Positions 1 to 64,000 of a DNA stretch of 64,000 nt are shown here, piece by piece. The translations under genes and the position numbers were made by a program. The number at the start of each line of letters is the position of its first letter. Position 1 is the stretch's first letter. The stretch spans positions 1,503,501-1,567,500 of the forward strand of contig NZ_CP080649.1 in the NCBI RefSeq assembly GCF_019603315.1, read 5' to 3'. The notes under the pieces were generated by a model. That model was not told where the DNA came from, made no database searches, and was given only the letters and a program-made list of their open reading frames with translations. The stretch is from Ruficoccus sp. ZRK36 (GTDB lineage Bacteria; Verrucomicrobiota; Verrucomicrobiia; Opitutales; Cerasicoccaceae).

Positions 1-870
1 ACGCTGACACCCTCAGGTGCGCCGGATGAGTTTCCCTATGCCGTCCACCGTCAGCCCGACCGAGCGGAGCTTAAGTCGCTGCTGGGGTGGTGCGATGTTT
101 TCTGGCAAAACAACATCAGCCTGAAAACACTCGGCTCGGCTCTGCTCAAAGGCACGCCGACGGTGGTCACGCACCAGACCTGGCTCATGCGTCCGTCAGG
201 GCGCATCGGGTGGCAGGATGTTATAAAAAAGCTCGCCTCCACGCGGGTCCATAATGTCGCCATCAGCCGCGCTATCGCCGAGGCCCTGCCCGGCAAATCG
301 ATCATTATCGGGAATCCGTACCGGGACGAGTTGTTCCGCCGCGACGAGGATATCCCGAAGGAGCGCGACGTGGTCTTTCTCGGGCGGCTCGTCTCGGATA
401 AAGGGGCGGACCTGCTCATCGACGCGCTGGAGGGATTGGACGTAAGCTGCACCATCATCGGTGATGGGCCTGCCCGCGCCACGCTCGAAGCCCGCGCAGA
501 GGGGCGTGATATTATTTTTACCGGGATGAAGTCCGGCCCTGAGCTGGTTACGCTATTGAACCAGCACAAACTCCTCGCCGTGCCCTCGCGCTGGAACGAG
601 CCCTTCGGGATCGTCGCACTGGAGGGGATCGCCTGCGGCTGCGTGCCCGTGGTCTCGGCCGGGGGCGGGCTGCCCGATGCAGCCGGGCCGTGCGGAGTGA
701 CCTTCCCGAATAACAACGCCGGTGCCATGCGCCCGCTGCTGCGCGACCTGCTCGCCAACCCGGCCCGCCGCCAGAGCCTCCTCGCTCACGCTCCCGATCA
801 TCTCGCCAAGCATACCGCCGAGGCTATCGCCCGCCGCTATGTGGAAGTGTTTGAGGGAATCGCGAAGTAG
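1..870 (+). CDS. Glycosyltransferase family 4, C-terminal part (cut by window start)
   Basis: The frame is open from base 1 with no start in view, so the N-terminal domain lies upstream; 289 residues are visible. They form the C-terminal Rossmann half of a GT-B enzyme: a VVFLGRLVSDKGADLLIDAL strand-helix that opens the donor domain, followed near visible residues 200-208 by the GT4 E-x7-E signature in EPFGIVALEGIACG, which contacts the nucleotide-sugar donor. Family knowledge says such enzymes transfer a sugar from an activated donor to a polysaccharide, lipid or small acceptor at the cytoplasmic face; the acceptor cannot be read from sequence. The gene ends 10 bases before a convergent small secreted protein. 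An ATG at 163 is internal, because homologous sequence continues upstream of it. Confidence 0.85.
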   Translation, partial: TLTPSGAPDEFPYAVHRQPDRAELKSLLGWCDVFWQNNISLKTLGSALLKGTPTVVTHQTWLMRPSGRIGWQDVIKKLASTRVHNVAISRAIAEALPGKSIIIGNPYRDELFRRDEDIPKERDVVFLGRLVSDKGADLLIDALEGLDVSCTIIGDGPARATLEARAEGRDIIFTGMKSGPELVTLLNQHKLLAVPSRWNEPFGIVALEGIACGCVPVVSAGGGLPDAAGPCGVTFPNNNAGAMRPLLRDLLANPARRQSLLAHAPDHLAKHTAEAIARRYVEVFEGIAK

Positions 871-879
871 TCGGTCGCG

Positions 880-1365
880 TCAGTACTCCACGTTCTCGCT
901 GAGTGGTGGCAGGATTTTGTCCGGGTCGCGGGAAAAGGCGCAGTCGACGAGGTAGTCGTCATTATCCGAGCGGTAAAAGTCGTAGCGGGCGAACAGCACG
1001 CCGTCACGGTAGCCATATAGGACGTAGTATTGGCGGTAGCTTACCGAGATGTGGCGGACGAAAATAGGCTCCACCTTGAGGAGAATTCCAAAGAGTTTTT
1101 CCGCCACACTGAATTCCGACCTCATCGTCGCTGCGAAATTCTTTTTGTTGCTTACGATGGGCGTGGCATTGGTCAGGACGGTGATGGCCGATCCGCTTCC
1201 ACCGCGTGTGTAGGCGTTGATGCTTTGGCTTAATGCGTCCGGCAGTCGGTTGGTGGCCAGCTGATTGGGGGGCGTCGAGACGTCCTGCACCTCAATGATT
1301 TCTCCGTAGCCGGTCAGAGGGGAGAGGGCGTACAGGGCGAGGATGGCGGCAGCGATGTATCTCAT
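880..1365 (-). CDS. Hypothetical secreted protein, 161 aa
   Basis: No family recognised. The ATG start is followed by a short hydrophobic stretch (residues 3-18, AAAILALYAL core) that looks like a Sec signal peptide, so the mature protein is probably periplasmic. The rest is a mixed alpha/beta soluble sequence with aromatic-rich segments (SVSYRQYYVLYGYRDG around residues 108-123) and a YDFYRSDNDDYLVDCAFS stretch near the C-terminus. It is convergent with the glycosyltransferase and separated by a terminator from htpG on the same strand, so it is probably its own transcription unit. Codon use is less GC-biased than in htpG. The gene call rests on length, start and signal peptide only. Confidence 0.6.
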   Translation of the reverse strand: MRYIAAAILALYALSPLTGYGEIIEVQDVSTPPNQLATNRLPDALSQSINAYTRGGSGSAITVLTNATPIVSNKKNFAATMRSEFSVAEKLFGILLKVEPIFVRHISVSYRQYYVLYGYRDGVLFARYDFYRSDNDDYLVDCAFSRDPDKILPPLSENVEY

Positions 1366-1429
1366 GGGGATAGGATAACGTATTTATCGCAGGGGGAAAG
1401 CCTGAATAAATAGCCGGGACCCGGCGCAT

Positions 1430-1468
1430 AAAAAAAGCCCGCGCAGGAGGGCTTCCTGCGCGGGCTTG
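1430..1468 (-). terminator. Rho-independent terminator of htpG
   Basis: A long GC-rich hairpin, AAGCCCGCGCAGGA paired with TCCTGCGCGGGCTT, lies just beyond the htpG stop. Read on the minus strand it runs into a T tract (the A run at 1430-1436). This is the classical intrinsic terminator form. Confidence 0.85.
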
Positions 1469-1490
1469 AGTGGTAAATGCGTTGCGGCTT

Positions 1491-3368
1491 TTACGCCTTA
1501 GAGCCGACCTTTTCCAGAAGCTGGTGGAGGCGGTTGATCATGGCGCGCGGGTCCTCCAGCATACCGGCGGAGATGAGCGCATTGTCGTAGACCTGCTCGG
1601 CTACCAGTTTCGCGGTGTCGGCGTCCTTGTCCTTGAGTTCGGCGAGGTGCTTGATCAGGCCGTGGCGCGGGTTGAGCTCGAGGTTGACGAGGGTGGGCAT
1701 GTCCGCACCAGCGTCCTCGCCGCGAGCCTGAGCCATGGCCTTCATCATGCGGCGCATGTGCGAGGTCATCATCTTGTCGGCGTTGAGGGCGAGGGCGGGG
1801 CTGTCCACGAGGCGCTTGCCCGCGCTGACTTCCTTCACGCGGTCTTCACCGAGGGTTTCTTTCAACCATGCGCAGAGGGCGTCGAGCTGTTCTTTGGCCA
1901 GTTCTTCGCCTTCGGCTTCCTTGGTGGTGTCGCCGAGGTCGAGCTCATCCTGGTCGGCGCTGGTCAGCTCCTTTTCCTTGAACACGCGCAGGTGCTGCAT
2001 GACGAAGTCGTCGATCGGCTCCAGGCAGTAAATGACCTCCAGCGAGCGGGCCTTGAAAGCCTCCAGGTACGGGCCGGATTCGATGGCCTTGCGGCTGGGA
2101 CCGGCGAGGAAGTAGATCGCCTTCTGGTCTTCCTTCATGCGGTCCACATAGGCCTGCAGGCTGGTGAGCTTACCCGGCTCGGTCTCGGAGGACTCGAAGC
2201 GCAGCAGCTCGGAGAGCTTGTCGCGGTGCGTCATGTCCGTGGCGACACCTTCCTTGATAAACACGCCAAAGGTGCGCCAGATCTTTTCGAACTTCTCGGC
2301 GTCCTTGCGGGAAACCTCCCCGAGGTGCTTGATGAAGCGCTTGGTGATGACTTCGCCCAGGCGCTTGACCAGCGAGCTGTCCTGCATGGACTCGCGGGAA
2401 ATATTCAGCGGCAAATCGGCGGAGTCGACTACGCCCTTGAGGAAGCGCAGCCACTCGGGCAGGAGCTCCGGCGGCTCGGGATCGATGAGGATCTTACGGC
2501 AGTGCAGGGCCACGGCGGGCTCGGTGCGCCCGAAGCCGAGCAGCTCGGGGTTTGAGCCGGGGACGTAGATCAGCGCGTTGACGGCCAGCGGCGCGTCCGC
2601 CGAAAAGTGCATCCAGTCCATCGGCTCGTCAAAGGCCTTGGCCTGAAACTTGTAGAACTCCTTGTATTCGTCTTCGGATACATCGTTCTTGTTCTTGAGC
2701 CAGACGGCCTGCGTGGTGTTGACCTTCTCGCCGTTGAGGTTGACCGGGAACTCGATGAAGCTGGAGTAGCGCTCGAGGATATCCTTCACGCGGTCGTTCT
2801 GGGCGAACTCCTTGTACTCTTCCTGAAGGGTGATGACGATCTTCGTGCCGCGGCGCTGCCCCTCGGAGGGCTCGATGGTGTACTTACCGGAGCCGTCGGA
2901 GGTCCAGCACAGGCCCTCGCCGTCTTTCTTCCAGGTGTGCGTGAAGACCTTTACCTCCTTGGCGACCATGAAGACGCTGTAGAAGCCGACGCCGAACTGA
3001 CCGATCAGGTTCTCGTTCATGCCGCCGTTTTCCTTGATGGCCTGGAGGAATGCCTTGGAGCCGGAGTGGGCGATGGTGCCGAGGTTTTCGACCAGCTCTT
3101 CGCGGGTCATGCCGATACCGAAGTCCTGGATCGTAAGGGTCCCGGCGGCATCGTCGGTGGTGAGGTTGACTTCGAGCCCGAGGTTATCGTCGTAGATGTC
3201 TTTCTCGGTCAACTGAGTGTGGCGCAGCTTTTCCAGCGCATCAGAGGCGTTGGAGACGAGTTCGCGGACGAAGATATCCTTGTCCGTGTAGAGCGAGTGG
3301 ACGACGATATCGAGGACTTGCTTGACCTCGGCCTGGAATTCGTGGGTTTCGGGAGCTTGGTTGGACAT
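1491..3368 (-). CDS. htpG: Molecular chaperone HtpG (Hsp90)
   Basis: ATP-dependent cytosolic Hsp90 chaperone, 625 residues, the usual length for bacterial HtpG. The N-terminal GHKL ATPase shows the conserved ELVSNASDAL helix (residues 36-45, with catalytic Glu36 and Asn40), the nucleotide-binding DFGIGM loop (82-87), the lid region HSGSKAF (101-107) and GQFGVGFYS (123-131). The middle domain carries NISRESMQ-type sequence with the ATP-sensing Arg, followed by the C-terminal dimerisation domain. It is monocistronic: a terminator lies downstream and a divergent cytochrome gene begins about 150 bases upstream of its start. No heat-shock operator (CIRCE inverted repeat) was seen in the upstream gap. 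Confidence 0.97.
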   Translation of the reverse strand: MSNQAPETHEFQAEVKQVLDIVVHSLYTDKDIFVRELVSNASDALEKLRHTQLTEKDIYDDNLGLEVNLTTDDAAGTLTIQDFGIGMTREELVENLGTIAHSGSKAFLQAIKENGGMNENLIGQFGVGFYSVFMVAKEVKVFTHTWKKDGEGLCWTSDGSGKYTIEPSEGQRRGTKIVITLQEEYKEFAQNDRVKDILERYSSFIEFPVNLNGEKVNTTQAVWLKNKNDVSEDEYKEFYKFQAKAFDEPMDWMHFSADAPLAVNALIYVPGSNPELLGFGRTEPAVALHCRKILIDPEPPELLPEWLRFLKGVVDSADLPLNISRESMQDSSLVKRLGEVITKRFIKHLGEVSRKDAEKFEKIWRTFGVFIKEGVATDMTHRDKLSELLRFESSETEPGKLTSLQAYVDRMKEDQKAIYFLAGPSRKAIESGPYLEAFKARSLEVIYCLEPIDDFVMQHLRVFKEKELTSADQDELDLGDTTKEAEGEELAKEQLDALCAWLKETLGEDRVKEVSAGKRLVDSPALALNADKMMTSHMRRMMKAMAQARGEDAGADMPTLVNLELNPRHGLIKHLAELKDKDADTAKLVAEQVYDNALISAGMLEDPRAMINRLHQLLEKVGSKA

Positions 3369-3517
3369 GACTGGTACTTCGTTAAAAGGAAAAACCTTAA
3401 AGATGTGGGGGAACCCCGGCGCGGGTCAAGCCGGAGTTGTCGCTGACTGTCTCACATCCCAGGCCTGAGATGAACGGTCCTTGACTCACGGGTGCGGATC
3501 ATAAGCATGTTTGTTCA

Positions 3518-5710
3518 TTGAAGGACTCGACTCGACTTCTGCTAATCGGACTGGGGGCGCTTGCTGTGGTCGGTGCTGGCTGGGGCATTTTCTCCCGCCT
3601 GCACCGCGAGGAGGCACCGCCGGTATTGACGACGGCGACAGGGGTTGAGGGGACGGCGGCTTTTCCGATCACGTTTTTTCCGGAGCGCCATGAGCAGTTC
3701 AGCGCGCAGGCGTGCCGGGCCTGCCATGAGGATGCTTTTCAGGATTGGCTGCCGAGCGACCACGCGCACGCGAACCGCCCGGTCTCGGTCGCGCTGGATG
3801 CCCCTGCCTTTGACCCGCCGCGCGAGATTGCCGTGCCGGGCGAGACCTTTGGATTTACGCTGGCTGATGGGAAATTCTGGATGAAGGTCCAGCCGGATGA
3901 CGGCGGTGACGCTGAGCGCTATGCGCTGGAGGGTGTGATCGCGGTCATCCCGCTGCGCCAGTACCTGGCCCGTCTGCCCGGTGGGCGCTGGCAGAGTACG
4001 AGCGTCGCCTATGATCCGGCTGCCGACGAGTGGTTTGATGTGTTTAAAGGGGACGAGCGCCACAGTGGTGAGTGGGGCCACTGGGCGGGGCAGGGGATGA
4101 ACTGGAACGCCAACTGTGCCTGGTGCCACATGACCGAGTACCAGAAAAACTTTGATTGGCAAAGCGACAGCTACCACACGACATGGCTGGAGCAGGGCGT
4201 ATCCTGCATGCAGTGCCATACGGGGATGGAGGAGCACGTGGCCGCTGCTGGCCCGGACTACGCTCCACCGGTCAAGACCCTCAGCGCGCGCCGGGCGATG
4301 GAGAACTGCGCCTCGTGCCACTCGCGCAGAGATCAGTTGACACCCGACACCTTTAAGCCGGGCGATATTTACCACCAGCACTTCGCGCTGGCGCTGCCGG
4401 ATCAACCGGGCCTCTATCACCCGGATGGGCAGATTCTCGACGAGGACTACGTTTACGCGTCCTTCCTGATGAGCCCGATGGGCCACGCCGGGGTCACCTG
4501 TCTGGACTGCCACAACCCGCACTCCGGCAAGACGATTCTGCCCATCGCGGACAATAGCCTGTGTATGCGCTGCCATAGTACCGGGCTGGACGGGGCGAAG
4601 ATCATCGACACGGTCGCGCACGGTCACCATGCCCCCGGCAGCATGGGTAACAGTTGCGTCGAGTGCCACATGCCGCAGACGACCTACATGCAGCGCGACC
4701 CACGCCGCGACCACGGCTTTCTCTCGCCCGATCCGCTCATGACCGCTGAGCTGGGCATCCCCAATGCCTGCCAGCGCTGCCACACCGAAGAATCGACCGA
4801 GTGGGCCGTCGAATGGGCTGAAAAATGGTACGGGGATAAACTTGCAAACAAGCTGCAGCGCCAGCGCGCCCGCACACTGGCTGCCGCGTACGCCGGTGAG
4901 CCCGCCGCAGCCCAGTCGCTGCTACAGCTCGCAGCGGACGAGCCCAACCACGCCTGGCGAGCCACCTACACCGGGCTGCTTGGCTACTACGTGCCGCAAG
5001 CTGATGTGCTGGCCTATCTGGAAAAAGCGTTGGAGGATGACAGCTCGATGGTTCGCGCGCGGGCCGTGGGTGGTCTCTCCCGTTTGCCCCAGGCGGAGCC
5101 TGTGATCGCCCCGCGCCTGAAGGACCCGTCCCGTAACGTTCGCATCGCCGCCGAGCAGGCTTACGCAGGCTGGGGGCAATCCGTTCCTGATGCCGAGGCG
5201 GCACAGGAGTGGCAGGCTTATCTGGAGTTTCAGTCTGATCGCGTGATGGGGGCCTTTATGCTGGCCGACCAGAAAATCCGCGAGGGTGACACCGCGCAGG
5301 CCAAGCAACTCATCCGGCAGGCGGTGGCGCTCGACTCTGCCTCCCCGGAAATCCTGCGTCAGGGAGCGGTCATGTACAGTATGATGGGCGATAATGCCGC
5401 TGCCGAGCAACTGCTGCAGCAGGCGCTTGATAAAGCACCCGAAGTCGCGCTACTGCACTACTCGCTGGCGCTGCTCTATGCAGGACAGGGGCAGCTCGAA
5501 GAGGCGATTCCGCTGCTGGAGAACGCCGTTTCCCTCGACCCGCACTTTTACCGCGCCTGGTATAACCTCGCCCTGGCCCGCACCAAGATTGGCCAGTGGC
5601 AGAAAGCCGCCTACGCGCTGGAAAAGGCCGCTCCCGCCTACGCTAACGACCCCGGCTGGCAGCAGACCCGCGCCATCGTCGAGCGTCAGCTCGCAAATGG
5701 CGGAAGGTAG
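3518..5710 (+). CDS. Octaheme c-type cytochrome with HEAT-like and TPR repeats
   Basis: Membrane-anchored or exported multiheme cytochrome, 730 residues. A hydrophobic N-terminal segment (about residues 6-25) is followed by eight CxxCH haem c sites near residues 67, 200, 229, 264, 328, 348, 380 and 417, in a cytochrome c554-like region. After the haem domain come HEAT-type helical repeats (about 445-560, with MVRARAVGGLSRLPQ and SRNVRIAAEQAYAGW) and then TPR repeats (about 585-720, with ASPEILRQGAVMYSMMGDNA). Such proteins shuttle electrons in the periplasm, and the repeats suggest docking to partners; the redox partner is unknown. The only in-frame start after the stop at 3482 is TTG at 3518. 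An out-of-frame ATG at 3507 opens a 4-codon ORF ending at 3521. No haem-lyase or quinol oxidase gene is adjacent. Confidence 0.9.
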   Translation: MKDSTRLLLIGLGALAVVGAGWGIFSRLHREEAPPVLTTATGVEGTAAFPITFFPERHEQFSAQACRACHEDAFQDWLPSDHAHANRPVSVALDAPAFDPPREIAVPGETFGFTLADGKFWMKVQPDDGGDAERYALEGVIAVIPLRQYLARLPGGRWQSTSVAYDPAADEWFDVFKGDERHSGEWGHWAGQGMNWNANCAWCHMTEYQKNFDWQSDSYHTTWLEQGVSCMQCHTGMEEHVAAAGPDYAPPVKTLSARRAMENCASCHSRRDQLTPDTFKPGDIYHQHFALALPDQPGLYHPDGQILDEDYVYASFLMSPMGHAGVTCLDCHNPHSGKTILPIADNSLCMRCHSTGLDGAKIIDTVAHGHHAPGSMGNSCVECHMPQTTYMQRDPRRDHGFLSPDPLMTAELGIPNACQRCHTEESTEWAVEWAEKWYGDKLANKLQRQRARTLAAAYAGEPAAAQSLLQLAADEPNHAWRATYTGLLGYYVPQADVLAYLEKALEDDSSMVRARAVGGLSRLPQAEPVIAPRLKDPSRNVRIAAEQAYAGWGQSVPDAEAAQEWQAYLEFQSDRVMGAFMLADQKIREGDTAQAKQLIRQAVALDSASPEILRQGAVMYSMMGDNAAAEQLLQQALDKAPEVALLHYSLALLYAGQGQLEEAIPLLENAVSLDPHFYRAWYNLALARTKIGQWQKAAYALEKAAPAYANDPGWQQTRAIVERQLANGGR

Positions 5711-5721
5711 ATGGGGAGAGA

Positions 5722-5968
5722 GCGGGGCTACGCACCCCGCACCCGCGGCAGCCAAAGCCTGCACTTTCGATGCTGCGCATCGTGTCAGCGATTACCGCAA
5801 TGAGTTTCGCTCATTGCGGTAATCGCTGAGATGACAAACATCATAACTGGGTCGCCACCCTTTGGAGACCCATTAGCTGTCCCGGTACGTATGCACTGCG
5901 CATGGCATTTTCTCCTGAAAATGCCAAAGTGATCGAAGGATCACAGGTCAAGGACTCTGTCCTTGGGC
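5722..5968. repeat. Modular hairpin cluster A
   Basis: A string of perfect short inverted repeats fills the gap between the convergent cytochrome gene and carA. In order: GCGGGG/CCCCGC (5722-5740), CGATG-CTGCG-CATCG (5768-5782), a 20-bp stem with a 5-nt loop (5785-5829) whose outer arms are TCAGCGAT and ATCGCTGA, GGCATTTT-CTCCTG-AAAATGCC (5904-5925), GTGATC-GAAG-GATCAC (5929-5944) and CAAGGAC-TCT-GTCCTTG (5949-5965). The same modules in the same order recur at 44907-45186, and as the reverse complement at 15696-15932. None is followed by a T tract, so they are not ordinary terminators. Confidence 0.85.
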
Positions 5969-7126
5969 CTAGGCCTTGACCTTGGCGACCATCTCGTAGA
6001 ACTGCGTGAAGAGCGGGTCGGCGTCGTTGGGGCCGGGGGCGGCCTCCGGGTGGTACTGTACGCTGAAGATCGGCAGCTCCTTGTGGCGCAGGCCCTCGAC
6101 GGTGTCGTCATTGAGGTTAAGCTCGGTCACGACGCCGCCGCACTTTTCGATTTCGGCACGCGTCGAGGCAAAGCCGTGGTTCTGCGAAGTGATGGAGACC
6201 TGGCCGGTTTCGATGTTCTTGACCGGTTGGTTTCCGCCACGATGGCCGAACTTCAGCTTGAAGGTCTTGGCGCCGAGAGCGTGAGTGATGATCTGGTGGC
6301 CGAGGCAGATCCCGAAGGTCGGGTAATCCTGCATCAGCTTGGAAATGCTCTGGTGGGCGTAGGTGACAGCGGAGGGGTCACCGGGTCCATTACTGAGGAA
6401 GAGGGCGTCGGGGGCCAGCTCACGAACCTGCTCCGGGCTGGCGGTGGCGGGCACCACGTACACATCGAAGCCGTGGTTGTGCAGACGCTTGAAGATCGAG
6501 TGCTTGGCCCCGAAGTCGAAGGCCGCGACCTTGAAGGTCTTTTCCGGGCGCGTAAAGTGGTTGAGCGTGGTGCCGGTGATTTTAAAAGGTTCGCTCAGGG
6601 AGCCGTCCGGGTCGAAGTCGTAGGGGTCCTTGCAGGTGACTTCCTTGACATAGTCCACGCCGACCAGGCCGGGCCATTCCTTGGCGCGGCGCACGGCTTC
6701 CTCGTCGGAGAGTTCTTCCGTGCTCAGGCAGGCCTTCATGGCACCGGCTACACGCAGGCGCTTGGTGATGGCCCGCGTGTCGACGCCCGACAGACCGGGG
6801 ATAAGGTTCTTTTCCAGGTACTCGGGCAGGGACAGGGTGCTGCGCCAGTTGCTGGAGACAGGGGAGAGGTCGCGCACGACAAAGCCGGAAACCTTCGGGC
6901 CGTCGGACTCCTCGTCCTCGGGGTTGATCCCGTAGTTACCGATCTGCGAGGCCGTCATGGTGACGATCTGCGCATAGTAGGAGGGATCGGTGAGGATCTC
7001 CTGATAACCCGTCATCGACGTGTTAAAGACCGCTTCGCCGACGACGGTCTTGGCCGCGCCAAATGCTTTACCCCGGAAGACGCTGCCATCTTCCAAGGCG
7101 AGAATACCGCTACGTGAGGTGCCCAT
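5969..7126 (-). CDS. carA: Carbamoyl-phosphate synthase small subunit (glutamine amidotransferase)
   Basis: Hydrolyses glutamine and channels ammonia to CarB to make carbamoyl phosphate for pyrimidine and arginine synthesis. At 385 residues it has the normal length. The N-terminal CPSase small-chain domain (about 1-140, GYQEILTDPSYYAQIV) is followed by a class I glutaminase domain with the nucleophile Cys274 in FGICLGHQI and the His359/Glu361 pair in VQYHPEA, so the catalytic triad is complete. The large subunit carB is not in the window. The gene stands alone on the minus strand, downstream of a small response regulator and ending directly against hairpin cluster A. Confidence 0.97.
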   Translation of the reverse strand: MGTSRSGILALEDGSVFRGKAFGAAKTVVGEAVFNTSMTGYQEILTDPSYYAQIVTMTASQIGNYGINPEDEESDGPKVSGFVVRDLSPVSSNWRSTLSLPEYLEKNLIPGLSGVDTRAITKRLRVAGAMKACLSTEELSDEEAVRRAKEWPGLVGVDYVKEVTCKDPYDFDPDGSLSEPFKITGTTLNHFTRPEKTFKVAAFDFGAKHSIFKRLHNHGFDVYVVPATASPEQVRELAPDALFLSNGPGDPSAVTYAHQSISKLMQDYPTFGICLGHQIITHALGAKTFKLKFGHRGGNQPVKNIETGQVSITSQNHGFASTRAEIEKCGGVVTELNLNDDTVEGLRHKELPIFSVQYHPEAAPGPNDADPLFTQFYEMVAKVKA

Positions 7127-7185
7127 TAGCGGACCAAAGAAATGCCAGCCTCACCTGGGGGCAAATAAAAAAACACTTTTCCGCC

Positions 7186-7202
7186 CGCAATCGGCGATTG
7201 CG
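7186..7202. other. Short perfect hairpin between carA and response regulator
   Basis: CGCAATC-GGC-GATTGCG is a perfect 7-bp stem with a 3-nt loop. On the minus strand an imperfect T-rich run (GTGTTTTTTTA) follows about 10 bases later, so it may help terminate the response regulator transcript ahead of carA. It also resembles the 3-nt-loop modules of the hairpin clusters. Function is not established. Confidence 0.35.
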
Positions 7203-7232
7203 GAGTCCTGTACCGGCTCTTTCGATGGGGTG

Positions 7233-7697
7233 TCAAACGGCGGCGGGGGTGTCTTTCAGGCAGTCGGCGATGAGAGCGAGCAGCTCCTGTTCCGGGAGTT
7301 TACAGGAGATGCACGCATCCATATCTCCTTGTTCTTTGATCGTCTGGTAGTCTTCCGGGAAGGGCGAACGCGAGCGCCCGACAAGGCGCGGGGCGTGGTC
7401 CCTCCAGTTCATGCGGATAGTTCGGGCTGCGATAACCCCATTGAGGTCAGGCAGTTCGACATCCATCAGGACGAGGTCGTAATCGTGGTCACGCACGGCG
7501 TTCATCACCTCGACGCCGCTGTGAGCCAGTTCGATTTCGTATCCTGCCTGGCTTAGTCGCTGGATCGCCCGGTGCTGTCCGATAAAGCCGTCCTGGGCTA
7601 TCAGAATACGCGGGCGGGTGCGGCCCTCTGGGCGAGCCGCGTGTGTTTTCTTCGCTCTGGTGGGAGCAGAGCGAGGCCTAGCGAACAGTGCTTCCAT
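7233..7697 (-). CDS. Single-domain response regulator (REC)
   Basis: A CheY-like receiver preceded by a basic N-terminal tail of about 28 residues, 154 residues in all. The phosphoacceptor is Asp79 in DYDLVLMDVELPDLNG, and the conserved lysine is in SCKLPEQEL near the C-terminus. The acidic pocket is reduced: the usual DD pair after strand 1 reads ILIAQDG, so the first Asp is Gln. The switch Ser/Thr strand reads PRLVGRSRSP. There is no output domain and no adjacent kinase, so it may act by protein contact or in a phosphorelay. The ATG at 7697 is preferred; an ATG at 7775 would add 26 residues that do not look like receiver sequence. Confidence 0.75.
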   Translation of the reverse strand: MEALFARPRSAPTRAKKTHAARPEGRTRPRILIAQDGFIGQHRAIQRLSQAGYEIELAHSGVEVMNAVRDHDYDLVLMDVELPDLNGVIAARTIRMNWRDHAPRLVGRSRSPFPEDYQTIKEQGDMDACISCKLPEQELLALIADCLKDTPAAV

Positions 7698-7931
7698 GGC
7701 TAACGGGAGTCTAAAGCGGCATCCGGGGAAAGTCCATCCGCTGCGCACTGTATTTTGATTATTTATGACAATCATTCATGCAGCTCAGGGGGCGATAGCC
7801 CGGAGCGGCCCAAGGGTAACGCCTTAGTTAGGACGGCTAGGCGGTGAATAACTTTTTGCCGATCGCCTGGTTACCGCCGAACGGCCCTATAAAACTGGAA
7901 GTGCGGCCCCGCCTGGGCAACTGCCAGTCCG

Positions 7932-8264
7932 CTACTTTTCCGAGGGGAGTTCGCCGTCCTCAATGAGGACGCGGCGTAGGGATTCGGCCAAGGCGTGCGC
8001 CTCGTCGGCATTTTTCCAGTAGTACACGTCGCGGCACATCTTGCGGTACTCGACGATGCCCGCCTGCCGCAGGACGCGCAGGTGGTGCGAGACGGTGGGC
8101 TGGGAGAGGTTGAGCTTTTCGGCCAGCTGCGAGACGTTGCTGACGTGCTTGCAGTCCGGGCTCATGGGTAGCAGGTCCAGGATTTGCAGGCGCACGATAT
8201 CCCCCACCGCCCACAGTTGTCGGGCGAGTTCTTCCTGGGTCTTAATCGTAGGGAGCGTGCTCAT
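7932..8264 (-). CDS. ArsR/SmtB-family transcriptional regulator
   Basis: A 110-residue winged-helix repressor of the ArsR type. The recognition helix is LSQPTVSHHLRVLRQAGIV (about residues 53-71), followed by the wing with CRDVYYW. Two cysteines (Cys38 and Cys77) are present, but they are not the ELCVCDL metal-binding pair of classical ArsR, so the inducer may not be arsenite or cadmium. It is divergent from kamA across a 132-base AT-rich gap that holds a perfect 16-bp palindrome at 8324-8339, a good candidate for its operator. From context it may control itself and kamA. This is inference: ArsR proteins usually regulate divergent neighbours. Confidence 0.88.
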   Translation of the reverse strand: MSTLPTIKTQEELARQLWAVGDIVRLQILDLLPMSPDCKHVSNVSQLAEKLNLSQPTVSHHLRVLRQAGIVEYRKMCRDVYYWKNADEAHALAESLRRVLIEDGELPSEK

Positions 8265-8396
8265 GGCCTGTATGAAACATTGAATTCAAGCGTCGGTTTT
8301 ATACAAGGCAAATATATTGAAGTTTTTAAATATTTAAAATGGTGGTTGCATTTTTTGGGAAGATGAGTTTATATGATCCTCCTCTCACGTTAATAC
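8265..8396. promoter_or_regulatory. Divergent ArsR-kamA promoter region with 16-bp palindrome
   Basis: Strikingly AT-rich compared with its surroundings. It contains the perfect palindrome TTTTAAATATTTAAAA at 8324-8339, the size expected for a dimeric winged-helix repressor site. For kamA a TATGAT at 8372-8377 could be the -10 box, and TTGCAT at 8346-8351 a poorly spaced -35. Promoter boxes are tentative; the palindrome is directly visible. Confidence 0.55.
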
Positions 8397-9587
8397 ATGT
8401 ACCCTCAGGACAAAACCCAACAGTGGTTCCAAGGCCAGGGGCTTTGGAGTCATGTCCCCGCCAGTGACTGGAAAAACTGGAAGTGGCAACTGAAGAACCG
8501 CCTCACGACGGTCGAGCAGGTCGAGCAGTACCTGGAGCTCTCGCCGCAGGAGCGCGCGGGTTGTTACTTCTCGGGGCGTAAGCTCGCCCTGGCCATCACG
8601 CCTTACTTTTTCAACCTCATCGACCGGGATGACCCGGACTGCCCGATCCGCCGCCAGATCATCCCCCGCGAGGAGGAGATGGAGACCTCGGCCGAGGAGC
8701 TGCTCGACCCCGTCGGCGAGGAGGGGAGCATGGCCGTCAAGGGCATCGTGCACCGCTATCCGGACCGCGTGCTGTTTCTGGTTACGGACCGCTGCGCCTC
8801 TTATTGCCGCTACTGCACGCGCTCGCGGCTGGTTTCCAACGCGCAGGACTACAATTTCCACCCGGAGTTCGAGTCCGGGCTCAAGTACATCGAGGATCAC
8901 CCCGAGGTGCGCGACGTGCTCCTCTCCGGAGGGGACCCGCTGCTCCTCTCCGAGCGGAAACTCGACTACCTGCTGGGCCGCCTGCGGGCCATCCCGCATG
9001 TGGAGTTCATCCGCATCGGCTCACGCATCCCGGTCTTTTTGCCGCAGCGCATCACGCCCGAGCTTTGTGAAACTCTGAAAAAGCACGGGCCGATCTGGAT
9101 GAGTATCCACGTCAACCACCCGCGCGAGTGCACCGAGGAGTTGCGTCAGGCGACGGAGCGGCTGGCCTACGCCGGTGTGCCAATCGGCAACCAGAGCGTC
9201 CTGCTCAAGGGGGTAAACGACAACCTGGAGACGATGAAGAGCCTCGTGCACCGCCTGCTCATGATGCGCGTGCGCCCGTATTACCTTTACCAGTGCGACC
9301 TGATCACGGGCAGCGCTCACCTGCGTACCGACGTCCGCAAGGGCATTGAGCTGATCCAGCAACTGCGTGGCCACACTACCGGCTACGCGGTGCCTCAGTA
9401 CGTGATCGACGCCCCCGGCGGCGGCGGCAAGGTCCCGGTCAACCCCGAGTATGTGCAGAAGATCACCGACTCGGAGGTCGTCCTGCGCAACTTCCAGGGC
9501 AAGACCTACAAGTACCCGCTGGTCAACGGCGTCCCCGTGGCCTCCGGCTCCTACCCGGACGAGGTCGGCTACGGCTGCGAAGGGTGA
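8397..9587 (+). CDS. kamA: Lysine 2,3-aminomutase (KamA-type radical SAM enzyme)
   Basis: Radical SAM, PLP-dependent enzyme that converts L-lysine to beta-lysine; 396 residues. The iron-sulfur motif CxxxCxxC is Cys133, Cys137 and Cys140 in CASYCRYCTRS. The PLP lysine is Lys345 in DAPGGGGKVPV. The two aspartates that bind the lysine side chain in the clostridial enzyme are matched by Asp301 (YQCDL) and Asp338 (IDAPGG), which favours a true lysine aminomutase over EpmB. Beta-lysine often feeds the osmolyte N-epsilon-acetyl-beta-lysine, but no ablB acetyltransferase is next door. It is divergent from the ArsR gene and followed by mini-hairpins and a terminator-like stem. ATG start at 8397; no strong ribosome binding site is visible. 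Confidence 0.92.
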   Translation: MYPQDKTQQWFQGQGLWSHVPASDWKNWKWQLKNRLTTVEQVEQYLELSPQERAGCYFSGRKLALAITPYFFNLIDRDDPDCPIRRQIIPREEEMETSAEELLDPVGEEGSMAVKGIVHRYPDRVLFLVTDRCASYCRYCTRSRLVSNAQDYNFHPEFESGLKYIEDHPEVRDVLLSGGDPLLLSERKLDYLLGRLRAIPHVEFIRIGSRIPVFLPQRITPELCETLKKHGPIWMSIHVNHPRECTEELRQATERLAYAGVPIGNQSVLLKGVNDNLETMKSLVHRLLMMRVRPYYLYQCDLITGSAHLRTDVRKGIELIQQLRGHTTGYAVPQYVIDAPGGGGKVPVNPEYVQKITDSEVVLRNFQGKTYKYPLVNGVPVASGSYPDEVGYGCEG

Positions 9588-9605
9588 GTGACCGCGCACG
9601 GGGTA

Positions 9606-9657
9606 GGCACGCAGTGCCGTAGGGGCAAGCCCCTTAATGCCTGCGGGTGCAACCCGC
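9606..9657. repeat. Modular hairpin cluster E (three tandem mini-hairpins)
   Basis: Three perfect inverted repeats in a row begin 19 bases after the kamA stop: GGCAC-GCA-GTGCC (9606-9618), AGGGGC-AA-GCCCCT (9621-9634) and GCGGGT-GCA-ACCCGC (9643-9657). Loops are only 2-3 nt and no T tract follows. They resemble the small-loop modules of the larger clusters. Confidence 0.7.
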
Positions 9658-9729
9658 CTGGCCTCTCAAGTTTGTGTTTGCGTCTGGCCACTTGTTGCGC
9701 ATTGTTCTCACCTTAACCTGATTGCATAT

Positions 9730-9751
9730 GGCCCGTTGTGCGGGCCTTTCT
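9730..9751 (+). terminator. Possible intrinsic terminator after kamA
   Basis: GGCCCG-TTGTG-CGGGCC followed by TTTCT. The T run is short, so this is a weak terminator candidate placed between kamA and hpnH. Confidence 0.5.
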
Positions 9752-9836
9752 GACCTAAACCAGACATTTTGAGCCCCTGCAAGGCGTCCTAATCGCACTT
9801 GACAGCAGCTCTGATCGACGACACCTTCACCCGCTT

Positions 9837-11036
<1,200 letters not shown>

Positions 11037-11063
11037 GCTATCCGCTTCATACATCTTTTCAGA

Positions 11064-11090
11064 GCCGGGCCTCGTGCCCGGCTTTTTTTG
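11064..11090 (+). terminator. Intrinsic terminator of hpnH
   Basis: GCCGGGC-CTCGT-GCCCGGC followed directly by a run of seven T, about 27 bases after the hpnH stop. Confidence 0.9.
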
Positions 11091-11198
11091 TGCCCCAAGT
11101 CAGGGGGCAAATCAGTTCTTCCCCATCGGGCAGCGGGATAGGCCCCAGTTACGAGTCCACACTCGACTTACGGACGGTTATAACGTGTAGTTAGGGCC

Positions 11199-11993
11199 AT
11201 GAAATCTCTCCTCTCGCTCTCTCTCATCGCACTTCTCGCCTCGTCGGCGTCAGCGGACATGCTCCAGCTGCGCGACGGCACGGTTCACAACGGCACCTAC
11301 GCCGGTGGCACCATCGCCAGCGTACGCTTTGAAATCGGTTCGGACATCAAGACCTTCCCGGTCTCGCAGGTTGCGGCCATCACCTTTGGTGGAAGCGGGC
11401 CTGTGACTACGAGCAGTGCCGTTGCTGCGGATTCGGCTGTGCCGGTGAGCGAGAGCACCAGCGTGGATACTTCGTCATCCAGCTCGGCTGCCTCGGGCAC
11501 GATTCAGGCGGGTACGCCGCTGGTGGTTTCCCTCGGTCAGGAGCTGGACTCGAAAAACGCGCAGGAGGGGCAGGTCTTTACGGGTACGCTGGTATCCCCG
11601 CTCACCATCGGCGACAAAGTCGTCGCCCCGGCAGGCTCCAAGGTGGAGGGCAAGGTGGTCGAGGTGCGACAGGCTCGCCGCGTGCTGGGCCGTAACGCCT
11701 CGCTGAGCTTTACACTGACCCGCATCACCGTGGGCAGCCAGCAGTATGCGATCAGCACCAGTGCTCAGTCGGAGAGCCGGCGCGGGCAGGGGATGATCGG
11801 CGAGGCCGCCAAGGGCGCTGCCACCGGGGCGACTTGGGGCGCGATTGCCGATGATGACAATGTTGGCAATGACGCCTTGGCCGGGATGGCCACCAGCGCC
11901 GTCAGCGGTGTGCTCCGCAAACCCGAGCAGGTCGTCTACCAGCAGGGCGCTATCCTGTCCTTTGACCTGACCTCCCCGCTCGAGTTGAAGTAG
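11199..11993 (+). CDS. Hypothetical exported protein, 264 aa
   Basis: Family not recognised with certainty. The ATG start is followed by a clear signal peptide (LLSLSLIALLASSASA, cleavage near residue 20). Next comes a small beta domain of the type DMLQLRDGTVHNGTYAGG (about 20-70), common in Verrucomicrobia and Planctomycetes exported proteins. Then there is a Ser/Thr/Val-rich linker (70-105), a beta-rich domain with GTLVSPLTIGDKVVAPAGS (about 125-145), and a Gly/Ala-rich segment GEAAKGAATGATWGA (about 197-211) that could insert in a membrane. Probably a periplasmic or outer-membrane-associated structural protein. It lies inside the hopanoid region but shows no sequence link to it. Confidence 0.75.
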   Translation: MKSLLSLSLIALLASSASADMLQLRDGTVHNGTYAGGTIASVRFEIGSDIKTFPVSQVAAITFGGSGPVTTSSAVAADSAVPVSESTSVDTSSSSSAASGTIQAGTPLVVSLGQELDSKNAQEGQVFTGTLVSPLTIGDKVVAPAGSKVEGKVVEVRQARRVLGRNASLSFTLTRITVGSQQYAISTSAQSESRRGQGMIGEAAKGAATGATWGAIADDDNVGNDALAGMATSAVSGVLRKPEQVVYQQGAILSFDLTSPLELK

Positions 11994-12015
11994 CAGGCCC
12001 GGGCGGAGTCTTTTT

Positions 12016-12252
12016 CTGGGGCTCCGCGCCCCAGACCCGCGGCAGGCAAAGCCTGCACTTTCGATTAAAGACTCATGCTGCGCACGAGTCTTTAATCGTC
12101 ATTGAGGTTCATCCTGTCACGAGCCCGCCCAAATGTCTTTGTGGTTTAGATGTGTTCATTGGTCCACGACTTGTCCTGGTGGCGCCCCATTTTTTGATGA
12201 GTTGTCGGGGCAGCGACTGAAAGGAGCGATGGGGCAGAGCCCCATCAATGCC
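12016..12252. repeat. Modular hairpin cluster B
   Basis: Fills the gap between the convergent exported-protein gene and hpnG. Modules: CTGGGG/CCCCAG (12016-12034), GCAGGC-AAA-GCCTGC (12042-12056), a 13-bp stem CGATTAAAGACTC with an 11-nt loop (12062-12098), and GATGGGG-CAGAG-CCCCATC (12228-12246). The block 12207-12250 matches 45147-45190 in cluster D with only two differences over 44 bases. The 12062-12098 stem looks like the simple CGATG-CTGCG-CATCG module of other clusters, with a complementary pair of arms inserted symmetrically. Confidence 0.8.
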
Positions 12253-12272
12253 AGCGGAGGTACTCAGCCCCG

Positions 12273-12911
12273 CTACTGGGCTAGCTCGGCGGCAATGGCC
12301 TCGGCGAGGGCGTGGCGGACGGGGTCCCAAGTGCGCAGCAGGCGACGCAGGCGGAAGATGTCGCCGGGGTGGGTGAGCAGGTGCGCGGCCATGCGCAGCG
12401 GGGTTTCCTTGCCGCGTGCGCGGTCGAATCCCTTGTCGAGAAAAGCGGGCATCTCCTCTGTGGCGGTGTCGCTGATGGCGCGGATGACGGTCAGCGGCAC
12501 GCCTGCGGCGGTGGTGGCTTCGGCTACGGGAGCGGACTCCATATCGACGACCGGGCAGCCGGTTTTTTCAAAGATGGCGGCCTTCTCGGCAGGGGTGGAG
12601 ACGACGTCGGCGGCGGTATGGATTTTTCCCTCGCCGCGGTCGATCACGATGTCCCCGCGCTGGAGCGAAGGACCGAGTGCGCCTCCGAACCCGGCCAGGA
12701 TGACCCGCTTGGGTTTGACCAGGCGGATGGCCTCGACGGCGGGCTCGACACAGTGGACCGGCCCCATCCCGATGAGCGAGACGTGCACGGTCTGCTTCCC
12801 GATTTCGCCGACCCACGCCGGGCGGCGCCCCATCTGGTAGGAAGCGGCATGCCCGAGTTTATGCACGAACGGCGCAGCCTCAAAAGCGGTAGGTATCAGA
12901 ATCAGGGACAT
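12273..12911 (-). CDS. hpnG: Hopanoid-associated nucleosidase/phosphorylase HpnG
   Basis: Member of the purine nucleosidase/phosphorylase (PNP_UDP_1, MTA/SAH nucleosidase-like) family, 212 residues. In hopanoid pathways HpnG removes adenine from adenosylhopane to give the ribosyl-type intermediate. Visible family signs are the GMGPVHCVEPAVEAI helix (about 49-63), VILAGFGGALGP (about 70-81), and the nucleoside-binding VVDMESAPVAEA (about 120-131) with an ISDTA motif further on. The identification as HpnG rather than a housekeeping nucleosidase rests on its place between hpnH and the squalene genes. It is on the minus strand with hpnDE and hpnC, but a plus-strand gene lies in between, so the three are not one simple operon. 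Confidence 0.82.
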   Translation of the reverse strand: MSLILIPTAFEAAPFVHKLGHAASYQMGRRPAWVGEIGKQTVHVSLIGMGPVHCVEPAVEAIRLVKPKRVILAGFGGALGPSLQRGDIVIDRGEGKIHTAADVVSTPAEKAAIFEKTGCPVVDMESAPVAEATTAAGVPLTVIRAISDTATEEMPAFLDKGFDRARGKETPLRMAAHLLTHPGDIFRLRRLLRTWDPVRHALAEAIAAELAQ

Positions 12912-13029
12912 GGGTGGATTGAGTAAGAAATGACGTAATGAAAAATCTTATTGGTTGGCTAACGTAAAGACTGCTTGCAACAGGGTGATGGTAGAACTTT
13001 CTTGGTAACGTTACTGCTCCCTGCTGGCG

Positions 13030-13470
13030 ATGATAGTTCGAATACAGCGTGTGATATTGTTGTGCTGCCTTATAGCTTTAACTCCAATGGCGTTGCTGGC
13101 TGCCTTAGGAGGCGTTGGGCTTGCGAGTGAGGCGATGACAACTGGAGTTAACTCGTACTGGGAGTTGTTGGGGATTGTGTGGCTTTTCCTTGCGATAGTT
13201 TTGCCGGTTGGCGCAATGCTATTACTGGCCAAGCTTGCAGATGAGGGATATGGAAAGAGGCTTCGGCACAGGTTACTAGGATACTATTTATTCTCGTTTG
13301 TCTATTGTGGTACCTGGGCTTACTCCGTTATCGGAGTCGGTGGTTTATCGTCCATGATTAAATCTTCAGTGATTGGACTGATACTGGTTGAGGCGGTTTT
13401 ATTGCTTCCGGCCTTAATCACATTATTTTCCCATCCTCAAAATATACCTACCGGTCCAGAGCCTCGCTGA
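13030..13470 (+). CDS. Hypothetical membrane protein, 146 aa
   Basis: No family recognised. Four hydrophobic segments are visible (about residues 7-28, 46-68, 84-104 and 110-132), so it is a small polytopic inner-membrane protein; the C-terminus FSHPQNIPTGPEPR is soluble. Base and codon use are clearly more AT-rich than in the flanking hpn genes, which suggests later insertion. It sits on the plus strand between hpnG and hpnDE (both minus), and its last 23 bases overlap the 3' end of hpnDE in a convergent arrangement. It breaks up what would otherwise be an hpnC-hpnDE-hpnG run. Whether it has any role in lipid metabolism is unknown. Confidence 0.6.
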   Translation: MIVRIQRVILLCCLIALTPMALLAALGGVGLASEAMTTGVNSYWELLGIVWLFLAIVLPVGAMLLLAKLADEGYGKRLRHRLLGYYLFSFVYCGTWAYSVIGVGGLSSMIKSSVIGLILVEAVLLLPALITLFSHPQNIPTGPEPR

Positions 13471-15634
13471 TGGCGAAGCCGCTGAGGGCGGCGCCTTCGA
13501 GGGTGGCGGGCAGGCCGGTGGCGGTCCAGTCGCCGGCCAGCAGAAGGTTGGGCCAGGGGGCGGCAGTCGGGCTGGGACGGTGAAGCTCGGTCACCGGTTG
13601 CGCGGCAAAGGTGGCGTCGCGACTCTTGTAAACGAGCGAGCGGCTGATCTCCATCTCTTTGGCGGCGGGGAAAAACCTCTCCAGCTCGGTGCGCAGGGTG
13701 GCGACGATCTCGTCGCTTTTCATGTCCAGCCACTGCTGGGCGGCGCTGGCGATGACGGCGTAGAGGTGCTTGCCGTTGTGCTCGGGCGGGAGCGTGTGGG
13801 TGCGGTCAAAGACCCAGTGTACGGGCGAGTCGAGCAGCCCGACGAAGTCCGCCCCGTTGGTGTAGAGCGGGCGATCCGTCACCAGATGGATACCCATGAT
13901 GGGCGCCGAGCCGATGGCCTCGACGTGGGCGCGCAGGGGTGAGTCCTCGGGTAGTAGGCCGCGCAGGGCGGTCCAGGGCAGGGCGCTGACGAACAGCTCC
14001 GCCTCGATGCGCTCGCCGCGCGGGGTCAGGGCAGCGCTGACGCGCTCGCCGGTGATTTCGAGGGCGGCGATTTTAGAGGAAAGATGGACGCCTCCGCCGA
14101 TGCTTTTCAGGAAGAGCTCGGCCTCGGGCTGGAACAGCTCGCTGAGGCCGACCTTGCTCACGATGATGTCGGCGGCGTCGGACTTGCCGAAGAGCGAGCG
14201 GCGCAGCGTCTCGTGCAGCAGGCGGGCGCTGGCAGTGGCGAGCGTCTCATTTAGCGCGGCCACGCAGAACGGCTCCCACAGGGCGCGGATGGCTCCGGCG
14301 GTTTGCCCGTGGCGGGCCATCCAGTCACCAGCGGTCTCATCGGCAGCCGGGGCAGCCTCCAAGCGCATGACGACGCCCATGCGCAGGATGCCCAGCCGGT
14401 CGGCGGTGCTGAGTTCGGAAAATTTAAACAGGCCCCCAAGCAGCGCGAGGGAGCCGGGTAGGGGCTGGGAGGCCAGCTCGGACCAGCGTCCGCCGGGGCT
14501 GACGTAGGGGACCTTCAGGCGCGGCTGGCGCTCGAGTTTATCGCCGATGCCGAGCAGCTCCACCAGTTGCAGAAATCCCGTGTAGCAGCCCATGACGATG
14601 TGCTGGCCGTTGTCGATGGTCAGGCCGGTAGCGGCATCGGTCAGGCTGTGGGCGCGGCCACCCAGATAGGTGCGTGCCTCGTAGAGGTGCGGCGTAAAGC
14701 CCTGGATGCCCAGCTCAAGCGCGGCAGTGATCCCGGCCACGCCGCCACCGAGCACAGCGGCCCTCCCGGGCAGACTGCGGGCCTGCGGCTCGCCCTTGAT
14801 CTGGCGCAGCGTACGCAGCATCAGGCGCAGTTTGCGGCCCTTGGAGAGGCGGGTGCGCTCGACCGTGATCGCGAAGTCGTTGGCCGCGATTTTGTCCAGG
14901 ATGTCCTCGTAGATAGCGCCCATGACGAGGGCGGCTTTGAGGTGCTGGCGCTCGGAGTCGGGCAGGAGCCGCCGGGCTTTGTTAAAGAAGTGTTTGCAGC
15001 GGTAGTAGCAGAGCCGGAAGAGCTTCTGGCAGGCGGGGTTGCGGGTGGGGTCGGCGAGGTCGTCCTCGCTGATTCCGAGCGCGGCCAGCTCGTCCTGCGG
15101 CAGGTAGACGCGGCCCATCTTGACCTTGTCCTCGACCACGTCGCGCAGGATGTTGGTAAATTGCAGGGCGTAGCCGAGTGTCTCCGCAAACTCCGGGGTG
15201 CGCGGGTGGGTGCAGCCGAAAATCTTGATCGAGACCAGGCCGACGGCCGAGGCGACTCCGTAGCAGTATTTTTTCAGGTCCACGAAGCTGGCGAAGCGTG
15301 CCCCTCCGATGTCCATGGAGACCCCGTCGATGATGGCGAGCAGGTCGGCCTTTTCCACCCCGAAGCGGTCGATGACGGGCTTGAGCTCGTGCATGAGCTT
15401 CAGTTCGCCGGGCTCGGGCTGGTAACAGGCCTCGATCTCCTCGCGCCAGGCGGCAAACTCCGTGCGTTTTTCTTCGTCGGTGCGTCCGGGTTCGTCGGCG
15501 ATGTCGTCGGCCACGCGGCAGAAATCGTAAAACACCGCCATCGCTTCGCGGCGCTCGGGATCGAGCGACATAAAGGTGTAGGCGAGATTGGATTTCTTGC
15601 GGGCTTTGACCGCCTCTTTCGACTCGGAGGACAT
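13448..15634 (-). CDS. hpnDE: Fused presqualene diphosphate synthase / hydroxysqualene dehydroxylase (HpnD-HpnE)
   Basis: One 728-residue reading frame joins two enzymes that are usually separate. Residues 1-280 are HpnD, a trans-isoprenyl diphosphate synthase that condenses two farnesyl diphosphates; its Asp-rich motifs are DDIAD (43-47) and DVVED (165-169). After a short linker (about 281-290) comes HpnE (291-728), an FAD amine-oxidase-like dehydroxylase that reduces hydroxysqualene to squalene, starting with the dinucleotide-binding LGGGVAGITAALELG and ending with the FAD-contact ATLEGAALSGFAISEAL. No stop or frameshift separates the halves, so this is a true fusion and not a sequencing split. 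HpnC, which performs the middle step, is the next gene upstream on the same strand, beyond hairpin cluster C. Confidence 0.93.
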   Translation of the reverse strand: MSSESKEAVKARKKSNLAYTFMSLDPERREAMAVFYDFCRVADDIADEPGRTDEEKRTEFAAWREEIEACYQPEPGELKLMHELKPVIDRFGVEKADLLAIIDGVSMDIGGARFASFVDLKKYCYGVASAVGLVSIKIFGCTHPRTPEFAETLGYALQFTNILRDVVEDKVKMGRVYLPQDELAALGISEDDLADPTRNPACQKLFRLCYYRCKHFFNKARRLLPDSERQHLKAALVMGAIYEDILDKIAANDFAITVERTRLSKGRKLRLMLRTLRQIKGEPQARSLPGRAAVLGGGVAGITAALELGIQGFTPHLYEARTYLGGRAHSLTDAATGLTIDNGQHIVMGCYTGFLQLVELLGIGDKLERQPRLKVPYVSPGGRWSELASQPLPGSLALLGGLFKFSELSTADRLGILRMGVVMRLEAAPAADETAGDWMARHGQTAGAIRALWEPFCVAALNETLATASARLLHETLRRSLFGKSDAADIIVSKVGLSELFQPEAELFLKSIGGGVHLSSKIAALEITGERVSAALTPRGERIEAELFVSALPWTALRGLLPEDSPLRAHVEAIGSAPIMGIHLVTDRPLYTNGADFVGLLDSPVHWVFDRTHTLPPEHNGKHLYAVIASAAQQWLDMKSDEIVATLRTELERFFPAAKEMEISRSLVYKSRDATFAAQPVTELHRPSPTAAPWPNLLLAGDWTATGLPATLEGAALSGFAISEALDR

Positions 15635-15695
15635 GGGTACTTCGGGGAAGCCGCTAGTTGTCAGGATAATACGGCGCTATGGCAAGGCTCTATTG

Positions 15696-15932
15696 GCAGG
15701 ACAGTGTCCTGCACCTGTGATCCTGCGGATCACCTTGGCATTTTCAGGAGAAAATGCCATAGCGCCACTTTTATGGGTACCGAGCTCAAGGACATCAATG
15801 AGGTGCCCGAGTTTTGATACTCTGCTCAGCGATTAGTGAAAACAGCTTAGCTGTTTTCACTAATCGCTGACACGATGCGCAGCATCGAAGTGCAGCCTGC
15901 GGCTGCCGCGGGTGCGGGGCGCGCAGCCCCGC
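15696..15932. repeat. Modular hairpin cluster C (inverted copy of A/D order)
   Basis: Occupies nearly all of the 309-base gap between hpnDE and hpnC. In order: GCAGGAC-AGT-GTCCTGC (15696-15712), GTGATC-CTGCG-GATCAC (15717-15733), GGCATTTT-CAGGAG-AAAATGCC (15737-15758), a 20-bp stem with 5-nt loop (15826-15870), CGATG-CGCAG-CATCG (15873-15887), GCAGCC-TGC-GGCTGC (15892-15906) and GCGGGG/CCCCGC (15914-15932). This is the exact reverse of the order in clusters A and D, and asymmetric loops are reverse-complemented too. It ends 12 bases from the hpnC stop. Confidence 0.85.
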
Positions 15933-15943
15933 GAAAACACAGC

Positions 15944-16819
15944 TTAGCGCGTGAAGGCGGCTTTTTGCAGGAGCTTGACCTTGTCGAAGGCGTTGATCTT
16001 GGGGCGGGCGCTGACGGTGTCGTAGTTGGCGGCGATGATCTTGTCCAGGATCGTCTGCCCGCCGAGCCAGGTGATGCGGATCTCCATGCTCAGCGGGAAG
16101 GGCAGATGGCGGCTCAGGACGCGGCCCTCCTTGAACATCGCATAGGTGCGCTCGACCTGGAACTGCATGCAGCGGCGAAATTGCTCCGTAGCGGGCGGGC
16201 TGGAGAACATCTCCTCGGTCACGCCGTAGGTGGCCCAGTCCTCCAGCGGGATGTAGACGCGGCCGTCCTTTTTGATATCGATGCTGACGTCCTGCCAGAA
16301 GTTGGCCAGCTGGAGCGCAGAGCAGATCTGGTCCGACCAGGCGAACTTCTGCTCGTCGGCGTGGCCGTGGAGGATGAGCACGAGGCGGCCGACCGGGTTG
16401 GCGCTACGGCGGCAGTAGTCGAGCACCTCGTCAAAGGTCTCGTAGCGCAGTTTTACGCAGTCCTGCTTAAAAGCGCTCAAGAGGTCGCGAAAGAGCTGAA
16501 GCGGGGCACCGGTCTTTTTCATGGTGTCGGCGACGGCGAGAAATATCCACGCGTACTCGTCGCAGACGGCGCGGCCCTCTGCGGCGTTGACGAGCTGCTC
16601 CTCGTAGGCGTCGAGGGCGGTCACACGCTCCTGCGGGGTGGGGCTGGCGCTCTGGCCCCAGCCCTCGTCGGCGAGGTCGTCCGCCGTGCGCGCAAAGGCG
16701 TAGACCGCACTCACGTAGGGGCGGATCGCCTTGGGGACGAGCCGGGCCACGGGGAAGTTCTCGTAGTGCTCGCGGGTCAGATCGTGGCAGCGCGCGTAGG
16801 ATTCGTCGACGGTCATCAT
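15944..16819 (-). CDS. hpnC: Hydroxysqualene synthase HpnC
   Basis: Squalene/phytoene synthase family enzyme that converts presqualene diphosphate to hydroxysqualene. The two Asp-rich substrate/Mg motifs are DDLAD (residues 47-51) and DVSID in ANFWQDVSIDIKKDGRVYIP. The protein is 291 residues from the ATG at 16819; an adjacent ATG at 16816 and a GTG at 16843 are also possible, but the extra WLCWGVS residues do not fit the family. With HpnD and HpnE in the next gene, it completes a farnesyl-diphosphate-to-squalene route. The LANFWQDVSID segment helps separate HpnC from HpnD, which has QFTNILRDVVED instead. Confidence 0.92.
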   Translation of the reverse strand: MMTVDESYARCHDLTREHYENFPVARLVPKAIRPYVSAVYAFARTADDLADEGWGQSASPTPQERVTALDAYEEQLVNAAEGRAVCDEYAWIFLAVADTMKKTGAPLQLFRDLLSAFKQDCVKLRYETFDEVLDYCRRSANPVGRLVLILHGHADEQKFAWSDQICSALQLANFWQDVSIDIKKDGRVYIPLEDWATYGVTEEMFSSPPATEQFRRCMQFQVERTYAMFKEGRVLSRHLPFPLSMEIRITWLGGQTILDKIIAANYDTVSARPKINAFDKVKLLQKAAFTR

Positions 16820-17044
16820 GGAAACGCCCCAGCAAAGCCACACCGGGGCACCGGGGCAAGTCTGCTCTTGGCCGGAGTTGTACTGCTGCCGCTATTCAGA
16901 TCCGGCAAGGGGCCTTATGGTGTCGGGCTGAACTAGACAGCTTTTCTGCTATCATCTACAGGGTCGCCGACGGAGATTGACAGGCGAATGCCTTATTATA
17001 AGATGTGATGCACGTCATTAAAACGACAAATCCTTTCAGCGCGC

Positions 17045-18544
17045 ATGAAAATTAAATCCCCCTTTACTCTTTCACTTGGAGCAGCCTTGCTCCTTCCCGC
17101 TGCGAGTCTCGTGGCGGAAAGCGTCACCTACCAGTTTACGAACACGCGTTCCGAAGACGTGTATCTGTACTTCGATGGTGGTTTTTCTTTTACGGCCGGT
17201 CAGTCGGTGACACCGACGAACGGGATGCTCGTCTCCGGGAACGGTGGCGTCGCTAATATCCAGATCGACAGCGTCAACTCGGGACGTATCGGCTACTCAA
17301 TCGGCCAGACCCTGGATGATGCTACGCTCGGCGGCTTTAACAACACCAGCAGCACGGACTACTACAAGCGCTTCGACAAGGTGGAACTGACCGTGAATGC
17401 GGCTGGGCTCAATGGCGGTAATGCCGACATCACCGCCACCGACTGGACCTCGGTCCCTGTGTCCCTGAGCAAGTACTCCAACAGCAGCACCTACACGGGC
17501 TACACCAAGACCTACAACGCTTTCTATAACAGCCTGCTAGAGAGTGCCATCGCCAATGCTGCGACTCCCAGCACGCCGTCCAATCCCTACAACGGGGCCG
17601 GATTTGTCCTGGGGAACAACGGTTATGGTGTGAATACCTCTTCATATTCCGATGTGGTGCGCTTTATTGCCCCCTCTACGGTTGCTCCGCTGCCTGCGGG
17701 TAAGACAGAGCCCTACGTATCTTTTTCCGGTTATGTGAACACCCTGCGACAGAACGCCACGACGATGTCGATGAACCGTACCGCAGCCGGGGTTAGCTGG
17801 ACTTTTAATAACGGATCGATCTCTGGCACAGAGTCCGACCCGACCGCTACCTTTTCCGGTGGCTCTCTATCCACAGGCTCTAATGACTACACGGGGCTGA
17901 CGCTGACCATCGGCAGTGACGGTTTGGAGTCAGAGACGATTTACAAGGCACCCTCCTATGCGTCCACTGAGCTTGAATACGATGCGGAGACCCAGACGAT
18001 TAAGCTCAAGGAGCAAAATGGCGAGACGAGCAATGCCATCAGCATCTCTGGACCTGGGCTGGATGGTATCGACCTGAACGATCCTGGTAACCCTGAAACG
18101 GCAGCCATTATGCAGGCGATTAACGGTGCGGTTGAAGACTTTTATGTGGGCTTCCTGCTCGGAGCCTGGGGCAGCATCACACCGGTAGATGAGGGATCGA
18201 TTCAGGGGCTCCTCGGCGATCTGAACTCCGGTCAGATCCTCGAACTGGGCGAAGCCACCGGCATTGAGTATTTCTTTGATGGGGCTCAGCCGAGTGACCC
18301 GGACTACTACAGCGTGTATGCGCTCATCGTTGCCGAAAACTCAGACAACACGGTCTACGGCTTCCCGTACTCGGACTTCATCCAGAAGGATGGGGAGAAT
18401 CCGCTGATCACTGTCGCTAACGGCGAGATCATCTACATCAATATCCTGAGTGATGATGTCGTAGTGCCGGAGCCGAGCACCTACGCCATGCTCTTCGGAG
18501 TGGGGGTGCTAATGGTGGTGCTTTATCGCCGCCGCCGCAAATAG
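17045..18544 (+). CDS. PEP-CTERM sorting domain protein, 499 aa
   Basis: Exported protein with a signal peptide (LGAALLLPAASLVAES, about residues 11-26) and a classical PEP-CTERM tail: VPEPSTYAMLFGVGVLMVV followed by the basic cluster YRRRRK. Such tails are recognised by exosortase for cleavage and surface or EPS display. The body is rich in Ser, Thr, Asn, Gly and Tyr, with few Lys/Arg and no Cys, and looks like repeated beta structure; no catalytic motif is evident. It may be an adhesin-like or matrix component. The gene is monocistronic with its own terminator. No exosortase is in this window. Confidence 0.85.
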   Translation: MKIKSPFTLSLGAALLLPAASLVAESVTYQFTNTRSEDVYLYFDGGFSFTAGQSVTPTNGMLVSGNGGVANIQIDSVNSGRIGYSIGQTLDDATLGGFNNTSSTDYYKRFDKVELTVNAAGLNGGNADITATDWTSVPVSLSKYSNSSTYTGYTKTYNAFYNSLLESAIANAATPSTPSNPYNGAGFVLGNNGYGVNTSSYSDVVRFIAPSTVAPLPAGKTEPYVSFSGYVNTLRQNATTMSMNRTAAGVSWTFNNGSISGTESDPTATFSGGSLSTGSNDYTGLTLTIGSDGLESETIYKAPSYASTELEYDAETQTIKLKEQNGETSNAISISGPGLDGIDLNDPGNPETAAIMQAINGAVEDFYVGFLLGAWGSITPVDEGSIQGLLGDLNSGQILELGEATGIEYFFDGAQPSDPDYYSVYALIVAENSDNTVYGFPYSDFIQKDGENPLITVANGEIIYINILSDDVVVPEPSTYAMLFGVGVLMVVLYRRRRK

Positions 18545-18569
18545 ACCCCGTAACGGTCTAACTCTTTTG

Positions 18570-18604
18570 AGCTCCATCTGCCTAGGCGGGTGGAGCTTTT
18601 TTGT
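18570..18604 (+). terminator. Intrinsic terminator of the PEP-CTERM gene
   Basis: AGCTCCATCTG pairs with CGGGTGGAGCT (two G-T pairs) and runs into six T. A smaller hairpin AGACC/GGTCT overlaps the stop codon just upstream (18543-18559). Confidence 0.85.
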
Positions 18605-18697
18605 GCCGATTGAGCAATTGGATGAAGGCGTTTAACGGGAAAACTGTCCGGTGAAACGTGTTGAAGTCTGGGCAGGGATGGGCATATTTGCCTCCCT

Positions 18698-19939
18698 ATG
18701 ATGCGAATTTCCCCTTGGTGCAAGCCGCTGGCCCTGCGCGTTTTTACGCTATTGCTCCCGCTGGCTGCCGTATCCCTGGCACATGGGCAAAGCGAGTCCC
18801 GCCTCGTCGCCGCTCTGGGCAAGATCGTCCCCGGCGAGGGTAGTGTGCAGGTGGCCGCTCCTGCCGGCGAGACCGGCCAGGCCATCGTCGCAGATCTGAA
18901 AACCACTCCCGGTGCCACGGTGAAGAAAGGCGACCCGCTGGCGGTGCTGACCACGCAGCCGCTGCTGCAGGCCTCCGTGACTGCTGCGGAGAAGGACGTC
19001 GCGGTGGCGCAATCCCGCTCTGTCGCCGTCTCATCCTCAGTGGATATTGCCGGGAAGCAGGTCGCGATCTACGACAGCCAGCTTCAGTCGCTGGATGCGC
19101 GCGTCTCCGCCGCCCAGAAGGAAGCCTCTGCCGCACAAACGGGTGTCGATCAGGCGCAGAAAGCTATCGCTCGTGCCGAGGCCGAGCATCAGGCTGCTGT
19201 TGACCGCATCCAGGGCGAGATCGACGAGTACACGCGTCTGATCAAGGAGTGGGACCCCGGTACGAAGGACCGCGTGCAGCTCCAGTCCAAGCAGCGCATC
19301 CTCGCGCTTGAGATCAAGAAGCTCGGGGCGACCAAAATTTCGCAGGACAACGAACTGAAGTCCGCCTACACCGCCGCGCAGTCCAAGGCTGATGCCGCCG
19401 CCGCTCAGGTGGATGTGATCGCCTCGGAGCGTGCGTCCATCCTTGGCCAGAAGGCCATCGCCGAGGCCCAGCAGGCGCAGGCAAGCGCCGAAGCCGAAGC
19501 TGCTGCTGCCCAGATCGCCGCCGCACAGGCCGCTGTCGATCAGGCCAAGGCCCGTCTCGCACAGGCGACTGTGACAGCGCCGATGGACGGGGTCGTGCTC
19601 GCGGTCAACGTCTGGCCCGGAGAGGCCGTCATCCCGCCCGCCGGACTGGTCACGCTTGCCGATACCACGGATATGTTTGTGGAGGCCGAGGTGTACGTGG
19701 ACGATGTTTCGCGGGTCAAAGCCGGGCAGAGCGCCACGATTTCAGGGCAGCCGCTTAGCGGTGAACTGAGCGGCAAGGTCGACCGCGTGGGCATGCAGAT
19801 CGCCGCCAACGCCATCTTTAGCCGGGACCCGACCGCCTACGCCGACCAGCGCGTGGTTCAGGTCCGCATCAAGCTGGACGACCCGGCCGCCGTGCGCAGC
19901 CTCATCGGCGCGCAGGTCACCGTGAAGATCAAGCCCTAG
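18698..19939 (+). CDS. devB: Membrane fusion protein of a DevBCA-type exporter
   Basis: Periplasmic adaptor of the HlyD/DevB family, 413 residues. A signal or anchor segment (about 14-30) is followed by a split biotinyl-lipoyl-like domain (VQVAAPAGETGQAIV at about 50-64 and VTAPMDGVVLAVNVWPGE near 290-305). A long Ala/Gln/Glu-rich coiled-coil hairpin (about 85-285) separates the halves, and a beta-barrel domain forms the C-terminal part. It would link the inner-membrane permease to a TolC-like channel, which is not in the window. It heads a tight three-gene operon with devC (14-base gap) and devA (4-base gap). In cyanobacteria DevBCA exports glycolipids; the cargo here is unknown. Confidence 0.85.
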   Translation: MMRISPWCKPLALRVFTLLLPLAAVSLAHGQSESRLVAALGKIVPGEGSVQVAAPAGETGQAIVADLKTTPGATVKKGDPLAVLTTQPLLQASVTAAEKDVAVAQSRSVAVSSSVDIAGKQVAIYDSQLQSLDARVSAAQKEASAAQTGVDQAQKAIARAEAEHQAAVDRIQGEIDEYTRLIKEWDPGTKDRVQLQSKQRILALEIKKLGATKISQDNELKSAYTAAQSKADAAAAQVDVIASERASILGQKAIAEAQQAQASAEAEAAAAQIAAAQAAVDQAKARLAQATVTAPMDGVVLAVNVWPGEAVIPPAGLVTLADTTDMFVEAEVYVDDVSRVKAGQSATISGQPLSGELSGKVDRVGMQIAANAIFSRDPTAYADQRVVQVRIKLDDPAAVRSLIGAQVTVKIKP

Positions 19940-19953
19940 TCCCCGGTCCGATC

Positions 19954-21123
19954 ATGTTAAACAAACTCATGCCGCTGGGCATCCCGCTGGCTTGGCTGAA
20001 CCTCATCAAGGAGAAGAAGCGCTTCTTCGCGGCGGTGGCGGGGATCACTTTTGCCGTGACGATGATGATGTTCCAGATGGGGCTCAACTCCGCACTGTTC
20101 AAGCAGGTGGTCGGCCCCCATGCCCGCATGGCCGCAGACATCTTCATGGTCAGCAGCCAGTACGAGTATCTGGGCGTGAGCAAGGGCTTCCCGTTGCGCC
20201 GTCTGATCCAGGCTGAGGGCGAGCCCGAGGTCGAGCAGACGGTGCCGCTCTATGTCGGCAGCCTCCCCATGCTCAATACCGCCAAGCGCACCACGCGCGA
20301 AGTTTTTATCATGGCCTGGGACCCGGCGGTGCAGGCTTGGGATGACCCGGAGATCGAGTCCCAGCGCTGGAAGCTGAAGCGCGACGGCGTCGCCCTCTAC
20401 GACCGCCTCTCGCGCCCCGAGCTGGGGCCGTTTGTGCAGGAGGTGGACGAGACCGGCGAGGCCGTGACCGAGGTCGCCAACAAGCGTATGACCATCGAAG
20501 GCCTGTTTTCGATTTCCCCCACCTTCGTCGCTGATGGCAACATGCTCGCGAGCCGGGATACCTTTCTGCCGCTATGGCCGGGCGGTGACCCCTCCGTGGT
20601 CAGCCTTGGGATGATCCGCCTCAAGCCCGGCTCCGACGTCGATGCCGTGGCCAAGGCCATGAGCGACTACCTGCCCGACGATGTGCGCGTCTACACCCGG
20701 CAGGCTTTCCTCGACTACGAGATGCAGTACTGGCGCGAACGCACGCCGATCGGCTTCGTCATCACCGCGTCAATGGCTGTGGCACTGATTGTGGGCGCGG
20801 TCATCGTGTATCAGATTCTCTATACAGATGTGAACGACCACCTCGAAGAATACGCGACGCTCAAGTCCATCGGCTTCCGCGACAGCTACTTTACGAGCGT
20901 CATCCTGCAGGAGTCCGTTATCCTCAGTGTGTTCGGGTTTATCCCGGGGACGCTCTTCACCTGGGGGCTGTTTTACTTTACCCGGCACATCGCGCATATG
21001 GCCACGTATCTCAGCCTGACCAACTGCGCCATCATCTTCGGCCTCACGCTCTTTATGTGTCTGACCGCCGGTGCCCTGGCTACCCGCAAGCTCCGCCATG
21101 CCAACCCGGCTGAAATCTTCTAG
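19954..21123 (+). CDS. devC: ABC transporter permease, DevC/FtsX type
   Basis: Inner-membrane permease of the MacB/FtsX superfamily, 389 residues. One transmembrane helix near the N-terminus (about 24-45, FFAAVAGITFAVTMMMF) precedes a large periplasmic domain (about 55-265). Three further helices follow near the C-terminus (about 270-295, 315-345, 350-372), giving the four-helix topology of DevC. It partners with the ATPase encoded 4 bases downstream and the adaptor upstream. The gene ends TRKLRHANPAEIF, a common family ending. No truncation seen. Confidence 0.88.
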   Translation: MLNKLMPLGIPLAWLNLIKEKKRFFAAVAGITFAVTMMMFQMGLNSALFKQVVGPHARMAADIFMVSSQYEYLGVSKGFPLRRLIQAEGEPEVEQTVPLYVGSLPMLNTAKRTTREVFIMAWDPAVQAWDDPEIESQRWKLKRDGVALYDRLSRPELGPFVQEVDETGEAVTEVANKRMTIEGLFSISPTFVADGNMLASRDTFLPLWPGGDPSVVSLGMIRLKPGSDVDAVAKAMSDYLPDDVRVYTRQAFLDYEMQYWRERTPIGFVITASMAVALIVGAVIVYQILYTDVNDHLEEYATLKSIGFRDSYFTSVILQESVILSVFGFIPGTLFTWGLFYFTRHIAHMATYLSLTNCAIIFGLTLFMCLTAGALATRKLRHANPAEIF

Positions 21124-21127
21124 CACC

Positions 21128-21811
21128 ATGAGCCGCCAACCCATTATCCGCGTCAAAGACCTGCACTACTCCTTCCGTGAAGGGGAGGGGATGAAGGAGG
21201 TGCTGCACGGCGTTTCGGCGGACTTTTACCCCGGCGAAATCGTCATCATCATGGGCCCGTCGGGCTCGGGTAAGACCACCTTCCTGAAGCTCCTTGGCGG
21301 CCTGCGCACGGTGCAAAAGGGGAGCATCGAGATTGACGGGCAGCACCTGGAAAAAGGCCGCAAGGAGGACCTCGTGCAGGTGCGCCGCAAGATCGGCTTC
21401 ATTTTCCAGAACCACCACTTGATCGCCTCGCTCGACGTGTGCCAGAACGTCATGATGCCCCTGTCCTTTAACCCGAAGGAGACGGCCCGCAGTGCCCGCC
21501 CGCAGGCGCTCGACATCTTGAAACAGGTCGGGCTGGAGGAGCATGTAAACAAGAAGCCCTCGCAGCTCTCCGGCGGGCAGAAGCAGCGCGTCGCTATCGC
21601 CCGTGCGCTCGTTCACGATCCGCGCATCGTGCTGGCGGATGAGCCGACCGCCTCGCTCGACGGCAAGACCGGCCGCGAGGTGGTGGACCACATTCAGCGC
21701 TTGGCCAAGCAGTCCGGCGCGACGATCCTGCTCGTCACCCACGACAGCCGCATCCTCGACGTGGCCGACCGCATCATCGAGCTGGAAGACGGCATCCTGA
21801 CCAAGTCATAA
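21128..21811 (+). CDS. devA: ABC transporter ATP-binding protein, DevA type
   Basis: Energising subunit of the exporter, 227 residues. Walker A is GPSGSGKTT, the Q-loop reads IGFIFQNHHL, the ABC signature is LSGGQKQRVAIARAL, Walker B is IVLADEPTASLD, and the switch His is in LLVTHDSR. All ATPase motifs are intact. The ATG at 21128 is chosen because family similarity begins at MSRQPIIRVKDL; an in-frame upstream ATG at 21071 would overlap devC by 53 bases. The stop is followed after 1 base by hairpin cluster F. Confidence 0.93.
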   Translation: MSRQPIIRVKDLHYSFREGEGMKEVLHGVSADFYPGEIVIIMGPSGSGKTTFLKLLGGLRTVQKGSIEIDGQHLEKGRKEDLVQVRRKIGFIFQNHHLIASLDVCQNVMMPLSFNPKETARSARPQALDILKQVGLEEHVNKKPSQLSGGQKQRVAIARALVHDPRIVLADEPTASLDGKTGREVVDHIQRLAKQSGATILLVTHDSRILDVADRIIELEDGILTKS

Positions 21812-21812
21812 G

Positions 21813-21851
21813 GCAGGGCAACGCCCTGCACCCGTGATGCTTCCTCATCAC
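21813..21851. repeat. Modular hairpin cluster F (two hairpins)
   Basis: GCAGGGC-AAC-GCCCTGC (21813-21829) and GTGATG-CTTCCT-CATCAC (21834-21851) directly after the devA stop. The first is close to the GCAGGAC/GTCCTGC and CCAGGGC/GCCCTGG modules of clusters C and D. The second resembles the GTGATC/GATCAC module. No T tract follows. Confidence 0.7.
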
Positions 21852-21956
21852 TGATTCCGCCGCCAGCGCGACGGAATTTGTAACGGCGGTTATCGTGCGA
21901 GGTTGACTGGGTTTACTTCGGCTGAGGGGACTCCTGCTGGATTTATCTCTGCGTCT

Positions 21957-22021
21957 TTTTACAGAATTGCCTGTAAAAGGCGTAAAAAATGAATAGGGTT
22001 AAGCTTTCCTTAACCTATAAC
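21957..22021 (+). promoter_or_regulatory. Inverted repeats and possible -10 upstream of the YcfL-like gene
   Basis: Two perfect stems, TTTTACAG-AATTGC-CTGTAAAA (21957-21978) and GGTTAAG-CTTTC-CTTAACC (21997-22015), lie just before TATAAC (22016-22021), a plausible -10 box 14 bases before the start codon. The stems may be operators or a short leader structure. No convincing -35 box was found. Confidence 0.35.
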
Positions 22022-22035
22022 GCCAACAGAGATTT

Positions 22036-22413
22036 ATGAAAAAGACATTCGGATTTGCCCTGTTTTCTCTCATCGCGGTGTTCTTCCTGGCCGGCTGTGG
22101 TACGACCAGCTCGAACGTCGATTACAAGACCCAGCGTATCGCCTACGCCGACCCGGTCCTGCAAAAGCAGATCAAGGTCGATCTGGTGGACGGCGAGATT
22201 AAGAACAACAAGGTCCTGCAGGCCAATATCACCAACGAGACCGACAAACCGATCACGATCAACTATCGGGTTGAGTGGTTTAACCTCAATGGCCTGCTGA
22301 TCAACGATCCCGAAACCAAGAAGCTGCAGATCGCGCCCGGCGACTTCGGGTTCGTGAAGGCCGAGCAGCCTGATCCGCTCGCGGTCTACCCGCGCATCGT
22401 ACTGGGTAAGTAA
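22036..22413 (+). CDS. YcfL-like (DUF1425) lipoprotein
   Basis: Outer-membrane or periplasmic lipoprotein, 125 residues. The lipobox is LAGC with the lipidated Cys21, after a basic MKK start and a hydrophobic core. The mature part matches the DUF1425/YcfL beta-sandwich type, with NITNETDKPITINYRVEWF followed by a GLLI segment, a pattern shared with periplasmic chaperone-like lipoproteins. In enterobacteria ycfL sits near lpoB, but no penicillin-binding protein activator is adjacent here. It is monocistronic, with inverted repeats upstream and a strong terminator downstream. Function is not established for the family. Confidence 0.8.
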   Translation: MKKTFGFALFSLIAVFFLAGCGTTSSNVDYKTQRIAYADPVLQKQIKVDLVDGEIKNNKVLQANITNETDKPITINYRVEWFNLNGLLINDPETKKLQIAPGDFGFVKAEQPDPLAVYPRIVLGK

Positions 22414-22452
22414 GCCCGTGGCTGAACTTTCCGGCAGCGCGCCTGCCGTTAT

Positions 22453-22489
22453 AAAAAATCCTCCCGGCCTGCGCCGCGGAGGATTTTTT
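22453..22489 (+). terminator. Intrinsic terminator of the YcfL-like gene
   Basis: AAAAAATCCTCC pairs with GGAGGATTTTTT around a GC-rich inner stem. It is flanked by A and T tracts, so it could work on both strands; a minus-strand gene ends about 70 bases further on. Confidence 0.88.
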
Positions 22490-22559
22490 GTGTAGTCGTC
22501 GAGTGGATACGGATGCCGGTGGTTCCCACTCGGTTGCACGTGTTTAAAACGAAAGTGCT

Positions 22560-23231
22560 CTAGTCGTAGGCGTTGCCGCCGTTGTAGTGGTTGTAGGCGA
22601 AGCCTTCGTTCTCGATCATGATATCTTCGATGATCGAGCTCAGAAAACTCCACTCATCCTGCATCGAGTCGAGCTGCCCGGCGTGGTTGAGCTGCTTCTG
22701 GCGGATGGCGAAAATGCCCCGTCCGATCAGCGTACCGACATAGCTGCCGGTGGCCCCGCCCAGTGCTACGGCTCCCGCTACAATTACCATCATTGCCTTG
22801 GCGGTGGCCGGGTGGTTGAACCGGGTGGTAACGACGAGCATCGGTACGGCGAAGAGCACTCCGACGCCACAACGCAGGCACCACACGAGCACATCATTGA
22901 CCTCGGCGGTATTGTCGAGGGCGGTGTTGCGGTGGCTGGCCTCAAGGTTGAGGGTGTAGAAATTGCGGGGGCCGCCGGGGCCGTAGGTGGTGTTGAGCCC
23001 GAAGTTCGTCTCCACGGTCAGCTCGCCGGAGCCCTTGCGGATGGCGTAGGTGTGGTTGCCGGGGCTGCTGCTCTCGTGCTCCACGGTGTAGCCGGGCTTG
23101 ACCGTAAACTCCTGCCGGATGTAGTCATCGAGCAGCTCGCAGTGGAACTGTGCCTGCCGCAGCGCGGCCTCGCGCTGGTCCGTCTTGAAGTCCAGACTGC
23201 GGATGATCTTCTCTTCGGTCGCGGAGGGCAT
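22560..23231 (-). CDS. Hypothetical membrane protein, 223 aa
   Basis: No family recognised. A soluble N-terminal part (about 1-115) contains a beta-rich stretch with EFTVKPGYTVEHESSS and a YTLNLEAS segment. It is followed by two transmembrane helices (about 120-142 and 150-175, the second Gly/Ala-rich) and a charged C-terminal region that ends in Asn/Gly/Tyr-rich residues. The ATG at 23231 is preferred over a TTG at 23243. It is 27 bases downstream of another minus-strand hypothetical, so the two may be co-transcribed. Prediction of an inner-membrane location is from hydrophobicity only. Confidence 0.6.
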   Translation of the reverse strand: MPSATEEKIIRSLDFKTDQREAALRQAQFHCELLDDYIRQEFTVKPGYTVEHESSSPGNHTYAIRKGSGELTVETNFGLNTTYGPGGPRNFYTLNLEASHRNTALDNTAEVNDVLVWCLRCGVGVLFAVPMLVVTTRFNHPATAKAMMVIVAGAVALGGATGSYVGTLIGRGIFAIRQKQLNHAGQLDSMQDEWSFLSSIIEDIMIENEGFAYNHYNGGNAYD

Positions 23232-23258
23232 GGTGGGCGGCAACGCGGAGGTGGCTGT

Positions 23259-23924
23259 TTACTTCTCGACCGTCAGCTCATCCCCGGTGTAGGGGTTGAA
23301 GTTGTAATTACCCGGAAAGGTCTCGTCGGTCTTGGGGTCGATTTTGGGCGGTAAGAGACTGCCCAGTGGCAAGCGCCAGCGAAAGGTTTCATCTCCGAGT
23401 TTAAGCGTTATTGAACCAGGGAGGCGACTATCTATGCGAGTATCTTCAGTATTTGAGTAGACCAGGAATTGTGCGCCTTCGCCTAGTCTACCTAGTAAGT
23501 TTTTTAGGAATGGCCGAAAAACTTTGAGCATTTTACGCATGTCCTCTGATAATTTTGTGGTTGGGATGGGTGATGTCAGATTGCCATTCACTGTTAACTC
23601 ACTTTTCGCCCATATCTCCGAAAGTGAACTGCAGTTTGTTGTGCCGTCATCGTTAATCTTGGCGTCGATGACAATGATGAGCAGGTAGGGATCAAAAATA
23701 CGTAGAACCTCGTTGATCTCCCGTTCAGTTAACTCACTTTCTTGACGCAGTGAGAGCTCCCAATAGGCACTTGGAATCCACCATACGGAGTGTGACCTAT
23801 GAAGGTAGGTTGATGTGAAATGCGTTTCATCCATCAAGGCCTGAGGGTCTTGTGCATGCAGTTTGACTTGAAATATCGAGAGGGAAACGGACAGAAATAA
23901 AAACAATAGTGTGGGCTTAGGCAT
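23259..23924 (-). CDS. Hypothetical secreted protein, 221 aa
   Basis: No family recognised. The N-terminus PTLLFLFLSVSLSIFQVKLHA is a convincing signal peptide with cleavage near residue 24, so the protein is likely periplasmic or secreted. The mature part is mixed alpha/beta with an RIFDPYLLIIVIDAKINDDG segment and an FLVYSNTEDTRIDS segment. No cysteine pairs or catalytic motif stand out. Base use is more AT-rich than in the neighbours, suggesting a more recent arrival. It is transcribed with, or just before, the membrane protein gene downstream (27-base gap), and is divergent from rnpB. Confidence 0.6.
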   Translation of the reverse strand: MPKPTLLFLFLSVSLSIFQVKLHAQDPQALMDETHFTSTYLHRSHSVWWIPSAYWELSLRQESELTEREINEVLRIFDPYLLIIVIDAKINDDGTTNCSSLSEIWAKSELTVNGNLTSPIPTTKLSEDMRKMLKVFRPFLKNLLGRLGEGAQFLVYSNTEDTRIDSRLPGSITLKLGDETFRWRLPLGSLLPPKIDPKTDETFPGNYNFNPYTGDELTVEK

Positions 23925-24054
23925 GGCGAAATGAATAAACTGTGGCCGATTCTATGGGGCAAGCTCGTATCTTGTATCCGTAAGGTGTATCCGGCATGTT
24001 AATCCGCAGTTGACGCAGGGGGAAAAGAGGCGGATGTTTGTCCTCTGTTCTTTT

Positions 24055-24060
24055 TACAAT
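24055..24060 (+). promoter_or_regulatory. Probable -10 box of rnpB
   Basis: TACAAT placed so that transcription would begin at about 24065-24067, matching the 5' end of the folded RNase P RNA. A clear -35 hexamer at 17 bases was not found. Confidence 0.45.
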
Positions 24061-24062
24061 TT

Positions 24063-24434
24063 TCAGGGGTGAGCTCTCGCGGCTCGGCGCTTGCGCCGGG
24101 TCGAGGAAAGTCCGGACATCATAGGGCAGGATTCCCGGTGAAAGCCGGGGCAGGGCGGCGCGAGCCAGCCTTGACGGCCAGTGCCACAGAAAACAAACCG
24201 CCTCGCGCCTCGGCGTGGGGTAAGGGTGAAAAGGTGGGGTAAGAGCCCACCGCCGCTTGCGGGTAACCGCGCGGGCAGGGTAAACCCATTCCGGTGCAAG
24301 ACAGTGTAGGGGACCGGGCGGCCCGTCCATACGGTCCCGGGTAGGTCGCATCCCTTCGGGGAGACGCGCTTGCGCGTCAGATAAATGAGAGCAGCCGCTT
24401 CGGCGGCGACAGAATCCGGCTTATGACCCCCTGA
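24063..24434 (+). ncRNA. rnpB: RNase P RNA, bacterial type A
   Basis: Catalytic RNA of RNase P, which cuts 5' leaders from pre-tRNA. The 5' strand carries the conserved GAGGAAAGTCCGGAC core (about 24101-24115) and GCAAGACAGTG-like J/P region (24295-24307). The 3' strand carries the universally conserved AGATAAATGA (24379-24388) and ACAGAATCCGGCTTA (24409-24423). P1 closes by CAGGGG at 24064-24069 pairing with CCCCTG at 24428-24433. The GTCCGGAC...GTCCGG pairing and overall length of about 370 nt fit the ancestral type A. It lies upstream of rpsT with its own terminator. Protein-coding readings across this segment are artefacts of the conserved RNA. Confidence 0.96.
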
Positions 24435-24452
24435 TTATTTTTACCGTTGACA

Positions 24453-24486
24453 GGGGAGGGAAGAAACGTAATTTCCTCCCCTTTTC
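24453..24486 (+). terminator. Intrinsic terminator of rnpB
   Basis: GGGGAGG (24453-24459) pairs with CCTCCCC (24475-24481), followed by TTTTCC. It is located 20 bases after the RNase P RNA 3' end and before rpsT. Confidence 0.7.
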
Positions 24487-24508
24487 CATTTTCCCAACTC
24501 GATTTTCC

Positions 24509-24760
24509 ATGGCCAACACCAAACAAGCCCAGAAGTACATCCGCAAGACCGAGGTTCGCACGGAGCGCAACCGCAACGAGCGTAGCCGTCTCAAGACCCT
24601 GGCCAAGAGAGCCCGCACCGCCGAAGGCGAAGAAGGCACCAAGGTCGCTCGTGAGTATGCCTCCGCCCTGGACAAGGCTGTCAAGCGTGGTGTGATCCAC
24701 GCGAACAAGGCTGCCCGCCAGAAGTCCTCGATCTCGGCCAAGGCTTTCGCCAAGGCCTAA
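24509..24760 (+). CDS. rpsT: 30S ribosomal protein S20
   Basis: Primary 16S rRNA-binding protein of the small subunit, 83 residues, highly basic. The family pattern is clear: ANTKQAQKYIRKTEVRTERN at the start, RVHANKAARQKS-type sequence (here IHANKAARQKSSISAKAFAKA) at the end. The ATG at 24509 follows a pyrimidine-rich leader with no strong Shine-Dalgarno. The gene is monocistronic with a terminator about 30 bases after the stop. Confidence 0.97.
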   Translation: MANTKQAQKYIRKTEVRTERNRNERSRLKTLAKRARTAEGEEGTKVAREYASALDKAVKRGVIHANKAARQKSSISAKAFAKA

Positions 24761-24789
24761 GCGCCGGATGGTTCCGATCCTTTGACGGA

Positions 24790-24821
24790 CCTCCGTTCCC
24801 GCCGGAACGGGGGTTTTTTTG
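24790..24821 (+). terminator. Intrinsic terminator of rpsT
   Basis: CCGTTCC-CGCC-GGAACGG, extended by G-rich pairs, followed by seven T. Confidence 0.9.
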
Positions 24822-24895
24822 TTTGGCAAAGACTTCGCTTCGAGGATCAATGCATAGGCAGCTGGCCTGGGCTGTGTGCCCGGTACATTTTCGAT

Positions 24896-25696
24896 ATGGC
24901 ATCCTCCCAAAATCAACGTTTTATCGGCTTTCCTCCGCCTCTGCTGGGGGAGCGCCCGCTGCGCCTGCCCGTACTCGGGGCCGAGCCGGGTCGCTGGCTC
25001 GCTCTGGATAAGCCTGCGGGCATCCTCACGGACCGTCACCGCTGGCACCCGGACCTGCCCGGCCTGTTGGCCGCCTTTAATGAGCAGGTTGAGATGGGTA
25101 AGCCCGAGCTGGAGCCCTACGAGATCACCGCTGCGCGCCATGTTTACATCCTTGAGCCTGAGACGACGGGTGTGCTGCTCCTCGCTCTCAGCGAGAAGGC
25201 AATCGAGGAGCTGCGGGATGCCTATGGCTCTGCCCTGATGAATTTTACCTTCGGGTTTCTGGCCCGTTGGGATGGTGGGGATAAAAAGCGTACCTGCAGC
25301 CTGCCGATTTCCGTCCACACCACCGAGCCGCGCGCTCTGGTGTCGCATCAGAGCGGAAAAAAGTGCGAGACGGTTTTCCAGATGGATAAGCGGCTGGGGA
25401 ACTACGCGTGGTGGAAGGCCGAGGCCAAGTACATGCGTCCGCACCAGATCCGCCTGCACGCGGCTGAAGTGGGTCTGCCCGTCGTGGGGGACCGGCTTTA
25501 TGGTGGGCCGCCCCCGATCTGCCTGTCGGCCCTGAAGCGTGATTACCTCTCACGTGGGGTCGAGAAGCCGCTCTATGACGGCCTGTGCCTGCACCTGGAG
25601 TCTCTGGAGCTGCCGGATGGGGCTCGGCTGGAGTCGCCCCTCCCCAAGGGCCTGGGCGTGCTTCAGCGCCGCCTCAGCCAGCATGCACGAGACTGA
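24896..25696 (+). CDS. RluA-family pseudouridine synthase relative with altered catalytic motif
   Basis: RluA/RsuA-fold protein, 266 residues. The start of the catalytic domain (RWLALDKPAGILTDRH, about 33-48) and the C-terminal RPHQIRLHAAEVGLPVVGDRLYGG (two family blocks, about 184-207) are well conserved. In active enzymes the catalytic Asp lies in HRLDxxTSG; here the equivalent block reads YILEPETTG, so the position is Glu87 and the preceding Arg is missing. The protein may therefore be inactive as a pseudouridine synthase, have a changed chemistry, or act by RNA binding alone. The ATG at 24896 is used because similarity starts after it; an in-frame start at 24782 would overlap the rpsT terminator. 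Confidence 0.82.
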   Translation: MASSQNQRFIGFPPPLLGERPLRLPVLGAEPGRWLALDKPAGILTDRHRWHPDLPGLLAAFNEQVEMGKPELEPYEITAARHVYILEPETTGVLLLALSEKAIEELRDAYGSALMNFTFGFLARWDGGDKKRTCSLPISVHTTEPRALVSHQSGKKCETVFQMDKRLGNYAWWKAEAKYMRPHQIRLHAAEVGLPVVGDRLYGGPPPICLSALKRDYLSRGVEKPLYDGLCLHLESLELPDGARLESPLPKGLGVLQRRLSQHARD

Positions 25697-25865
25697 TCGC
25701 CTCCACGCGGGGGTCCCCGGTCGGGCATTTGCGGGGTTAATTCGACGATGGGGCAGAATAACGAGCTGTTTTGCATTTTTTTCTTGTCTCAAGGGCGATG
25801 AGCTTCATTGTCACCTGCTTTTTCCAATTTACGAATCTGCGTATCACTAACGCCAATTAACAGAC

Positions 25866-25961
25866 ATGGGTAACCTTAAAAAGAAGCGCCGCCTCAAGAT
25901 GAACAAGCACAAGCGGCGGAAGCGTTCACACGCCAATCGTCACAAGAAGCGCACCTGGTAG
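25866..25961 (+). CDS. AURKAIP1/COX24-domain (mS38-like) small basic protein, 31 aa
   Basis: A 31-codon [23 protein letters not shown] followed by [11 protein letters not shown], too short for most gene finders. The [15 protein letters not shown] core is the AURKAIP1/COX24 signature known from mitochondrial ribosomal protein mS38 and from small proteins in several bacterial phyla. More than half of the residues are Lys or Arg, as expected for an rRNA-binding peptide. ATG at 25866. It lies close to rpsT and rnpB, a translation-related neighbourhood. A ribosomal role in bacteria is inferred from the family. Confidence 0.85.
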
Positions 25962-26251
25962 TGTCTGCGCCTTTTGGCGCGACTCACCTGTTGTACGCAT
26001 TTTGATGCCCAGAGGGATAAGCTCCGCACGGCCTTGACCGGCTGCGATGTTGCCAACCCTCTGGATGCTGTCGCCCGACGATTCTGCGTAGCCTGAGCTT
26101 TAACAAGTCCATGGCGCCATCCGGTGCCGTGGGCTTTGCTTTTCCGGCTGCGCGGGTAGGGTAGAGGGCTTGACGAAATCTTGCAGCTTGCTGGAGTAGC
26201 GAGCACGGACTGAGTGTGGATATGTTTCCGCCTCAATGCCCCTGCTGAGCT

Positions 26252-26821
26252 ATGACTCTTGCCGAGACTGAGCGTTTACGTTTGCGTAACTGGGAAGACC
26301 GGGACCGCGATGTGTTTTTCGACCTGGTAGCCGATCCGGCTATCACGCGCTATCTGCTGCCCTGCACTTCCCGTGAGGAGGCAGATGAACGGTTCGCGCG
26401 CATGCGTGATCAGATTCGCGAGAGCGGCTACGGCTTTTATGCGTTGGCGCTGAAGGACTGCGACTCGGCGATTGGCTGGTGCGGGATCGCGCCTACCGAT
26501 CTTGAGCCCTACCTGCCTGCCGGAACAGTAGAGATCGGGTGGCGTCTGTTGGTAGCCTGTCAGGGACAGGGTTACATGACCGAAGCCGCAAAGGCTTGTC
26601 TGCGAATGGGTTTTGAGAGATTTAGCCTGGAGGAGATTGTCGCTTTTACAGTGACCGGGAATCGGCGCTCAGAGGCAGTGATGCAGCGGATCGGCATGCA
26701 GCGCGACCCTCAGGCGGATTTCGACCACCCCCGAGTGCCGGTCAGTCGCCCGGACTTGAACCCTCATTGCGTCTATCGTCTTTCTAAAGAGATACACGAA
26801 AGCCACTTGCTGGACGCTTGA
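26252..26821 (+). CDS. GNAT-family N-acetyltransferase (RimJ/RimL type)
   Basis: Acetyl-CoA-dependent acetyltransferase, 189 residues. It opens with TERLRLRNWEDRD, the common RimJ/L start, and the acetyl-CoA pyrophosphate loop is CQGQGYMTEAAKACL (about 109-123). A later NRRSEAVMQRIGM segment (about 139-151) is the usual helix that closes the cofactor site. Substrates of this group range from ribosomal proteins to small amines and cannot be assigned here. Neighbours do not help: it stands between an empty region and the small mS38-like gene. Confidence 0.85.
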   Translation: MTLAETERLRLRNWEDRDRDVFFDLVADPAITRYLLPCTSREEADERFARMRDQIRESGYGFYALALKDCDSAIGWCGIAPTDLEPYLPAGTVEIGWRLLVACQGQGYMTEAAKACLRMGFERFSLEEIVAFTVTGNRRSEAVMQRIGMQRDPQADFDHPRVPVSRPDLNPHCVYRLSKEIHESHLLDA

Positions 26822-27223
26822 GTTCTTTTTGGTGCTCCATCTGGTGAAATCTACTCCACTGGAGCAGTGCCAAAGCTCTTTTTGGGGCAGATTTTCCATG
26901 GTCACAGGGGGCGGTGGGGTATTAGTTTTCTCACGGTTTCGGGGCCTACTGTATTAAGTCGACTGTGCTCGGTAACTGGCGGGAGTCTGTGGCGTGGGGT
27001 GAAGCGCCTAGTTTGCCAGGGGAAGGTTTTGTCTGGGTGAAATAAGTGTAAACCCTTCATTGAAAGTGGGAAAAAGAATTGCATATGCCAGCCCGCTACG
27101 ATTATGACAGAGGCTCAATGTTGACCTGTACCCCATGGCATTGCTTCCAGTGGCCTGTTGGCTTATCGGGAAATTGACTGGGCTCGGGAAAGACATCGAG
27201 ATCACCACTTCTATTTCGCGTCC
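26822..27223. other. Intergenic region before the pilus operon, no gene seen
   Basis: About 400 bases without a convincing gene. A loose inverted repeat TGCTCCA (26833-26839) / TGGAGCA (26860-26866) close to the GNAT stop, followed by a T-rich stretch at 26876-26884, may end that transcript. Two start options for the following gene, TTG 27158 and ATG 27224, fall at the right edge. No RNA structure or repeat copy was recognised, and the promoter of the operon could not be placed. Confidence 0.4.
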
Positions 27224-28276
27224 ATGCGCAGATCTGCCAATAAACCCCTCTTTGTTGATGTGTCCGATCAGGTCATGCTGATGGCTCGCGTCAATTCCCT
27301 TAAGGGGCCTATCCAAATTGAGGCTCTGATGGAGTGCCCATTGGGGCAGAGTCCTGAGCAGATTGGGCAGACTGTTGCACAGTTCTCAGGGCTGACCAAA
27401 GGGCAGTTGTGCCCGTCGATTTGTGGTGTGTACCCCCGGGAGGTGCTGGTCCGCCGTGCTTCTCTGGATAATCCGGGTCGTGCAAAGGATCCGGCTTATT
27501 TGTTGGAGATGGTACAGGCCCAGTTTAAGGTCGATGTAAACCAGTATGCGATCATGGTCTTGAACGCGGCCCAGGGTACGGAGTTCCGGCTCGATAAGGC
27601 TGTCAGTAAAGAGCTCCTGTTTTGTGGAGCCTCGCGCCGGGAGCTACAGGGACTTCAGGAGCAGTTGCTCTCCTATGGGCTCTATCCCGAGCGGCTTGAG
27701 CTGAGTACACTGGGTACGATCGGTGGTTTGATCCACGATGCCGAGCTGCGGGAGTGCAAGGCGCCGACCCTCGTGCTTGAGATTACCGATGACCACGCGC
27801 AGGTACTGATTTTCCAGGGGGAGTCACTGGATGTGGCCCGCCCGATTCCTCACGGTTTTAATAGCATGTACCCGCTGGTTCAGGAGCAGCTTGGGCTAAA
27901 GGATGTGGAATCCGCCCGGAAGCTCTTCAGCTCGAATACGTTTGATTTCACTGAGATGGGGCCGCTGCTGCTCAAAAAGATTATGAAGGAGCTGCAGGCT
28001 TCGACGGGTTTTTACGAGGTCCAGACCGGGCAGACGATTGGCCAACTCTTTCTCAGTAACCTGCCGGATAACCTCGACTGGATCGCCCGGAGCCTGTCGA
28101 GGACACTCTGTGTGGACATGCTTGAGCCTGATTATGAGCGCTGGCTCACCTCTCTGGGGATTGAGCTGGGCGAGGGCGTGGATGTTTCCCGTCTCGGACC
28201 CCGGTGGTTCAGCTTGTTCGCCCTGATGGGCAATTATAACCCAACCCATTCACCCGTTGATGCAAAAGGACAATAA
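27224..28276 (+). CDS. PilM-like actin-fold protein of a type IV pilus/secretion operon
   Basis: First gene of a five-gene overlapping operon. The protein (350 residues from the ATG at 27224; a TTG at 27158 would add 22) has the layout of PilM/FtsA-like proteins. There is an N-terminal FVDVSDQVMLMARVN strand pair, a middle region, and a LVLEITDDHAQVLIFQGESL block (about 192-211) that corresponds to the second phosphate-binding strand pair. PilM sits on the cytoplasmic side and couples the PilN/PilO inner-membrane proteins to the motor. Canonical ATP-binding motifs are weak, so nucleotide binding is uncertain. Gene order PilM-N-O-x-secretin supports the call and mirrors Akkermansia Amuc_1101-1098. 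Confidence 0.72.
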   Translation: MRRSANKPLFVDVSDQVMLMARVNSLKGPIQIEALMECPLGQSPEQIGQTVAQFSGLTKGQLCPSICGVYPREVLVRRASLDNPGRAKDPAYLLEMVQAQFKVDVNQYAIMVLNAAQGTEFRLDKAVSKELLFCGASRRELQGLQEQLLSYGLYPERLELSTLGTIGGLIHDAELRECKAPTLVLEITDDHAQVLIFQGESLDVARPIPHGFNSMYPLVQEQLGLKDVESARKLFSSNTFDFTEMGPLLLKKIMKELQASTGFYEVQTGQTIGQLFLSNLPDNLDWIARSLSRTLCVDMLEPDYERWLTSLGIELGEGVDVSRLGPRWFSLFALMGNYNPTHSPVDAKGQ

Positions 28277-28907
28277 AAAGGATCAGTTCCTGAATTGGCA
28301 TCCGAACTTCCGGCTGACTGAGACGCTGCCGGATATCAAGGTCGTGCGTACCGGTTTTCTGGTAAACTTCGTGGCGATCACGGTGGTGCTGGTTTTGTTG
28401 GCTTTCAATGGGTACCGTGAGCTGCGGATTCATTCACTCAACAGCGAGATCGGGACGTTCGAGCAGCGGTTGGCTGAGGGCAAGACGCAGAACCAGGCTA
28501 ACCTCAAACTGAGTAGCGAGTTTACCCGTCAGGCGAAACTGATCGATGACGTGCGGGCATTCCACATCACATCGGTGCCGCCGGTGGAGTTTCTCCGTGT
28601 CATCACCGCGACTCGCCCGGATGATATCGCCTTTCAATCCGTACGCTATGAGCTGGTGCAGCCCCCGCTGAAAAAGAAAGAGAAGCTGGTTAAGTCCAAG
28701 TTCCGGAGCCGTTATACGGTCACCGGTATGCTGAAGGGCAGCTCTGCGGAGGCCCTCATTGCGCTCAATAGTTATCGTGCCCGGCTCTCCTCATTGGAAA
28801 TCCTGGAAGGGAAAATCGAAGAGATCCAGGTTTCTCAGCCGAGGCGTAACCCTTCGCTGGACCTGTTCGAGTTCGAAATCACCTTAACCCTCCTGCCTGA
28901 AGCATGA
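28260..28907 (+). CDS. PilN-like inner-membrane assembly protein
   Basis: Bitopic protein of 215 residues. A short cytoplasmic N-terminus of about 34 residues (with the NWHPNFRLTE motif that could dock to the PilM-like protein) precedes one transmembrane helix (about 36-54, GFLVNFVAITVVLVLLAF). A coiled-coil segment (about 60-100) and a ferredoxin-like periplasmic domain (about 105-215) follow. That is the PilN architecture. The ATG at 28260 overlaps the upstream gene by 17 bases, and the stop overlaps the next start (ATGA), so the genes are translationally coupled. Sequence identity to characterised PilN appears low; the call rests on topology and position. Confidence 0.72.
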   Translation: MQKDNKKDQFLNWHPNFRLTETLPDIKVVRTGFLVNFVAITVVLVLLAFNGYRELRIHSLNSEIGTFEQRLAEGKTQNQANLKLSSEFTRQAKLIDDVRAFHITSVPPVEFLRVITATRPDDIAFQSVRYELVQPPLKKKEKLVKSKFRSRYTVTGMLKGSSAEALIALNSYRARLSSLEILEGKIEEIQVSQPRRNPSLDLFEFEITLTLLPEA

Positions 28908-29506
28908 ACGCCCAGAAGCTAATCGCCATTTACAGGCAGCAGCCGCTAGCGGTTATTTGTGCTGGCCTTGCCGTTATCATGGTTGCGCTCGCTTTTTTCC
29001 GGGGGGGGAGTCTGGTGGATAGCGAGTCTCGCTACAATGAGGCTTTGTCCGAGGCGGACGAGATGGAGCAGAATGAGCAGAACGCCATCGGGCTGGCCGA
29101 GGACGTCGAGCAGATAAACAAGATTGTCGAGGAGACTGAATCACGCCTGATGCGTGAGAATGCGCGTGCCGACCACTACCGTTATTTCCTGTCGCTGGCC
29201 GAAGGCAGTAAGGTCACGATGTCTGACCCGGTCATGATCCGCAGCCTGGTCCCGGGCACAAAGGGGGTCAATGTTGTGACCCAGAAGCTCGCTCAGATCG
29301 AATACCGCCTCTCGCTGCAGGGTAATTTTAATCAGATCATGGACTTTTTGTATTTGTTGTCTACCGGCCGCTATCTGACGCGGGTGGACGCAATGGCAAT
29401 GGCCGGGGAGCCAGATATGGGACCGGACATCGTGACGGTTAACCTCTCCATTCGCATCTTGGCGACCCCTCCCCCCAAAGAGAAAAAGGAGGATAAAAAT
29501 GGATAG
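28904..29506 (+). CDS. PilO-like / Amuc_1100-like pilus-cluster protein
   Basis: Bitopic protein of 200 residues: a short cytoplasmic start, one transmembrane helix (about 15-33, LAVICAGLAVIMVALAFF), an acidic coiled coil (about 40-85) and a PilO-type periplasmic domain with QIEYRLSLQGNFNQIMDFLY (about 127-146). It starts in the ATGA overlap of the previous stop and overlaps the next gene by 8 bases. In Akkermansia the protein at the corresponding place, Amuc_1100, is the surface protein known for its effect on host immunity and is needed for the pilus-like cluster. Equivalence is suggested by order and topology, not by a measured alignment. Confidence 0.7.
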   Translation: MNAQKLIAIYRQQPLAVICAGLAVIMVALAFFRGGSLVDSESRYNEALSEADEMEQNEQNAIGLAEDVEQINKIVEETESRLMRENARADHYRYFLSLAEGSKVTMSDPVMIRSLVPGTKGVNVVTQKLAQIEYRLSLQGNFNQIMDFLYLLSTGRYLTRVDAMAMAGEPDMGPDIVTVNLSIRILATPPPKEKKEDKNG

Positions 29507-30095
29507 TAAAGTTCTTCGTCCGTCCTTCCGGATTCCCCTGCGTCCGCTGGTTATTCTCGGTCTGATTGCGGCCTGCTCAGTCGATAGTGTTTCGGCAGCC
29601 GGACTGGTTATGCCGATCAAGCGCCGGGATGTGACTTTGAGTGCCGGCGAGCTCTACTTGCGCCCGCCCAGTGAGCAGGTTGAGGCCGAGTTGGCCGAGC
29701 TGAAGTATCCGTTCGCCTTTGAGCGCCCCCCCGAGCCTGTTGGCGTGGCTGAGAGCGAGAAAACGGATTCGGCCGCAGAAGAAACTGAGGCAGCACCCGT
29801 CGTCACCCGCACCGACGAGGAAGTGCTCCAGGCCTTTTCGTCCAAGTTTGAGCCAACGGGCATGATGGCTCGTGGGCAGGATAACTACCTGACTGTCCCG
29901 GTCGGCGACCGCACGCACTCGGTGAAAGAAGGCAGCTTGATCCGCTTTAACTACGAGAATGAGTCCTACAATGTTCGGATCTCAAAAGTGACGGACGAAA
30001 ATTTTACGCTGAGTCTGGGCGAGGCCACCCTTACACGCCCTCTCAATACAGATTTCGATAAGGACCAGATTAAACGCTTTACCCCCCAACCCTAA
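29499..30095 (+). CDS. Exported protein between PilO-like and secretin genes (PilP-position)
   Basis: A 198-residue exported protein with a signal peptide or anchor (RPLVILGLIAACSVDSVSA, about 14-32). After an acidic, Ala/Glu-rich linker (about 75-105) comes a compact beta domain (about 120-185, with NYLTVPVGDRTHSVKEGSLI and NYENESYNVRISKVTDE). It occupies the position of PilP, whose beta-sandwich joins the inner-membrane PilN/PilO pair to the secretin, but there is no clear lipobox. Overlap with the previous gene (8 bases) and a 25-40 base gap to the secretin show operon membership. It may also correspond to Amuc_1099. Confidence 0.65.
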   Translation: MDSKVLRPSFRIPLRPLVILGLIAACSVDSVSAAGLVMPIKRRDVTLSAGELYLRPPSEQVEAELAELKYPFAFERPPEPVGVAESEKTDSAAEETEAAPVVTRTDEEVLQAFSSKFEPTGMMARGQDNYLTVPVGDRTHSVKEGSLIRFNYENESYNVRISKVTDENFTLSLGEATLTRPLNTDFDKDQIKRFTPQP

Positions 30096-30135
30096 GTTTT
30101 TCTACGCCAATTCCAACTAGATGAGGACCTTGAAA

Positions 30136-32115
30136 ATGAAAATCGCACGACCCTTGATAGTCGCTATTTCGCTGTGCCTGCCCCTCCCATGGCTCTACGG
30201 GATCGATCCGCCTGAGGATACGATCAACCCGTTGGGCTCGGAAGAGGTGCCTCAGGATGATTTTCCGGTCGTTGATGGTGACGGTCACGTTGTTTCTCAG
30301 CAGCCGGGTGAATCCTCCCCCGCTGGCCAGGACACACCCTCCCAGACGCCTGAAGCCCAACCGGCTGCACCGGCTACTGCTGGTCGCTCGGAGTCCACGC
30401 CTCCGCCTGCTGTCCCCAGTGACGTCTATGCTCCCGATAACGCCGGTATCACCGTCAAAAATGTGACCGAAAGCGAGCCGACGATCGAAGTGACCGTCTC
30501 TCCCGAAGGTGAGAAGGAAATCGAGCGGGTTGAGTCAGATGTGCCTGCTCTTGAGCTGGACTTCCCCACCGGTGGTGAGGCCACCCTGGAGTTCCCCACA
30601 GATGTGGCGACCGACATGGACATGGAGATGGGGGACGATGATACCATTTCGGTGGACTTCCCGGATGAAGAGGTCCGCACCATCATTCGTAATGTGGCTG
30701 ACCTATATGACCTCAACGTGGTCATCCCCGAGACCTTGGTCGGTAACACCACGATCAAGCTGCGTAATGTGACTTGGCGTCAGGTCTTCGAGGTTGTGCT
30801 CCAGCCGCTGGGCTACACCTACGTGGAGGACCGCAATATCATTAAGATCAAAAGCATGGATGAACTCATGCAGGAGCCGGTCGATACGCGGGTGTTTCTG
30901 ATCAACTATGCGTTGGCAACGGATTTGCAGGCTTCTTTGGGTGCGCTCGTGGACCCGGCCTCCGGTGGTATCATACAGGTCGACACGCGTACCAATGCTC
31001 TGATCATTACGGAGCGCCCCTCGCGCATGAACGACATCCAGGAGATTATCGAGCGTCTGGACCAGCCGACTCCGCAGGTCATGATCCACTCGATGTTTAT
31101 CGAGACTACGACCAACGAACAGCTTAACCTGGGTATTCAGTGGCCGCAATCCGCTACCTTTTCTATCTCTGGTTACAACAGTGATCCGACCGTTACGAAT
31201 ACGCCGATTCAGCTCGGTGGTATTGGCGTACCTCCGGGGACGGGTGCTCCCGGTAACGTGAGTTTCGCCAACAATGCGGTGCTGAGCATGAGCAGCCTGG
31301 AGGCGACACTGAACTTCCTGCAGGAGGATACGAATTCACGCGTCCTGAATCACCCCAGTGTGGTTACCATGGATGGCGAACAAGCGAAGATCAATGTGGG
31401 TGAAGAAATCCCGATCCCCGAGTTCGTCTTTAACGAAGAAACCGGCCGTTTCCAGATTTCCGGTTATGAGTATCGCGACACGGGGGCGGTTTTGACCGTG
31501 ACCCCGCACGTCAACAGCGCTGGCTTCATCCGCCTGCAGGTTGAGCCCGAGCTGAGCAAGAAGGGCACGAACGGTGTCAGTATTTCGACCGGCACCGCCA
31601 GTGCGACGGAGATCCCCTCGTTTGACACCAAGACGGCCAAATCGACCGTTGTGCTCAAGGACGGTTACACGCTGGTCATCGGCGGCCTGCGTGAAAAGAA
31701 AAGCCAGGTCACTGAGCAGAAGGTTCCCTTCCTCGGGGATATTCCGCTGATCGGTGAGTTGTTTACCAATACGTCGAAAGACCCGGACAACAACAGTGTC
31801 AGCGACTTGCTCATCTTTATCACGGCCCGTACGCTCAATCCGGACGGCACCACGTATAAGGAAATGGTTGATCCCCGCATCCTTGATCGCATGCGTATCA
31901 CTGATTCGGAGATCCCGGATTACCGTCTGCCTGCTCCCGAGGGTAAGCAGCTCCAGCAGGTGCTCGATATGCGCAATGATCTCGACGTGAAAAAGGAATC
32001 CGTCCGCCTGAACGAACAGGCCAAGGACCTGAAAAGCGAGATGAAGGGTGAGGACGCGGATGAAGACTCCTCCGACTCTCCCAAGCGTGCGACCCGCCTC
32101 CGTCACGGCCCGTAA
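30136..32115 (+). CDS. Secretin (PilQ/GspD-type outer-membrane channel)
   Basis: Outer-membrane secretin closing the operon, 659 residues. A signal peptide (about 5-22) is followed by a long Pro/Ala/Glu-rich unstructured region (about 25-165). Then come an N0/STN domain (ISVDFPDEEVRTIIRNVADL, about 170-240), an N1/NolW-type domain (VFLINYALATDLQASLGALV, about 253-310) and the secretin beta-barrel core (about 320-585) with the signature VPFLGDIPLIGELF. A charged tail (about 600-659) ends the protein. The ATG at 30136 has GAGGA seven bases upstream and is preferred over the ATG at 30121. No pilotin, PilB-type ATPase or PilC is in the window. A strong terminator follows. Confidence 0.9.
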   Translation: MKIARPLIVAISLCLPLPWLYGIDPPEDTINPLGSEEVPQDDFPVVDGDGHVVSQQPGESSPAGQDTPSQTPEAQPAAPATAGRSESTPPPAVPSDVYAPDNAGITVKNVTESEPTIEVTVSPEGEKEIERVESDVPALELDFPTGGEATLEFPTDVATDMDMEMGDDDTISVDFPDEEVRTIIRNVADLYDLNVVIPETLVGNTTIKLRNVTWRQVFEVVLQPLGYTYVEDRNIIKIKSMDELMQEPVDTRVFLINYALATDLQASLGALVDPASGGIIQVDTRTNALIITERPSRMNDIQEIIERLDQPTPQVMIHSMFIETTTNEQLNLGIQWPQSATFSISGYNSDPTVTNTPIQLGGIGVPPGTGAPGNVSFANNAVLSMSSLEATLNFLQEDTNSRVLNHPSVVTMDGEQAKINVGEEIPIPEFVFNEETGRFQISGYEYRDTGAVLTVTPHVNSAGFIRLQVEPELSKKGTNGVSISTGTASATEIPSFDTKTAKSTVVLKDGYTLVIGGLREKKSQVTEQKVPFLGDIPLIGELFTNTSKDPDNNSVSDLLIFITARTLNPDGTTYKEMVDPRILDRMRITDSEIPDYRLPAPEGKQLQQVLDMRNDLDVKKESVRLNEQAKDLKSEMKGEDADEDSSDSPKRATRLRHGP

Positions 32116-32154
32116 GCGCTCTCCCGATTCGACATTCTTGATTCTCTTGATCCG

Positions 32155-32187
32155 CCCCGGTGCTCTTGGTACCGGGGTGTTTTTTTA
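32155..32187 (+). terminator. Intrinsic terminator of the pilus/secretin operon
   Basis: CCCCGGT (32155-32161) pairs with ACCGGGG (32171-32177), and TGTTTTTTT follows. Confidence 0.88.
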
Positions 32188-32265
32188 GTGTTTGAGATGC
32201 TCTGCAGGCCCTCGGGTAGATGAGGGCTTGCCATCTATGGCTTTGGTTATGTTATCGAAACGCCT

Positions 32266-33246
32266 GTGGACGACCCTTCCCGCAAAGCCCCCAACCATCT
32301 GCCGGCCCATGTGAGTTTCCCTGAGGATTGGGAGCATAAGCATACGGACCGGACATGGGGCTGCATTACGCGTGTTGTTCACCGTCTGCCCGATGGGCGC
32401 TTGCACATTTGGACTTCCCGCCGACACCGCAAGGGCCTTGGTGCGCTCATCAAGCATAGCCCTGCACATGACTGGGCGGTGCTGGAGCGTCTCGCCCGCG
32501 AGAATCTGCGGCAATTCCACTGGTGGGGCTGGTCCCTGAACCGCTTGAGCTGGTGGATCGGCCTGATCTTTATCCTCGGCTCCATCTGCTTCGTGCTGGG
32601 TACGGTGCCGCTGGCCTACGAGGCGGTGGCGGACTGGATGGGCTGGAGTCAGTGGGCACTGGATTTTACCTGTTTCCTGGGCTCGGTCTTCTTTACGGTC
32701 GGCAGCTACATGCTTGTGCTTGAGGCGCTGAATGCGTCCTCAGACCCGAGCTCGAAGCACGCGGCTAAGCCTCCTCGCCCTCGCTGGCGCTGGCTGGGCT
32801 GGGAGTGGGGGCGGATTGATTTTCGCATAGCCAGCGTACAGCTAACCGGTGCGATCGTCTTTAATATCAACTGCGGGATGGCTCTGGTCGAGGGGCTGGA
32901 CTGGTGGCAGAGCGACCTCTTTGTGTGGACGCCGAGCACCTTGGCCTCCTGCTGCTTTGTCACGGCCAGCTACCTGGGGCTGCTGGAGGTGACCCATCGC
33001 CGCTGGGCCTGGCAGGTGTGGGACATGAGTTGGTGGATCAATCTCTTTAGCCTGCTCGGTTCGCTCGGATTCCTGTGCTCAAGCCTGGTCGGCTACTTCG
33101 GTCAGGGGCCGGTTCAGTTCCCGCAGTGGTGGGGGAACATGTTCGCCTTGATGATGGGATCGTGGTTCTTCCTCTTCAGTACGTATCTGCTGGTGCCTGA
33201 GGTCCTCAGCGAAGAGGAGGAGCAGGATGCTCCTGCGGCTGGGTAA
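32266..33246 (+). CDS. Trp-rich polytopic membrane protein, YrhK-like repeats
   Basis: Inner-membrane protein of 326 residues with about six hydrophobic segments arranged as three similar two-helix blocks (about 85-150, 185-245 and 255-310). Each block has a pattern like SWWIGLIFILGSICFVLGT followed by a second helix with a GS motif (VFFTVGSYMLVLE; VTASYLGLLEV; MGSWFFLFSTYLLVPEV). This layout resembles YrhK-domain proteins of unknown function; the family name is tentative. The soluble N-terminal 80 residues contain basic segments (TSRRHRKGLGALIKH). Trp is very frequent. The start appears to be GTG at 32266. The gene lies between the secretin terminator and moxR and is probably independent. 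Confidence 0.7.
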   Translation: MDDPSRKAPNHLPAHVSFPEDWEHKHTDRTWGCITRVVHRLPDGRLHIWTSRRHRKGLGALIKHSPAHDWAVLERLARENLRQFHWWGWSLNRLSWWIGLIFILGSICFVLGTVPLAYEAVADWMGWSQWALDFTCFLGSVFFTVGSYMLVLEALNASSDPSSKHAAKPPRPRWRWLGWEWGRIDFRIASVQLTGAIVFNINCGMALVEGLDWWQSDLFVWTPSTLASCCFVTASYLGLLEVTHRRWAWQVWDMSWWINLFSLLGSLGFLCSSLVGYFGQGPVQFPQWWGNMFALMMGSWFFLFSTYLLVPEVLSEEEEQDAPAAG

Positions 33247-33375
33247 AGTCTGTCTGAGCGGGGCGTGGCCCTCTTGTTGTCGGCTAGCGTGATCAGGGTC
33301 TGAGTGTCGTCGCAGGCTTGCAAAGAGGCGCACTCCAGCTATGCTGAAAGTGTCCTTTAACTGATATATTAAGGT

Positions 33376-34353
33376 ATGAGTACCCCGGCCAAGCCCATCC
33401 CCGCCCCGCGCATTAAGGAAACCCTCGACAACCTTCGCCAGAATATCGGAACCGTGATCCGAGGAAAGGATGAGGTTATCCGGCAGGTGGTCGTTTCTCT
33501 GGTGGCCGGAGGGCACGTGCTGATCGAGGACTTACCCGGAGTGGGGAAGACGACACTGGCCTATTGTCTGGCGCGCTCGGTGGACTGCACATTCTCGCGC
33601 ATCCAATTCACCAGTGACCTGCTGCCCAGCGATGTGATCGGTGTCTCGATCTACGATGATCAGCTGAAGGAATTCGTGTTCAAGAAGGGGCCGATCTTCG
33701 CCAACATCGTACTGGCCGACGAGATCAACCGTACCACGCCGAAGACCCAGTCCAGCCTTCTGGAGGCCATGGACCGTGGTAAGGTGACGGTGGACGGACA
33801 GACCTACACCGTGGGCTCTCCTTTCGCCGTCTTTGCCACCCAGAACCCGGTCGACTACGAGGGGACGTTTCCCCTGCCCGAGAGCCAGATGGACCGCTTT
33901 CACATGCGCCTGCAGATGGGGTATCCGCAGTACGATGATGAGATGCAGATCCTCATGCGCAGTGATAACCGCGGCAGCTACGATACGATCGACATCGGCC
34001 CGGTTGTGACGAAAAAGGAAGTGCAGGAGATTCAGCACTACACCCCGCAGGTCTTTGTCGAAGAGAGCATTTTGCACTATATTCTCCAACTGGTGCAGGC
34101 GACTCGCACCGAGAGTGAATTTGAGGCCGGGGTCAGTACCCGTGGTACGCTTGCTCTCAAGCTCGCTGCTCAGGCTAATGCTCTGGTCGAGGGGCGCGGC
34201 TTCGTGATCCCCGACGATGTCAGTGGTGTGCTTCGGGCCGTCTTTACCCACCGCCTTAAGCTGCGCCGCCAGACTTCAGACCCGATGGAGGAGCGTCGCC
34301 TCGTGGAGGGTATCCTGAACCGCTTGCTCGACTCTATCCCCGTCCCGACGTGA
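33376..34353 (+). CDS. MoxR-family AAA+ ATPase
   Basis: Cytosolic chaperone-like ATPase, 325 residues. Walker A is LPGVGKTT (53-60), Walker B IVLADEIN (111-118), sensor 1 [12 protein letters not shown] (about 154-165), and an arginine-finger region [15 protein letters not shown] follows. It starts with ATG 4 bases after an AAGGT-type ribosome site and its stop overlaps the next start by 4 bases. MoxR proteins work with DUF58 and transglutaminase partners to mature or remodel envelope proteins. Here the classic three-gene set is complete, although the specific client is unknown. Confidence 0.93.
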
Positions 34354-35507
34354 GCACATGGGCAGAGCCGAACCCGGTGGCATCCCGCCCCGGAGACTGG
34401 GCCCAGCCGGATTTTTTCTCTATCCGCCTGAGCCGTGAATGGCGCTTTTGGCGGCTGTTGTGGATGATGGTTTTACCCCCGGAGGGTGGCCGTACGATCC
34501 CGACACCCTCGGGCTACGCCCTCATCCTTGTCGTGTTGGGCCTGGGGACGGCGGCCTACAACACCGCGAGCAACATTCTTTTCATGGCGCTCTCGTTGTT
34601 GCTCTCCAGCTTGATCCTGAGCGGTTTTCTCAGCTGGCTCAACTTCCGTGGCGTGCGTTGGCGTTTGAATCTTCCTGCGAGCTTCCGGGCCGGAGAAAAG
34701 GCGGACCTCCAGATCGAACTGAGCAACGCCAAGCGTATGTTGCCCACCTACAACATCTGCTTCAACGTCCGCACGAAGCGGCAGCGCAAGCGGGAGCGCG
34801 TGCTGCTGGAGTCCCGGCTCGATCCGGGGGCGTCCCGACGGCTGGACTGGGTTTTCAGGCCACAGCAGCGCGGGGTGGATACGATTATCGTGTCCGGACT
34901 GGAGTCGCAGTTTCCCTTTGGCTTTCTCCACAAGAGTATGGGGGGCGGGATCAAATGTCCGATCACGGTCGTCCCGTCGCGTGTGGAGTACGAGTTTCAG
35001 CCCCCAGTGGGCCTGCATGCGCATCGCCGTGGAGAGATCAGCCGTCGCCCTGGGAGTGGGGCGGAGTTGATCAACATCCGCCGTTATCAGGAGGGCGATC
35101 CGCAGCGGCTTGTGCACTGGAAGGCTTCGGCGCGTTTGCGGCGGCTGATGATCCGCCAGATGGCAGAGGAGACCCGTGAGGGGTATTTAATTTTCGTCGA
35201 GTCCCCGTCGTCGCTTTGGCAGGAGGGGGAACAGTTTGAGAAGTTCTGTAGCTTTGCCGGCAGTCTGGCCGAGGACCTCTTCCGCCAGGGCAGCCTGACC
35301 GGCTACGCTCTCAACGCGGACCCGGTGAACCCGGTTAAGCGCCTCCAGGATCTCAATCGTTTTCTGAAAGCACTGGCGGTGCTGAAACCGATCGACCACT
35401 ATCAGCCCGCTCCCGATATAACGGGCTATAACCTGATCACTTTCCGCCCCGGAGCGGGTGGTGCCGTCCTCGCATACATAGGCGGAAACCCGGTGGGGAC
35501 AGCATGA
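34350..35507 (+). CDS. DUF58 domain membrane protein
   Basis: Partner of MoxR, 385 residues. Two transmembrane helices (about 52-95) are followed by a beta-rich domain and the DUF58 block [19 protein letters not shown] (about 246-264), which is the diagnostic stretch; a VWA-like fold follows to the C-terminus. It starts with GTG inside the moxR stop and ends with an ATGA overlap into the transglutaminase gene, so the three products are likely made in fixed ratio. Biochemical function is not known for the family beyond association with MoxR and proteases/transglutaminases. Confidence 0.9.
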
Positions 35508-37756
35508 ACAGCCTGAGTCAGACAGACCACCACCGTCTCAAATGGCTGTTGGGGCAGATACTGGCCCTGATTGCCTTCTGGGCCATGCTTTACCTGGACT
35601 TTGGCAGTCAGCCGCTGATTCTTTTGTTCGGGTCGCTTATTTTTATTACCCTGCTGTTTCCGGGGCTCCCGGGCCGCATCCCTGCCTTGTTCTGGAAGGC
35701 GATGACCCCCGCACTGATCCTGATCATCGCGCTCGATTTCCTCCTGCATGGGGAGGAGTTTCTGCGGCCACTGGTACGCATGGTCATGCTCCTGGCGGTG
35801 TACCGCTGTCTACAGTACAGGAACAGGCGTGAAGACCTGCAACTGGTGCTGCTGTGCCTGTTTATCCTCGTCATTGCCGGTGTGATGACGGTCTCTCTGG
35901 CCTTTGGGGTGCAGATGTTCCTGTTTACGCCGCTGGCGATGGTATTGCTGTTTGTGCTGAACCTGCTGGAGTCCACCCATGGGCGGAAGCTTGTCCGTGA
36001 AGACTGGAAAGGTTTCCGTTGGCTGGCTTTCCTGAGGCGTATTCGGCAGAGTATCGACTACCGGCTCATTGGCTTTACGGGGCTGCTTTTTGTCGGGGTT
36101 GTCACGGTCAGCAGTTTGATCTTTGTGGCGATTCCGCGTTTCCGCCTCGATCAGGCTTTACCCTTCTTGCAGATGCCGGGTACGGGGATGACGGGGTTTA
36201 GCGACATGGTGCGCTACGGAGATGTCAGTCGCCTCCAGAACGATGACCGCATCGCCTTGCGGGTCGAGACGCCTGAGAACGGCTCTATCCCCGCCAACCC
36301 CTACTGGCGGATGGTTGTGCTGGATGAGTACACCGAGCAGGGGTTCCGGGTTTCGCTTTCGGTCAAGCGCAACGAGATGGAGTTCAAGGAGGGCTGGAAT
36401 GTGACGCCTTTGCGCCCCGCCCCCGATGACGAGAGCGAGGGAGACTGGGTGGTTTATATGGAGGGCAATGTCAGTGAGTATCTGCCCTTGCTCGGTCCGC
36501 ATACGCACCTGCGTTTCCAGAAGATGAGCAAGTACCAGCTCTTCCCCCGGCTCAAGATGGTGGCTCTGGATGCGGTCAGTGCATCGCGTTTTGCCTACTC
36601 GGTCCGGGGGATGAACTCGACCGGACGGATCGCTGCTACCCAGGATGAGATCCTTGAGTTTGTGCAGCATGAGCCGCTGGCAAACCCGATGCGCGAAGAC
36701 GAGAATATCCGCAACCTCAAGTATCCGGAGACGACGCGGGTTGTGCCCTGGCGTCAGGAAGACCAGGATTACCTGGCAGGTATTGTGCAGGAGATCACCG
36801 GTGGCGAGCCGATGGAGGCTCAGCGTTTTATCCCCAAGGCATTGGCATGGCTACACGAGCACTACCGCTATAGCCGGAACCTGCGTGAAGTCTACATGCA
36901 TGAGGGCGATCCGCTCATGCTGTGGATGCAACACGATACGCAGGGGTGGTGCGAGCACTTTGCCGGGGCCTTTGCATTGATTTCCCGAGCGGCGGGCTTC
37001 CCCTCGCGTGTCGTGGCAGGCTTCGCCGGGGCTGAGTGGAACGGCTACGAGGACTACCTTGTCGTGCGTAACAGCAATGCCCACGCGTGGGTGGAAATCT
37101 ACGACCTCAATGGCCACTGGCTGCGGGTGGACCCCACTCCGGCACAGGGTAGTACCGGTCCCGATGACATAAGCATGCAGACGGCTGCGGCCTTGGGGAC
37201 TTTTTCCGGGTGGCAGGCCTGGCTGGATAGTATCCGTATGATCTGGTACCGGCGGGTGATCAGCTTCGACGAGGGGGACCAGGCTCGTCTGGCCGAGAAT
37301 GTTAAAAGCTACTCCGAGCAAACCTATGCGCAGGTACGTACCTGGGTACGTGGAAAGATGGCGGCCCTCAAGGAATGGTTCCTCTACGGCTGGAACCGGG
37401 AAAAAGTTATCCAGATATGTCTCGCGGTGGCGGCCTCATGCGGGCTGCTGCTGGGCCTGAAATATCTCTATCAAGGGCTCCAGGCACTCATGCGCAGGCG
37501 TGGTAAACCCATGGGGCGCCATGGGGCAGGGCAGATCCGCCGGCGGGCGGGTGTGTTGCTGGGGCGTATCCGTGTGGCCCGTGAGCATGCCCAGTCCGAG
37601 CCCACAGATATCCCGGAGGCTCAGGAGTGTGAACGCATTTATCATGAGTTGCTGGCGCTGCGCTTTGGGGAGTCAGTGGAATGGCCCACCGCCAAAAATG
37701 TCTTCCGGCAAGCGCGTCGGCTACTGCGTAGTGCCCGGCGCCAGGGCTGGACTTGA
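35504..37756 (+). CDS. Transmembrane transglutaminase-like protein (TgpA type)
   Basis: Inner-membrane protein, 750 residues. About six N-terminal helices (about 10-235) precede a periplasmic region with a transglutaminase-like core. Its triad is complete: Cys483 in TQGWCEHFAGAF, His527 in NAHAWVEIY and Asp543 in HWLRVDPTP. One more helix (about 640-660) is followed by a cytoplasmic DUF4129-like tail rich in Arg (about 665-750). In Pseudomonas the homologue TgpA is an essential periplasmic transglutaminase; the substrates are not defined. Together with moxR and DUF58 genes it forms a tight operon, with each boundary overlapping by 4 bases. Confidence 0.92.
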   Translation: MNSLSQTDHHRLKWLLGQILALIAFWAMLYLDFGSQPLILLFGSLIFITLLFPGLPGRIPALFWKAMTPALILIIALDFLLHGEEFLRPLVRMVMLLAVYRCLQYRNRREDLQLVLLCLFILVIAGVMTVSLAFGVQMFLFTPLAMVLLFVLNLLESTHGRKLVREDWKGFRWLAFLRRIRQSIDYRLIGFTGLLFVGVVTVSSLIFVAIPRFRLDQALPFLQMPGTGMTGFSDMVRYGDVSRLQNDDRIALRVETPENGSIPANPYWRMVVLDEYTEQGFRVSLSVKRNEMEFKEGWNVTPLRPAPDDESEGDWVVYMEGNVSEYLPLLGPHTHLRFQKMSKYQLFPRLKMVALDAVSASRFAYSVRGMNSTGRIAATQDEILEFVQHEPLANPMREDENIRNLKYPETTRVVPWRQEDQDYLAGIVQEITGGEPMEAQRFIPKALAWLHEHYRYSRNLREVYMHEGDPLMLWMQHDTQGWCEHFAGAFALISRAAGFPSRVVAGFAGAEWNGYEDYLVVRNSNAHAWVEIYDLNGHWLRVDPTPAQGSTGPDDISMQTAAALGTFSGWQAWLDSIRMIWYRRVISFDEGDQARLAENVKSYSEQTYAQVRTWVRGKMAALKEWFLYGWNREKVIQICLAVAASCGLLLGLKYLYQGLQALMRRRGKPMGRHGAGQIRRRAGVLLGRIRVAREHAQSEPTDIPEAQECERIYHELLALRFGESVEWPTAKNVFRQARRLLRSARRQGWT

Positions 37757-37885
37757 TTCTGGCAGCGTGTCATGACGGCACAGGACGCCCGATGATGGCT
37801 TATTGGCAGGCACATCTGGCTGTTTTTCATTTTTTTTTCGATTTGGCGTGCCATCGATCAGGATGATTCCCACAATGCGCCCACG

Positions 37886-39514
37886 ATGGACGTCGAAATC
37901 CTCTCACGGATCCAGTTTGCCTTCACGATTGCCTTCCACTACATTTATCCGGCCTTCAGCATCGGGCTGGGTCTGTTTCTGGTTATAGTCCAGTTGTTTT
38001 GGTTGAAAACGCGGCGACCGGTTTACCACAACATGGCGCGTTTCTGGACGCGTATCTTTGGCCTTACGTTTGCTATCGGGGTTGCCAGCGGCATCGTGAT
38101 GGAGTTCGAGTTCGGGACGAACTGGGCCACGTACTCGCGCTTTGTGGGGGACGTCTTCGGCAGTCCGCTTGCTATTGAGGGGCTCTATGCCTTCTTCCTG
38201 GAGTCAGGCTTCCTGGCCGTGCTGCTCTTCGGTTGGGACAAGGTCGGCCCGTACACACACTTTTTTGCCACTCTGATGGTCTGTCTGGGGTCGCACTTCA
38301 GCGCCGTCTGGATTGTGGTGGCCAACTCCTGGATGCAGACCCCGGCCGGTTACTACCTGGCTGAAAAGGTCAAGGTCACCGCTGACGGTATCCAACATCC
38401 CATGACAGCCGCTCTGGCCGAGGGCACCTTTACCATCAAGGAAGTGCCGCTGCCGTCAGACTATATAGTTCAGGCTGACCAGCTTGATAACGTTCGCGCC
38501 GTCATCACCGACTTTTGGGCCATGGTTTTCAACCCCTCTTCGGTTGACCGCCTGACTCACGTGGTTCTGGGCTGCTGGCTGGCCGGGGCTTTCCTCGTCA
38601 TCAGCATCAGCGCCTTCTACCTGCTGCGTAAGCGCCACACCGAGTTTGCTAAGTCCTCGCTGAAGATCGCCCTGACCATGGGGACAGTTGCTGCCCTGCT
38701 CCAGCTCTGGAGTGCGGACGAGACCGCCCGTGGCGTGGCTGATAATCAGCCCATCAAGCTGGCTGCTATCGAGGGCTTGGCTGAGTCGCAGACCGAGGCC
38801 CCCTTGGGCTTGTTCGGCATCGTGACTTGGGAGAAGGACGAAGAGGGCAATATCACCGGCATCAATGAAAGCTCGCTCAAGGTGCCGGGCCTGCTGAGTA
38901 TTTTGGTCTCCGGTGAGTTTATGGACATGCAGAAGGCCTCCGAAGTCGAGGTGAAGGGCCTCTACGAGCTTCCTTCTGACGAGTTTATCAAGTCCCGACA
39001 CCCGGACGCCACCCCCGAGGAAATCGCAAAGATCCGGCCCGACTACTGGCCGGAAGTGCCGGTGGTATTCCAGACCTACCACATCATGATCGCCTGCGGT
39101 ATGGCCTTGATCGGGATTACGATACTCGGCTGTATCCTGTGGAAGACCGGGATGCTCTTTAAACTGGAGAAGAAATGGGTCCGCGGCTTTATGTGGATTC
39201 TGGTCCTGTCGGTCTTCATCCCGCAGATCGCTAATCAGGCGGGGTGGTTTACGGCTGAGATGGGACGCCAGCCCTGGGTCGTCTACGAGGTCTTAAAGAC
39301 CTCGGAAGGACTTTCTAAGGCGGTGAAAGCGCATCAGGTGCTGAGCTCGCTGATTGGTTTCTTCCTGATCTACACCCTTTTGTTCTTTGTGTTCCTGTAC
39401 ACGCTCGACCGGAAAATCAAACACGGCCCGAAGGACGACGAGTCCATCGAAGTGCTGCCTGAAAAGTGGCAGAAGCTCGTAAAGGTCGAGCATGGGCCGA
39501 CGCTGGACAAATGA
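37886..39514 (+). CDS. cydA: Cytochrome bd ubiquinol oxidase subunit I
   Basis: Catalytic subunit of the high-affinity quinol oxidase, 542 residues, which reduces O2 to water at low oxygen. The N-terminus has the haem b595 ligand His18 in [11 protein letters not shown]; family blocks [19 protein letters not shown] and SWMQTPAGY follow. The periplasmic quinol-binding loop contains the KLAAIEGL segment with conserved Lys and Glu. The signature [16 protein letters not shown] lies near the C-terminal third. Nine hydrophobic segments are visible. It is followed after 22 bases by cydB. No cydX or cydDC is next to it. Confidence 0.96.
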
Positions 39515-39536
39515 TTAAGACGGAGAACGACACATC

Positions 39537-40556
39537 ATGGATCTAAACACCATTTGGTTTATTCTCGTCGGCGTCCTGCTCACCGGCTACGCCATGCTTG
39601 ATGGCTTCGACCTCGGCGTGGGGGGCATTCACCTTTTTATTAAGGATGACAAGGAGCGGCGTATCCTGCTCAACGCTATCGGCCCGGTCTGGGACGGTAA
39701 CGAAGTCTGGCTCGTGACCGGGGGTGGTGCGCTCTTTGCGGCTTTCCCGGAGGTCTACGCGACGGCGTTTTCGGGCTTCTATGATGCCTTCATGCTCCTG
39801 TTGTTCTGCCTGATCTTCCGGGCCTGCGCGATTGAGTTCCGCAGTAAGGAGCCGGGCCGTCTCTGGCGCCGCAGCTGGGACTGGGGCTTCTCCGTCGGTA
39901 GTATGCTGGCAGCCTTCCTTATCGGGGTGGCCATGGGGAACGTCACCTGGGGTATTCCGTTGGACGAGAACCACGAGTTCGTGGGTAACTTCCTCGGTCT
40001 GCTGCATCCCTACGCGCTCTTCCTCGGTGTCACGACACTGGCCCTGTTCATGATGCACGGTAATATCTACCTGATCATGAAGACCGAAGGGGCCCTGCAG
40101 GAGAAGCTCAAGCGCTGGGTGAAGATCACCATCCCGGTCTATATCGGCTGCTTCATCATCTTTAATCTTTGGACGATTTTTGCCTGCCCGCACATCGAGA
40201 GTGTGATGCACAAGCGCCCGGTTGAGCTGGGTATTGTCTTTGTGCTGGCTCTGCTGGTGGTGGCAAATATCCCCCGTGAGGTGCACAAGGGCCGGTACTT
40301 CCTGTCCTTCCTCAGCTCCTGTGCCGGTATGGGCTTCCTCATGCTGCTGTTCGCACTGAGCGTGTACCCGAACATGATTTTCTCTAATCCTAATCCCGCC
40401 AACAGCCTAAACATCTACAACGGCTCTTCCTCCGAGGGGACGCTGGAGATCATGTTCTGGATCGCTCTCATCGGCGTACCAATCGTGATCACCTACACCT
40501 CGTGCGTGTATTACATCTTCCGGGGCAAGGTGAAATTGACCGAAGAGAGCTACTGA
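39537..40556 (+). CDS. cydB: Cytochrome bd ubiquinol oxidase subunit II
   Basis: Structural partner of CydA, 339 residues. The start LNTIWFILVGVLLTGYAMLD and the motif GFDLGVGGIHL are typical, as is the VWDGNEVWLVTGGGALFAAFPEVYA region (two blocks, about 48-72). Eight to nine transmembrane helices are visible. The ATG at 39537 follows the cydA stop by 22 bases with purine-rich sequence (GGAGAACG) upstream, consistent with co-translation. No small third subunit was seen between 40556 and the next gene. Confidence 0.96.
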   Translation: MDLNTIWFILVGVLLTGYAMLDGFDLGVGGIHLFIKDDKERRILLNAIGPVWDGNEVWLVTGGGALFAAFPEVYATAFSGFYDAFMLLLFCLIFRACAIEFRSKEPGRLWRRSWDWGFSVGSMLAAFLIGVAMGNVTWGIPLDENHEFVGNFLGLLHPYALFLGVTTLALFMMHGNIYLIMKTEGALQEKLKRWVKITIPVYIGCFIIFNLWTIFACPHIESVMHKRPVELGIVFVLALLVVANIPREVHKGRYFLSFLSSCAGMGFLMLLFALSVYPNMIFSNPNPANSLNIYNGSSSEGTLEIMFWIALIGVPIVITYTSCVYYIFRGKVKLTEESY

Positions 40557-40613
40557 CGCCGCTTGGCATAGCTTGATTTGGTAGATTTCTCCGGCTAATC
40601 CGGGGGTGAGCCC

Positions 40614-40643
40614 TTGCAACGGCACGCGAGCTGCTGTTATATA
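40614..40643 (+). promoter_or_regulatory. Candidate sigma-70 promoter of the ATP-grasp/alpha-E operon
   Basis: TTGCAA (40614-40619) and TATATA (40638-40643) with an 18-base spacer, 15 bases before the ATG at 40658. Good match at both boxes; transcription start would lie very close to the start codon. Confidence 0.5.
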
Positions 40644-40657
40644 GGCTTTACCCAAGC

Positions 40658-42097
40658 ATGCATTTCCAAAACTACACCACGGACGACTTCTTTGATGAAA
40701 TGTTCGAGGCGCCTGGCAAGGTACGTCCTCACTATGAAATGCTCGCCGAGCGCTTTTCGCGCTTGAGTGACGAAGAGTTTGAGGAAAAGCGGCAGGCCGT
40801 TGACCTGTCTTTCCTCAGGGCAGGGGTGACCTTTACGGTTTACTCTGACAATCAGGGAACGGAGCGCATCATGCCCTTTGACCTGATCCCGCGTGTCATC
40901 CCCGGTGATGAGTGGGACCTGCTGGAGCGAGGCCTCAAGCAGCGCCTGGAGGCCCTCAACCTCTTCCTGCATGACATTTATCACGACCAGAAGATTTTAA
41001 AGGATAACGTCATCCCGCCCAGCTACGTGCTCAGCTCGAAGGACTTCCGGCGCGAGATGATGGGTGTGGATGTGCCGCGTAATATTTACATCCACATTTG
41101 CGGCACCGACCTGATCCGCGACGACAAGGGCCAGTACCTCGTCCTGGAGGATAACGGCCGCTGCCCCTCCGGCGTTTCCTATGTGCTGGAAAATCGCGCC
41201 GCCATGCGCCGCGCCTTCCCGAATCTTTTCCCCTCCGCGGGTGTGCGCCCGGTCGAGCACTACTCCGAGGATCTGCTCAAGATGCTCAAGCACATCTCGC
41301 CCGTGCAGGACCGCGAACCGACGGTGGCCATCCTCACGCCCGGCGTGTACAACAGCGCGTACTTCGAGCACTGCTTCCTGGCCCGCCAGATGGGGGTCGA
41401 GATCGTAGAAGGACGTGACCTCGTCGTGCGCGACTACAAGGTCTACATGCGCACCACCAAGGGGCTGCAGCAGGTGGACGTGATTTACCGCCGCATCAAC
41501 GACGACTTCCTCGATCCGAGCGTTTTCAACCCGGACTCGCTGCTCGGCGTGCCGGGCCTGCTCAACGCCGTGCGCGCGGGTAACCTCGGCCTCGCCAATG
41601 CGATCGGTACCGGGGTGGCTGACGACAAGGTCATGTACTACTTCGTGCCGCGCATGATCAAGTACTACCTGGATCAGGACCCGATCCTGCCCAATGTCGA
41701 GACCTACCTGCCTTCCGAAAAGCAGGACTACGACTTCGTGATCAACAACCTCGACAAGCTCGTGGTGAAGTCCGCCAACGAGGCGGGCGGCTACGGGATG
41801 CTGATGGGCCCTTGGGCCACGAAGGAGGAGATCCAGAAGTTTCACGACGACATCAAGAAGAACCCGCGCAACTATATCGCGCAGAACCCGATTTCGCTCT
41901 CACGCCACCCCACCTACTGCGGGGAGCTCGGCTTCGAGGGCCGCCACATCGACCTGCGCCCGTACATCATCTGCGGCGACGGCATTAAGATCACCCCCGG
42001 TGGGCTTACCCGTGTCGCTTTGCGCAAGGGCTCGCTCGTCGTCAACTCCTCCCAGGGCGGTGGTGCCAAGGATACCTGGGTGCTGTATAATCAGTAA
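40658..42097 (+). CDS. Circularly permuted ATP-grasp type 2 protein
   Basis: Protein of 479 residues of the CP_ATPgrasp_2 family (former DUF404/DUF407). Family blocks seen are [20 protein letters not shown] at the start, [20 protein letters not shown], a [20 protein letters not shown]-like region and the C-terminal metal/ATP block [15 protein letters not shown] with GGLTRVAL. Comparative genomics (Iyer and co-workers) links this family with alpha-E proteins and transglutaminases in putative peptide-ligating systems, but no reaction is proven. The alpha-E gene follows after 44 bases. It is probably cytosolic, since no signal or membrane segment is present. Confidence 0.9.
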
Positions 42098-42141
42098 TCA
42101 CCGCACTTCCCCAATCTTTCACCCGACATTTCGACTGACCC

Positions 42142-43149
42142 ATGCTTTCCCGCGTCGCAGACTCAATTTACTGGATGGCCCGCTATATCGAGCGTGCTGA
42201 GAACATCGCCCGCCTGGTCGAGGTCAACCTGCAGCTCTTGCTGGACTTCCAGGATGTGGACGACAACAAGCTCAAGGAGCACTGGGACCCGCTCATCCGC
42301 TCCACCGGTGACGAGGAGCGCTTTTACTCCAAGTACTCGAAGGCCACCAGTGAGAGTGTGCTGGAGTTCCTGACCTTTGAGCTGGAGAACCCCAACAGCG
42401 TGCTTTCGTGCGTCTTTAACGCCCGCGAAAACGCCCGCATGGTTCGCGACCAGATCACCTTCGAGATGTGGGAGACGCTGAACAAGCTCTACCTCTTCCT
42501 CAAGTCGGGGCGCGCCCGCCAGCTCTTTGAGGCGGACGTGCACGAGTTTTATCAGCAGATCAAGGAGCACTCCCACCTGTTTCAGGGGCTGGCACTGGCC
42601 ACGGTTTCCCGGGACGAGGGCTACGACTTTCTCCAGGTGGGTTCCTACATCGAGCGCGCGGACAAGACGACGCGTATCCTCGATATCAAGTACCACATGC
42701 TCCTGCCCAGCGTCACCGATGTGGGGGGCGCGGTGGACGTGACTCAGTGGACTGCTGTGCTGCGCTCGGCCAGTGCCTACGAGGCCTATCACCAGCTTTA
42801 CGTGGCCGACGTGAACCCGGCCAAGATCGCCGAGTTCCTTATATTTTCCGAGACCTTCCCGCGCTCCATCCGATTCTGCGTGCAGATGCTCAACGAGTGC
42901 CTGCACCGCATCTCCGGCTGTCCGCTGGCTAACTACTCCAATGAGGCCGAGCGCCTCTGCGGCCGCCTCTTGTCTGAGCTCAACTACGGCTCGGTCGAGG
43001 AGGTGTTCCAGGAGGGGCTGCACGAGTATCTGGATCGCATCCAGGACCGCCTCAACGAGATCGGCGGCTCCACCTACAAGGCGTACATGTTCCTGCCTCC
43101 CGTCGATATGGCAGGCGAGATCCAGGTCCAGCAGCAACAGCAGCAGTAG
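42142..43149 (+). CDS. Alpha-E domain protein (DUF403)
   Basis: All-helical protein of 335 residues. It opens with LSRVADSIYWMARYIERAEN, the diagnostic alpha-E start, and has ENARMVRDQITFEMWETLN and SYIERADKTTRILDIKYHML as further conserved helices with Glu and Arg that suggest a metal or phosphate site. The C-terminus ends in a run of glutamines. It always travels with the CP ATP-grasp protein and is presumed to form a complex with it. A small secreted-protein gene begins 73 bases later with its own ribosome site. Confidence 0.92.
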   Translation: MLSRVADSIYWMARYIERAENIARLVEVNLQLLLDFQDVDDNKLKEHWDPLIRSTGDEERFYSKYSKATSESVLEFLTFELENPNSVLSCVFNARENARMVRDQITFEMWETLNKLYLFLKSGRARQLFEADVHEFYQQIKEHSHLFQGLALATVSRDEGYDFLQVGSYIERADKTTRILDIKYHMLLPSVTDVGGAVDVTQWTAVLRSASAYEAYHQLYVADVNPAKIAEFLIFSETFPRSIRFCVQMLNECLHRISGCPLANYSNEAERLCGRLLSELNYGSVEEVFQEGLHEYLDRIQDRLNEIGGSTYKAYMFLPPVDMAGEIQVQQQQQQ

Positions 43150-43222
43150 TGTTGTAGGCGAGCAGGCTGTCCCCATACTTTTAAAGGTTGTCGTCTTTGC
43201 GGCGGGGGCTTGGAGTTGGGAT

Positions 43223-43867
43223 GTGCCGAAAGTTCTCCTGCTTCTCTCTCTTCTGATCTGTCCCTTTGCTCTGCGGGCGGTGGGCGTGTTGATCGACTAC
43301 CCGGAGCAGGGCACCACGTTTGAGCTGAGCGTAAAGAAGTACGAGCCGCCGCTGGTTATTGTGGACGGCCAACTGGAGGCCGGGCAACAGCCGCCCGAGT
43401 GGTGGGCCGCCTATGACGCCTTGAAAAACTACCGTGACGGCCGCGACTATGCGTCGTGGATCCGGCACTTCTCACCGGCCCTTCAGCGCGTCAACGGCTA
43501 CGGCCCCGAGCGTTTCGCGGCCATGCAGCAGTCCCGGCCTACCGCCGTATCGAATCCGCCCGTACGCAGCGTGCTCTATCAGGTGCAGGTGCTCTGGGCG
43601 GGGCGGCATATCGTAGTGGTGAAAGTTGTCAACGAGCGCGTGACGAGCTACCCGGCTGATTTGCAGGATCTACCAATGTCGAGCACGACCCTTGTCTTTG
43701 AAAAGGGCGAGGACGGCGTCTGGTGCAACCAGTGGCTTCAGGATTCCGGGCCGGGTATCGAGCTGCCCTATAACGACCTGCGCCGCATCGACGCCATCAT
43801 GGAGGCCGGCTGCGTGTACTATCACCACGGCCTGAAGCCCGGTCGCGGCCCCGCGCCAGTCGAGTAG
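43223..43867 (+). CDS. Hypothetical secreted protein downstream of alpha-E gene, 214 aa
   Basis: No family recognised. A GTG at 43223 is the best start: GGAG lies about nine bases upstream, and translation gives a clean signal peptide, MPKVLLLLSLLICPFALRAVG, split at about residue 18-20. Longer readings in this frame run back through the alpha-E gene and are not real. The mature part is rich in Pro and Tyr with YDALKNYRDGRDYASWIRHF (about 60-80), a KVVNERVTSYPADLQDLP stretch and a C-terminal CVYYHHGLKPGRG. It has only two or three cysteines and no catalytic pattern. It is on the same strand as the ATP-grasp/alpha-E pair and may be exported cargo or a substrate. Confidence 0.65.
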   Translation: MPKVLLLLSLLICPFALRAVGVLIDYPEQGTTFELSVKKYEPPLVIVDGQLEAGQQPPEWWAAYDALKNYRDGRDYASWIRHFSPALQRVNGYGPERFAAMQQSRPTAVSNPPVRSVLYQVQVLWAGRHIVVVKVVNERVTSYPADLQDLPMSSTTLVFEKGEDGVWCNQWLQDSGPGIELPYNDLRRIDAIMEAGCVYYHHGLKPGRGPAPVE

Positions 43868-43870
43868 GGC

Positions 43871-44854
43871 TTAAGGCTTTTCCAGCCGCTTGGCGTAGCG
43901 GGCGGCCATGACCGCGCAGACCATGAGCTGGATCTGGTGAAAGATCATGAGCGGCAGTACCATCAGCCCCACGGCCGCAGGAGGGAAGAGTACGTTGGCC
44001 ATGGGCACACCGTTGGCCAGGCTCTTCTTGGAGCCGCAGAAGACGATGGTGATTTCGTCCTCTTTTCCGAACCCCAGCAGGCGTGCTGCGTGGATGTTGA
44101 TGAAAAGGACGACGGCCAGCAGGACGCAGGAAAAAAGCACGATCATCCCGATGCTAAACAGATCGATCTGCTTCCAGATCCCGCCCACCACGGCCTCGCT
44201 GAAGGCCGTGTAGACGACCAGCACGATCGAGCTGCGGTCGGTGATGTTGATCGCTTTCTTGTAGCGGTGGATGAGGCCCTTAAGCAGCGGACGGCAGAGG
44301 TGCCCGATGACAAAGGGCAGCATCAGCTGCAGGCAGATGGCTCGAATCGCCCCCAGAGTGTCGCCGGAGCCGCCTTCCTGCGTCTCCATCAGCAGGCCGA
44401 CCAGTATTGGCGAGAGGAATATACCCAGAATGCTGGAGGCTGAGGCGCTGCAGACCGCTGCCGGGATATTGCCCCCGCCGATCGAGGTAAAGGCGATGGC
44501 CGACTGCACCGTGGCGGGCAGGGCACACAGGTAGAGAAAGCCGAGGTAAATGTCCTCGTGCATGGGGTGGGGGACAAAGAGCTGCATCCCCAGCCCGAGC
44601 AGCGGAAACAATATAAAGGTGCTGGCAAAGATCGTCAGGTGCAGCCGCCAGTGCCCGAGCCCACCGATGAGTGCCTGACGCGGCAGCTTTGCCCCATGCA
44701 TGAAGAACAGCAGCGCGATGGCCGCTGTCGTCAGGTGCCGGAAGATCGTATCACCCACACCATGCGCCGGCAGAAAGCTGGCCAGCACGACCGCCCCGAT
44801 CAGTACGATCAGAAAACCGTCAATGTGCGTACGCTTGAGCCAGGAGGTGAGCAT
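43871..44854 (-). CDS. Bile acid:sodium symporter-family transporter (SBF-like, YfeH type)
   Basis: Inner-membrane transporter with about ten hydrophobic segments, 327 residues from the ATG at 44854 (a TTG at 44866 would add 4). It has the SBF-like blocks LTTAAIALLFFMHGAKLPRQ (about 42-61), CALPATVQSAIAFTSIGGGN (about 110-129) with the unwound helix found in BASS proteins, and FCGSKKSLANGVPMANVLFP near the C-terminus, the signature of the YfeH branch. The substrate of YfeH-type members is unknown; the ASBT group moves bile acids or pantoate with sodium. The stop lies 3 bases from the convergent gene. Confidence 0.9.
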   Translation of the reverse strand: MLTSWLKRTHIDGFLIVLIGAVVLASFLPAHGVGDTIFRHLTTAAIALLFFMHGAKLPRQALIGGLGHWRLHLTIFASTFILFPLLGLGMQLFVPHPMHEDIYLGFLYLCALPATVQSAIAFTSIGGGNIPAAVCSASASSILGIFLSPILVGLLMETQEGGSGDTLGAIRAICLQLMLPFVIGHLCRPLLKGLIHRYKKAINITDRSSIVLVVYTAFSEAVVGGIWKQIDLFSIGMIVLFSCVLLAVVLFINIHAARLLGFGKEDEITIVFCGSKKSLANGVPMANVLFPPAAVGLMVLPLMIFHQIQLMVCAVMAARYAKRLEKP

Positions 44855-44906
44855 GGGATAAAGCAATGCCTCAAACCGCCCCCCACCGCCAGTCGAAAAG
44901 GTGTGA

Positions 44907-45186
44907 CTGGGCTTACGCAGCCCAGACTCGCGGTGCGTGTCCGCACTCGACTTTCGATGCTGCGCATCGTGTCAGCGATAACTTAAACCAGCCGCGCTGG
45001 TTTAAGTTATCGCTGAGCAGAGCATCAAAACTGGACCGTCACTATGGGAGGATAAATCTAGTCTGCGGGGCACGAACCGTTGATGGCATTTTCTCCTGAA
45101 AATGCCAAGGTGATCCAAAGGATCACGGGTCCAGGGCTATGCCCTGGGGGCAGCGACTGCAAGGAGCGATGGGGCAGAGCCCCATC
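44907..45186. repeat. Modular hairpin cluster D
   Basis: Fills most of the 341-base gap between the transporter and ilvB. Modules in order: CTGGGCT-TACGC-AGCCCAG (44907-44925), CGATG-CTGCG-CATCG (44955-44969), a 20-bp stem with 5-nt loop (44972-45016), GGCATTTT-CTCCTG-AAAATGCC (45085-45106), GTGATCC-AAA-GGATCAC (45110-45126), CCAGGGC-TAT-GCCCTGG (45131-45147) and GATGGGG-CAGAG-CCCCATC (45168-45186). The segment ACTTTCGATGCTGCG continuing to TCAGCGAT is identical with cluster A over about 30 bases. The last 44 bases match cluster B with two changes. Confidence 0.88.
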
Positions 45187-45207
45187 ATTGTCCAGTGCGG
45201 TCACGCA

Positions 45208-46986
45208 CTAGTCGGTGAGAATGTCCTTGGCGCCCTTTTTCTGCGGGATAAAGGGCAGCACATGCTCGGTGTAGGGGATGAGCACGTCCAGCAGGTACGG
45301 GCCGTCGTGGGCGAGCATTTCCTTGATGGCCGGGAGCAGGTCTTCCTTTTTGTAGATGCGTCGGCCAGCGATGCCGTAGCCCTTGGCGATACCCGCAAAG
45401 TCCGGGTAAACCGCGTCGATGTTATCGGGGCTGCCGATGTTCTCCGGGTCGCAGAGGATGGTGTGGCCGCGCACGCCGTCGTAGAAGCGGTCTTCCCACT
45501 GCACGACCATGCCCAGGTGCTGGTTGTTCAGGAGCATGATCTTGGCGTCGATCTTCTCGATCTTGGCCGTGGCCAGCTCCTGGATGTTCATCTGGAAGGA
45601 GCCGTCACCCTCGATGTTGATGACGGTCTTTTCCGGGAAGGCGACCTTGGCGCCGAGGGCGGCCGGCAGGCCAAATCCCATCGTGCCCAGCCCCAGAGAG
45701 CTAATGAAGTGGCGCGGTTCCTTAAAGTGGTAATACTGGGGGGCCCACATCTGGTGCTGACCGACACCGGTCGAGATGATGGCTTCGCCCTTGGTTTCCT
45801 CGTAGAGAGCTTTAATCGCATCCTGAGCGAGGATGTACTTGTCGCTCTCCTTGTAGGTAAAGGGGTAGGGGTGCTGTTTTTTCCAGCCGTTGATGGTGGT
45901 GTACCACTCAGACAGGTCGGGCTTGGCGAACTCACCGGCCTTGATCAGCTCGATCATACGCTTAAGCGCGTACTTGAGGTCGCTGTGGATCGGGAAGTGC
46001 GTGTGCTTGTTTTTGTTGTGCTCGGAGCGGTCGATGTCGAAGTGGACAATCTTCGCCTCGGGGGCGAACTTCGAGACGGTGCCGGTGATGCGGTCGTCGA
46101 AGCGCGCGCCGATGCAGATCAGCAGGTCCGAGTCGCACACCGCCCAGTTCCCGGCGACGGTGCCGTGCATACCAAACCAGTACAGGCTCTGCGGATCATC
46201 CGGCGGGAATGCACCCAGACCCATCAGGGTGGAGGCGACGGGGATGCCCGTCAGCTTGGCAAACTCACGCAGTTCGTCCGAGGCGTGAGCGGAGATGATG
46301 CCGCCGCCGATGTAGAGAGCCGGTTGCTTGGATTCGGAGATCAGGCCGAGCACTTCTTTGAGCTGCTCATCGGAAGCCTCCGGCAGGGGCGGGTAGCCGG
46401 GGATGTCCACGGCACCGGGAAAGACCGGCTCGAACACCTTCTGCTGGACGTCCTTGGGGATATCGATCACGACCGGGCCGGGACGGCCGGTGGTGGCGAT
46501 GATAAAGGCCTTTTTGATGATCATGGGCAGCTCCTCAGCCTCTAGCACGAGGAAGCTGTGTTTGACCACAGGCAGGGTCATCCCGAAAAAGTCTGTCTCC
46601 TGAAAGGCCGTCTTACCGATGAACTCCTGAAACACCTGGCCGGTGATGGCGACCAGCGGGATGGAGTCCATAAAGGCATCCGCGATACAGGTCACGAGGT
46701 TCGTCGCGCCGGGGCCGGAGGTGGCCATGCACACGCCGGGCTTACCGGTGGCGCGGGCGTAGCCATGGGCCATGAAGCCGCCTCCCTGCTCGTGGCGGGG
46801 CAGGATCGTACGCAGTTTTTTGGCGCGGGTCAGGGCCTGGTGCAGCTCGATCGAAGAGCCGCCCGGATAGGCGAAAATGACGTCTACGCCCTCACGCTCC
46901 AGGCACTCTACGACGACGTCGGCGCCCTTCATGGCGGGTCCTTTTTCGTCTTGTGGCGGGAAGCTGACAAGGGGTTCGGTCTTCAT
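45208..46986 (-). CDS. ilvB: Acetolactate synthase large subunit
   Basis: ThDP-dependent enzyme that condenses two pyruvates (or pyruvate and 2-oxobutyrate) in branched-chain amino acid synthesis; 592 residues. Conserved parts: the catalytic Glu in [13 protein letters not shown], the FAD/central domain, and the C-terminal ThDP/Mg motif [15 protein letters not shown] ending near [15 protein letters not shown]. The FAD-binding and quinone-like loop [10 protein letters not shown] is present, which marks an anabolic AHAS. A second ATG at 46932 has AAAGGA upstream and would begin at [12 protein letters not shown], where family similarity starts; either start is possible. No regulatory subunit gene ilvN follows; hairpin cluster D does. 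Confidence 0.95.
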
Positions 46987-47177
46987 GGTCTGGTGAATTT
47001 TAATGGTTAACTGCGTGTGCGTCCGGCCTCTGTTGGCGAACGGAAAATAAGGCGCGAAACACTAGACTTTATGCACCCGGAAGCAAGGCCGAAGTTTGCC
47101 CCCAACGGAAACGTTGACAACGGTTCATACCGTATAGCAGCATGCGCTGTATTTAACTTTATTTCTCGTGTTGGGTC

Positions 47178-49127
47178 ATGTCAAAAGCTCTTCAATATCG
47201 GCCTGAAATCGATGGGCTGCGAGCGGTCGCCGTATTGCCGGTGGTCTTTTACCATGTCGGCTTATCCTTTCCCGGTGGGTTTATCGGGGTCGATGTGTTT
47301 TTCGTGATCTCGGGTTTCCTGATTACCGGGATTATTATGAGAGAGTTAGAGCTTGGAAACTTCTCGATCATGAGGTTTTACGAGCGTCGAGTGAGGAGGA
47401 TTCTTCCCGCCCTCACCATGGTGCTCCTCGGGACACTGGCTGTCGCCTATTTTACGTTTTTTGCCACCGAGTTTGAAGAGCTTGGCCAGCATATTGTCCC
47501 TGTCTCGATTTTTCTGGAGAACTTAAAGTTATATACGCTCGGTGGAGACTATTGGGCCGAGTCGACGGAGCGGTTGCCCTTACTGCACATGTGGTCTCTG
47601 GCCATTGAGGAGCAATTTTACATTTTCATTCCGGTCCTTTTAATCGTTCTCCATCGGTTCTGGCGCAGGCATATCCTGCTCTTTTTCGTTCTGCTTTATC
47701 TGGCTTCGTTAGCCTGCTGCATTGTTGTCACCGGGATTGATACCAAATTCGCCTTTTACATGCTTCCGACCAGAGCCTGGGAGCTGGCGAGTGGTTCACT
47801 GGTTTTTATTCTTATAAGCCAGGGGCGTACCCTTTCAAAGGCCGTTGGCAATCAGGTGCTTTCGATACTGGGTATCCTCATGATCCTGGTCGGGTGCTTT
47901 ATCATTAATGATGACCGTCAATTCCCCGGCGCGTGGGCGTTGATTCCCACGCTGGGCGCCTCCCTGTTCATATACGGCTGTACGGAAGTGCCGACACTGG
48001 CCGGGCGTTTACTATCCTGTGCCCCGATGCGCCTGATCGGTTTGATCTCGTATTCCTTGTACCTGATTCATTGGCCGCTGCTCGTGTTTGTTAAGAATTA
48101 TCGCTTTCCTGACCCGCTTTTGCCCCTGGACAAGGTCATGATTGTGGTGGTTTCCATATTGCTGTCGCTGGCCAGTTGGAAGTTTGTAGAGACTCCGTTC
48201 CGGCGTTTGGGCAGGCACCGCTTAACTTCTCCGGCGGTTGTGGCAATCGGTTGTGCCGTGTTGGCTTTGTTCTTCGTGCTGGGGAAGTACATCCGCCTGC
48301 GGGACGGTATGCCGGAGCGCTTCGACTCACTCAAGCCGGACCTGGCCCGTAACATTGCCCACTCGGATTGGGTCAGCCTTACCGGGGCTCGGAAATACGG
48401 AAACTCGCGTTATTACGAGACCGGGGGATACCAGTTGCGCACATCCCCGGATCAGCCGCCTCAAGTGGTCCTCTTTGGCGACAGTCATGCAACGATGTTT
48501 GCTCCCGCCATTGACACGGTGACCACTGAGCTGGGGCTGCCGACATCGTTTTGCGCAAACGATGGCCAAAAGACATATATTGAGGATACGGATGAGCAGC
48601 GGGAGATGATGAATCAGCTTCTCGATCAATGGCATCCGAAAGTAATTATCTACATCTGCCGTTGGGAGGATTTGCTCAAAAACTCGGATGAGCAGGCCAG
48701 AACTGAGATATTTGCCCGGCTGGAGGAGCTGGCGTCTCGATGTGACCAGCTATATGTCTTTAATGAAATCCCGCGTATTTTTGACATCAAGAGAATCCGT
48801 GCCAGCGATTACATCTACGGAATCGCCAGAAAGAACGGCTGGGAGCTGCCGACTATTTCGGATCAGTCAACTTCCCTTAGTAATGACGTTGTGAGGTCCG
48901 AGCTTGAGAGCCTTGGCGCACACAATATCGAATTGGTCGATGCTTGCAGCCTCTACACAGAGGAAGGCTCCGTTGTTTATCATGATAATGAGGGGTACCT
49001 GTACTACCGGGATGATAGCCACCTGAATGCGATCGGAGCGGAGAAGATTACGCCACTGCTGCGTTCATTACTGGTGGAGACGTTTTCGGAGGTAGATGGA
49101 GGCACTCCTCCAGCAGGTGCGAGATAG
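47178..49127 (+). CDS. Acyltransferase with AT3 and SGNH domains (OafA/YrhL type)
   Basis: Membrane O-acyltransferase, 649 residues. The AT3 domain starts with YRPEIDGLRAVAVLPVVFYH (catalytic His at the end) and has GGFIGVDVFFVISGFLITGI and an RRVRRILP loop; about ten to eleven transmembrane helices run to residue 375. The C-terminal periplasmic SGNH domain has the nucleophile Ser436 in LFGDSHATMF and the Asp-His pair in RDDSHLNAIGA (Asp612, His615). Such proteins acetylate LPS O-antigen, exopolysaccharide or peptidoglycan. No polysaccharide cluster is adjacent, so the acceptor is unknown. Divergent from ilvB. Confidence 0.92.
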   Translation: MSKALQYRPEIDGLRAVAVLPVVFYHVGLSFPGGFIGVDVFFVISGFLITGIIMRELELGNFSIMRFYERRVRRILPALTMVLLGTLAVAYFTFFATEFEELGQHIVPVSIFLENLKLYTLGGDYWAESTERLPLLHMWSLAIEEQFYIFIPVLLIVLHRFWRRHILLFFVLLYLASLACCIVVTGIDTKFAFYMLPTRAWELASGSLVFILISQGRTLSKAVGNQVLSILGILMILVGCFIINDDRQFPGAWALIPTLGASLFIYGCTEVPTLAGRLLSCAPMRLIGLISYSLYLIHWPLLVFVKNYRFPDPLLPLDKVMIVVVSILLSLASWKFVETPFRRLGRHRLTSPAVVAIGCAVLALFFVLGKYIRLRDGMPERFDSLKPDLARNIAHSDWVSLTGARKYGNSRYYETGGYQLRTSPDQPPQVVLFGDSHATMFAPAIDTVTTELGLPTSFCANDGQKTYIEDTDEQREMMNQLLDQWHPKVIIYICRWEDLLKNSDEQARTEIFARLEELASRCDQLYVFNEIPRIFDIKRIRASDYIYGIARKNGWELPTISDQSTSLSNDVVRSELESLGAHNIELVDACSLYTEEGSVVYHDNEGYLYYRDDSHLNAIGAEKITPLLRSLLVETFSEVDGGTPPAGAR

Positions 49128-49252
49128 TTTCGTCGGTCAGGCAGGTCTCTGATTTTGGGAGGTTACGCTCTGGATTTCTTCGGCGGGTGAATTAACCATC
49201 AGCCAAATCAAGGCTTGCGCCGGAGGGGTGGGGTGCGCTGTGCTCGTGCGCT

Positions 49253-50041
49253 ATGCCGAAAGTACTCTTCATCGGGGATATCGTTGGAAAACCGGGGCGC
49301 GCCTTCGTCCAGAAGCACCTGGCAGCCTTCCGGGAGGAGCAAGGCATCGACCTCGTCGTCGCCAATGCTGAAAATGCCGCCGCTGGCTCCGGGGTGACCA
49401 CCGCGATCGTCAACGAACTGCTCGCCGCCGGAGTGGACGGCATCACGCTGGGCGACCATGTCTGGGACCAGCGCGGGTTCGCCGACGAGATCAACGGCTT
49501 GGAGAAAGTCTGCCGACCGGCAAATCTGCCCCCGCAATGCCCCGGCCGGACGCACCTGATCCTGGAAAAGGATGGCTTCCGCCTGGCAGTGTGCACCCTA
49601 TTGGGTAACAATTTTATGAAGCTGACCGCGGACTGCCCCTTCCGGACCGGCGACCGCCTCCTGGGCGATATCGGCAGCTCAGCTGATGCTGTTTTGATGG
49701 AGATCCACGCCGAGACGACCTCTGAGAAGGTGGCCTTCGGGTGGTACTTTGACGGGCGCGCCTCTGTCGTGGTCGGGACGCATACGCATATCCCCACCGC
49801 CGACAACACCATCCTGCCGCGCGGTACCGCCTACCAGACGGATGCCGGGATGAGCGGCCCCTACCGCTCGGTCCTCGGGCGTGAGGTCGAGCCCATCGTC
49901 CTGAAATTCCTCGACGGGATGCCGCGGCGCTGGCCGGTGGCCGAGGGTGACGTGCGTATGTGCGGGTTGATGGTGGATATAGATGCCTCCTCCGGCTTGT
50001 GTTTGAGTCAGGAGCGGGTATGCTTGACGCAGGAAGTGTGA
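49253..50041 (+). CDS. ymdB: YmdB-type metallophosphoesterase (TIGR00282)
   Basis: Binuclear metal phosphodiesterase of 262 residues. Metal ligands are visible in [11 protein letters not shown] (Asp9), ANAENAAAG (Glu and Asn, about 37-45), GDHVWDQRG (His, about 67) and [11 protein letters not shown] (two His, about 170-180). In Bacillus YmdB hydrolyses 2',3'-cyclic nucleotides or cAMP and affects motility/biofilm choice; in other phyla it often sits beside rny or recA, which is not the case here. ATG start at 49253. It is on the same strand as the protease gene downstream, with about 85 bases between stop and the preferred start. Confidence 0.92.
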
Positions 50042-50125
50042 AACTTTCCGGGAATGCCGGGGTTTCCCCGTGCCTCTAACCCGCTCACAGTTCCTGATGT
50101 AAATCCTACCTCCGTTGAATACCCG

Positions 50126-51367
50126 TTGAAGCCCTTTTCTCAACTGGCCGCGTTGACGGCATTTATGGCTGGAGTGGCCCTGCCAGCCCAGGCGCTGATC
50201 CTCTACTCGGGTGACAACAGTGCCAACCAAACCGCACCCGCTAACGGTGCACCCTGGGAGCAGGTCGGGAGCATTTGTGGAAGCGAGCCGGCCAGTAACG
50301 GTAATGGCACGGCTATTCATGTGCGGGGAAAGTACTTCCTGACCGCAAATCATGTCCCGACCGGTGAGCGTTTGGTTACCTTTGATGGTGAGACCTACTC
50401 CCTCATCGATCAGAATTTCACCCCTGTTCAAATCACAACAGGTACCGGCTCAGTGGATATGAAGCTGTGCAAGCTGGTCGATGATCCCGGTCTGGATGAT
50501 ATCGTGCTAAATACCAATAGCATGTTTGATCGAAGCCGTTCGACGACCACCGTCATGATTGGCTATGGCATGGGCAGAGATCCCATCCAGGAAGATCAGA
50601 CTGATACGACCCGCACCTGGGACTGGGGCTCATACCCAACGATCGTAAAGCGTTGGGGCACGAACGAGGTGGAAGGGGCTGTTAGTGTCGCAAACGTACC
50701 GGACTACAATTACACCTACAACGGACTGGCGATATATGCCAATAACGACGCTGGCGATAATGAGGGGGCTTTAGCTCTTAGTGATTCGGGCTCGGCTCTT
50801 TTTCAATATATCGGTGGTCAATGGGTTCTGTCAGGCTTGGCTACGCTCGTGCAGACTAGCGATAGCTCCACCTTTGGAGAATACCAGACGGTGGAGGAGG
50901 AAACGACTTTTACCGGTGACGCAAACTACTACGTGCGTATCTCCAGTTATGCCTCGCAGATCGAGGCAGCGCTGCCGGACCTGTCCACGTATACGGGTTG
51001 GCTGACGGATAATTCCCTCAGTGGGGCCGATGCCGCCTCTACCGCCGACCCGGATGCTGACGGCATGACCAACCTGGAGGAATTTGCCTACGGGACGAAC
51101 CCGGTGGTCGCTGATGCAACGCTTTCCCCGCAGACGGCTCTGTCGGGCAGCAGTATGGTCCTTTCGTGGCAGCAGAGCACGCTCCCGGAGAGCGTGACCA
51201 TCGAGGTGCAGGAGACCGACGACCTCCTCAACACCGCCTTTAGTGCGTCCTCGCTGACGCCCGAGCAGGTCGGCCTCGACGGTGACATCGCCCAGATGCG
51301 GGTCACGCTGACGCCTGCCATCGGGGCGCAGACATTCCTGCGCTTGTCGGTGACGACAAGCGAGTGA
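50126..51367 (+). CDS. Secreted trypsin-like serine protease with calcium-binding-type tail
   Basis: Exported S1-like protease, about 413 residues from the TTG at 50126, which gives a clean signal peptide (KPFSQLAALTAFMAGVALPAQA, in two halves about 2-23); an ATG at 50054 would add 24 residues before it. The triad is placed as His in KYFLTANHV, Asp in SVDMKLCKL and Ser in LSDSGSALF, matching the usual TAAHC / D / GDSGS layout with the His cysteine lost. The C-terminal part carries DPDADGMTNLEEFAYGTNP, a thrombospondin-type-3/EF-hand-like calcium loop common in Verrucomicrobia exported proteins, then a beta domain. Substrate unknown. Confidence 0.75.
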   Translation: MKPFSQLAALTAFMAGVALPAQALILYSGDNSANQTAPANGAPWEQVGSICGSEPASNGNGTAIHVRGKYFLTANHVPTGERLVTFDGETYSLIDQNFTPVQITTGTGSVDMKLCKLVDDPGLDDIVLNTNSMFDRSRSTTTVMIGYGMGRDPIQEDQTDTTRTWDWGSYPTIVKRWGTNEVEGAVSVANVPDYNYTYNGLAIYANNDAGDNEGALALSDSGSALFQYIGGQWVLSGLATLVQTSDSSTFGEYQTVEEETTFTGDANYYVRISSYASQIEAALPDLSTYTGWLTDNSLSGADAASTADPDADGMTNLEEFAYGTNPVVADATLSPQTALSGSSMVLSWQQSTLPESVTIEVQETDDLLNTAFSASSLTPEQVGLDGDIAQMRVTLTPAIGAQTFLRLSVTTSE

Positions 51368-51389
51368 TGCGCTAGCGTTTTGCTTTGGC

Positions 51390-52136
51390 TTACGGGCGCA
51401 TGATTCCGGCTCGCGAAGGATTCCAGTGGTCAACGCCTGCCTCGGGGGCAAACGCCTTTGCGGGCAGTTGCCAGGCCACATGTCCATCGCAGTAGACGTA
51501 GGCGACTTTGTCGTCGTTGCGGGGATCGAGGTCCGTTAAGTCGTCCCCGCGCTTACTCCAGAAGTGCGCCATAAAGTGGTCGCTGGTTTGCTGGCGGTTC
51601 GCGGCAAAGAGGACCGTGCGCTCTGGATGAGGAACGAACTGGGCGCTCCCCCAGTGCGCTGGGCGGCCTTCATAGTCGTCGATGGCCGGGTCGAGCTGGA
51701 GGTAGCCATTGATGCCGTAGCTGTAGCGGTTCGACAGGCTGCCGCCAGAGCCCTCGGCAGGGTTGAGCGGGTCACGCAGCATGCGGGCTTCGTACTGGAT
51801 GTAGCGCGGGTCACCTCGACTGCTCAGGGGCTCTTTCCAGAGGTAGCCAGAGAGGGCGAGCCACCATTGGCGTTCACTGCGGGTAAAGGAGTGGTTACTG
51901 CGCGGCCATCTTCCCTTATTATCCGTGGCGTAAACCAGCGCGGCGGTGCCGAGTTGGCGGATCGTTGCCGTGGACTTACTCAGCCGGGCGCTCTCCTGGG
52001 CACTGTTGACGGCCGATGCCGTCAGCGCTCCCAGCAGGGCGAGGATGACCAGGCCCACCATGACCTCCACCAGCGAGAAGGCCGCCCCGGTGTGGGACCG
52101 GGTGCGACTCTGGATCGGTGGGTAAGGCCTAAGCAT
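51390..52136 (-). CDS. Type II secretion-type pseudopilin (prepilin with H-X9-DG-like tail)
   Basis: Prepilin-like protein, 248 residues. A basic leader is followed by the methylation/cleavage motif AAFSLVEVMVGLVILALLGA, with Phe after the processed site and Glu5, then the usual N-terminal helix (about 20-60). The globular domain contains an ARMLRDPLNPAEGSGG stretch and closes with VAYVYCDGHVAWQLPAKAF, a DGHV tail of the type common in Planctomycetes/Verrucomicrobia prepilins. The start overlaps the end of the PEP-CTERM gene by 8 bases, so both are probably co-transcribed. It would be processed by a PilD peptidase outside this window. Confidence 0.82.
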   Translation of the reverse strand: MLRPYPPIQSRTRSHTGAAFSLVEVMVGLVILALLGALTASAVNSAQESARLSKSTATIRQLGTAALVYATDNKGRWPRSNHSFTRSERQWWLALSGYLWKEPLSSRGDPRYIQYEARMLRDPLNPAEGSGGSLSNRYSYGINGYLQLDPAIDDYEGRPAHWGSAQFVPHPERTVLFAANRQQTSDHFMAHFWSKRGDDLTDLDPRNDDKVAYVYCDGHVAWQLPAKAFAPEAGVDHWNPSRAGIMRP

Positions 52137-52815
52137 CGGTACGCGTGGGCTTAAGGCGGCGCAGGCTCAGCAGGGAAAGAGCAAGCAGGCCCCCTCCCAG
52201 TGCGTAGGTGGAGGGTTCCGGCACGGCGGTGAAGTCCAGGGTAAAGGACTGAGCCGTGTAGGAGCTGTCGGCGATACCGTCGATGTCTCCCAGATAGATC
52301 GTGCCGGAGACGCTGTAGCTGGCTACGGTGGGATCCGCTGCGAAGACCGGATGCGTCATCGTGTCCGGGTACATCCACTGCGTGCTGGAGCCATCCGTGC
52401 CGAAGATCGCGGTGAACTCGGTCGGGGAAGAGTCCCGCACGTAGTAAGCCTCCAAACCACTGCCGGATACATCCATATCGACCCAGAAGTACAAGCCCTC
52501 CGGGGCGGGATCGAACGTAGTCACAAAGCCGTACTGGCGCGTCCAGGCCAGCCCCTCCTGACTGGGATCAAGCGTGGCGTACCAGGGGTCGGACGGGTTG
52601 AAACTGCTGCCCGGCGAGAGCGTGCTCAGTGGCTGCATCTCGGGGACGGAGTTGTCCACGATTACGGTCAACGCGCTTGCCGGGGCGGCATAGCTGTTGA
52701 AGTCGATGTTGATGTGGATCATCGGCATCTTTTGGCCGACGGTGTTGATTTCCTCACCTCGCGCGGTGAGTGCGCAGGCGCATAGAAGCGATATCGAAAT
52801 TAGTTTATGATACAT
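52129..52815 (-). CDS. PEP-CTERM sorting domain protein, 228 aa
   Basis: Exported protein with signal peptide LISISLLCACALTARG (about 5-20) and a C-terminal PEP-CTERM tail: VPEPSTYALGGGLLALSLLS followed by LRRLKPTRTDA. The body is beta-rich and Ser/Asp/Thr-rich, with segments such as PTEFTAIFGTDGSSTQ and GTIYLGDIDGIADSSYTA that suggest a lectin- or carbohydrate-binding-like sandwich; no family assigned. The ATG at 52815 is used because the signal peptide starts there. It is the upstream partner of the pseudopilin gene (8-base overlap). Confidence 0.8.
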   Translation of the reverse strand: MYHKLISISLLCACALTARGEEINTVGQKMPMIHINIDFNSYAAPASALTVIVDNSVPEMQPLSTLSPGSSFNPSDPWYATLDPSQEGLAWTRQYGFVTTFDPAPEGLYFWVDMDVSGSGLEAYYVRDSSPTEFTAIFGTDGSSTQWMYPDTMTHPVFAADPTVASYSVSGTIYLGDIDGIADSSYTAQSFTLDFTAVPEPSTYALGGGLLALSLLSLRRLKPTRTDA

Positions 52816-52902
52816 GAGTTGCGTAGTGTTTGTGTGTCGCTGCAAACAGTGAAAGCCCATGCGCAACAGGCGCACGGGAACGAATAGGGAATCGGGAGAC
52901 GC

Positions 52903-53295
52903 TTAGGCGACCCGTGGAGGGGGCGTCTCCGGCAGCGACGGCAACACAGCCGCCTGTTCATGAATCATCGGGGGCAGGGATATTCGCTGCCCCACTGGGG
53001 TGAGCGACAGGCGCTCGGCCCGTGGCAGAAGGAGCTTAACGCTCAGGTACTCGGCCTGGCGGGCAGCCTTGAGAGGCTTGGGCTCCTTAAGCAGATTAGC
53101 GTCGACCAGACCGCAGATATCACAGGGATACTCCCCGCCAAAGGTCCGCTCAATCGCCTCGCGTAGCTTGGCGCCGCGCTGCTGCTCCTCACTGAGCATG
53201 CTTGCCCAGGCCACACCCTGTAGGACCGCCCAATGAACATTGAGGGCGGAGAAAAGGGCCAGCAGGAGCAGGCAGCAGCCAGAGATGCGCAGCAT
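52903..53295 (-). CDS. Hypothetical small protein with N-terminal signal anchor, 130 aa
   Basis: No family recognised. The ATG at 53295 gives MLRISGCCLLLLALFSALNV, a signal peptide or anchor; a TTG at 53304 is a poorer start. The next part contains QQRGAKLREAIERTFGG, then a CDIC motif (YPCDICGLVD, about 56-65) that could bind a metal, similar in kind to DUF2946-type proteins. The C-terminal part is Pro/Leu/Glu-rich and probably unstructured. It is on the same strand as the PEP-CTERM and pseudopilin genes and could share a transcript. Confidence 0.6.
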   Translation of the reverse strand: MLRISGCCLLLLALFSALNVHWAVLQGVAWASMLSEEQQRGAKLREAIERTFGGEYPCDICGLVDANLLKEPKPLKAARQAEYLSVKLLLPRAERLSLTPVGQRISLPPMIHEQAAVLPSLPETPPPRVA

Positions 53296-53340
53296 ATAAG
53301 CCAAGCTGCGTGTCGTTATTAATAAGTCAAGTTAATGCCA

Positions 53341-53375
53341 TGAAAAAGCCGGACTTCGCGAATGAAGTCCGGCTC
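53341..53375 (-). terminator. Intrinsic terminator of the zinc protease gene
   Basis: On the minus strand AGCCGGACTTC pairs with GAAGTCCGGCT (loop of 6) and the TTTTTC run at 53343-53347 follows. It lies about 60 bases after the protease stop. Confidence 0.85.
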
Positions 53376-53438
53376 CGGTAAAGATTCGTTTGAGCAGGCG
53401 TCAACCTCTGGTGCTCATGGCTCCGGGTGTACCCCGGG

Positions 53439-54185
53439 CTAGCGGTCGCGGGAGATCAGGAACAGGTAGATCAGGTTCGCGAGCGAGCTGATGAACGCGG
53501 CCACATAGGTCCAGCCAGCGGCGTTGAGCGTGCGCACGACACCGACGGCTTCATCCTGGTCGATGATGCCGATCCCGACGAGCTCCTTGCGGGCGCGGGC
53601 GCTGGCGTCAAACTCGACCGGCAGCGTAATGAGCTGGAAAATCGTCAGCACCAGATAGCAGGCCACGGCGATTTTTAGGCCGATCAGGTTTGCGGCGAGG
53701 AAGGGGAGGAAGAAGCTGGCGATCAGCACGATCGGCAGGATCTGCGAGGCAGCGGTCGTGATCGGAATCAGGCTCATGCGCAGTTGCAGGGCCTTGTAGC
53801 CGACCTTGTGCTGGATGGCGTGTCCGGCCTCGTGCGCGGAGACGCCGAGCGCGGCCAGGCTGGTGCCGCGGTAGTTGGCGCTGCTCAGGGCGAGACGTTT
53901 GTGGAGCGGGTCGTAGTGGTCGGTCAGCTGACCGCCGATTTCGACGATTTCCACATCGGTGATCCCGGCCTTGCGCATGACGGCGGAGGCGGCTTCAGCC
54001 CCGGTGATGCGGCCACGCGATGCCACCTGGCTGTATTTGCCGTAAGTGCTTTTGACTTTATGCTGTGCCCACAGGCCGAGGATAATCGTCGGCACGACGA
54101 GCACGAGCCACAGCCCCCATCCGCTGCCCATCGGGATGATGATGCCGAGCGTGGGGAAAAGGGAAAGTGAGAGAATTGTGTTCAT
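53439..54185 (-). CDS. Membrane zinc metallopeptidase, YugP type
   Basis: Inner-membrane protease of the YugP/neutral zinc metallopeptidase_2 family, 248 residues. The zinc motif is His118-Glu-Ala-Gly-His122 in SAHEAGHAIQHKVGY, and the third ligand is expected in the VEFDASARARK region (about 190-200). Transmembrane helices are at about 12-42, 130-175 (two segments) and 215-240. The ATG at 54185 is preferred; a start at 54263 would add 26 non-homologous residues. Family members are found in many phyla, but no substrate is known. A monocistronic gene with its own terminator. Confidence 0.88.
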   Translation of the reverse strand: MNTILSLSLFPTLGIIIPMGSGWGLWLVLVVPTIILGLWAQHKVKSTYGKYSQVASRGRITGAEAASAVMRKAGITDVEIVEIGGQLTDHYDPLHKRLALSSANYRGTSLAALGVSAHEAGHAIQHKVGYKALQLRMSLIPITTAASQILPIVLIASFFLPFLAANLIGLKIAVACYLVLTIFQLITLPVEFDASARARKELVGIGIIDQDEAVGVVRTLNAAGWTYVAAFISSLANLIYLFLISRDR

Positions 54186-54341
54186 GGTAGTGTCGTATAG
54201 CAAATGCAGTTCACGCTGGTTTTCAAGGGAAAGCGGTCGGTTATGCGGGTACGCACAGCCCATCCCTCCCTTGCTCTATTACAGGCAACTCGCGAAAAGG
54301 TTCCCTCCGCATGAGAGGGGTATTGTGAGGAACGTACTCCC

Positions 54342-56477
54342 TTAATGCTGCTCTGCCATCAACCCGGCTCGAATGAGGAGCGAGTTCTGGTCCGGGTCAC
54401 GGCCCATGAAGTCGTGGAAGAGCTTTTCGGGCGGCTCGGAGTTACCCTTTTGCAGGATCTTTTCTCGGAAGTCCTTCCCGGTCTCGGCATTGAGCACCCC
54501 TTCCTCCTTGAAGCGGGTGAAGGCGTCGGCGTCGAGCACCTCGGCCCATTTGTAGGAGTAGTACCCGGCGGCGTAGCCGGTCGGGTCGGAAAACAAGTGG
54601 GTGAAGCGGCGGACGATGGCGGGGGACTTGGTCTTGAGCGGAGCGCGGTAGCCCTCCAGGGACTCGTCCACCCAGGCGTCGAGGTCGCGGCCCTCGTGGT
54701 TCTTGAAATTGGTGTGCAGATCGAGATCCATCTTGCCAAAGGAGAGCTGGCGCATCGTCGCGGTGGCCTGCTCGAAGTTGCGGGCTTCGAGCATCTTGTC
54801 CAGCAGGGCAGTGGGCAGAGGTTCGCCGGTGTCCACATGCTTGGCGAAGAGGTCGAGCGCCTCTTTTTCCCAGCACCAGTTTTCCATGATCTGCGAGGGC
54901 AGCTCGACGAAGTCCCAGGCGACGTTTACGCCGTTGAGGGATTTTATTTCGACCTTGCCGAGCAGGTGGTGCAGGAGGTGGCCGAACTCGTGGAAAATGG
55001 TCTCCACCTCGCGGTGGTTCATGAGCGCGGGCCTGCCGCCGACGGGCGGGTTGAGGTTACCACACATCAGGCCGAGGTGCGGGGCCACGGAGCCATCCGG
55101 GAGCGGCCCGCCGGTGCGAAGGTAGTTCATCCACGCGCCGCCGCGCTTGGACTCGCGCGGGTACCAGTCTGCGTAAAAGGAGCCGATGTGGGTGCCGTCG
55201 TTGTCGAGCAGATCGTAGAACTTTACGTCCGGGTGCCAGACCTCGGCTACGACATGATCGGCTGAGGGCGTGCCCTCGTCAAAGCGCTGTTCCTCGCCGC
55301 TTTCGGGGTCAGTGAAGCGGGTGGGGCGCTGCACGATTTTCACACCGTAGAGACGCTCCACCAGGTCGTACATGCCGGTGACGACGCGGTTGATCGGGAA
55401 GTACGGCTTCAGCTCTTCTTCGTCGAGGTCGTAGCGCTTTTTGCGGAGTTTTTCAGACCAGTAGGCGACCTCCCAAGGCTGGAGGTGGTCCTGCGGTTGG
55501 CCGGTCTGCTCGGCTTTAAAAGCCTCCAACTCGTCGGTCTCGGCGGCAAAGGCGTCCTTGATGCGGGCGTGCAGGTCCTCGGTAAACTCCAGGGCGGCAG
55601 CACCGTTTTTGGCCATGCGGCGCTCCAGCACGAGATCGGCAAAGTTAGCCTTACCGAGCAGCTCGGCCTTGGCCTGGCGCTGCTCCAGAATCTTCCAGAT
55701 CAGGTCGGTGTTGTCGTGCGGCTCCTTGTGGCCGACGCCGATGGAGCCTTCCCAGACCTGCTTGCGCAGGGACTCGTCATCAGCGTACTTCATGACGGGC
55801 AGGAGCGAGGGCATGTGCTGAGTGAAGCGCCAGACGGGCTTCTCATCGGAGCCGTGGTCTTTGGATTTGGCGGACTCGCGGGCGGCATCCTTTGCGGACT
55901 GCGGCAGCCCGGACAGGCGCGCCTCGTCCTCGATCAGCAGTTCCCAGGCGTTGGTGGAGTCGAGGACGTTCTCGCCGTATTTCTGGGTCAGGCGCGAAAG
56001 CTCGGCGTTGATGCCTTCGAGCTGCTTCTTCTTTTCCGGCGACAGGTCCGCACCGCTGCTGCGAAAGTCTTCCAGTGTCTCCTCCAGCAAGCGCTTGCGG
56101 GTGCCGGTAAGGGCCTTGGCCTCCTCGGTTTCGGCAAAGGCCTTGATCACCTGCCAGAGCTTTTCGTTCAGGCTGATGCGGGTGTAGAACTCCGAGACCT
56201 TGGGCAGCATGGCGTTGTAGGCCTCGCGCAGGGCGGGGCTGTTCGAGACGCTGTCGAGGTGGCCGACGCTGCCCCAGCCACGGGTGAGCTCCTCGGTCGC
56301 CGCCTCCAGGGCGAGCAGGGTGTTCTCAAAGGTCACGCTCTCCAGCGGTGTGTCCGCGATCGCGTCTAGCCGCGCCTGTGCGTTTTTCAGGGCCAGCTCG
56401 ATGTCGGGCTGGATCTGGGCAGGCGTGAGCAGGTGCCAGGGGATGATAAAGGTGTCGGCGAGAAAGGGATGGTCCAT
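54342..56477 (-). CDS. prlC: M3-family oligopeptidase (oligopeptidase A type)
   Basis: Cytosolic zinc endopeptidase that degrades short peptides, including signal peptide remnants; 711 residues. The zinc motif is His496-Glu-Phe-Gly-His500 in ETIFHEFGHLLHHLL, with the third ligand Glu in WDFVELPSQIMENW about 25 residues on. The N-terminal helical domain contains EAATEELTRGWGSVGHLDSV, the usual M3 entry region. An ATG at 56477 (MDHPFLAD) gives the normal family length; the longer start at 56525 adds 16 residues. It is divergent from the enoyl reductase gene. Confidence 0.94.
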   Translation of the reverse strand: MDHPFLADTFIIPWHLLTPAQIQPDIELALKNAQARLDAIADTPLESVTFENTLLALEAATEELTRGWGSVGHLDSVSNSPALREAYNAMLPKVSEFYTRISLNEKLWQVIKAFAETEEAKALTGTRKRLLEETLEDFRSSGADLSPEKKKQLEGINAELSRLTQKYGENVLDSTNAWELLIEDEARLSGLPQSAKDAARESAKSKDHGSDEKPVWRFTQHMPSLLPVMKYADDESLRKQVWEGSIGVGHKEPHDNTDLIWKILEQRQAKAELLGKANFADLVLERRMAKNGAAALEFTEDLHARIKDAFAAETDELEAFKAEQTGQPQDHLQPWEVAYWSEKLRKKRYDLDEEELKPYFPINRVVTGMYDLVERLYGVKIVQRPTRFTDPESGEEQRFDEGTPSADHVVAEVWHPDVKFYDLLDNDGTHIGSFYADWYPRESKRGGAWMNYLRTGGPLPDGSVAPHLGLMCGNLNPPVGGRPALMNHREVETIFHEFGHLLHHLLGKVEIKSLNGVNVAWDFVELPSQIMENWCWEKEALDLFAKHVDTGEPLPTALLDKMLEARNFEQATATMRQLSFGKMDLDLHTNFKNHEGRDLDAWVDESLEGYRAPLKTKSPAIVRRFTHLFSDPTGYAAGYYSYKWAEVLDADAFTRFKEEGVLNAETGKDFREKILQKGNSEPPEKLFHDFMGRDPDQNSLLIRAGLMAEQH

Positions 56478-56654
56478 AGGTTTGATTTGCAAAGGTGTCG
56501 GATTCACCGCTGATGCCAAACGCAAAAAACGTCAAGGCGCGGACGTGGAATTGATCGTGGCCGGAGTTATCTGCTTCGCGTGTGGCGCTTATAAATCTGA
56601 AACGCGCTGGGGAATTTTGTGGCAGGGATTTTTTGCGTATGCTTAAATACTGGC

Positions 56655-57659
56655 GTGAATACAGAACCGCAAGCAGTCCGCTACCACGAACGGGGCAAGC
56701 CCGAAGACGTCCTCAAGCTCGAATCGATGCCCGCCGGAAACCCCGGTAAGGGAGAAGCGCTGGTCGCTCTGCGTGCGGCCGTCATTCACCCCTCGGACAT
56801 GGGGATGATCGGCGGCACCTACGGGCGCCTGCCTGACCTGCCGGCCGTCGGTGGCCGTGAAGGCGCGGGCGTCGTTCTCGCCGTCGGTGAGGGTGTGACG
56901 GAGCTCAAGGTCGGTCAGCAGGTCAAGATGCCCGAGGCGCTTGGTGCCTGGCGTCAGGCCGTCGTCGCCCCGGTCGAAGATTTTATCGCCATCCCTAACG
57001 AAGTCCCGGCCGAGATGGCCGCGCAGGCCTTTATCAACCCGCCGACCGCCCTGCGCATCCTGCGCGACTTTATCGACTTCAAGCCCGGCGAATGGATCAT
57101 CCAGAACGCCGCCAACTCCGCCGTCGGGGTCTCCATGATCCAGCTCGCGCACCACTGCGGCCTGAAGACGATCAACGTCGTTCGCGACGCCGAGACCTGG
57201 GAGCCGATTCTCAAGGATATGGGCGCAGACGTGGTCGTGGCCGAGGAGTCCGGCTACGAAAAGAAGATCAAAGAGCTGACGGGCGGGGCCAAGCCGCGCC
57301 TCGGGCTCAACTCCATCGGCGGCGACAGTGTGATCCGCCTCATCCGCTGCATGGCCGACTCGGCCAAGGTTGTCACCTTTGGCGGCATGGTCGGGGACAA
57401 GGTTCGCTTCCCCACGCGCAACCTCATCTTCAACGATCTGCACCTGTGTGGCTTCTGGATGGACAAGTGGGTGCGCACGCACAGTAAGGAAGAGTTTGAC
57501 GCCATGCAGGCCGAGATCTTCGACCTCATGGCCAAGGGCGCGCTCAAGCTCCCCATCGACAGCACCTACAGCTTTGACAAGGCCACCGAAGCCGTCGCCC
57601 GCGCCAACGCCGGTGGCCGCAAAGGCAAGGTCCTCATCACCTCTGACTGGCAGGGCTAA
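56655..57659 (+). CDS. 2-enoyl thioester reductase / MECR-type MDR oxidoreductase
   Basis: Medium-chain dehydrogenase/reductase family without the zinc ligands, 334 residues. It resembles mitochondrial enoyl-ACP reductase (MECR/ETR1): HPSDMGMIGGTYGRLPDLPA and VGGREGAGVV in the catalytic domain, then the NADPH-binding block IIQNAANSAVGVSMIQLA (Ala-rich variant of GxGxxG, about 143-160), and FGGMVGDKVRFPTRNLIFND. The reaction would be NADPH-dependent reduction of trans-2-enoyl thioesters in fatty acid synthesis. The start is probably GTG at 56655, before NTEPQAVRYHERGK; an upstream GTG at 56619 is possible. A strong terminator follows. Confidence 0.87.
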   Translation: MNTEPQAVRYHERGKPEDVLKLESMPAGNPGKGEALVALRAAVIHPSDMGMIGGTYGRLPDLPAVGGREGAGVVLAVGEGVTELKVGQQVKMPEALGAWRQAVVAPVEDFIAIPNEVPAEMAAQAFINPPTALRILRDFIDFKPGEWIIQNAANSAVGVSMIQLAHHCGLKTINVVRDAETWEPILKDMGADVVVAEESGYEKKIKELTGGAKPRLGLNSIGGDSVIRLIRCMADSAKVVTFGGMVGDKVRFPTRNLIFNDLHLCGFWMDKWVRTHSKEEFDAMQAEIFDLMAKGALKLPIDSTYSFDKATEAVARANAGGRKGKVLITSDWQG

Positions 57660-57686
57660 GCCCTACCGCTTCGTTTTTCTAAACAC

Positions 57687-57724
57687 AAAAAAGCCGCCCC
57701 CGAATCGGGGGCGGCTTTTGTTTT
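57687..57724. terminator. Bidirectional terminator between enoyl reductase and sodA
   Basis: GCCGCCCCC-GAATC-GGGGGCGGC flanked by six A on the left and TTTTGTTTT on the right. It can serve both convergent genes. Confidence 0.92.
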
Positions 57725-57750
57725 AAATGAGTTCGTGGAGACTGTCCCGT

Positions 57751-58383
57751 TTAGGAGACGGCACCCTTGTAGTACTCGTCGGCCTTGGCCCAGTTGACCA
57801 CGCTCCAGAAGGCGCTGATGTAGTCAGGGCGCTTGTTCTGGTACTTCAGGTAGTAGGCGTGTTCCCACACGTCGAGGCCGATCACGGGCTGGCCGTGGCA
57901 GGGGACGCATTCGCAGTTCATCCAGGGGTTATCCTGGTTGGCGGTCGAGCCGATCTTGAGCTTCTTGTCGGCGTCGACATAGAGCCATGCCCAGCCGGAG
58001 CCGAAGCGGGTGGCCGCTGCGTTGGCGAATTCTTCCTTCATCTTGTCGAAAGAGCCAAAAGCTTCGTCGATCGCCTTGGCCAGCTCGCCGGTCGGAGCAC
58101 CGCCACCATTCGGGCTGATGATCTTCCAGAAGAAAGAGTGGTTGGCATGACCGCCACCGTTGTTGCGGACGGCCGTGCGGATGTTTTCGGGGATGTCACC
58201 CAGCTTGGCACACAACTCGGACGGGCATTCGGGCCCTTCGATGCCAGCTCCAGACAGGGCGTCATTGAGCTTGGTCACATAGGTGTTGTGGTGCTTGGTA
58301 TGGTGGATCTCCATCGTTTGTGCGTCGATGTGAGGCTCGAGCGCGTCGTAGGCGTAATCCAGTTTCGGTAATTCGTAAGCCAT
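57751..58383 (-). CDS. sodA: Superoxide dismutase, Mn type
   Basis: Converts superoxide to hydrogen peroxide and oxygen in the cytosol; 210 residues from the ATG at 58383. Metal ligands are His27 (EIHHTKHH), His82 ([10 protein letters not shown]), Asp171 and His175 ([13 protein letters not shown]). Gly77-Gly78 before the second His and Gln150 in STANQDNPW are features of manganese rather than iron enzymes. An insertion [15 protein letters not shown] with three cysteines before Asp171 is unusual. Longer starts at 58458 add nonconserved residues. The gene is divergent from the sigma-54 activator gene. Confidence 0.95.
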
Positions 58384-58590
58384 CTTGCTTAGTGAGGTTA
58401 ACAGTTGTTTTAGAAGGATTTGAGTTCGCAATAGACAGCCAAAGTTCCCGCACGTCAACGCCGTCGGGCATTTTTCCTGACAATAGACCCTGCCGTTAGC
58501 CTGCGAGGTTGTCTATGACTTGCGGGCACAGGAAGGTGGCGTGGATTGCATTTGCAAAGCAGCTGCTTCTTTCCATACATTGCACTTGAG

Positions 58591-60066
58591 ATGAAGGTCT
58601 GTGTGCTCACGCGGGAGAAAAACCCGAAGATCCTGAAGCGGCTGCATCTGCTCGGCCATGGGGTCAGGGCGGAGAGCCCGGAGCGTGTGCAGACGCTGGA
58701 CCCCAACTCCACCGACATGGTCTACCTGATCCCCTGGAGCTCCTCCAAGGAGGAGAGCTGGAGTGAGCAGCGTGTGATCCTGGCGAGAGCCAGCCGCTAC
58801 TATCTGGTCTATGGCCAGAGCATGGACACGCTCAATGTCATGAATGCCGCCCGTGACGGTGCCTACGATGTGCTCGACGAGAGTGATTCGGATGAGCGCT
58901 GGAACGAGGCCATCGAGGCCGCCGCTAAGTCGCAGGCGCTCTGGTGGCAGCTCTACGGCGGTCTTGGCCAGAGCCAGAATGAGAAGTTGATCGGCCAGTC
59001 CAGTGCCATGAACGCCCTGCGTGAGTCGATCCAGCGCATCGGCCCGACGGACGCCAGCGTGCTGGTGATGGGCGAGTCCGGCACGGGTAAGGAGCTCGTC
59101 GCGGAGTGCCTGCACGACTCCTCCAGCAAGGGCAAGTTTGTCGCCGTCAACTGCGCGGCCATTCCCTCCGACCTGATGGAGAGCGAACTCTTTGGCGTGC
59201 AGAAGGGCGCCTTTACCGGGGCCGGAGCCGATAAGCCCGGCCTGGTCGAGGAAGCCTCGGGGGGGACGATCTTCCTCGATGAAATCGGTGAGATGGACAT
59301 CTCCCTGCAGCCCAAGCTGCTGCGCTTTCTGGAGACGCGGCAGGCCCGCCGGGTGGGCAGCACAAAAGAGTACCGCTGTAACGTGCGGGTCATCTCCGCT
59401 ACGAACCGCGACCTGCGCGCCGACGCCGAGGCCGGGCGCTTCCGGCTCGACCTGTACTACCGCATTTCCGAGATCATTCTCAACACACCGCCGCTGCGCC
59501 ATCATTCCGGGGACATCCCCGAGTTGGCCCGCTCGCTCCTCGACGCCGCCGCCATCCGCCTGGGGAAAAACTTTGAGACCATCGAGCCCGAGCTCATCTA
59601 CCGCTTTCAGCTCTACGACTGGCCCGGTAATGTGCGCGAGCTCAAGCAGGTGATCGACCGGCTGGCCATCCACTACACGGGGCCGGCCATGCGGGCCGCC
59701 TGGTGGGAGCCCCCGGAAAAGACCGACCCGTACACGACCGTGCTTCCCGGTGGCTTCAAGCGCCGCAATACCCCGACACCCTTTGGGGGCGGTAGCCGGG
59801 TGCCTTTTGTCCCGCAGGCCAGTAACACATCGAGCCCGCGCAGCGGTACACGTGCGCCTTTTGGCGGAGGCTCATCGTCCTACGGCGGTGCCGGTCATGC
59901 CGATCCTGCGCCATATCGCCGTGCGCCCATGCCGAACAAGCGCGAACGCTTTGAGATGGCCAAGGAGCTGCTGGAGCAATCCGGCGGCGACCTCGCCTGG
60001 ACCGCCGCCCAGCTCGGCATCCACCCGACGACCCTCTACCGCTGGCGCAAGTCGGGCAAGGTCTAG
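58591..60066 (+). CDS. Sigma-54-dependent transcriptional activator (NtrC family)
   Basis: Enhancer-binding protein of 491 residues. An N-terminal domain of about 125 residues looks like a degenerate receiver, with no clear phospho-Asp in the DMVYLIPW strand. The AAA+ domain has Walker A GESGTGKE (161-168), the sigma-54 contact loop GAFTGA (206-211), Walker B GGTIFLDEIGEM and DWPGNVRELKQVI near its end. A Gly/Ser/Pro-rich linker (about 385-450) precedes a Fis-type HTH: LAWTAAQLGIHPTTLYRWRK. The genes it controls cannot be told from here. The ATG at 58591 is used; a TTG at 58546 is possible. Hairpin cluster G starts 1 base after the stop. Confidence 0.93.
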   Translation: MKVCVLTREKNPKILKRLHLLGHGVRAESPERVQTLDPNSTDMVYLIPWSSSKEESWSEQRVILARASRYYLVYGQSMDTLNVMNAARDGAYDVLDESDSDERWNEAIEAAAKSQALWWQLYGGLGQSQNEKLIGQSSAMNALRESIQRIGPTDASVLVMGESGTGKELVAECLHDSSSKGKFVAVNCAAIPSDLMESELFGVQKGAFTGAGADKPGLVEEASGGTIFLDEIGEMDISLQPKLLRFLETRQARRVGSTKEYRCNVRVISATNRDLRADAEAGRFRLDLYYRISEIILNTPPLRHHSGDIPELARSLLDAAAIRLGKNFETIEPELIYRFQLYDWPGNVRELKQVIDRLAIHYTGPAMRAAWWEPPEKTDPYTTVLPGGFKRRNTPTPFGGGSRVPFVPQASNTSSPRSGTRAPFGGGSSSYGGAGHADPAPYRRAPMPNKRERFEMAKELLEQSGGDLAWTAAQLGIHPTTLYRWRKSGKV

Positions 60067-60067
60067 C

Positions 60068-60130
60068 CAGGGCCTGCCCTGAACCCTGGATGCTGCGCAT
60101 CCCATGCCTTTGCTGGTGGCAAAGGCATGG
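60068..60130. repeat. Modular hairpin cluster G (three hairpins)
   Basis: CAGGGC-CT-GCCCTG (60068-60081), GATG-CTGCG-CATC (60089-60101) and a 12-bp stem CCATGCCTTTGC with a TGGTG loop (60102-60130). The middle one is the same GATGCTGCGCATC module seen in clusters A and D. It begins immediately after the activator gene stop. A true terminator lies 46 bases further on, so the cluster is not needed for termination. Confidence 0.78.
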
Positions 60131-60175
60131 CGTAGGGCTCGATGAGGATCGTGTTTCTCCTGGCTTCGAGCGCAC

Positions 60176-60205
60176 AAAAAAGCCCGCCATTGCAGGCGGG
60201 CTTTT
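60176..60205. terminator. Bidirectional terminator between sigma-54 activator and META lipoprotein
   Basis: AGCCCGCC-ATTGCA-GGCGGGCT with six A before and TTTT after. It serves the activator gene and, on the other strand, may end the lipoprotein transcript. Confidence 0.88.
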
Positions 60206-60284
60206 GCGGAAAGGTTTGTGGTTCTCTTGGGGTGGTCTTCGTGAGCTTCGTGTCTACTTTGTGCTCTTCTTGACCGTATCCTCT

Positions 60285-60722
60285 CTACTTCTCGGGGATG
60301 GCAGTCGGGGAGGAGGTGCCGGTGGTCGAGGTCGGATCGACCGGAGTCAGCACGACAACGTCTTTGCCGTCCTTGACGATCACGAGCACATCGTCCGAGC
60401 GCGAGGTGAGGGTGGCGCCGTCCATCGCCTTGAGGAGCTGGTCTTCGAGCTGCATGAGGTCTTCGGGGCCAGCCATCTTGGTGGAGAAGCCGATGCCGAG
60501 CTTAAGCGTCTGCGGATCGACCGGAACCGACCAGTTGTTGATCGGGCCCTTACCCACGAGGCTCTCACCGGTGTAGGTGACAGTGATCGGCTGCGGGGTC
60601 TCGACCTCGGTACCGTTGACCTCGGCCACGATGTAGGCGCCGGCTACCGGGACCGGCGTGTGCGAGCAGGCCGCGAACGCGAAAAGAGAAACGACAGAAA
60701 GAAGAGCGAGGATGAATTTCAT
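60285..60722 (-). CDS. META-domain lipoprotein, 145 aa
   Basis: Small lipoprotein with lipobox FAAC (Cys19) after a hydrophobic signal. The mature part resembles the META/HslJ fold: INNWSVPVDPQTLKLGIGFS followed by TKMAGPEDLMQLEDQLLKAM and a final DDVLVIVKDGKDVVVL hairpin, where HslJ proteins have MACPD...E...LL. The usual Cys in the MxCP motif is replaced (MAGPED). The C-terminal SPTAIPEK tail is flexible. META proteins are linked to heat, oxidative and envelope stress but have no known activity. The ATG at 60722 is preferred; the longer start at 60758 spoils the signal peptide. Confidence 0.78.
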   Translation of the reverse strand: MKFILALLSVVSLFAFAACSHTPVPVAGAYIVAEVNGTEVETPQPITVTYTGESLVGKGPINNWSVPVDPQTLKLGIGFSTKMAGPEDLMQLEDQLLKAMDGATLTSRSDDVLVIVKDGKDVVVLTPVDPTSTTGTSSPTAIPEK

Positions 60723-60830
60723 GCCCGCGAGCAAAGGCGTTAGGGGCAGAGAAGGCAAGTCGTTATGGTGGGGTGTGGCTTAAGTGATTGTATAGATTAA
60801 AATATTGGCGGAACCGTCTTGGTGATTATT

Positions 60831-62207
60831 ATGATGTTTATGGATTTTTCATATTTATGTATGGCCGTGGCTATCTTGTTTTGTGTGCTGTGGGTTCTGT
60901 CGAAGCAACAGATTAAGATTGTACGTACAGAGAGTCGCGCTGAGATCAGTCGCATGGTATCTGTCATTGAGGAAAAAGATACTGAAATCGAAGGATATCG
61001 ATTGAAGTATTCCTCTGTTTTTGACCAAGAAGCGACTTTGTTTCAGATGGGGCAGGAGGAGGCAGGTTTAAGTCTCAGAATAGATCAACTTCGGTCTTCG
61101 TATTCTGAGAAAAAGGCCATCTTTGATCGGCTGGAAGCGCAGGTCGCCGTTTACGATGAGCGGCTCTCGTTTGCAGAGCTAGGTGTCTATGAACCACACT
61201 TCGATTTCAATGATAGCGAGGCTTTCAAGAGAAGGATTAAGCAAGTGCAAGAGCTTCAAAAAATATTGGTATCAGAGAAAACTGCCCTGCAGTGCCCGAC
61301 TGCATGGACTGTTGATGGGAGCGTGTCTAAGGGCCAAGTGATGATTAACAGACAGGTGCGACTTTCGTTGCGAGCTTTCAACAACGAGTGTGGCGTGGCG
61401 ATCGCTAATGTTCGGTGGAACAACGTTAATGCGATGGAAAAACGTATTTTAGCAGCTGAAAAAGCGATAAACCGGGAGAATGGATCGATGAATATCGTTA
61501 TAAATGATTCATACGTTCAGCTCAAAATAGAGGAGTTACGACTGACCCATGAATATCGTGAACAGCTCAAAAAAGAAAAAGACGAGAGGGCGGAGCTAGC
61601 ACGGGCTGAGAGAGAAGAGAAAAGATTGCTAGCGGAAGCCGAGGCGGCAGAGCGTGAGGAGCGAAAATTTCAAGTACTCTTGGATAAAGCAAGAAAAGCA
61701 GCTGGTGTTGACGAAGCTAGAATTTCGGAACTGGAGGCCGCATTAGCAGAAGCTCGGGAAAATAGTGAGCGGGCCCATGCCATGGCTGAGATGACTCAGT
61801 CTGGATATGTCTATATTATTTCAAACGTTGGTTCATTTGGTAATGATGTGGTTAAGATTGGGCTTACGCGCAGACTGAACCCCGATGATCGTGTTCGTGA
61901 ATTGGGTGATGCGAGTGTGCCTTTTACGTTTGATACGCATGCGATGATTTATTCGGAAGAAGCACCTGCATTAGAATCCGCCTTACACAAGGAGTTTGCT
62001 GACAGAAGGATCAATATGGTCAATATGCGTAAAGAGTTCTTTTGCGTAACAATTGAAGAGGTGGAGGAGGCGGTTTCTCGTTTAGCTCCCAATGCTAGTT
62101 TCTTTAAGGATCGTGAAGCTCAGGAATGGCATGAAACGCTAGCTCGCCGAAATCAAATGTTGGAGGATTTGCAATGGCAGGGGGAAAGATTCCCCGCAGA
62201 GCTATAG
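60831..62207 (+). CDS. Membrane-anchored DUF4041 / GIY-YIG (T5orf172) protein
   Basis: Protein of about 458 residues (possible starts TTG 60819, GTG 60822, ATG 60831). An N-terminal transmembrane helix (LCMAVAILFCVLWVL, about 9-25) is followed by a coiled coil, a DUF4041 region (about 100-235, with AIFDRLEAQVAVYDERLSF and AMEKRILAAEKAINRE), a second long Lys/Glu-rich coiled coil (about 240-320) and a C-terminal GIY-YIG nuclease-type domain of the T5orf172 class: GYVYIISNVGSFGNDVVKIG, then LTRRL and ESALHKEF. Base use is clearly more AT-rich than in mutL or the lipoprotein gene. DUF4041-GIY-YIG proteins are often found in phages and mobile or defence regions, but no other mobile gene is next to it. 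Confidence 0.88.
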   Translation: MMFMDFSYLCMAVAILFCVLWVLSKQQIKIVRTESRAEISRMVSVIEEKDTEIEGYRLKYSSVFDQEATLFQMGQEEAGLSLRIDQLRSSYSEKKAIFDRLEAQVAVYDERLSFAELGVYEPHFDFNDSEAFKRRIKQVQELQKILVSEKTALQCPTAWTVDGSVSKGQVMINRQVRLSLRAFNNECGVAIANVRWNNVNAMEKRILAAEKAINRENGSMNIVINDSYVQLKIEELRLTHEYREQLKKEKDERAELARAEREEKRLLAEAEAAEREERKFQVLLDKARKAAGVDEARISELEAALAEARENSERAHAMAEMTQSGYVYIISNVGSFGNDVVKIGLTRRLNPDDRVRELGDASVPFTFDTHAMIYSEEAPALESALHKEFADRRINMVNMRKEFFCVTIEEVEEAVSRLAPNASFFKDREAQEWHETLARRNQMLEDLQWQGERFPAEL

Positions 62208-62304
62208 CCGCATACTTTTTCCTGCTGCTGCAAAACCGCATTGCACCGCCGGGCGAATGGCTTACGGTTGGCGGTTCTTGAGCGAGGAGAAGAACCAGTC
62301 CCCG

Positions 62305-64000
62305 ATGGCCGAGCGGCCAAAAATCCGCGTCTTGCCCGATCGCGTGATCAACCAGATCGCGGCGGGGGAGGTGATCGAGCGCCCGGCGGCGGTGGTTAAG
62401 GAACTGCTTGAGAACGCGCTCGATGCCCGCGCTGATCGGATCGAGATCGAGTTCCGGGGCGGCGGTAAGAGTCTGATCCGCGTCGAGGACAACGGTATCG
62501 GCATGACCCCGGAGGATGCGCTGATCGCGCTGGAGCGTCACGCCACCAGTAAGCTGCGCGAAGCCGCCGACCTCTCCACGGTGCTCAGTCTGGGCTTTCG
62601 CGGGGAGGCGTTGCCGAGCATTGCCAGTGTGAGCCGTTTCACCCTGCGCAGCCGCGCCCAGGGTTGGGAGCACGGCACGGAGATTTTTGTCAACGGCGGA
62701 CGCATGATTCACCAGCGCGAGTGCGGGATGCCGACCGGCACCCGCATCGAGGTGGCCAACCTGTTCAACAGCGTGCCCGCGCGCCGGAAGTTTTTAAAGA
62801 GCGACGCCACCGAGTCAGCTCATATCACGCACCTGGTGCGGCTCCATGCGGTGGCCCGGCCTGGCGTATCTTTTTCGCTGATCGAGAATGGCCGCAGCGT
62901 TTTTTCGTCGCCCAAGTGCCCGGACATGCGTGAGCGCGTGGCGGAGATCTGGGGGCGCGATCTGGCAGAGGAACTGGTCGAGCTGACCCCGGCTGAGGGG
63001 GCGAACGGCATGCGCCTGTCCGGCCTGATCGGTAAGCCCGGCACCGGCCGCGCGACCCGGCGGCAGATGATCGCGCTGGTCAATGGCCGCCCGGTGGACA
63101 GCCGCACGCTCAACTACGCGCTGATCGAGGGCTACCACTCCTTTATCCCGAAGGGGCGCTACCCGCTGGCCTTCCTGTTTCTGGAGATCGACCCGGCGGT
63201 CATCGACGTGAATATCCACCCGGCCAAGCGCGAGATCAAGTTCCGCGACGAGGGCCGCGTGCGTCAGTTCGTACTGCAGTCGGTCGTGGCTCAGCTTCAG
63301 CAGCTCGCCTCGCAGGCACGGCATCCGACCCTGCAGGGTGGGCGCGAGGATTTCGAGAAGTACGTGCTGCCCCGCCGCGAGCCCAAGCCCTTCCCGCTGG
63401 CGGGCGAGGCGTCGGACCAGCCAGAGATAAAGGGACCGGCGAGCCCGTCCGCCAAGCCGACACCTGCGATCAAGCCTTCGATCTACCCGCGAACGAAGCC
63501 CGGCCCGGTCTCGGATGATTTTAAGCACAAGTATCTTTCCCCGGACTCCGACTCCCCGGCAGACAAGACGCCTGCCCCTGAAAAGACCGCTCCGCCCACC
63601 GAGAACCCGACGGGCAACGCCGCTTCCTCCCATGAAAAGGCCGGAGAATCACCGTCCCCCAAGGCAGCGGCCAAAGACGCTCCCTCAGGTGACGCAGCCG
63701 GCCTGCCAGTGGTTAAGTGGACCCCTGCGGGCGGCTCGTCCGAAGTTTCGGAGGATGACGAGTCCTCCGGTGAAAAAACGTTTCACTTCAGCTGGCGTTG
63801 CTTGGGGCTGCTGCGCGAGGGCTATGCGATCTTTGAGACCCCCTCCGGGCTGGTCGTTTTGGACCGGCGTGCAGCTCATGAGCGGGTCTGGTTTGAGCAG
63901 CTGCAGGCACGCTTTGCCGAGGATGACCAGCCCAGCCAGCGGTTGCTTTTTCCCGTCGGTCTGGAGCTGGAGCCCCTGGCCGCCGCCGCGCTGGAGGAGA
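62305..64000 (+). CDS. mutL: DNA mismatch repair protein MutL, 5' part (runs off the window)
   Basis: The reading frame is open to the last base, about 565 codons visible. The GHKL ATPase motifs are complete: ELLENALDA (catalytic Glu), DNGIGM and GFRGEALPSIASV, then NGRPVDSRTL and VDVNIHPAKREIKFRD of the transducer domain. A low-complexity Pro/Ser/Lys linker (about 355-470) precedes the C-terminal dimerisation domain. The stretch LDRRAAHERVWFEQL corresponds to the endonuclease motif DQHA(x)2E(x)4E of nicking MutL proteins, but the Gln-His pair is Arg-Arg. Start ATG at 62305; a TTG at 62278 is in frame. MutS is not in the window. Confidence 0.95.
   Translation, partial: MAERPKIRVLPDRVINQIAAGEVIERPAAVVKELLENALDARADRIEIEFRGGGKSLIRVEDNGIGMTPEDALIALERHATSKLREAADLSTVLSLGFRGEALPSIASVSRFTLRSRAQGWEHGTEIFVNGGRMIHQRECGMPTGTRIEVANLFNSVPARRKFLKSDATESAHITHLVRLHAVARPGVSFSLIENGRSVFSSPKCPDMRERVAEIWGRDLAEELVELTPAEGANGMRLSGLIGKPGTGRATRRQMIALVNGRPVDSRTLNYALIEGYHSFIPKGRYPLAFLFLEIDPAVIDVNIHPAKREIKFRDEGRVRQFVLQSVVAQLQQLASQARHPTLQGGREDFEKYVLPRREPKPFPLAGEASDQPEIKGPASPSAKPTPAIKPSIYPRTKPGPVSDDFKHKYLSPDSDSPADKTPAPEKTAPPTENPTGNAASSHEKAGESPSPKAAAKDAPSGDAAGLPVVKWTPAGGSSEVSEDDESSGEKTFHFSWRCLGLLREGYAIFETPSGLVVLDRRAAHERVWFEQLQARFAEDDQPSQRLLFPVGLELEPLAAAALEE

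Follow-up and report, generated by a model that had tools for sequence, protein, structure and literature searches.

How can a long DNA hairpin change its sequence and still stay perfectly paired? This question is raised by three hairpins, here named B hairpins, found in a stretch of 64,000 nucleotides (the window), which corresponds to positions 1503501-1567500 of the 3.76-Mb genome of Ruficoccus sp. ZRK36 (G000). An initial annotation of the window had described them as perfectly paired 20-bp hairpins with constant outer 8 bp, unrelated inner arms and no intermediates between them, and had proposed either a mechanism that writes both arms at once or the capture of foreign sequence. All three hairpins are present exactly at the positions collected in Table 1, and such a match occurred in 0 of 100 dinucleotide shuffles.

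The window holds a small part of a larger family. The pattern of the exact outer arms was found in 23 copies in G000 and in 11, 2 and 0 copies in three congeners (G001, G002 and G003, respectively), while, of the 54 genomes searched, one more (G005) gave a single match, with inner parts that do not pair. The 36 exact copies known at that stage supplied 23 sequences for a covariance model of 102 positions, which detected 50 non-redundant copies scoring at least 59 bits in G000 (51 matches, one of them a duplicate) and 84 copies in the congeners (50 in G001, 22 in G002 and 12 in G003). These copy numbers are lower bounds, because scoring in each genome was limited to the top 150 candidates of the first-look step. 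When 177 genomes of the order were searched with stricter filters, taking the best 22 candidates of each, matches were obtained in the four genomes of the genus and weakly in G005 (45.7 and 39.9 bits). The B-hairpin repeat family is nearly restricted to the genus, the two weak matches lying in a sister genus. A scan of named contigs returned ten matching stretches in the Verrucomicrobiota MAG JB024; a match in a Lactococcus piscium contig was without a stem and was discarded as chance.

Several hairpins make up a composite intergenic repeat, in which the B hairpin varies between conserved flanks. Aligned copies share the left flank consensus GGCGACCCAGTTTTGATGCTNTGC and the right flank CACGATGCGCAGCATCGAAAGTGCAG, followed by the hairpins HP2 and HP3. 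On the far side of the B module, across a spacer, stands one of three modules, typed by eye: module A, another hairpin, ending CGAAAGTGCAG; module C, GGCATTTTC..GAAAATGCC, present at all three window loci; or module D, ATGGGGC..GCCCCAT. The shared HP2 motif occurs at 58 places in G000, and the 30 that we looked at carried a B-type hairpin in 25 cases and another hairpin in 5. In some composites this motif is apparently present at both ends, most being paired with other modules. Within HP2 of several copies (L015, L032, L108, L031, L141 and others) we observed a nested mini-hairpin similar to GGTCCGGCTGGACC, as if a second small repeat had been inserted. At 12018-12280 of the window, a related composite repeat has a D module opposite a type A hairpin, CGATTAAAGACTCATGC..GCACGAGTCTTTAATCG. 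Some type A hairpins (window 12098-12104 and similar) have at their base CGTC, by which one REP super-family is tagged, and G001 copies have CGAC in its place.

In many copies the repeat ends close to a stop codon. An inward-reading open frame finishes 20-90 nt from the HP3 end in 65 of the 116 copies with enough flank (the stop-codon rule of Table 1), compared with 6% for letter-shuffled flanks, a simple null; in 28 more of the 116 the frame runs to less than 20 nt, which makes them ambiguous. Copy 2 lies between two squalene/phytoene synthase genes on the minus strand (window 13448-16843), one of them fused to, or read together with, an amine-oxidase domain. Searching the window against Rfam at the gathering threshold gave RNase P as the sole match. 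The region of copy 1 (255 nt) folds better than its shuffles, with z -9.9 as DNA and z -7.9 as RNA. The repeat probably is, or once was, a mobile element of a REPIN/MITE-like kind.

Table 1. B hairpins of the window, their flanks and modules, the neighboring genes and one related repeat end
Feature	Position	Strand	Remarks
Multihaem cytochrome/TPR gene	ending at 5710		3' end adjoined by the copy 1 flank
Copy 1 conserved flank	5722..5784	-	HP3 5722-5740, HP2 5748-5762, HP1b 5768-5782; by eye
B hairpin, copy 1	5785..5829	-	perfect 20-bp stem, 5-nt loop; strand is the family's common orientation
C-module hairpin, copy 1	5904..5925	.	GGCATTTTC..GAAAATGCC; far side of copy 1
carA	5969-7126	-	3' end beyond the copy 1 C-module hairpin
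Related repeat end	12018..12101	-	type A hairpin (12063-12098) in place of B hairpin
C-module hairpin, copy 2	15737..15758	.	
B hairpin, copy 2	15826..15870	+	
Copy 2 conserved flank	15871..15932	+	HP1b 15873-15887, HP2 15892-15906, HP3 15914-15932; by eye
Squalene/phytoene synthase gene	15944-16843	-	3' end adjoined by the copy 2 flank
SBF-like transporter gene	43871-44866	-	copy 3 flank lies upstream of it; exception to the stop-codon rule
Copy 3 conserved flank	44907..44971	-	HP3 44907-44925, HP1b 44955-44969; by eye
B hairpin, copy 3	44972..45016	-	
C-module hairpin, copy 3	45085..45106	.	followed by D module (ATGGGGC..GCCCCAT)
TPP-enzyme gene	45208-46986	-	3' end after the copy 3 C and D modules

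With the family in hand, we asked how the hairpin itself varies. A total of 134 copies were extracted, the hairpin having at least 14 bp in 133 of them, and 124 hairpins were unique. The constancy of the outer 8 bp did not hold: TCAGCGAT is the outer 8-mer in only 35 of 129 hairpins, others being TCAGCGTT (21), TCTGGGAT (13), TCAGGGAT (11) and TCTGCGAT (7), and 37 distinct outer 8-mers were counted, some of which are register artefacts. Where the outer 8-mer varies, the partner arm is usually altered to match. These positions had looked constant because the initial annotation had matched on them. The inner arms are not unrelated either, as the copies form a graded series in which copy 1 and copy 3 each have a sister copy. 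Copy 3 and the copy at G000:1371992 are one base pair and an inverted loop (CGC/GCG) apart. For copy 1, a 14-base piece of the arm, searched genome-wide with at most one mismatch, had no matches beyond its own two arms and the two arms of a sister hairpin at 1228443; capture of foreign sequence is not borne out by this arm, the one tested.

Perfect pairing, exact in the three window hairpins, is frequent in the family and not universal. With a fixed outer boundary, 88 of the 124 unique hairpins are perfect and 36 have at least one non-Watson-Crick pair, so that intermediates, said to be missing, do occur. The 2600 stem pairs comprise 2521 Watson-Crick pairs, 23 G·T (0.9%), 11 A·C and 45 other mismatches. 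A scoring that trims the ends gave 2523 Watson-Crick, 17 G·T, 8 A·C and 40 other pairs of 2588, with 92 perfect and 32 of 124 imperfect hairpins; it over-extends L009 and L016, and the fixed-boundary count keeps its end for L164 and L149, in which the boundary motif is missing. Imperfect copies and a graded compensatory series, which had been put forward as the mark of ordinary RNA-structure conservation, are partly present, and what stands is near-perfect pairing despite sequence change.

The two arms change together. Between hairpins one pair apart, both sides had changed in 55 of 69 comparisons, which are not independent of each other. When the 104 arm types were joined in a minimum spanning tree (not a phylogeny), edges of up to 2 differences contained 79 two-sided and 20 one-sided changes, 32 edges with more than 2 differences being left out of the counts. 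Changes from one Watson-Crick pair to another numbered 77: 36 A-T/G-C, 24 flips and 17 A-T/C-G, meaning that 41 of the 77 (the flips and the A-T/C-G changes) cannot pass through a single G-T intermediate. Among the one-sided changes, 7 were G·T, 3 were A·C and 10 were of other types, and G·T intermediates are scarce.

As a control we took RNase P RNAs of the same bacterial family, from ten genomes, and folded them with RNAalifold, which gave 93 pairs. Here, 142 of 910 ungapped cells were G·T (15.6%), and 60 two-sided changes were counted against 66 one-sided ones, 50 of which were G·T; the control counts all tree edges, and long edges favor two-sided changes. Among the four genus members alone, we counted 4 two-sided versus 16 one-sided changes. 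Fisher tests of the hairpin against RNase P, on the end-trimming numbers, gave P 1e-6 for two- versus one-sided changes, 2e-67 for G·T content and 0.001 for the G·T share of one-sided changes, values that are indicative only, given that cells are not independent.

Loops invert between close relatives. Of 133 hairpins, 123 could be written with a 3-nt loop (10 were dropped), and 114 were unique within their genome. Pairs with at most one arm difference had inverted loops in 12 of 79 cases, compared with 3.8 expected when loops were shuffled within genomes (P 0.001); with at most two arm differences the count was 28 of 214 against 10.6 expected, reached in 0 of 1000 permutations. Identical loops were about as frequent as inverted ones, 8 at up to one arm difference and 23 at up to two. 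When arms were identical, inverted loops were seen in 2 of 13 pairs, which was not significant (P 0.09). Copy 3 and its sister at 1371992 are an inverted-loop pair. Four copies in G003 include both matched forms, L079 and L162 (the latter with one extra base pair), and mismatched forms, L090 and L099, whose inner parts are mutually inverted. These mixed forms could also be explained by recombination between copies.

The joint change of the arms, the low G·T content with respect to RNase P and the inverted loops point to copying between arms at the DNA level. Arm homogenisation and spacer inversion are described as signatures of template switching in passages of two studies (PMC8604942, PMC8794818), and we infer that the arms undergo template switching during replication. 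A point mutation in one arm would produce a quasipalindrome; the growing strand at replication would then switch template and copy the other arm, writing the change into both, and inter-strand switches would invert the loop as well. Repeated over time, such events would let the stem drift in sequence and retain a near-perfect inverted repeat. Concerning the initial proposal that both arms are written at once, snap-back-like copying is backed by the two-sided changes, the few G-T pairs and the inverted loops; hairpin-end resolution and a dedicated writing mechanism are hypothetical. Our preferred reading, to which we give about an even chance, is a REPIN/MITE-like repeat in which the perfection of the hairpin is maintained at the DNA level, probably by template-switch (quasipalindrome) correction.

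Some observations limit this reading. A G-G mismatch close to the loop has persisted in several G001 copies (L126-L129, L134) while their stem changed two-sidedly at other pairs, and the persistence of this mismatch counts against arm copying. Another observation concerns the type A hairpins, of which 13 are unique, mostly with GNA loops: 18 of their 220 cells are G·T (8%) and 3 of the 13 are perfect. Arm copying, therefore, does not perfect every hairpin, and the retention of G·T pairs in type A counts against a purely mutational account, unless these pairs are themselves selected.

The main competing account is selection acting to keep the DNA hairpin strictly paired, a possible explanation that we hold to be short of probable. 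It supposes that a protein or a transposition step recognizes the shape of a strictly Watson-Crick hairpin when it is extruded or single-stranded, leaving the arm sequence free; mutations that spoil pairing would be lost, and second-site changes would restore it. In favor of selection, strictness is specific to certain hairpins, with G·T contents of 0.9% in B against 8% in type A. In the B module, HP1b has 696 of 696 cells Watson-Crick and HP2 613 of 618, with 2 of 618 G-T, although both were picked by motif, which inflates their strictness. Strict pairing is not common to every hairpin of these repeats.

Selection would also account for the rarity of full-length hairpins that are heavily decayed, most being either close to perfect or lost. 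As the covariance model rewards pairing, we searched G000 with the right flank only and obtained 55 places: 43 with a full-length hairpin, 11 with a shortened or missing one (L111, L113-L116, L118, L119, L211-L213 and L215) and 1 (L214) that is not element-like. Among the 43, 35 hairpins are perfect over the whole stem and 8 have one mismatch or a small indel. Hairpins in G000 are near perfect or gone, with the exception of L112, a model match outside the flank-only set, which has four defects. L111 (G000:419729) and the ten other lost copies mostly keep about 8 bases of one outer arm beside an intact right flank. Copies with diverged flanks are somewhat less often perfect (13/21 versus 59/74; Spearman 0.18, P 0.04, a rough measure that includes register artefacts), as selection would predict. 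Selection alone, however, leaves the excess of inverted loops unexplained, as it does flips and A-T/C-G changes with few mismatched intermediates, unless such intermediates are strongly harmful. Arm copying and selection may act together.

A further alternative is that the hairpin is rewritten at each copying or transposition cycle, one arm of a folded intermediate serving as template for the other, so that perfection and loop orientation would be reset whenever the element moves; we regard this as unlikely. In its most active form, just as doubtful to us, such rewriting would be linked to the element, and the family would go on generating perfect new hairpins, their loops oriented at random, as a component of its movement or recognition. 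Rewriting per cycle would fit the large number of copies and of loci, the finding that most hairpins are either perfect or lost, and a near-random loop orientation among close relatives. Judging by flanking genes, several copies occupy the same intergenic regions of two species. Eight such orthologous pairs were aligned, and none has the same hairpin in both species; they stop short of proving a change in place, since the differences extend to the other half of the composite. At two such orthologous regions (L055/L088 and L075/L133) the two species have the whole element, which bears hairpin modules at either end, in opposite orientation with respect to the genes, as rewriting with movement would allow. 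Against it, there is no Y1 transposase (PF01797) in G000, G002 and G003, none of the four in G001 has a B module in its locus, and the mismatch common to several G001 copies survived copying.

Ordinary RNA-structure conservation, in which the hairpin would work as RNA and be compensated in two steps, we consider very improbable. The graded series with some imperfect copies, the good RNA fold of the copy 1 region (z -7.9) and the position of 65/116 copies close to the end of inward-reading frames agree with it. The pair statistics disfavor it and make it unlikely: G·T pairs amount to 0.9% versus 15.6% in RNase P and to 7/20 versus 50/66 among one-sided changes. Moreover, loop inversions would alter the RNA loop. 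Two simpler candidates were rejected, an intrinsic terminator (0 terminator-like sites at 5690-5990 around copy 1, and no T-run beside the B hairpin in aligned copies) and a REP moved by a RAYT (PF01797 absent from 3/4 genus genomes, its 4 members in G001 being at loci without a B module).

Across four related genomes, the B-hairpin family repeats a single hairpin between conserved flanks some 130 times, as a natural series of replicates. Arm copying and selection can be told apart by the types of pairs and of changes and by the orientation of loops, and the type A hairpin, which keeps G·T pairs, provides an internal contrast within the repeats. The family is also one of palindromic repeats for which most host genomes show no evident transposase. 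Repeats and MITEs such as ERIC, RU, BOX and bcr1 are non-coding, modular, structured and present in many copies, and the B-hairpin repeat is like them in these respects, by description and not by sequence. The variable hairpin tips also bring to mind integron attC sites, IS200/IS605 ends, retrons and group II introns.

The B-hairpin repeat is extragenic, palindromic and numerous, as are the RAYT-associated REPs and REPINs with their GTAG and CGTC tags. In the passages of PMC3116915 and PMC3733652 that describe them, these elements often lie between convergent or same-direction genes and have conserved ends and a less conserved, hairpin-forming middle in which compensatory changes are common; a passage of PMC3733652 describes Opitutus terrae, also a member of Verrucomicrobia, as rich in GTAG repeats. 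No GTAG or CGTC tag was seen by eye at the base of the B hairpin in the aligned copies, whose flanks read TGC before the hairpin and CACGATGC after it. The B-hairpin repeat further differs from REPs and REPINs by its longer stem, by being a composite of several hairpin modules and by the absence of a Y1 transposase from three of the four genus genomes. It resembles REP and MITE elements in the way it would work, and we do not claim that it is either of them.

The general kind, a palindromic repeat, and the template-switch mechanism are already known, and among the papers listed from an open-access collection on Verrucomicrobia palindromic repeats, template switching, MITE-type repeats, and palindromes or spacer inversion, nothing was recognised as the B-hairpin family. 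Long perfect stems that change sequence without visible intermediates are presented as an evolutionary puzzle in the abstract of PMC8794818. The matched-arm changes and inverted loops seen here resemble the homogenisation of arms by template switching (PMC8604942, PMC8794818). Passages of those two sources treat events inferred in genes of yeast and in trees of rRNA, the latter showing few loop inversions, whereas the present case is a multi-copy bacterial intergenic repeat in which loop orientation is nearly random among close copies. In nematomorph mitochondria, perfect inverted repeats are reported for which template switching was proposed as the maintaining mechanism, according to a passage of PMC6649704. 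Those palindromes share with the B hairpin the perfection of the inverted repeat, and differ from it in being long and placed inside mitochondrial genes, whereas the B hairpins belong to a dispersed intergenic family.
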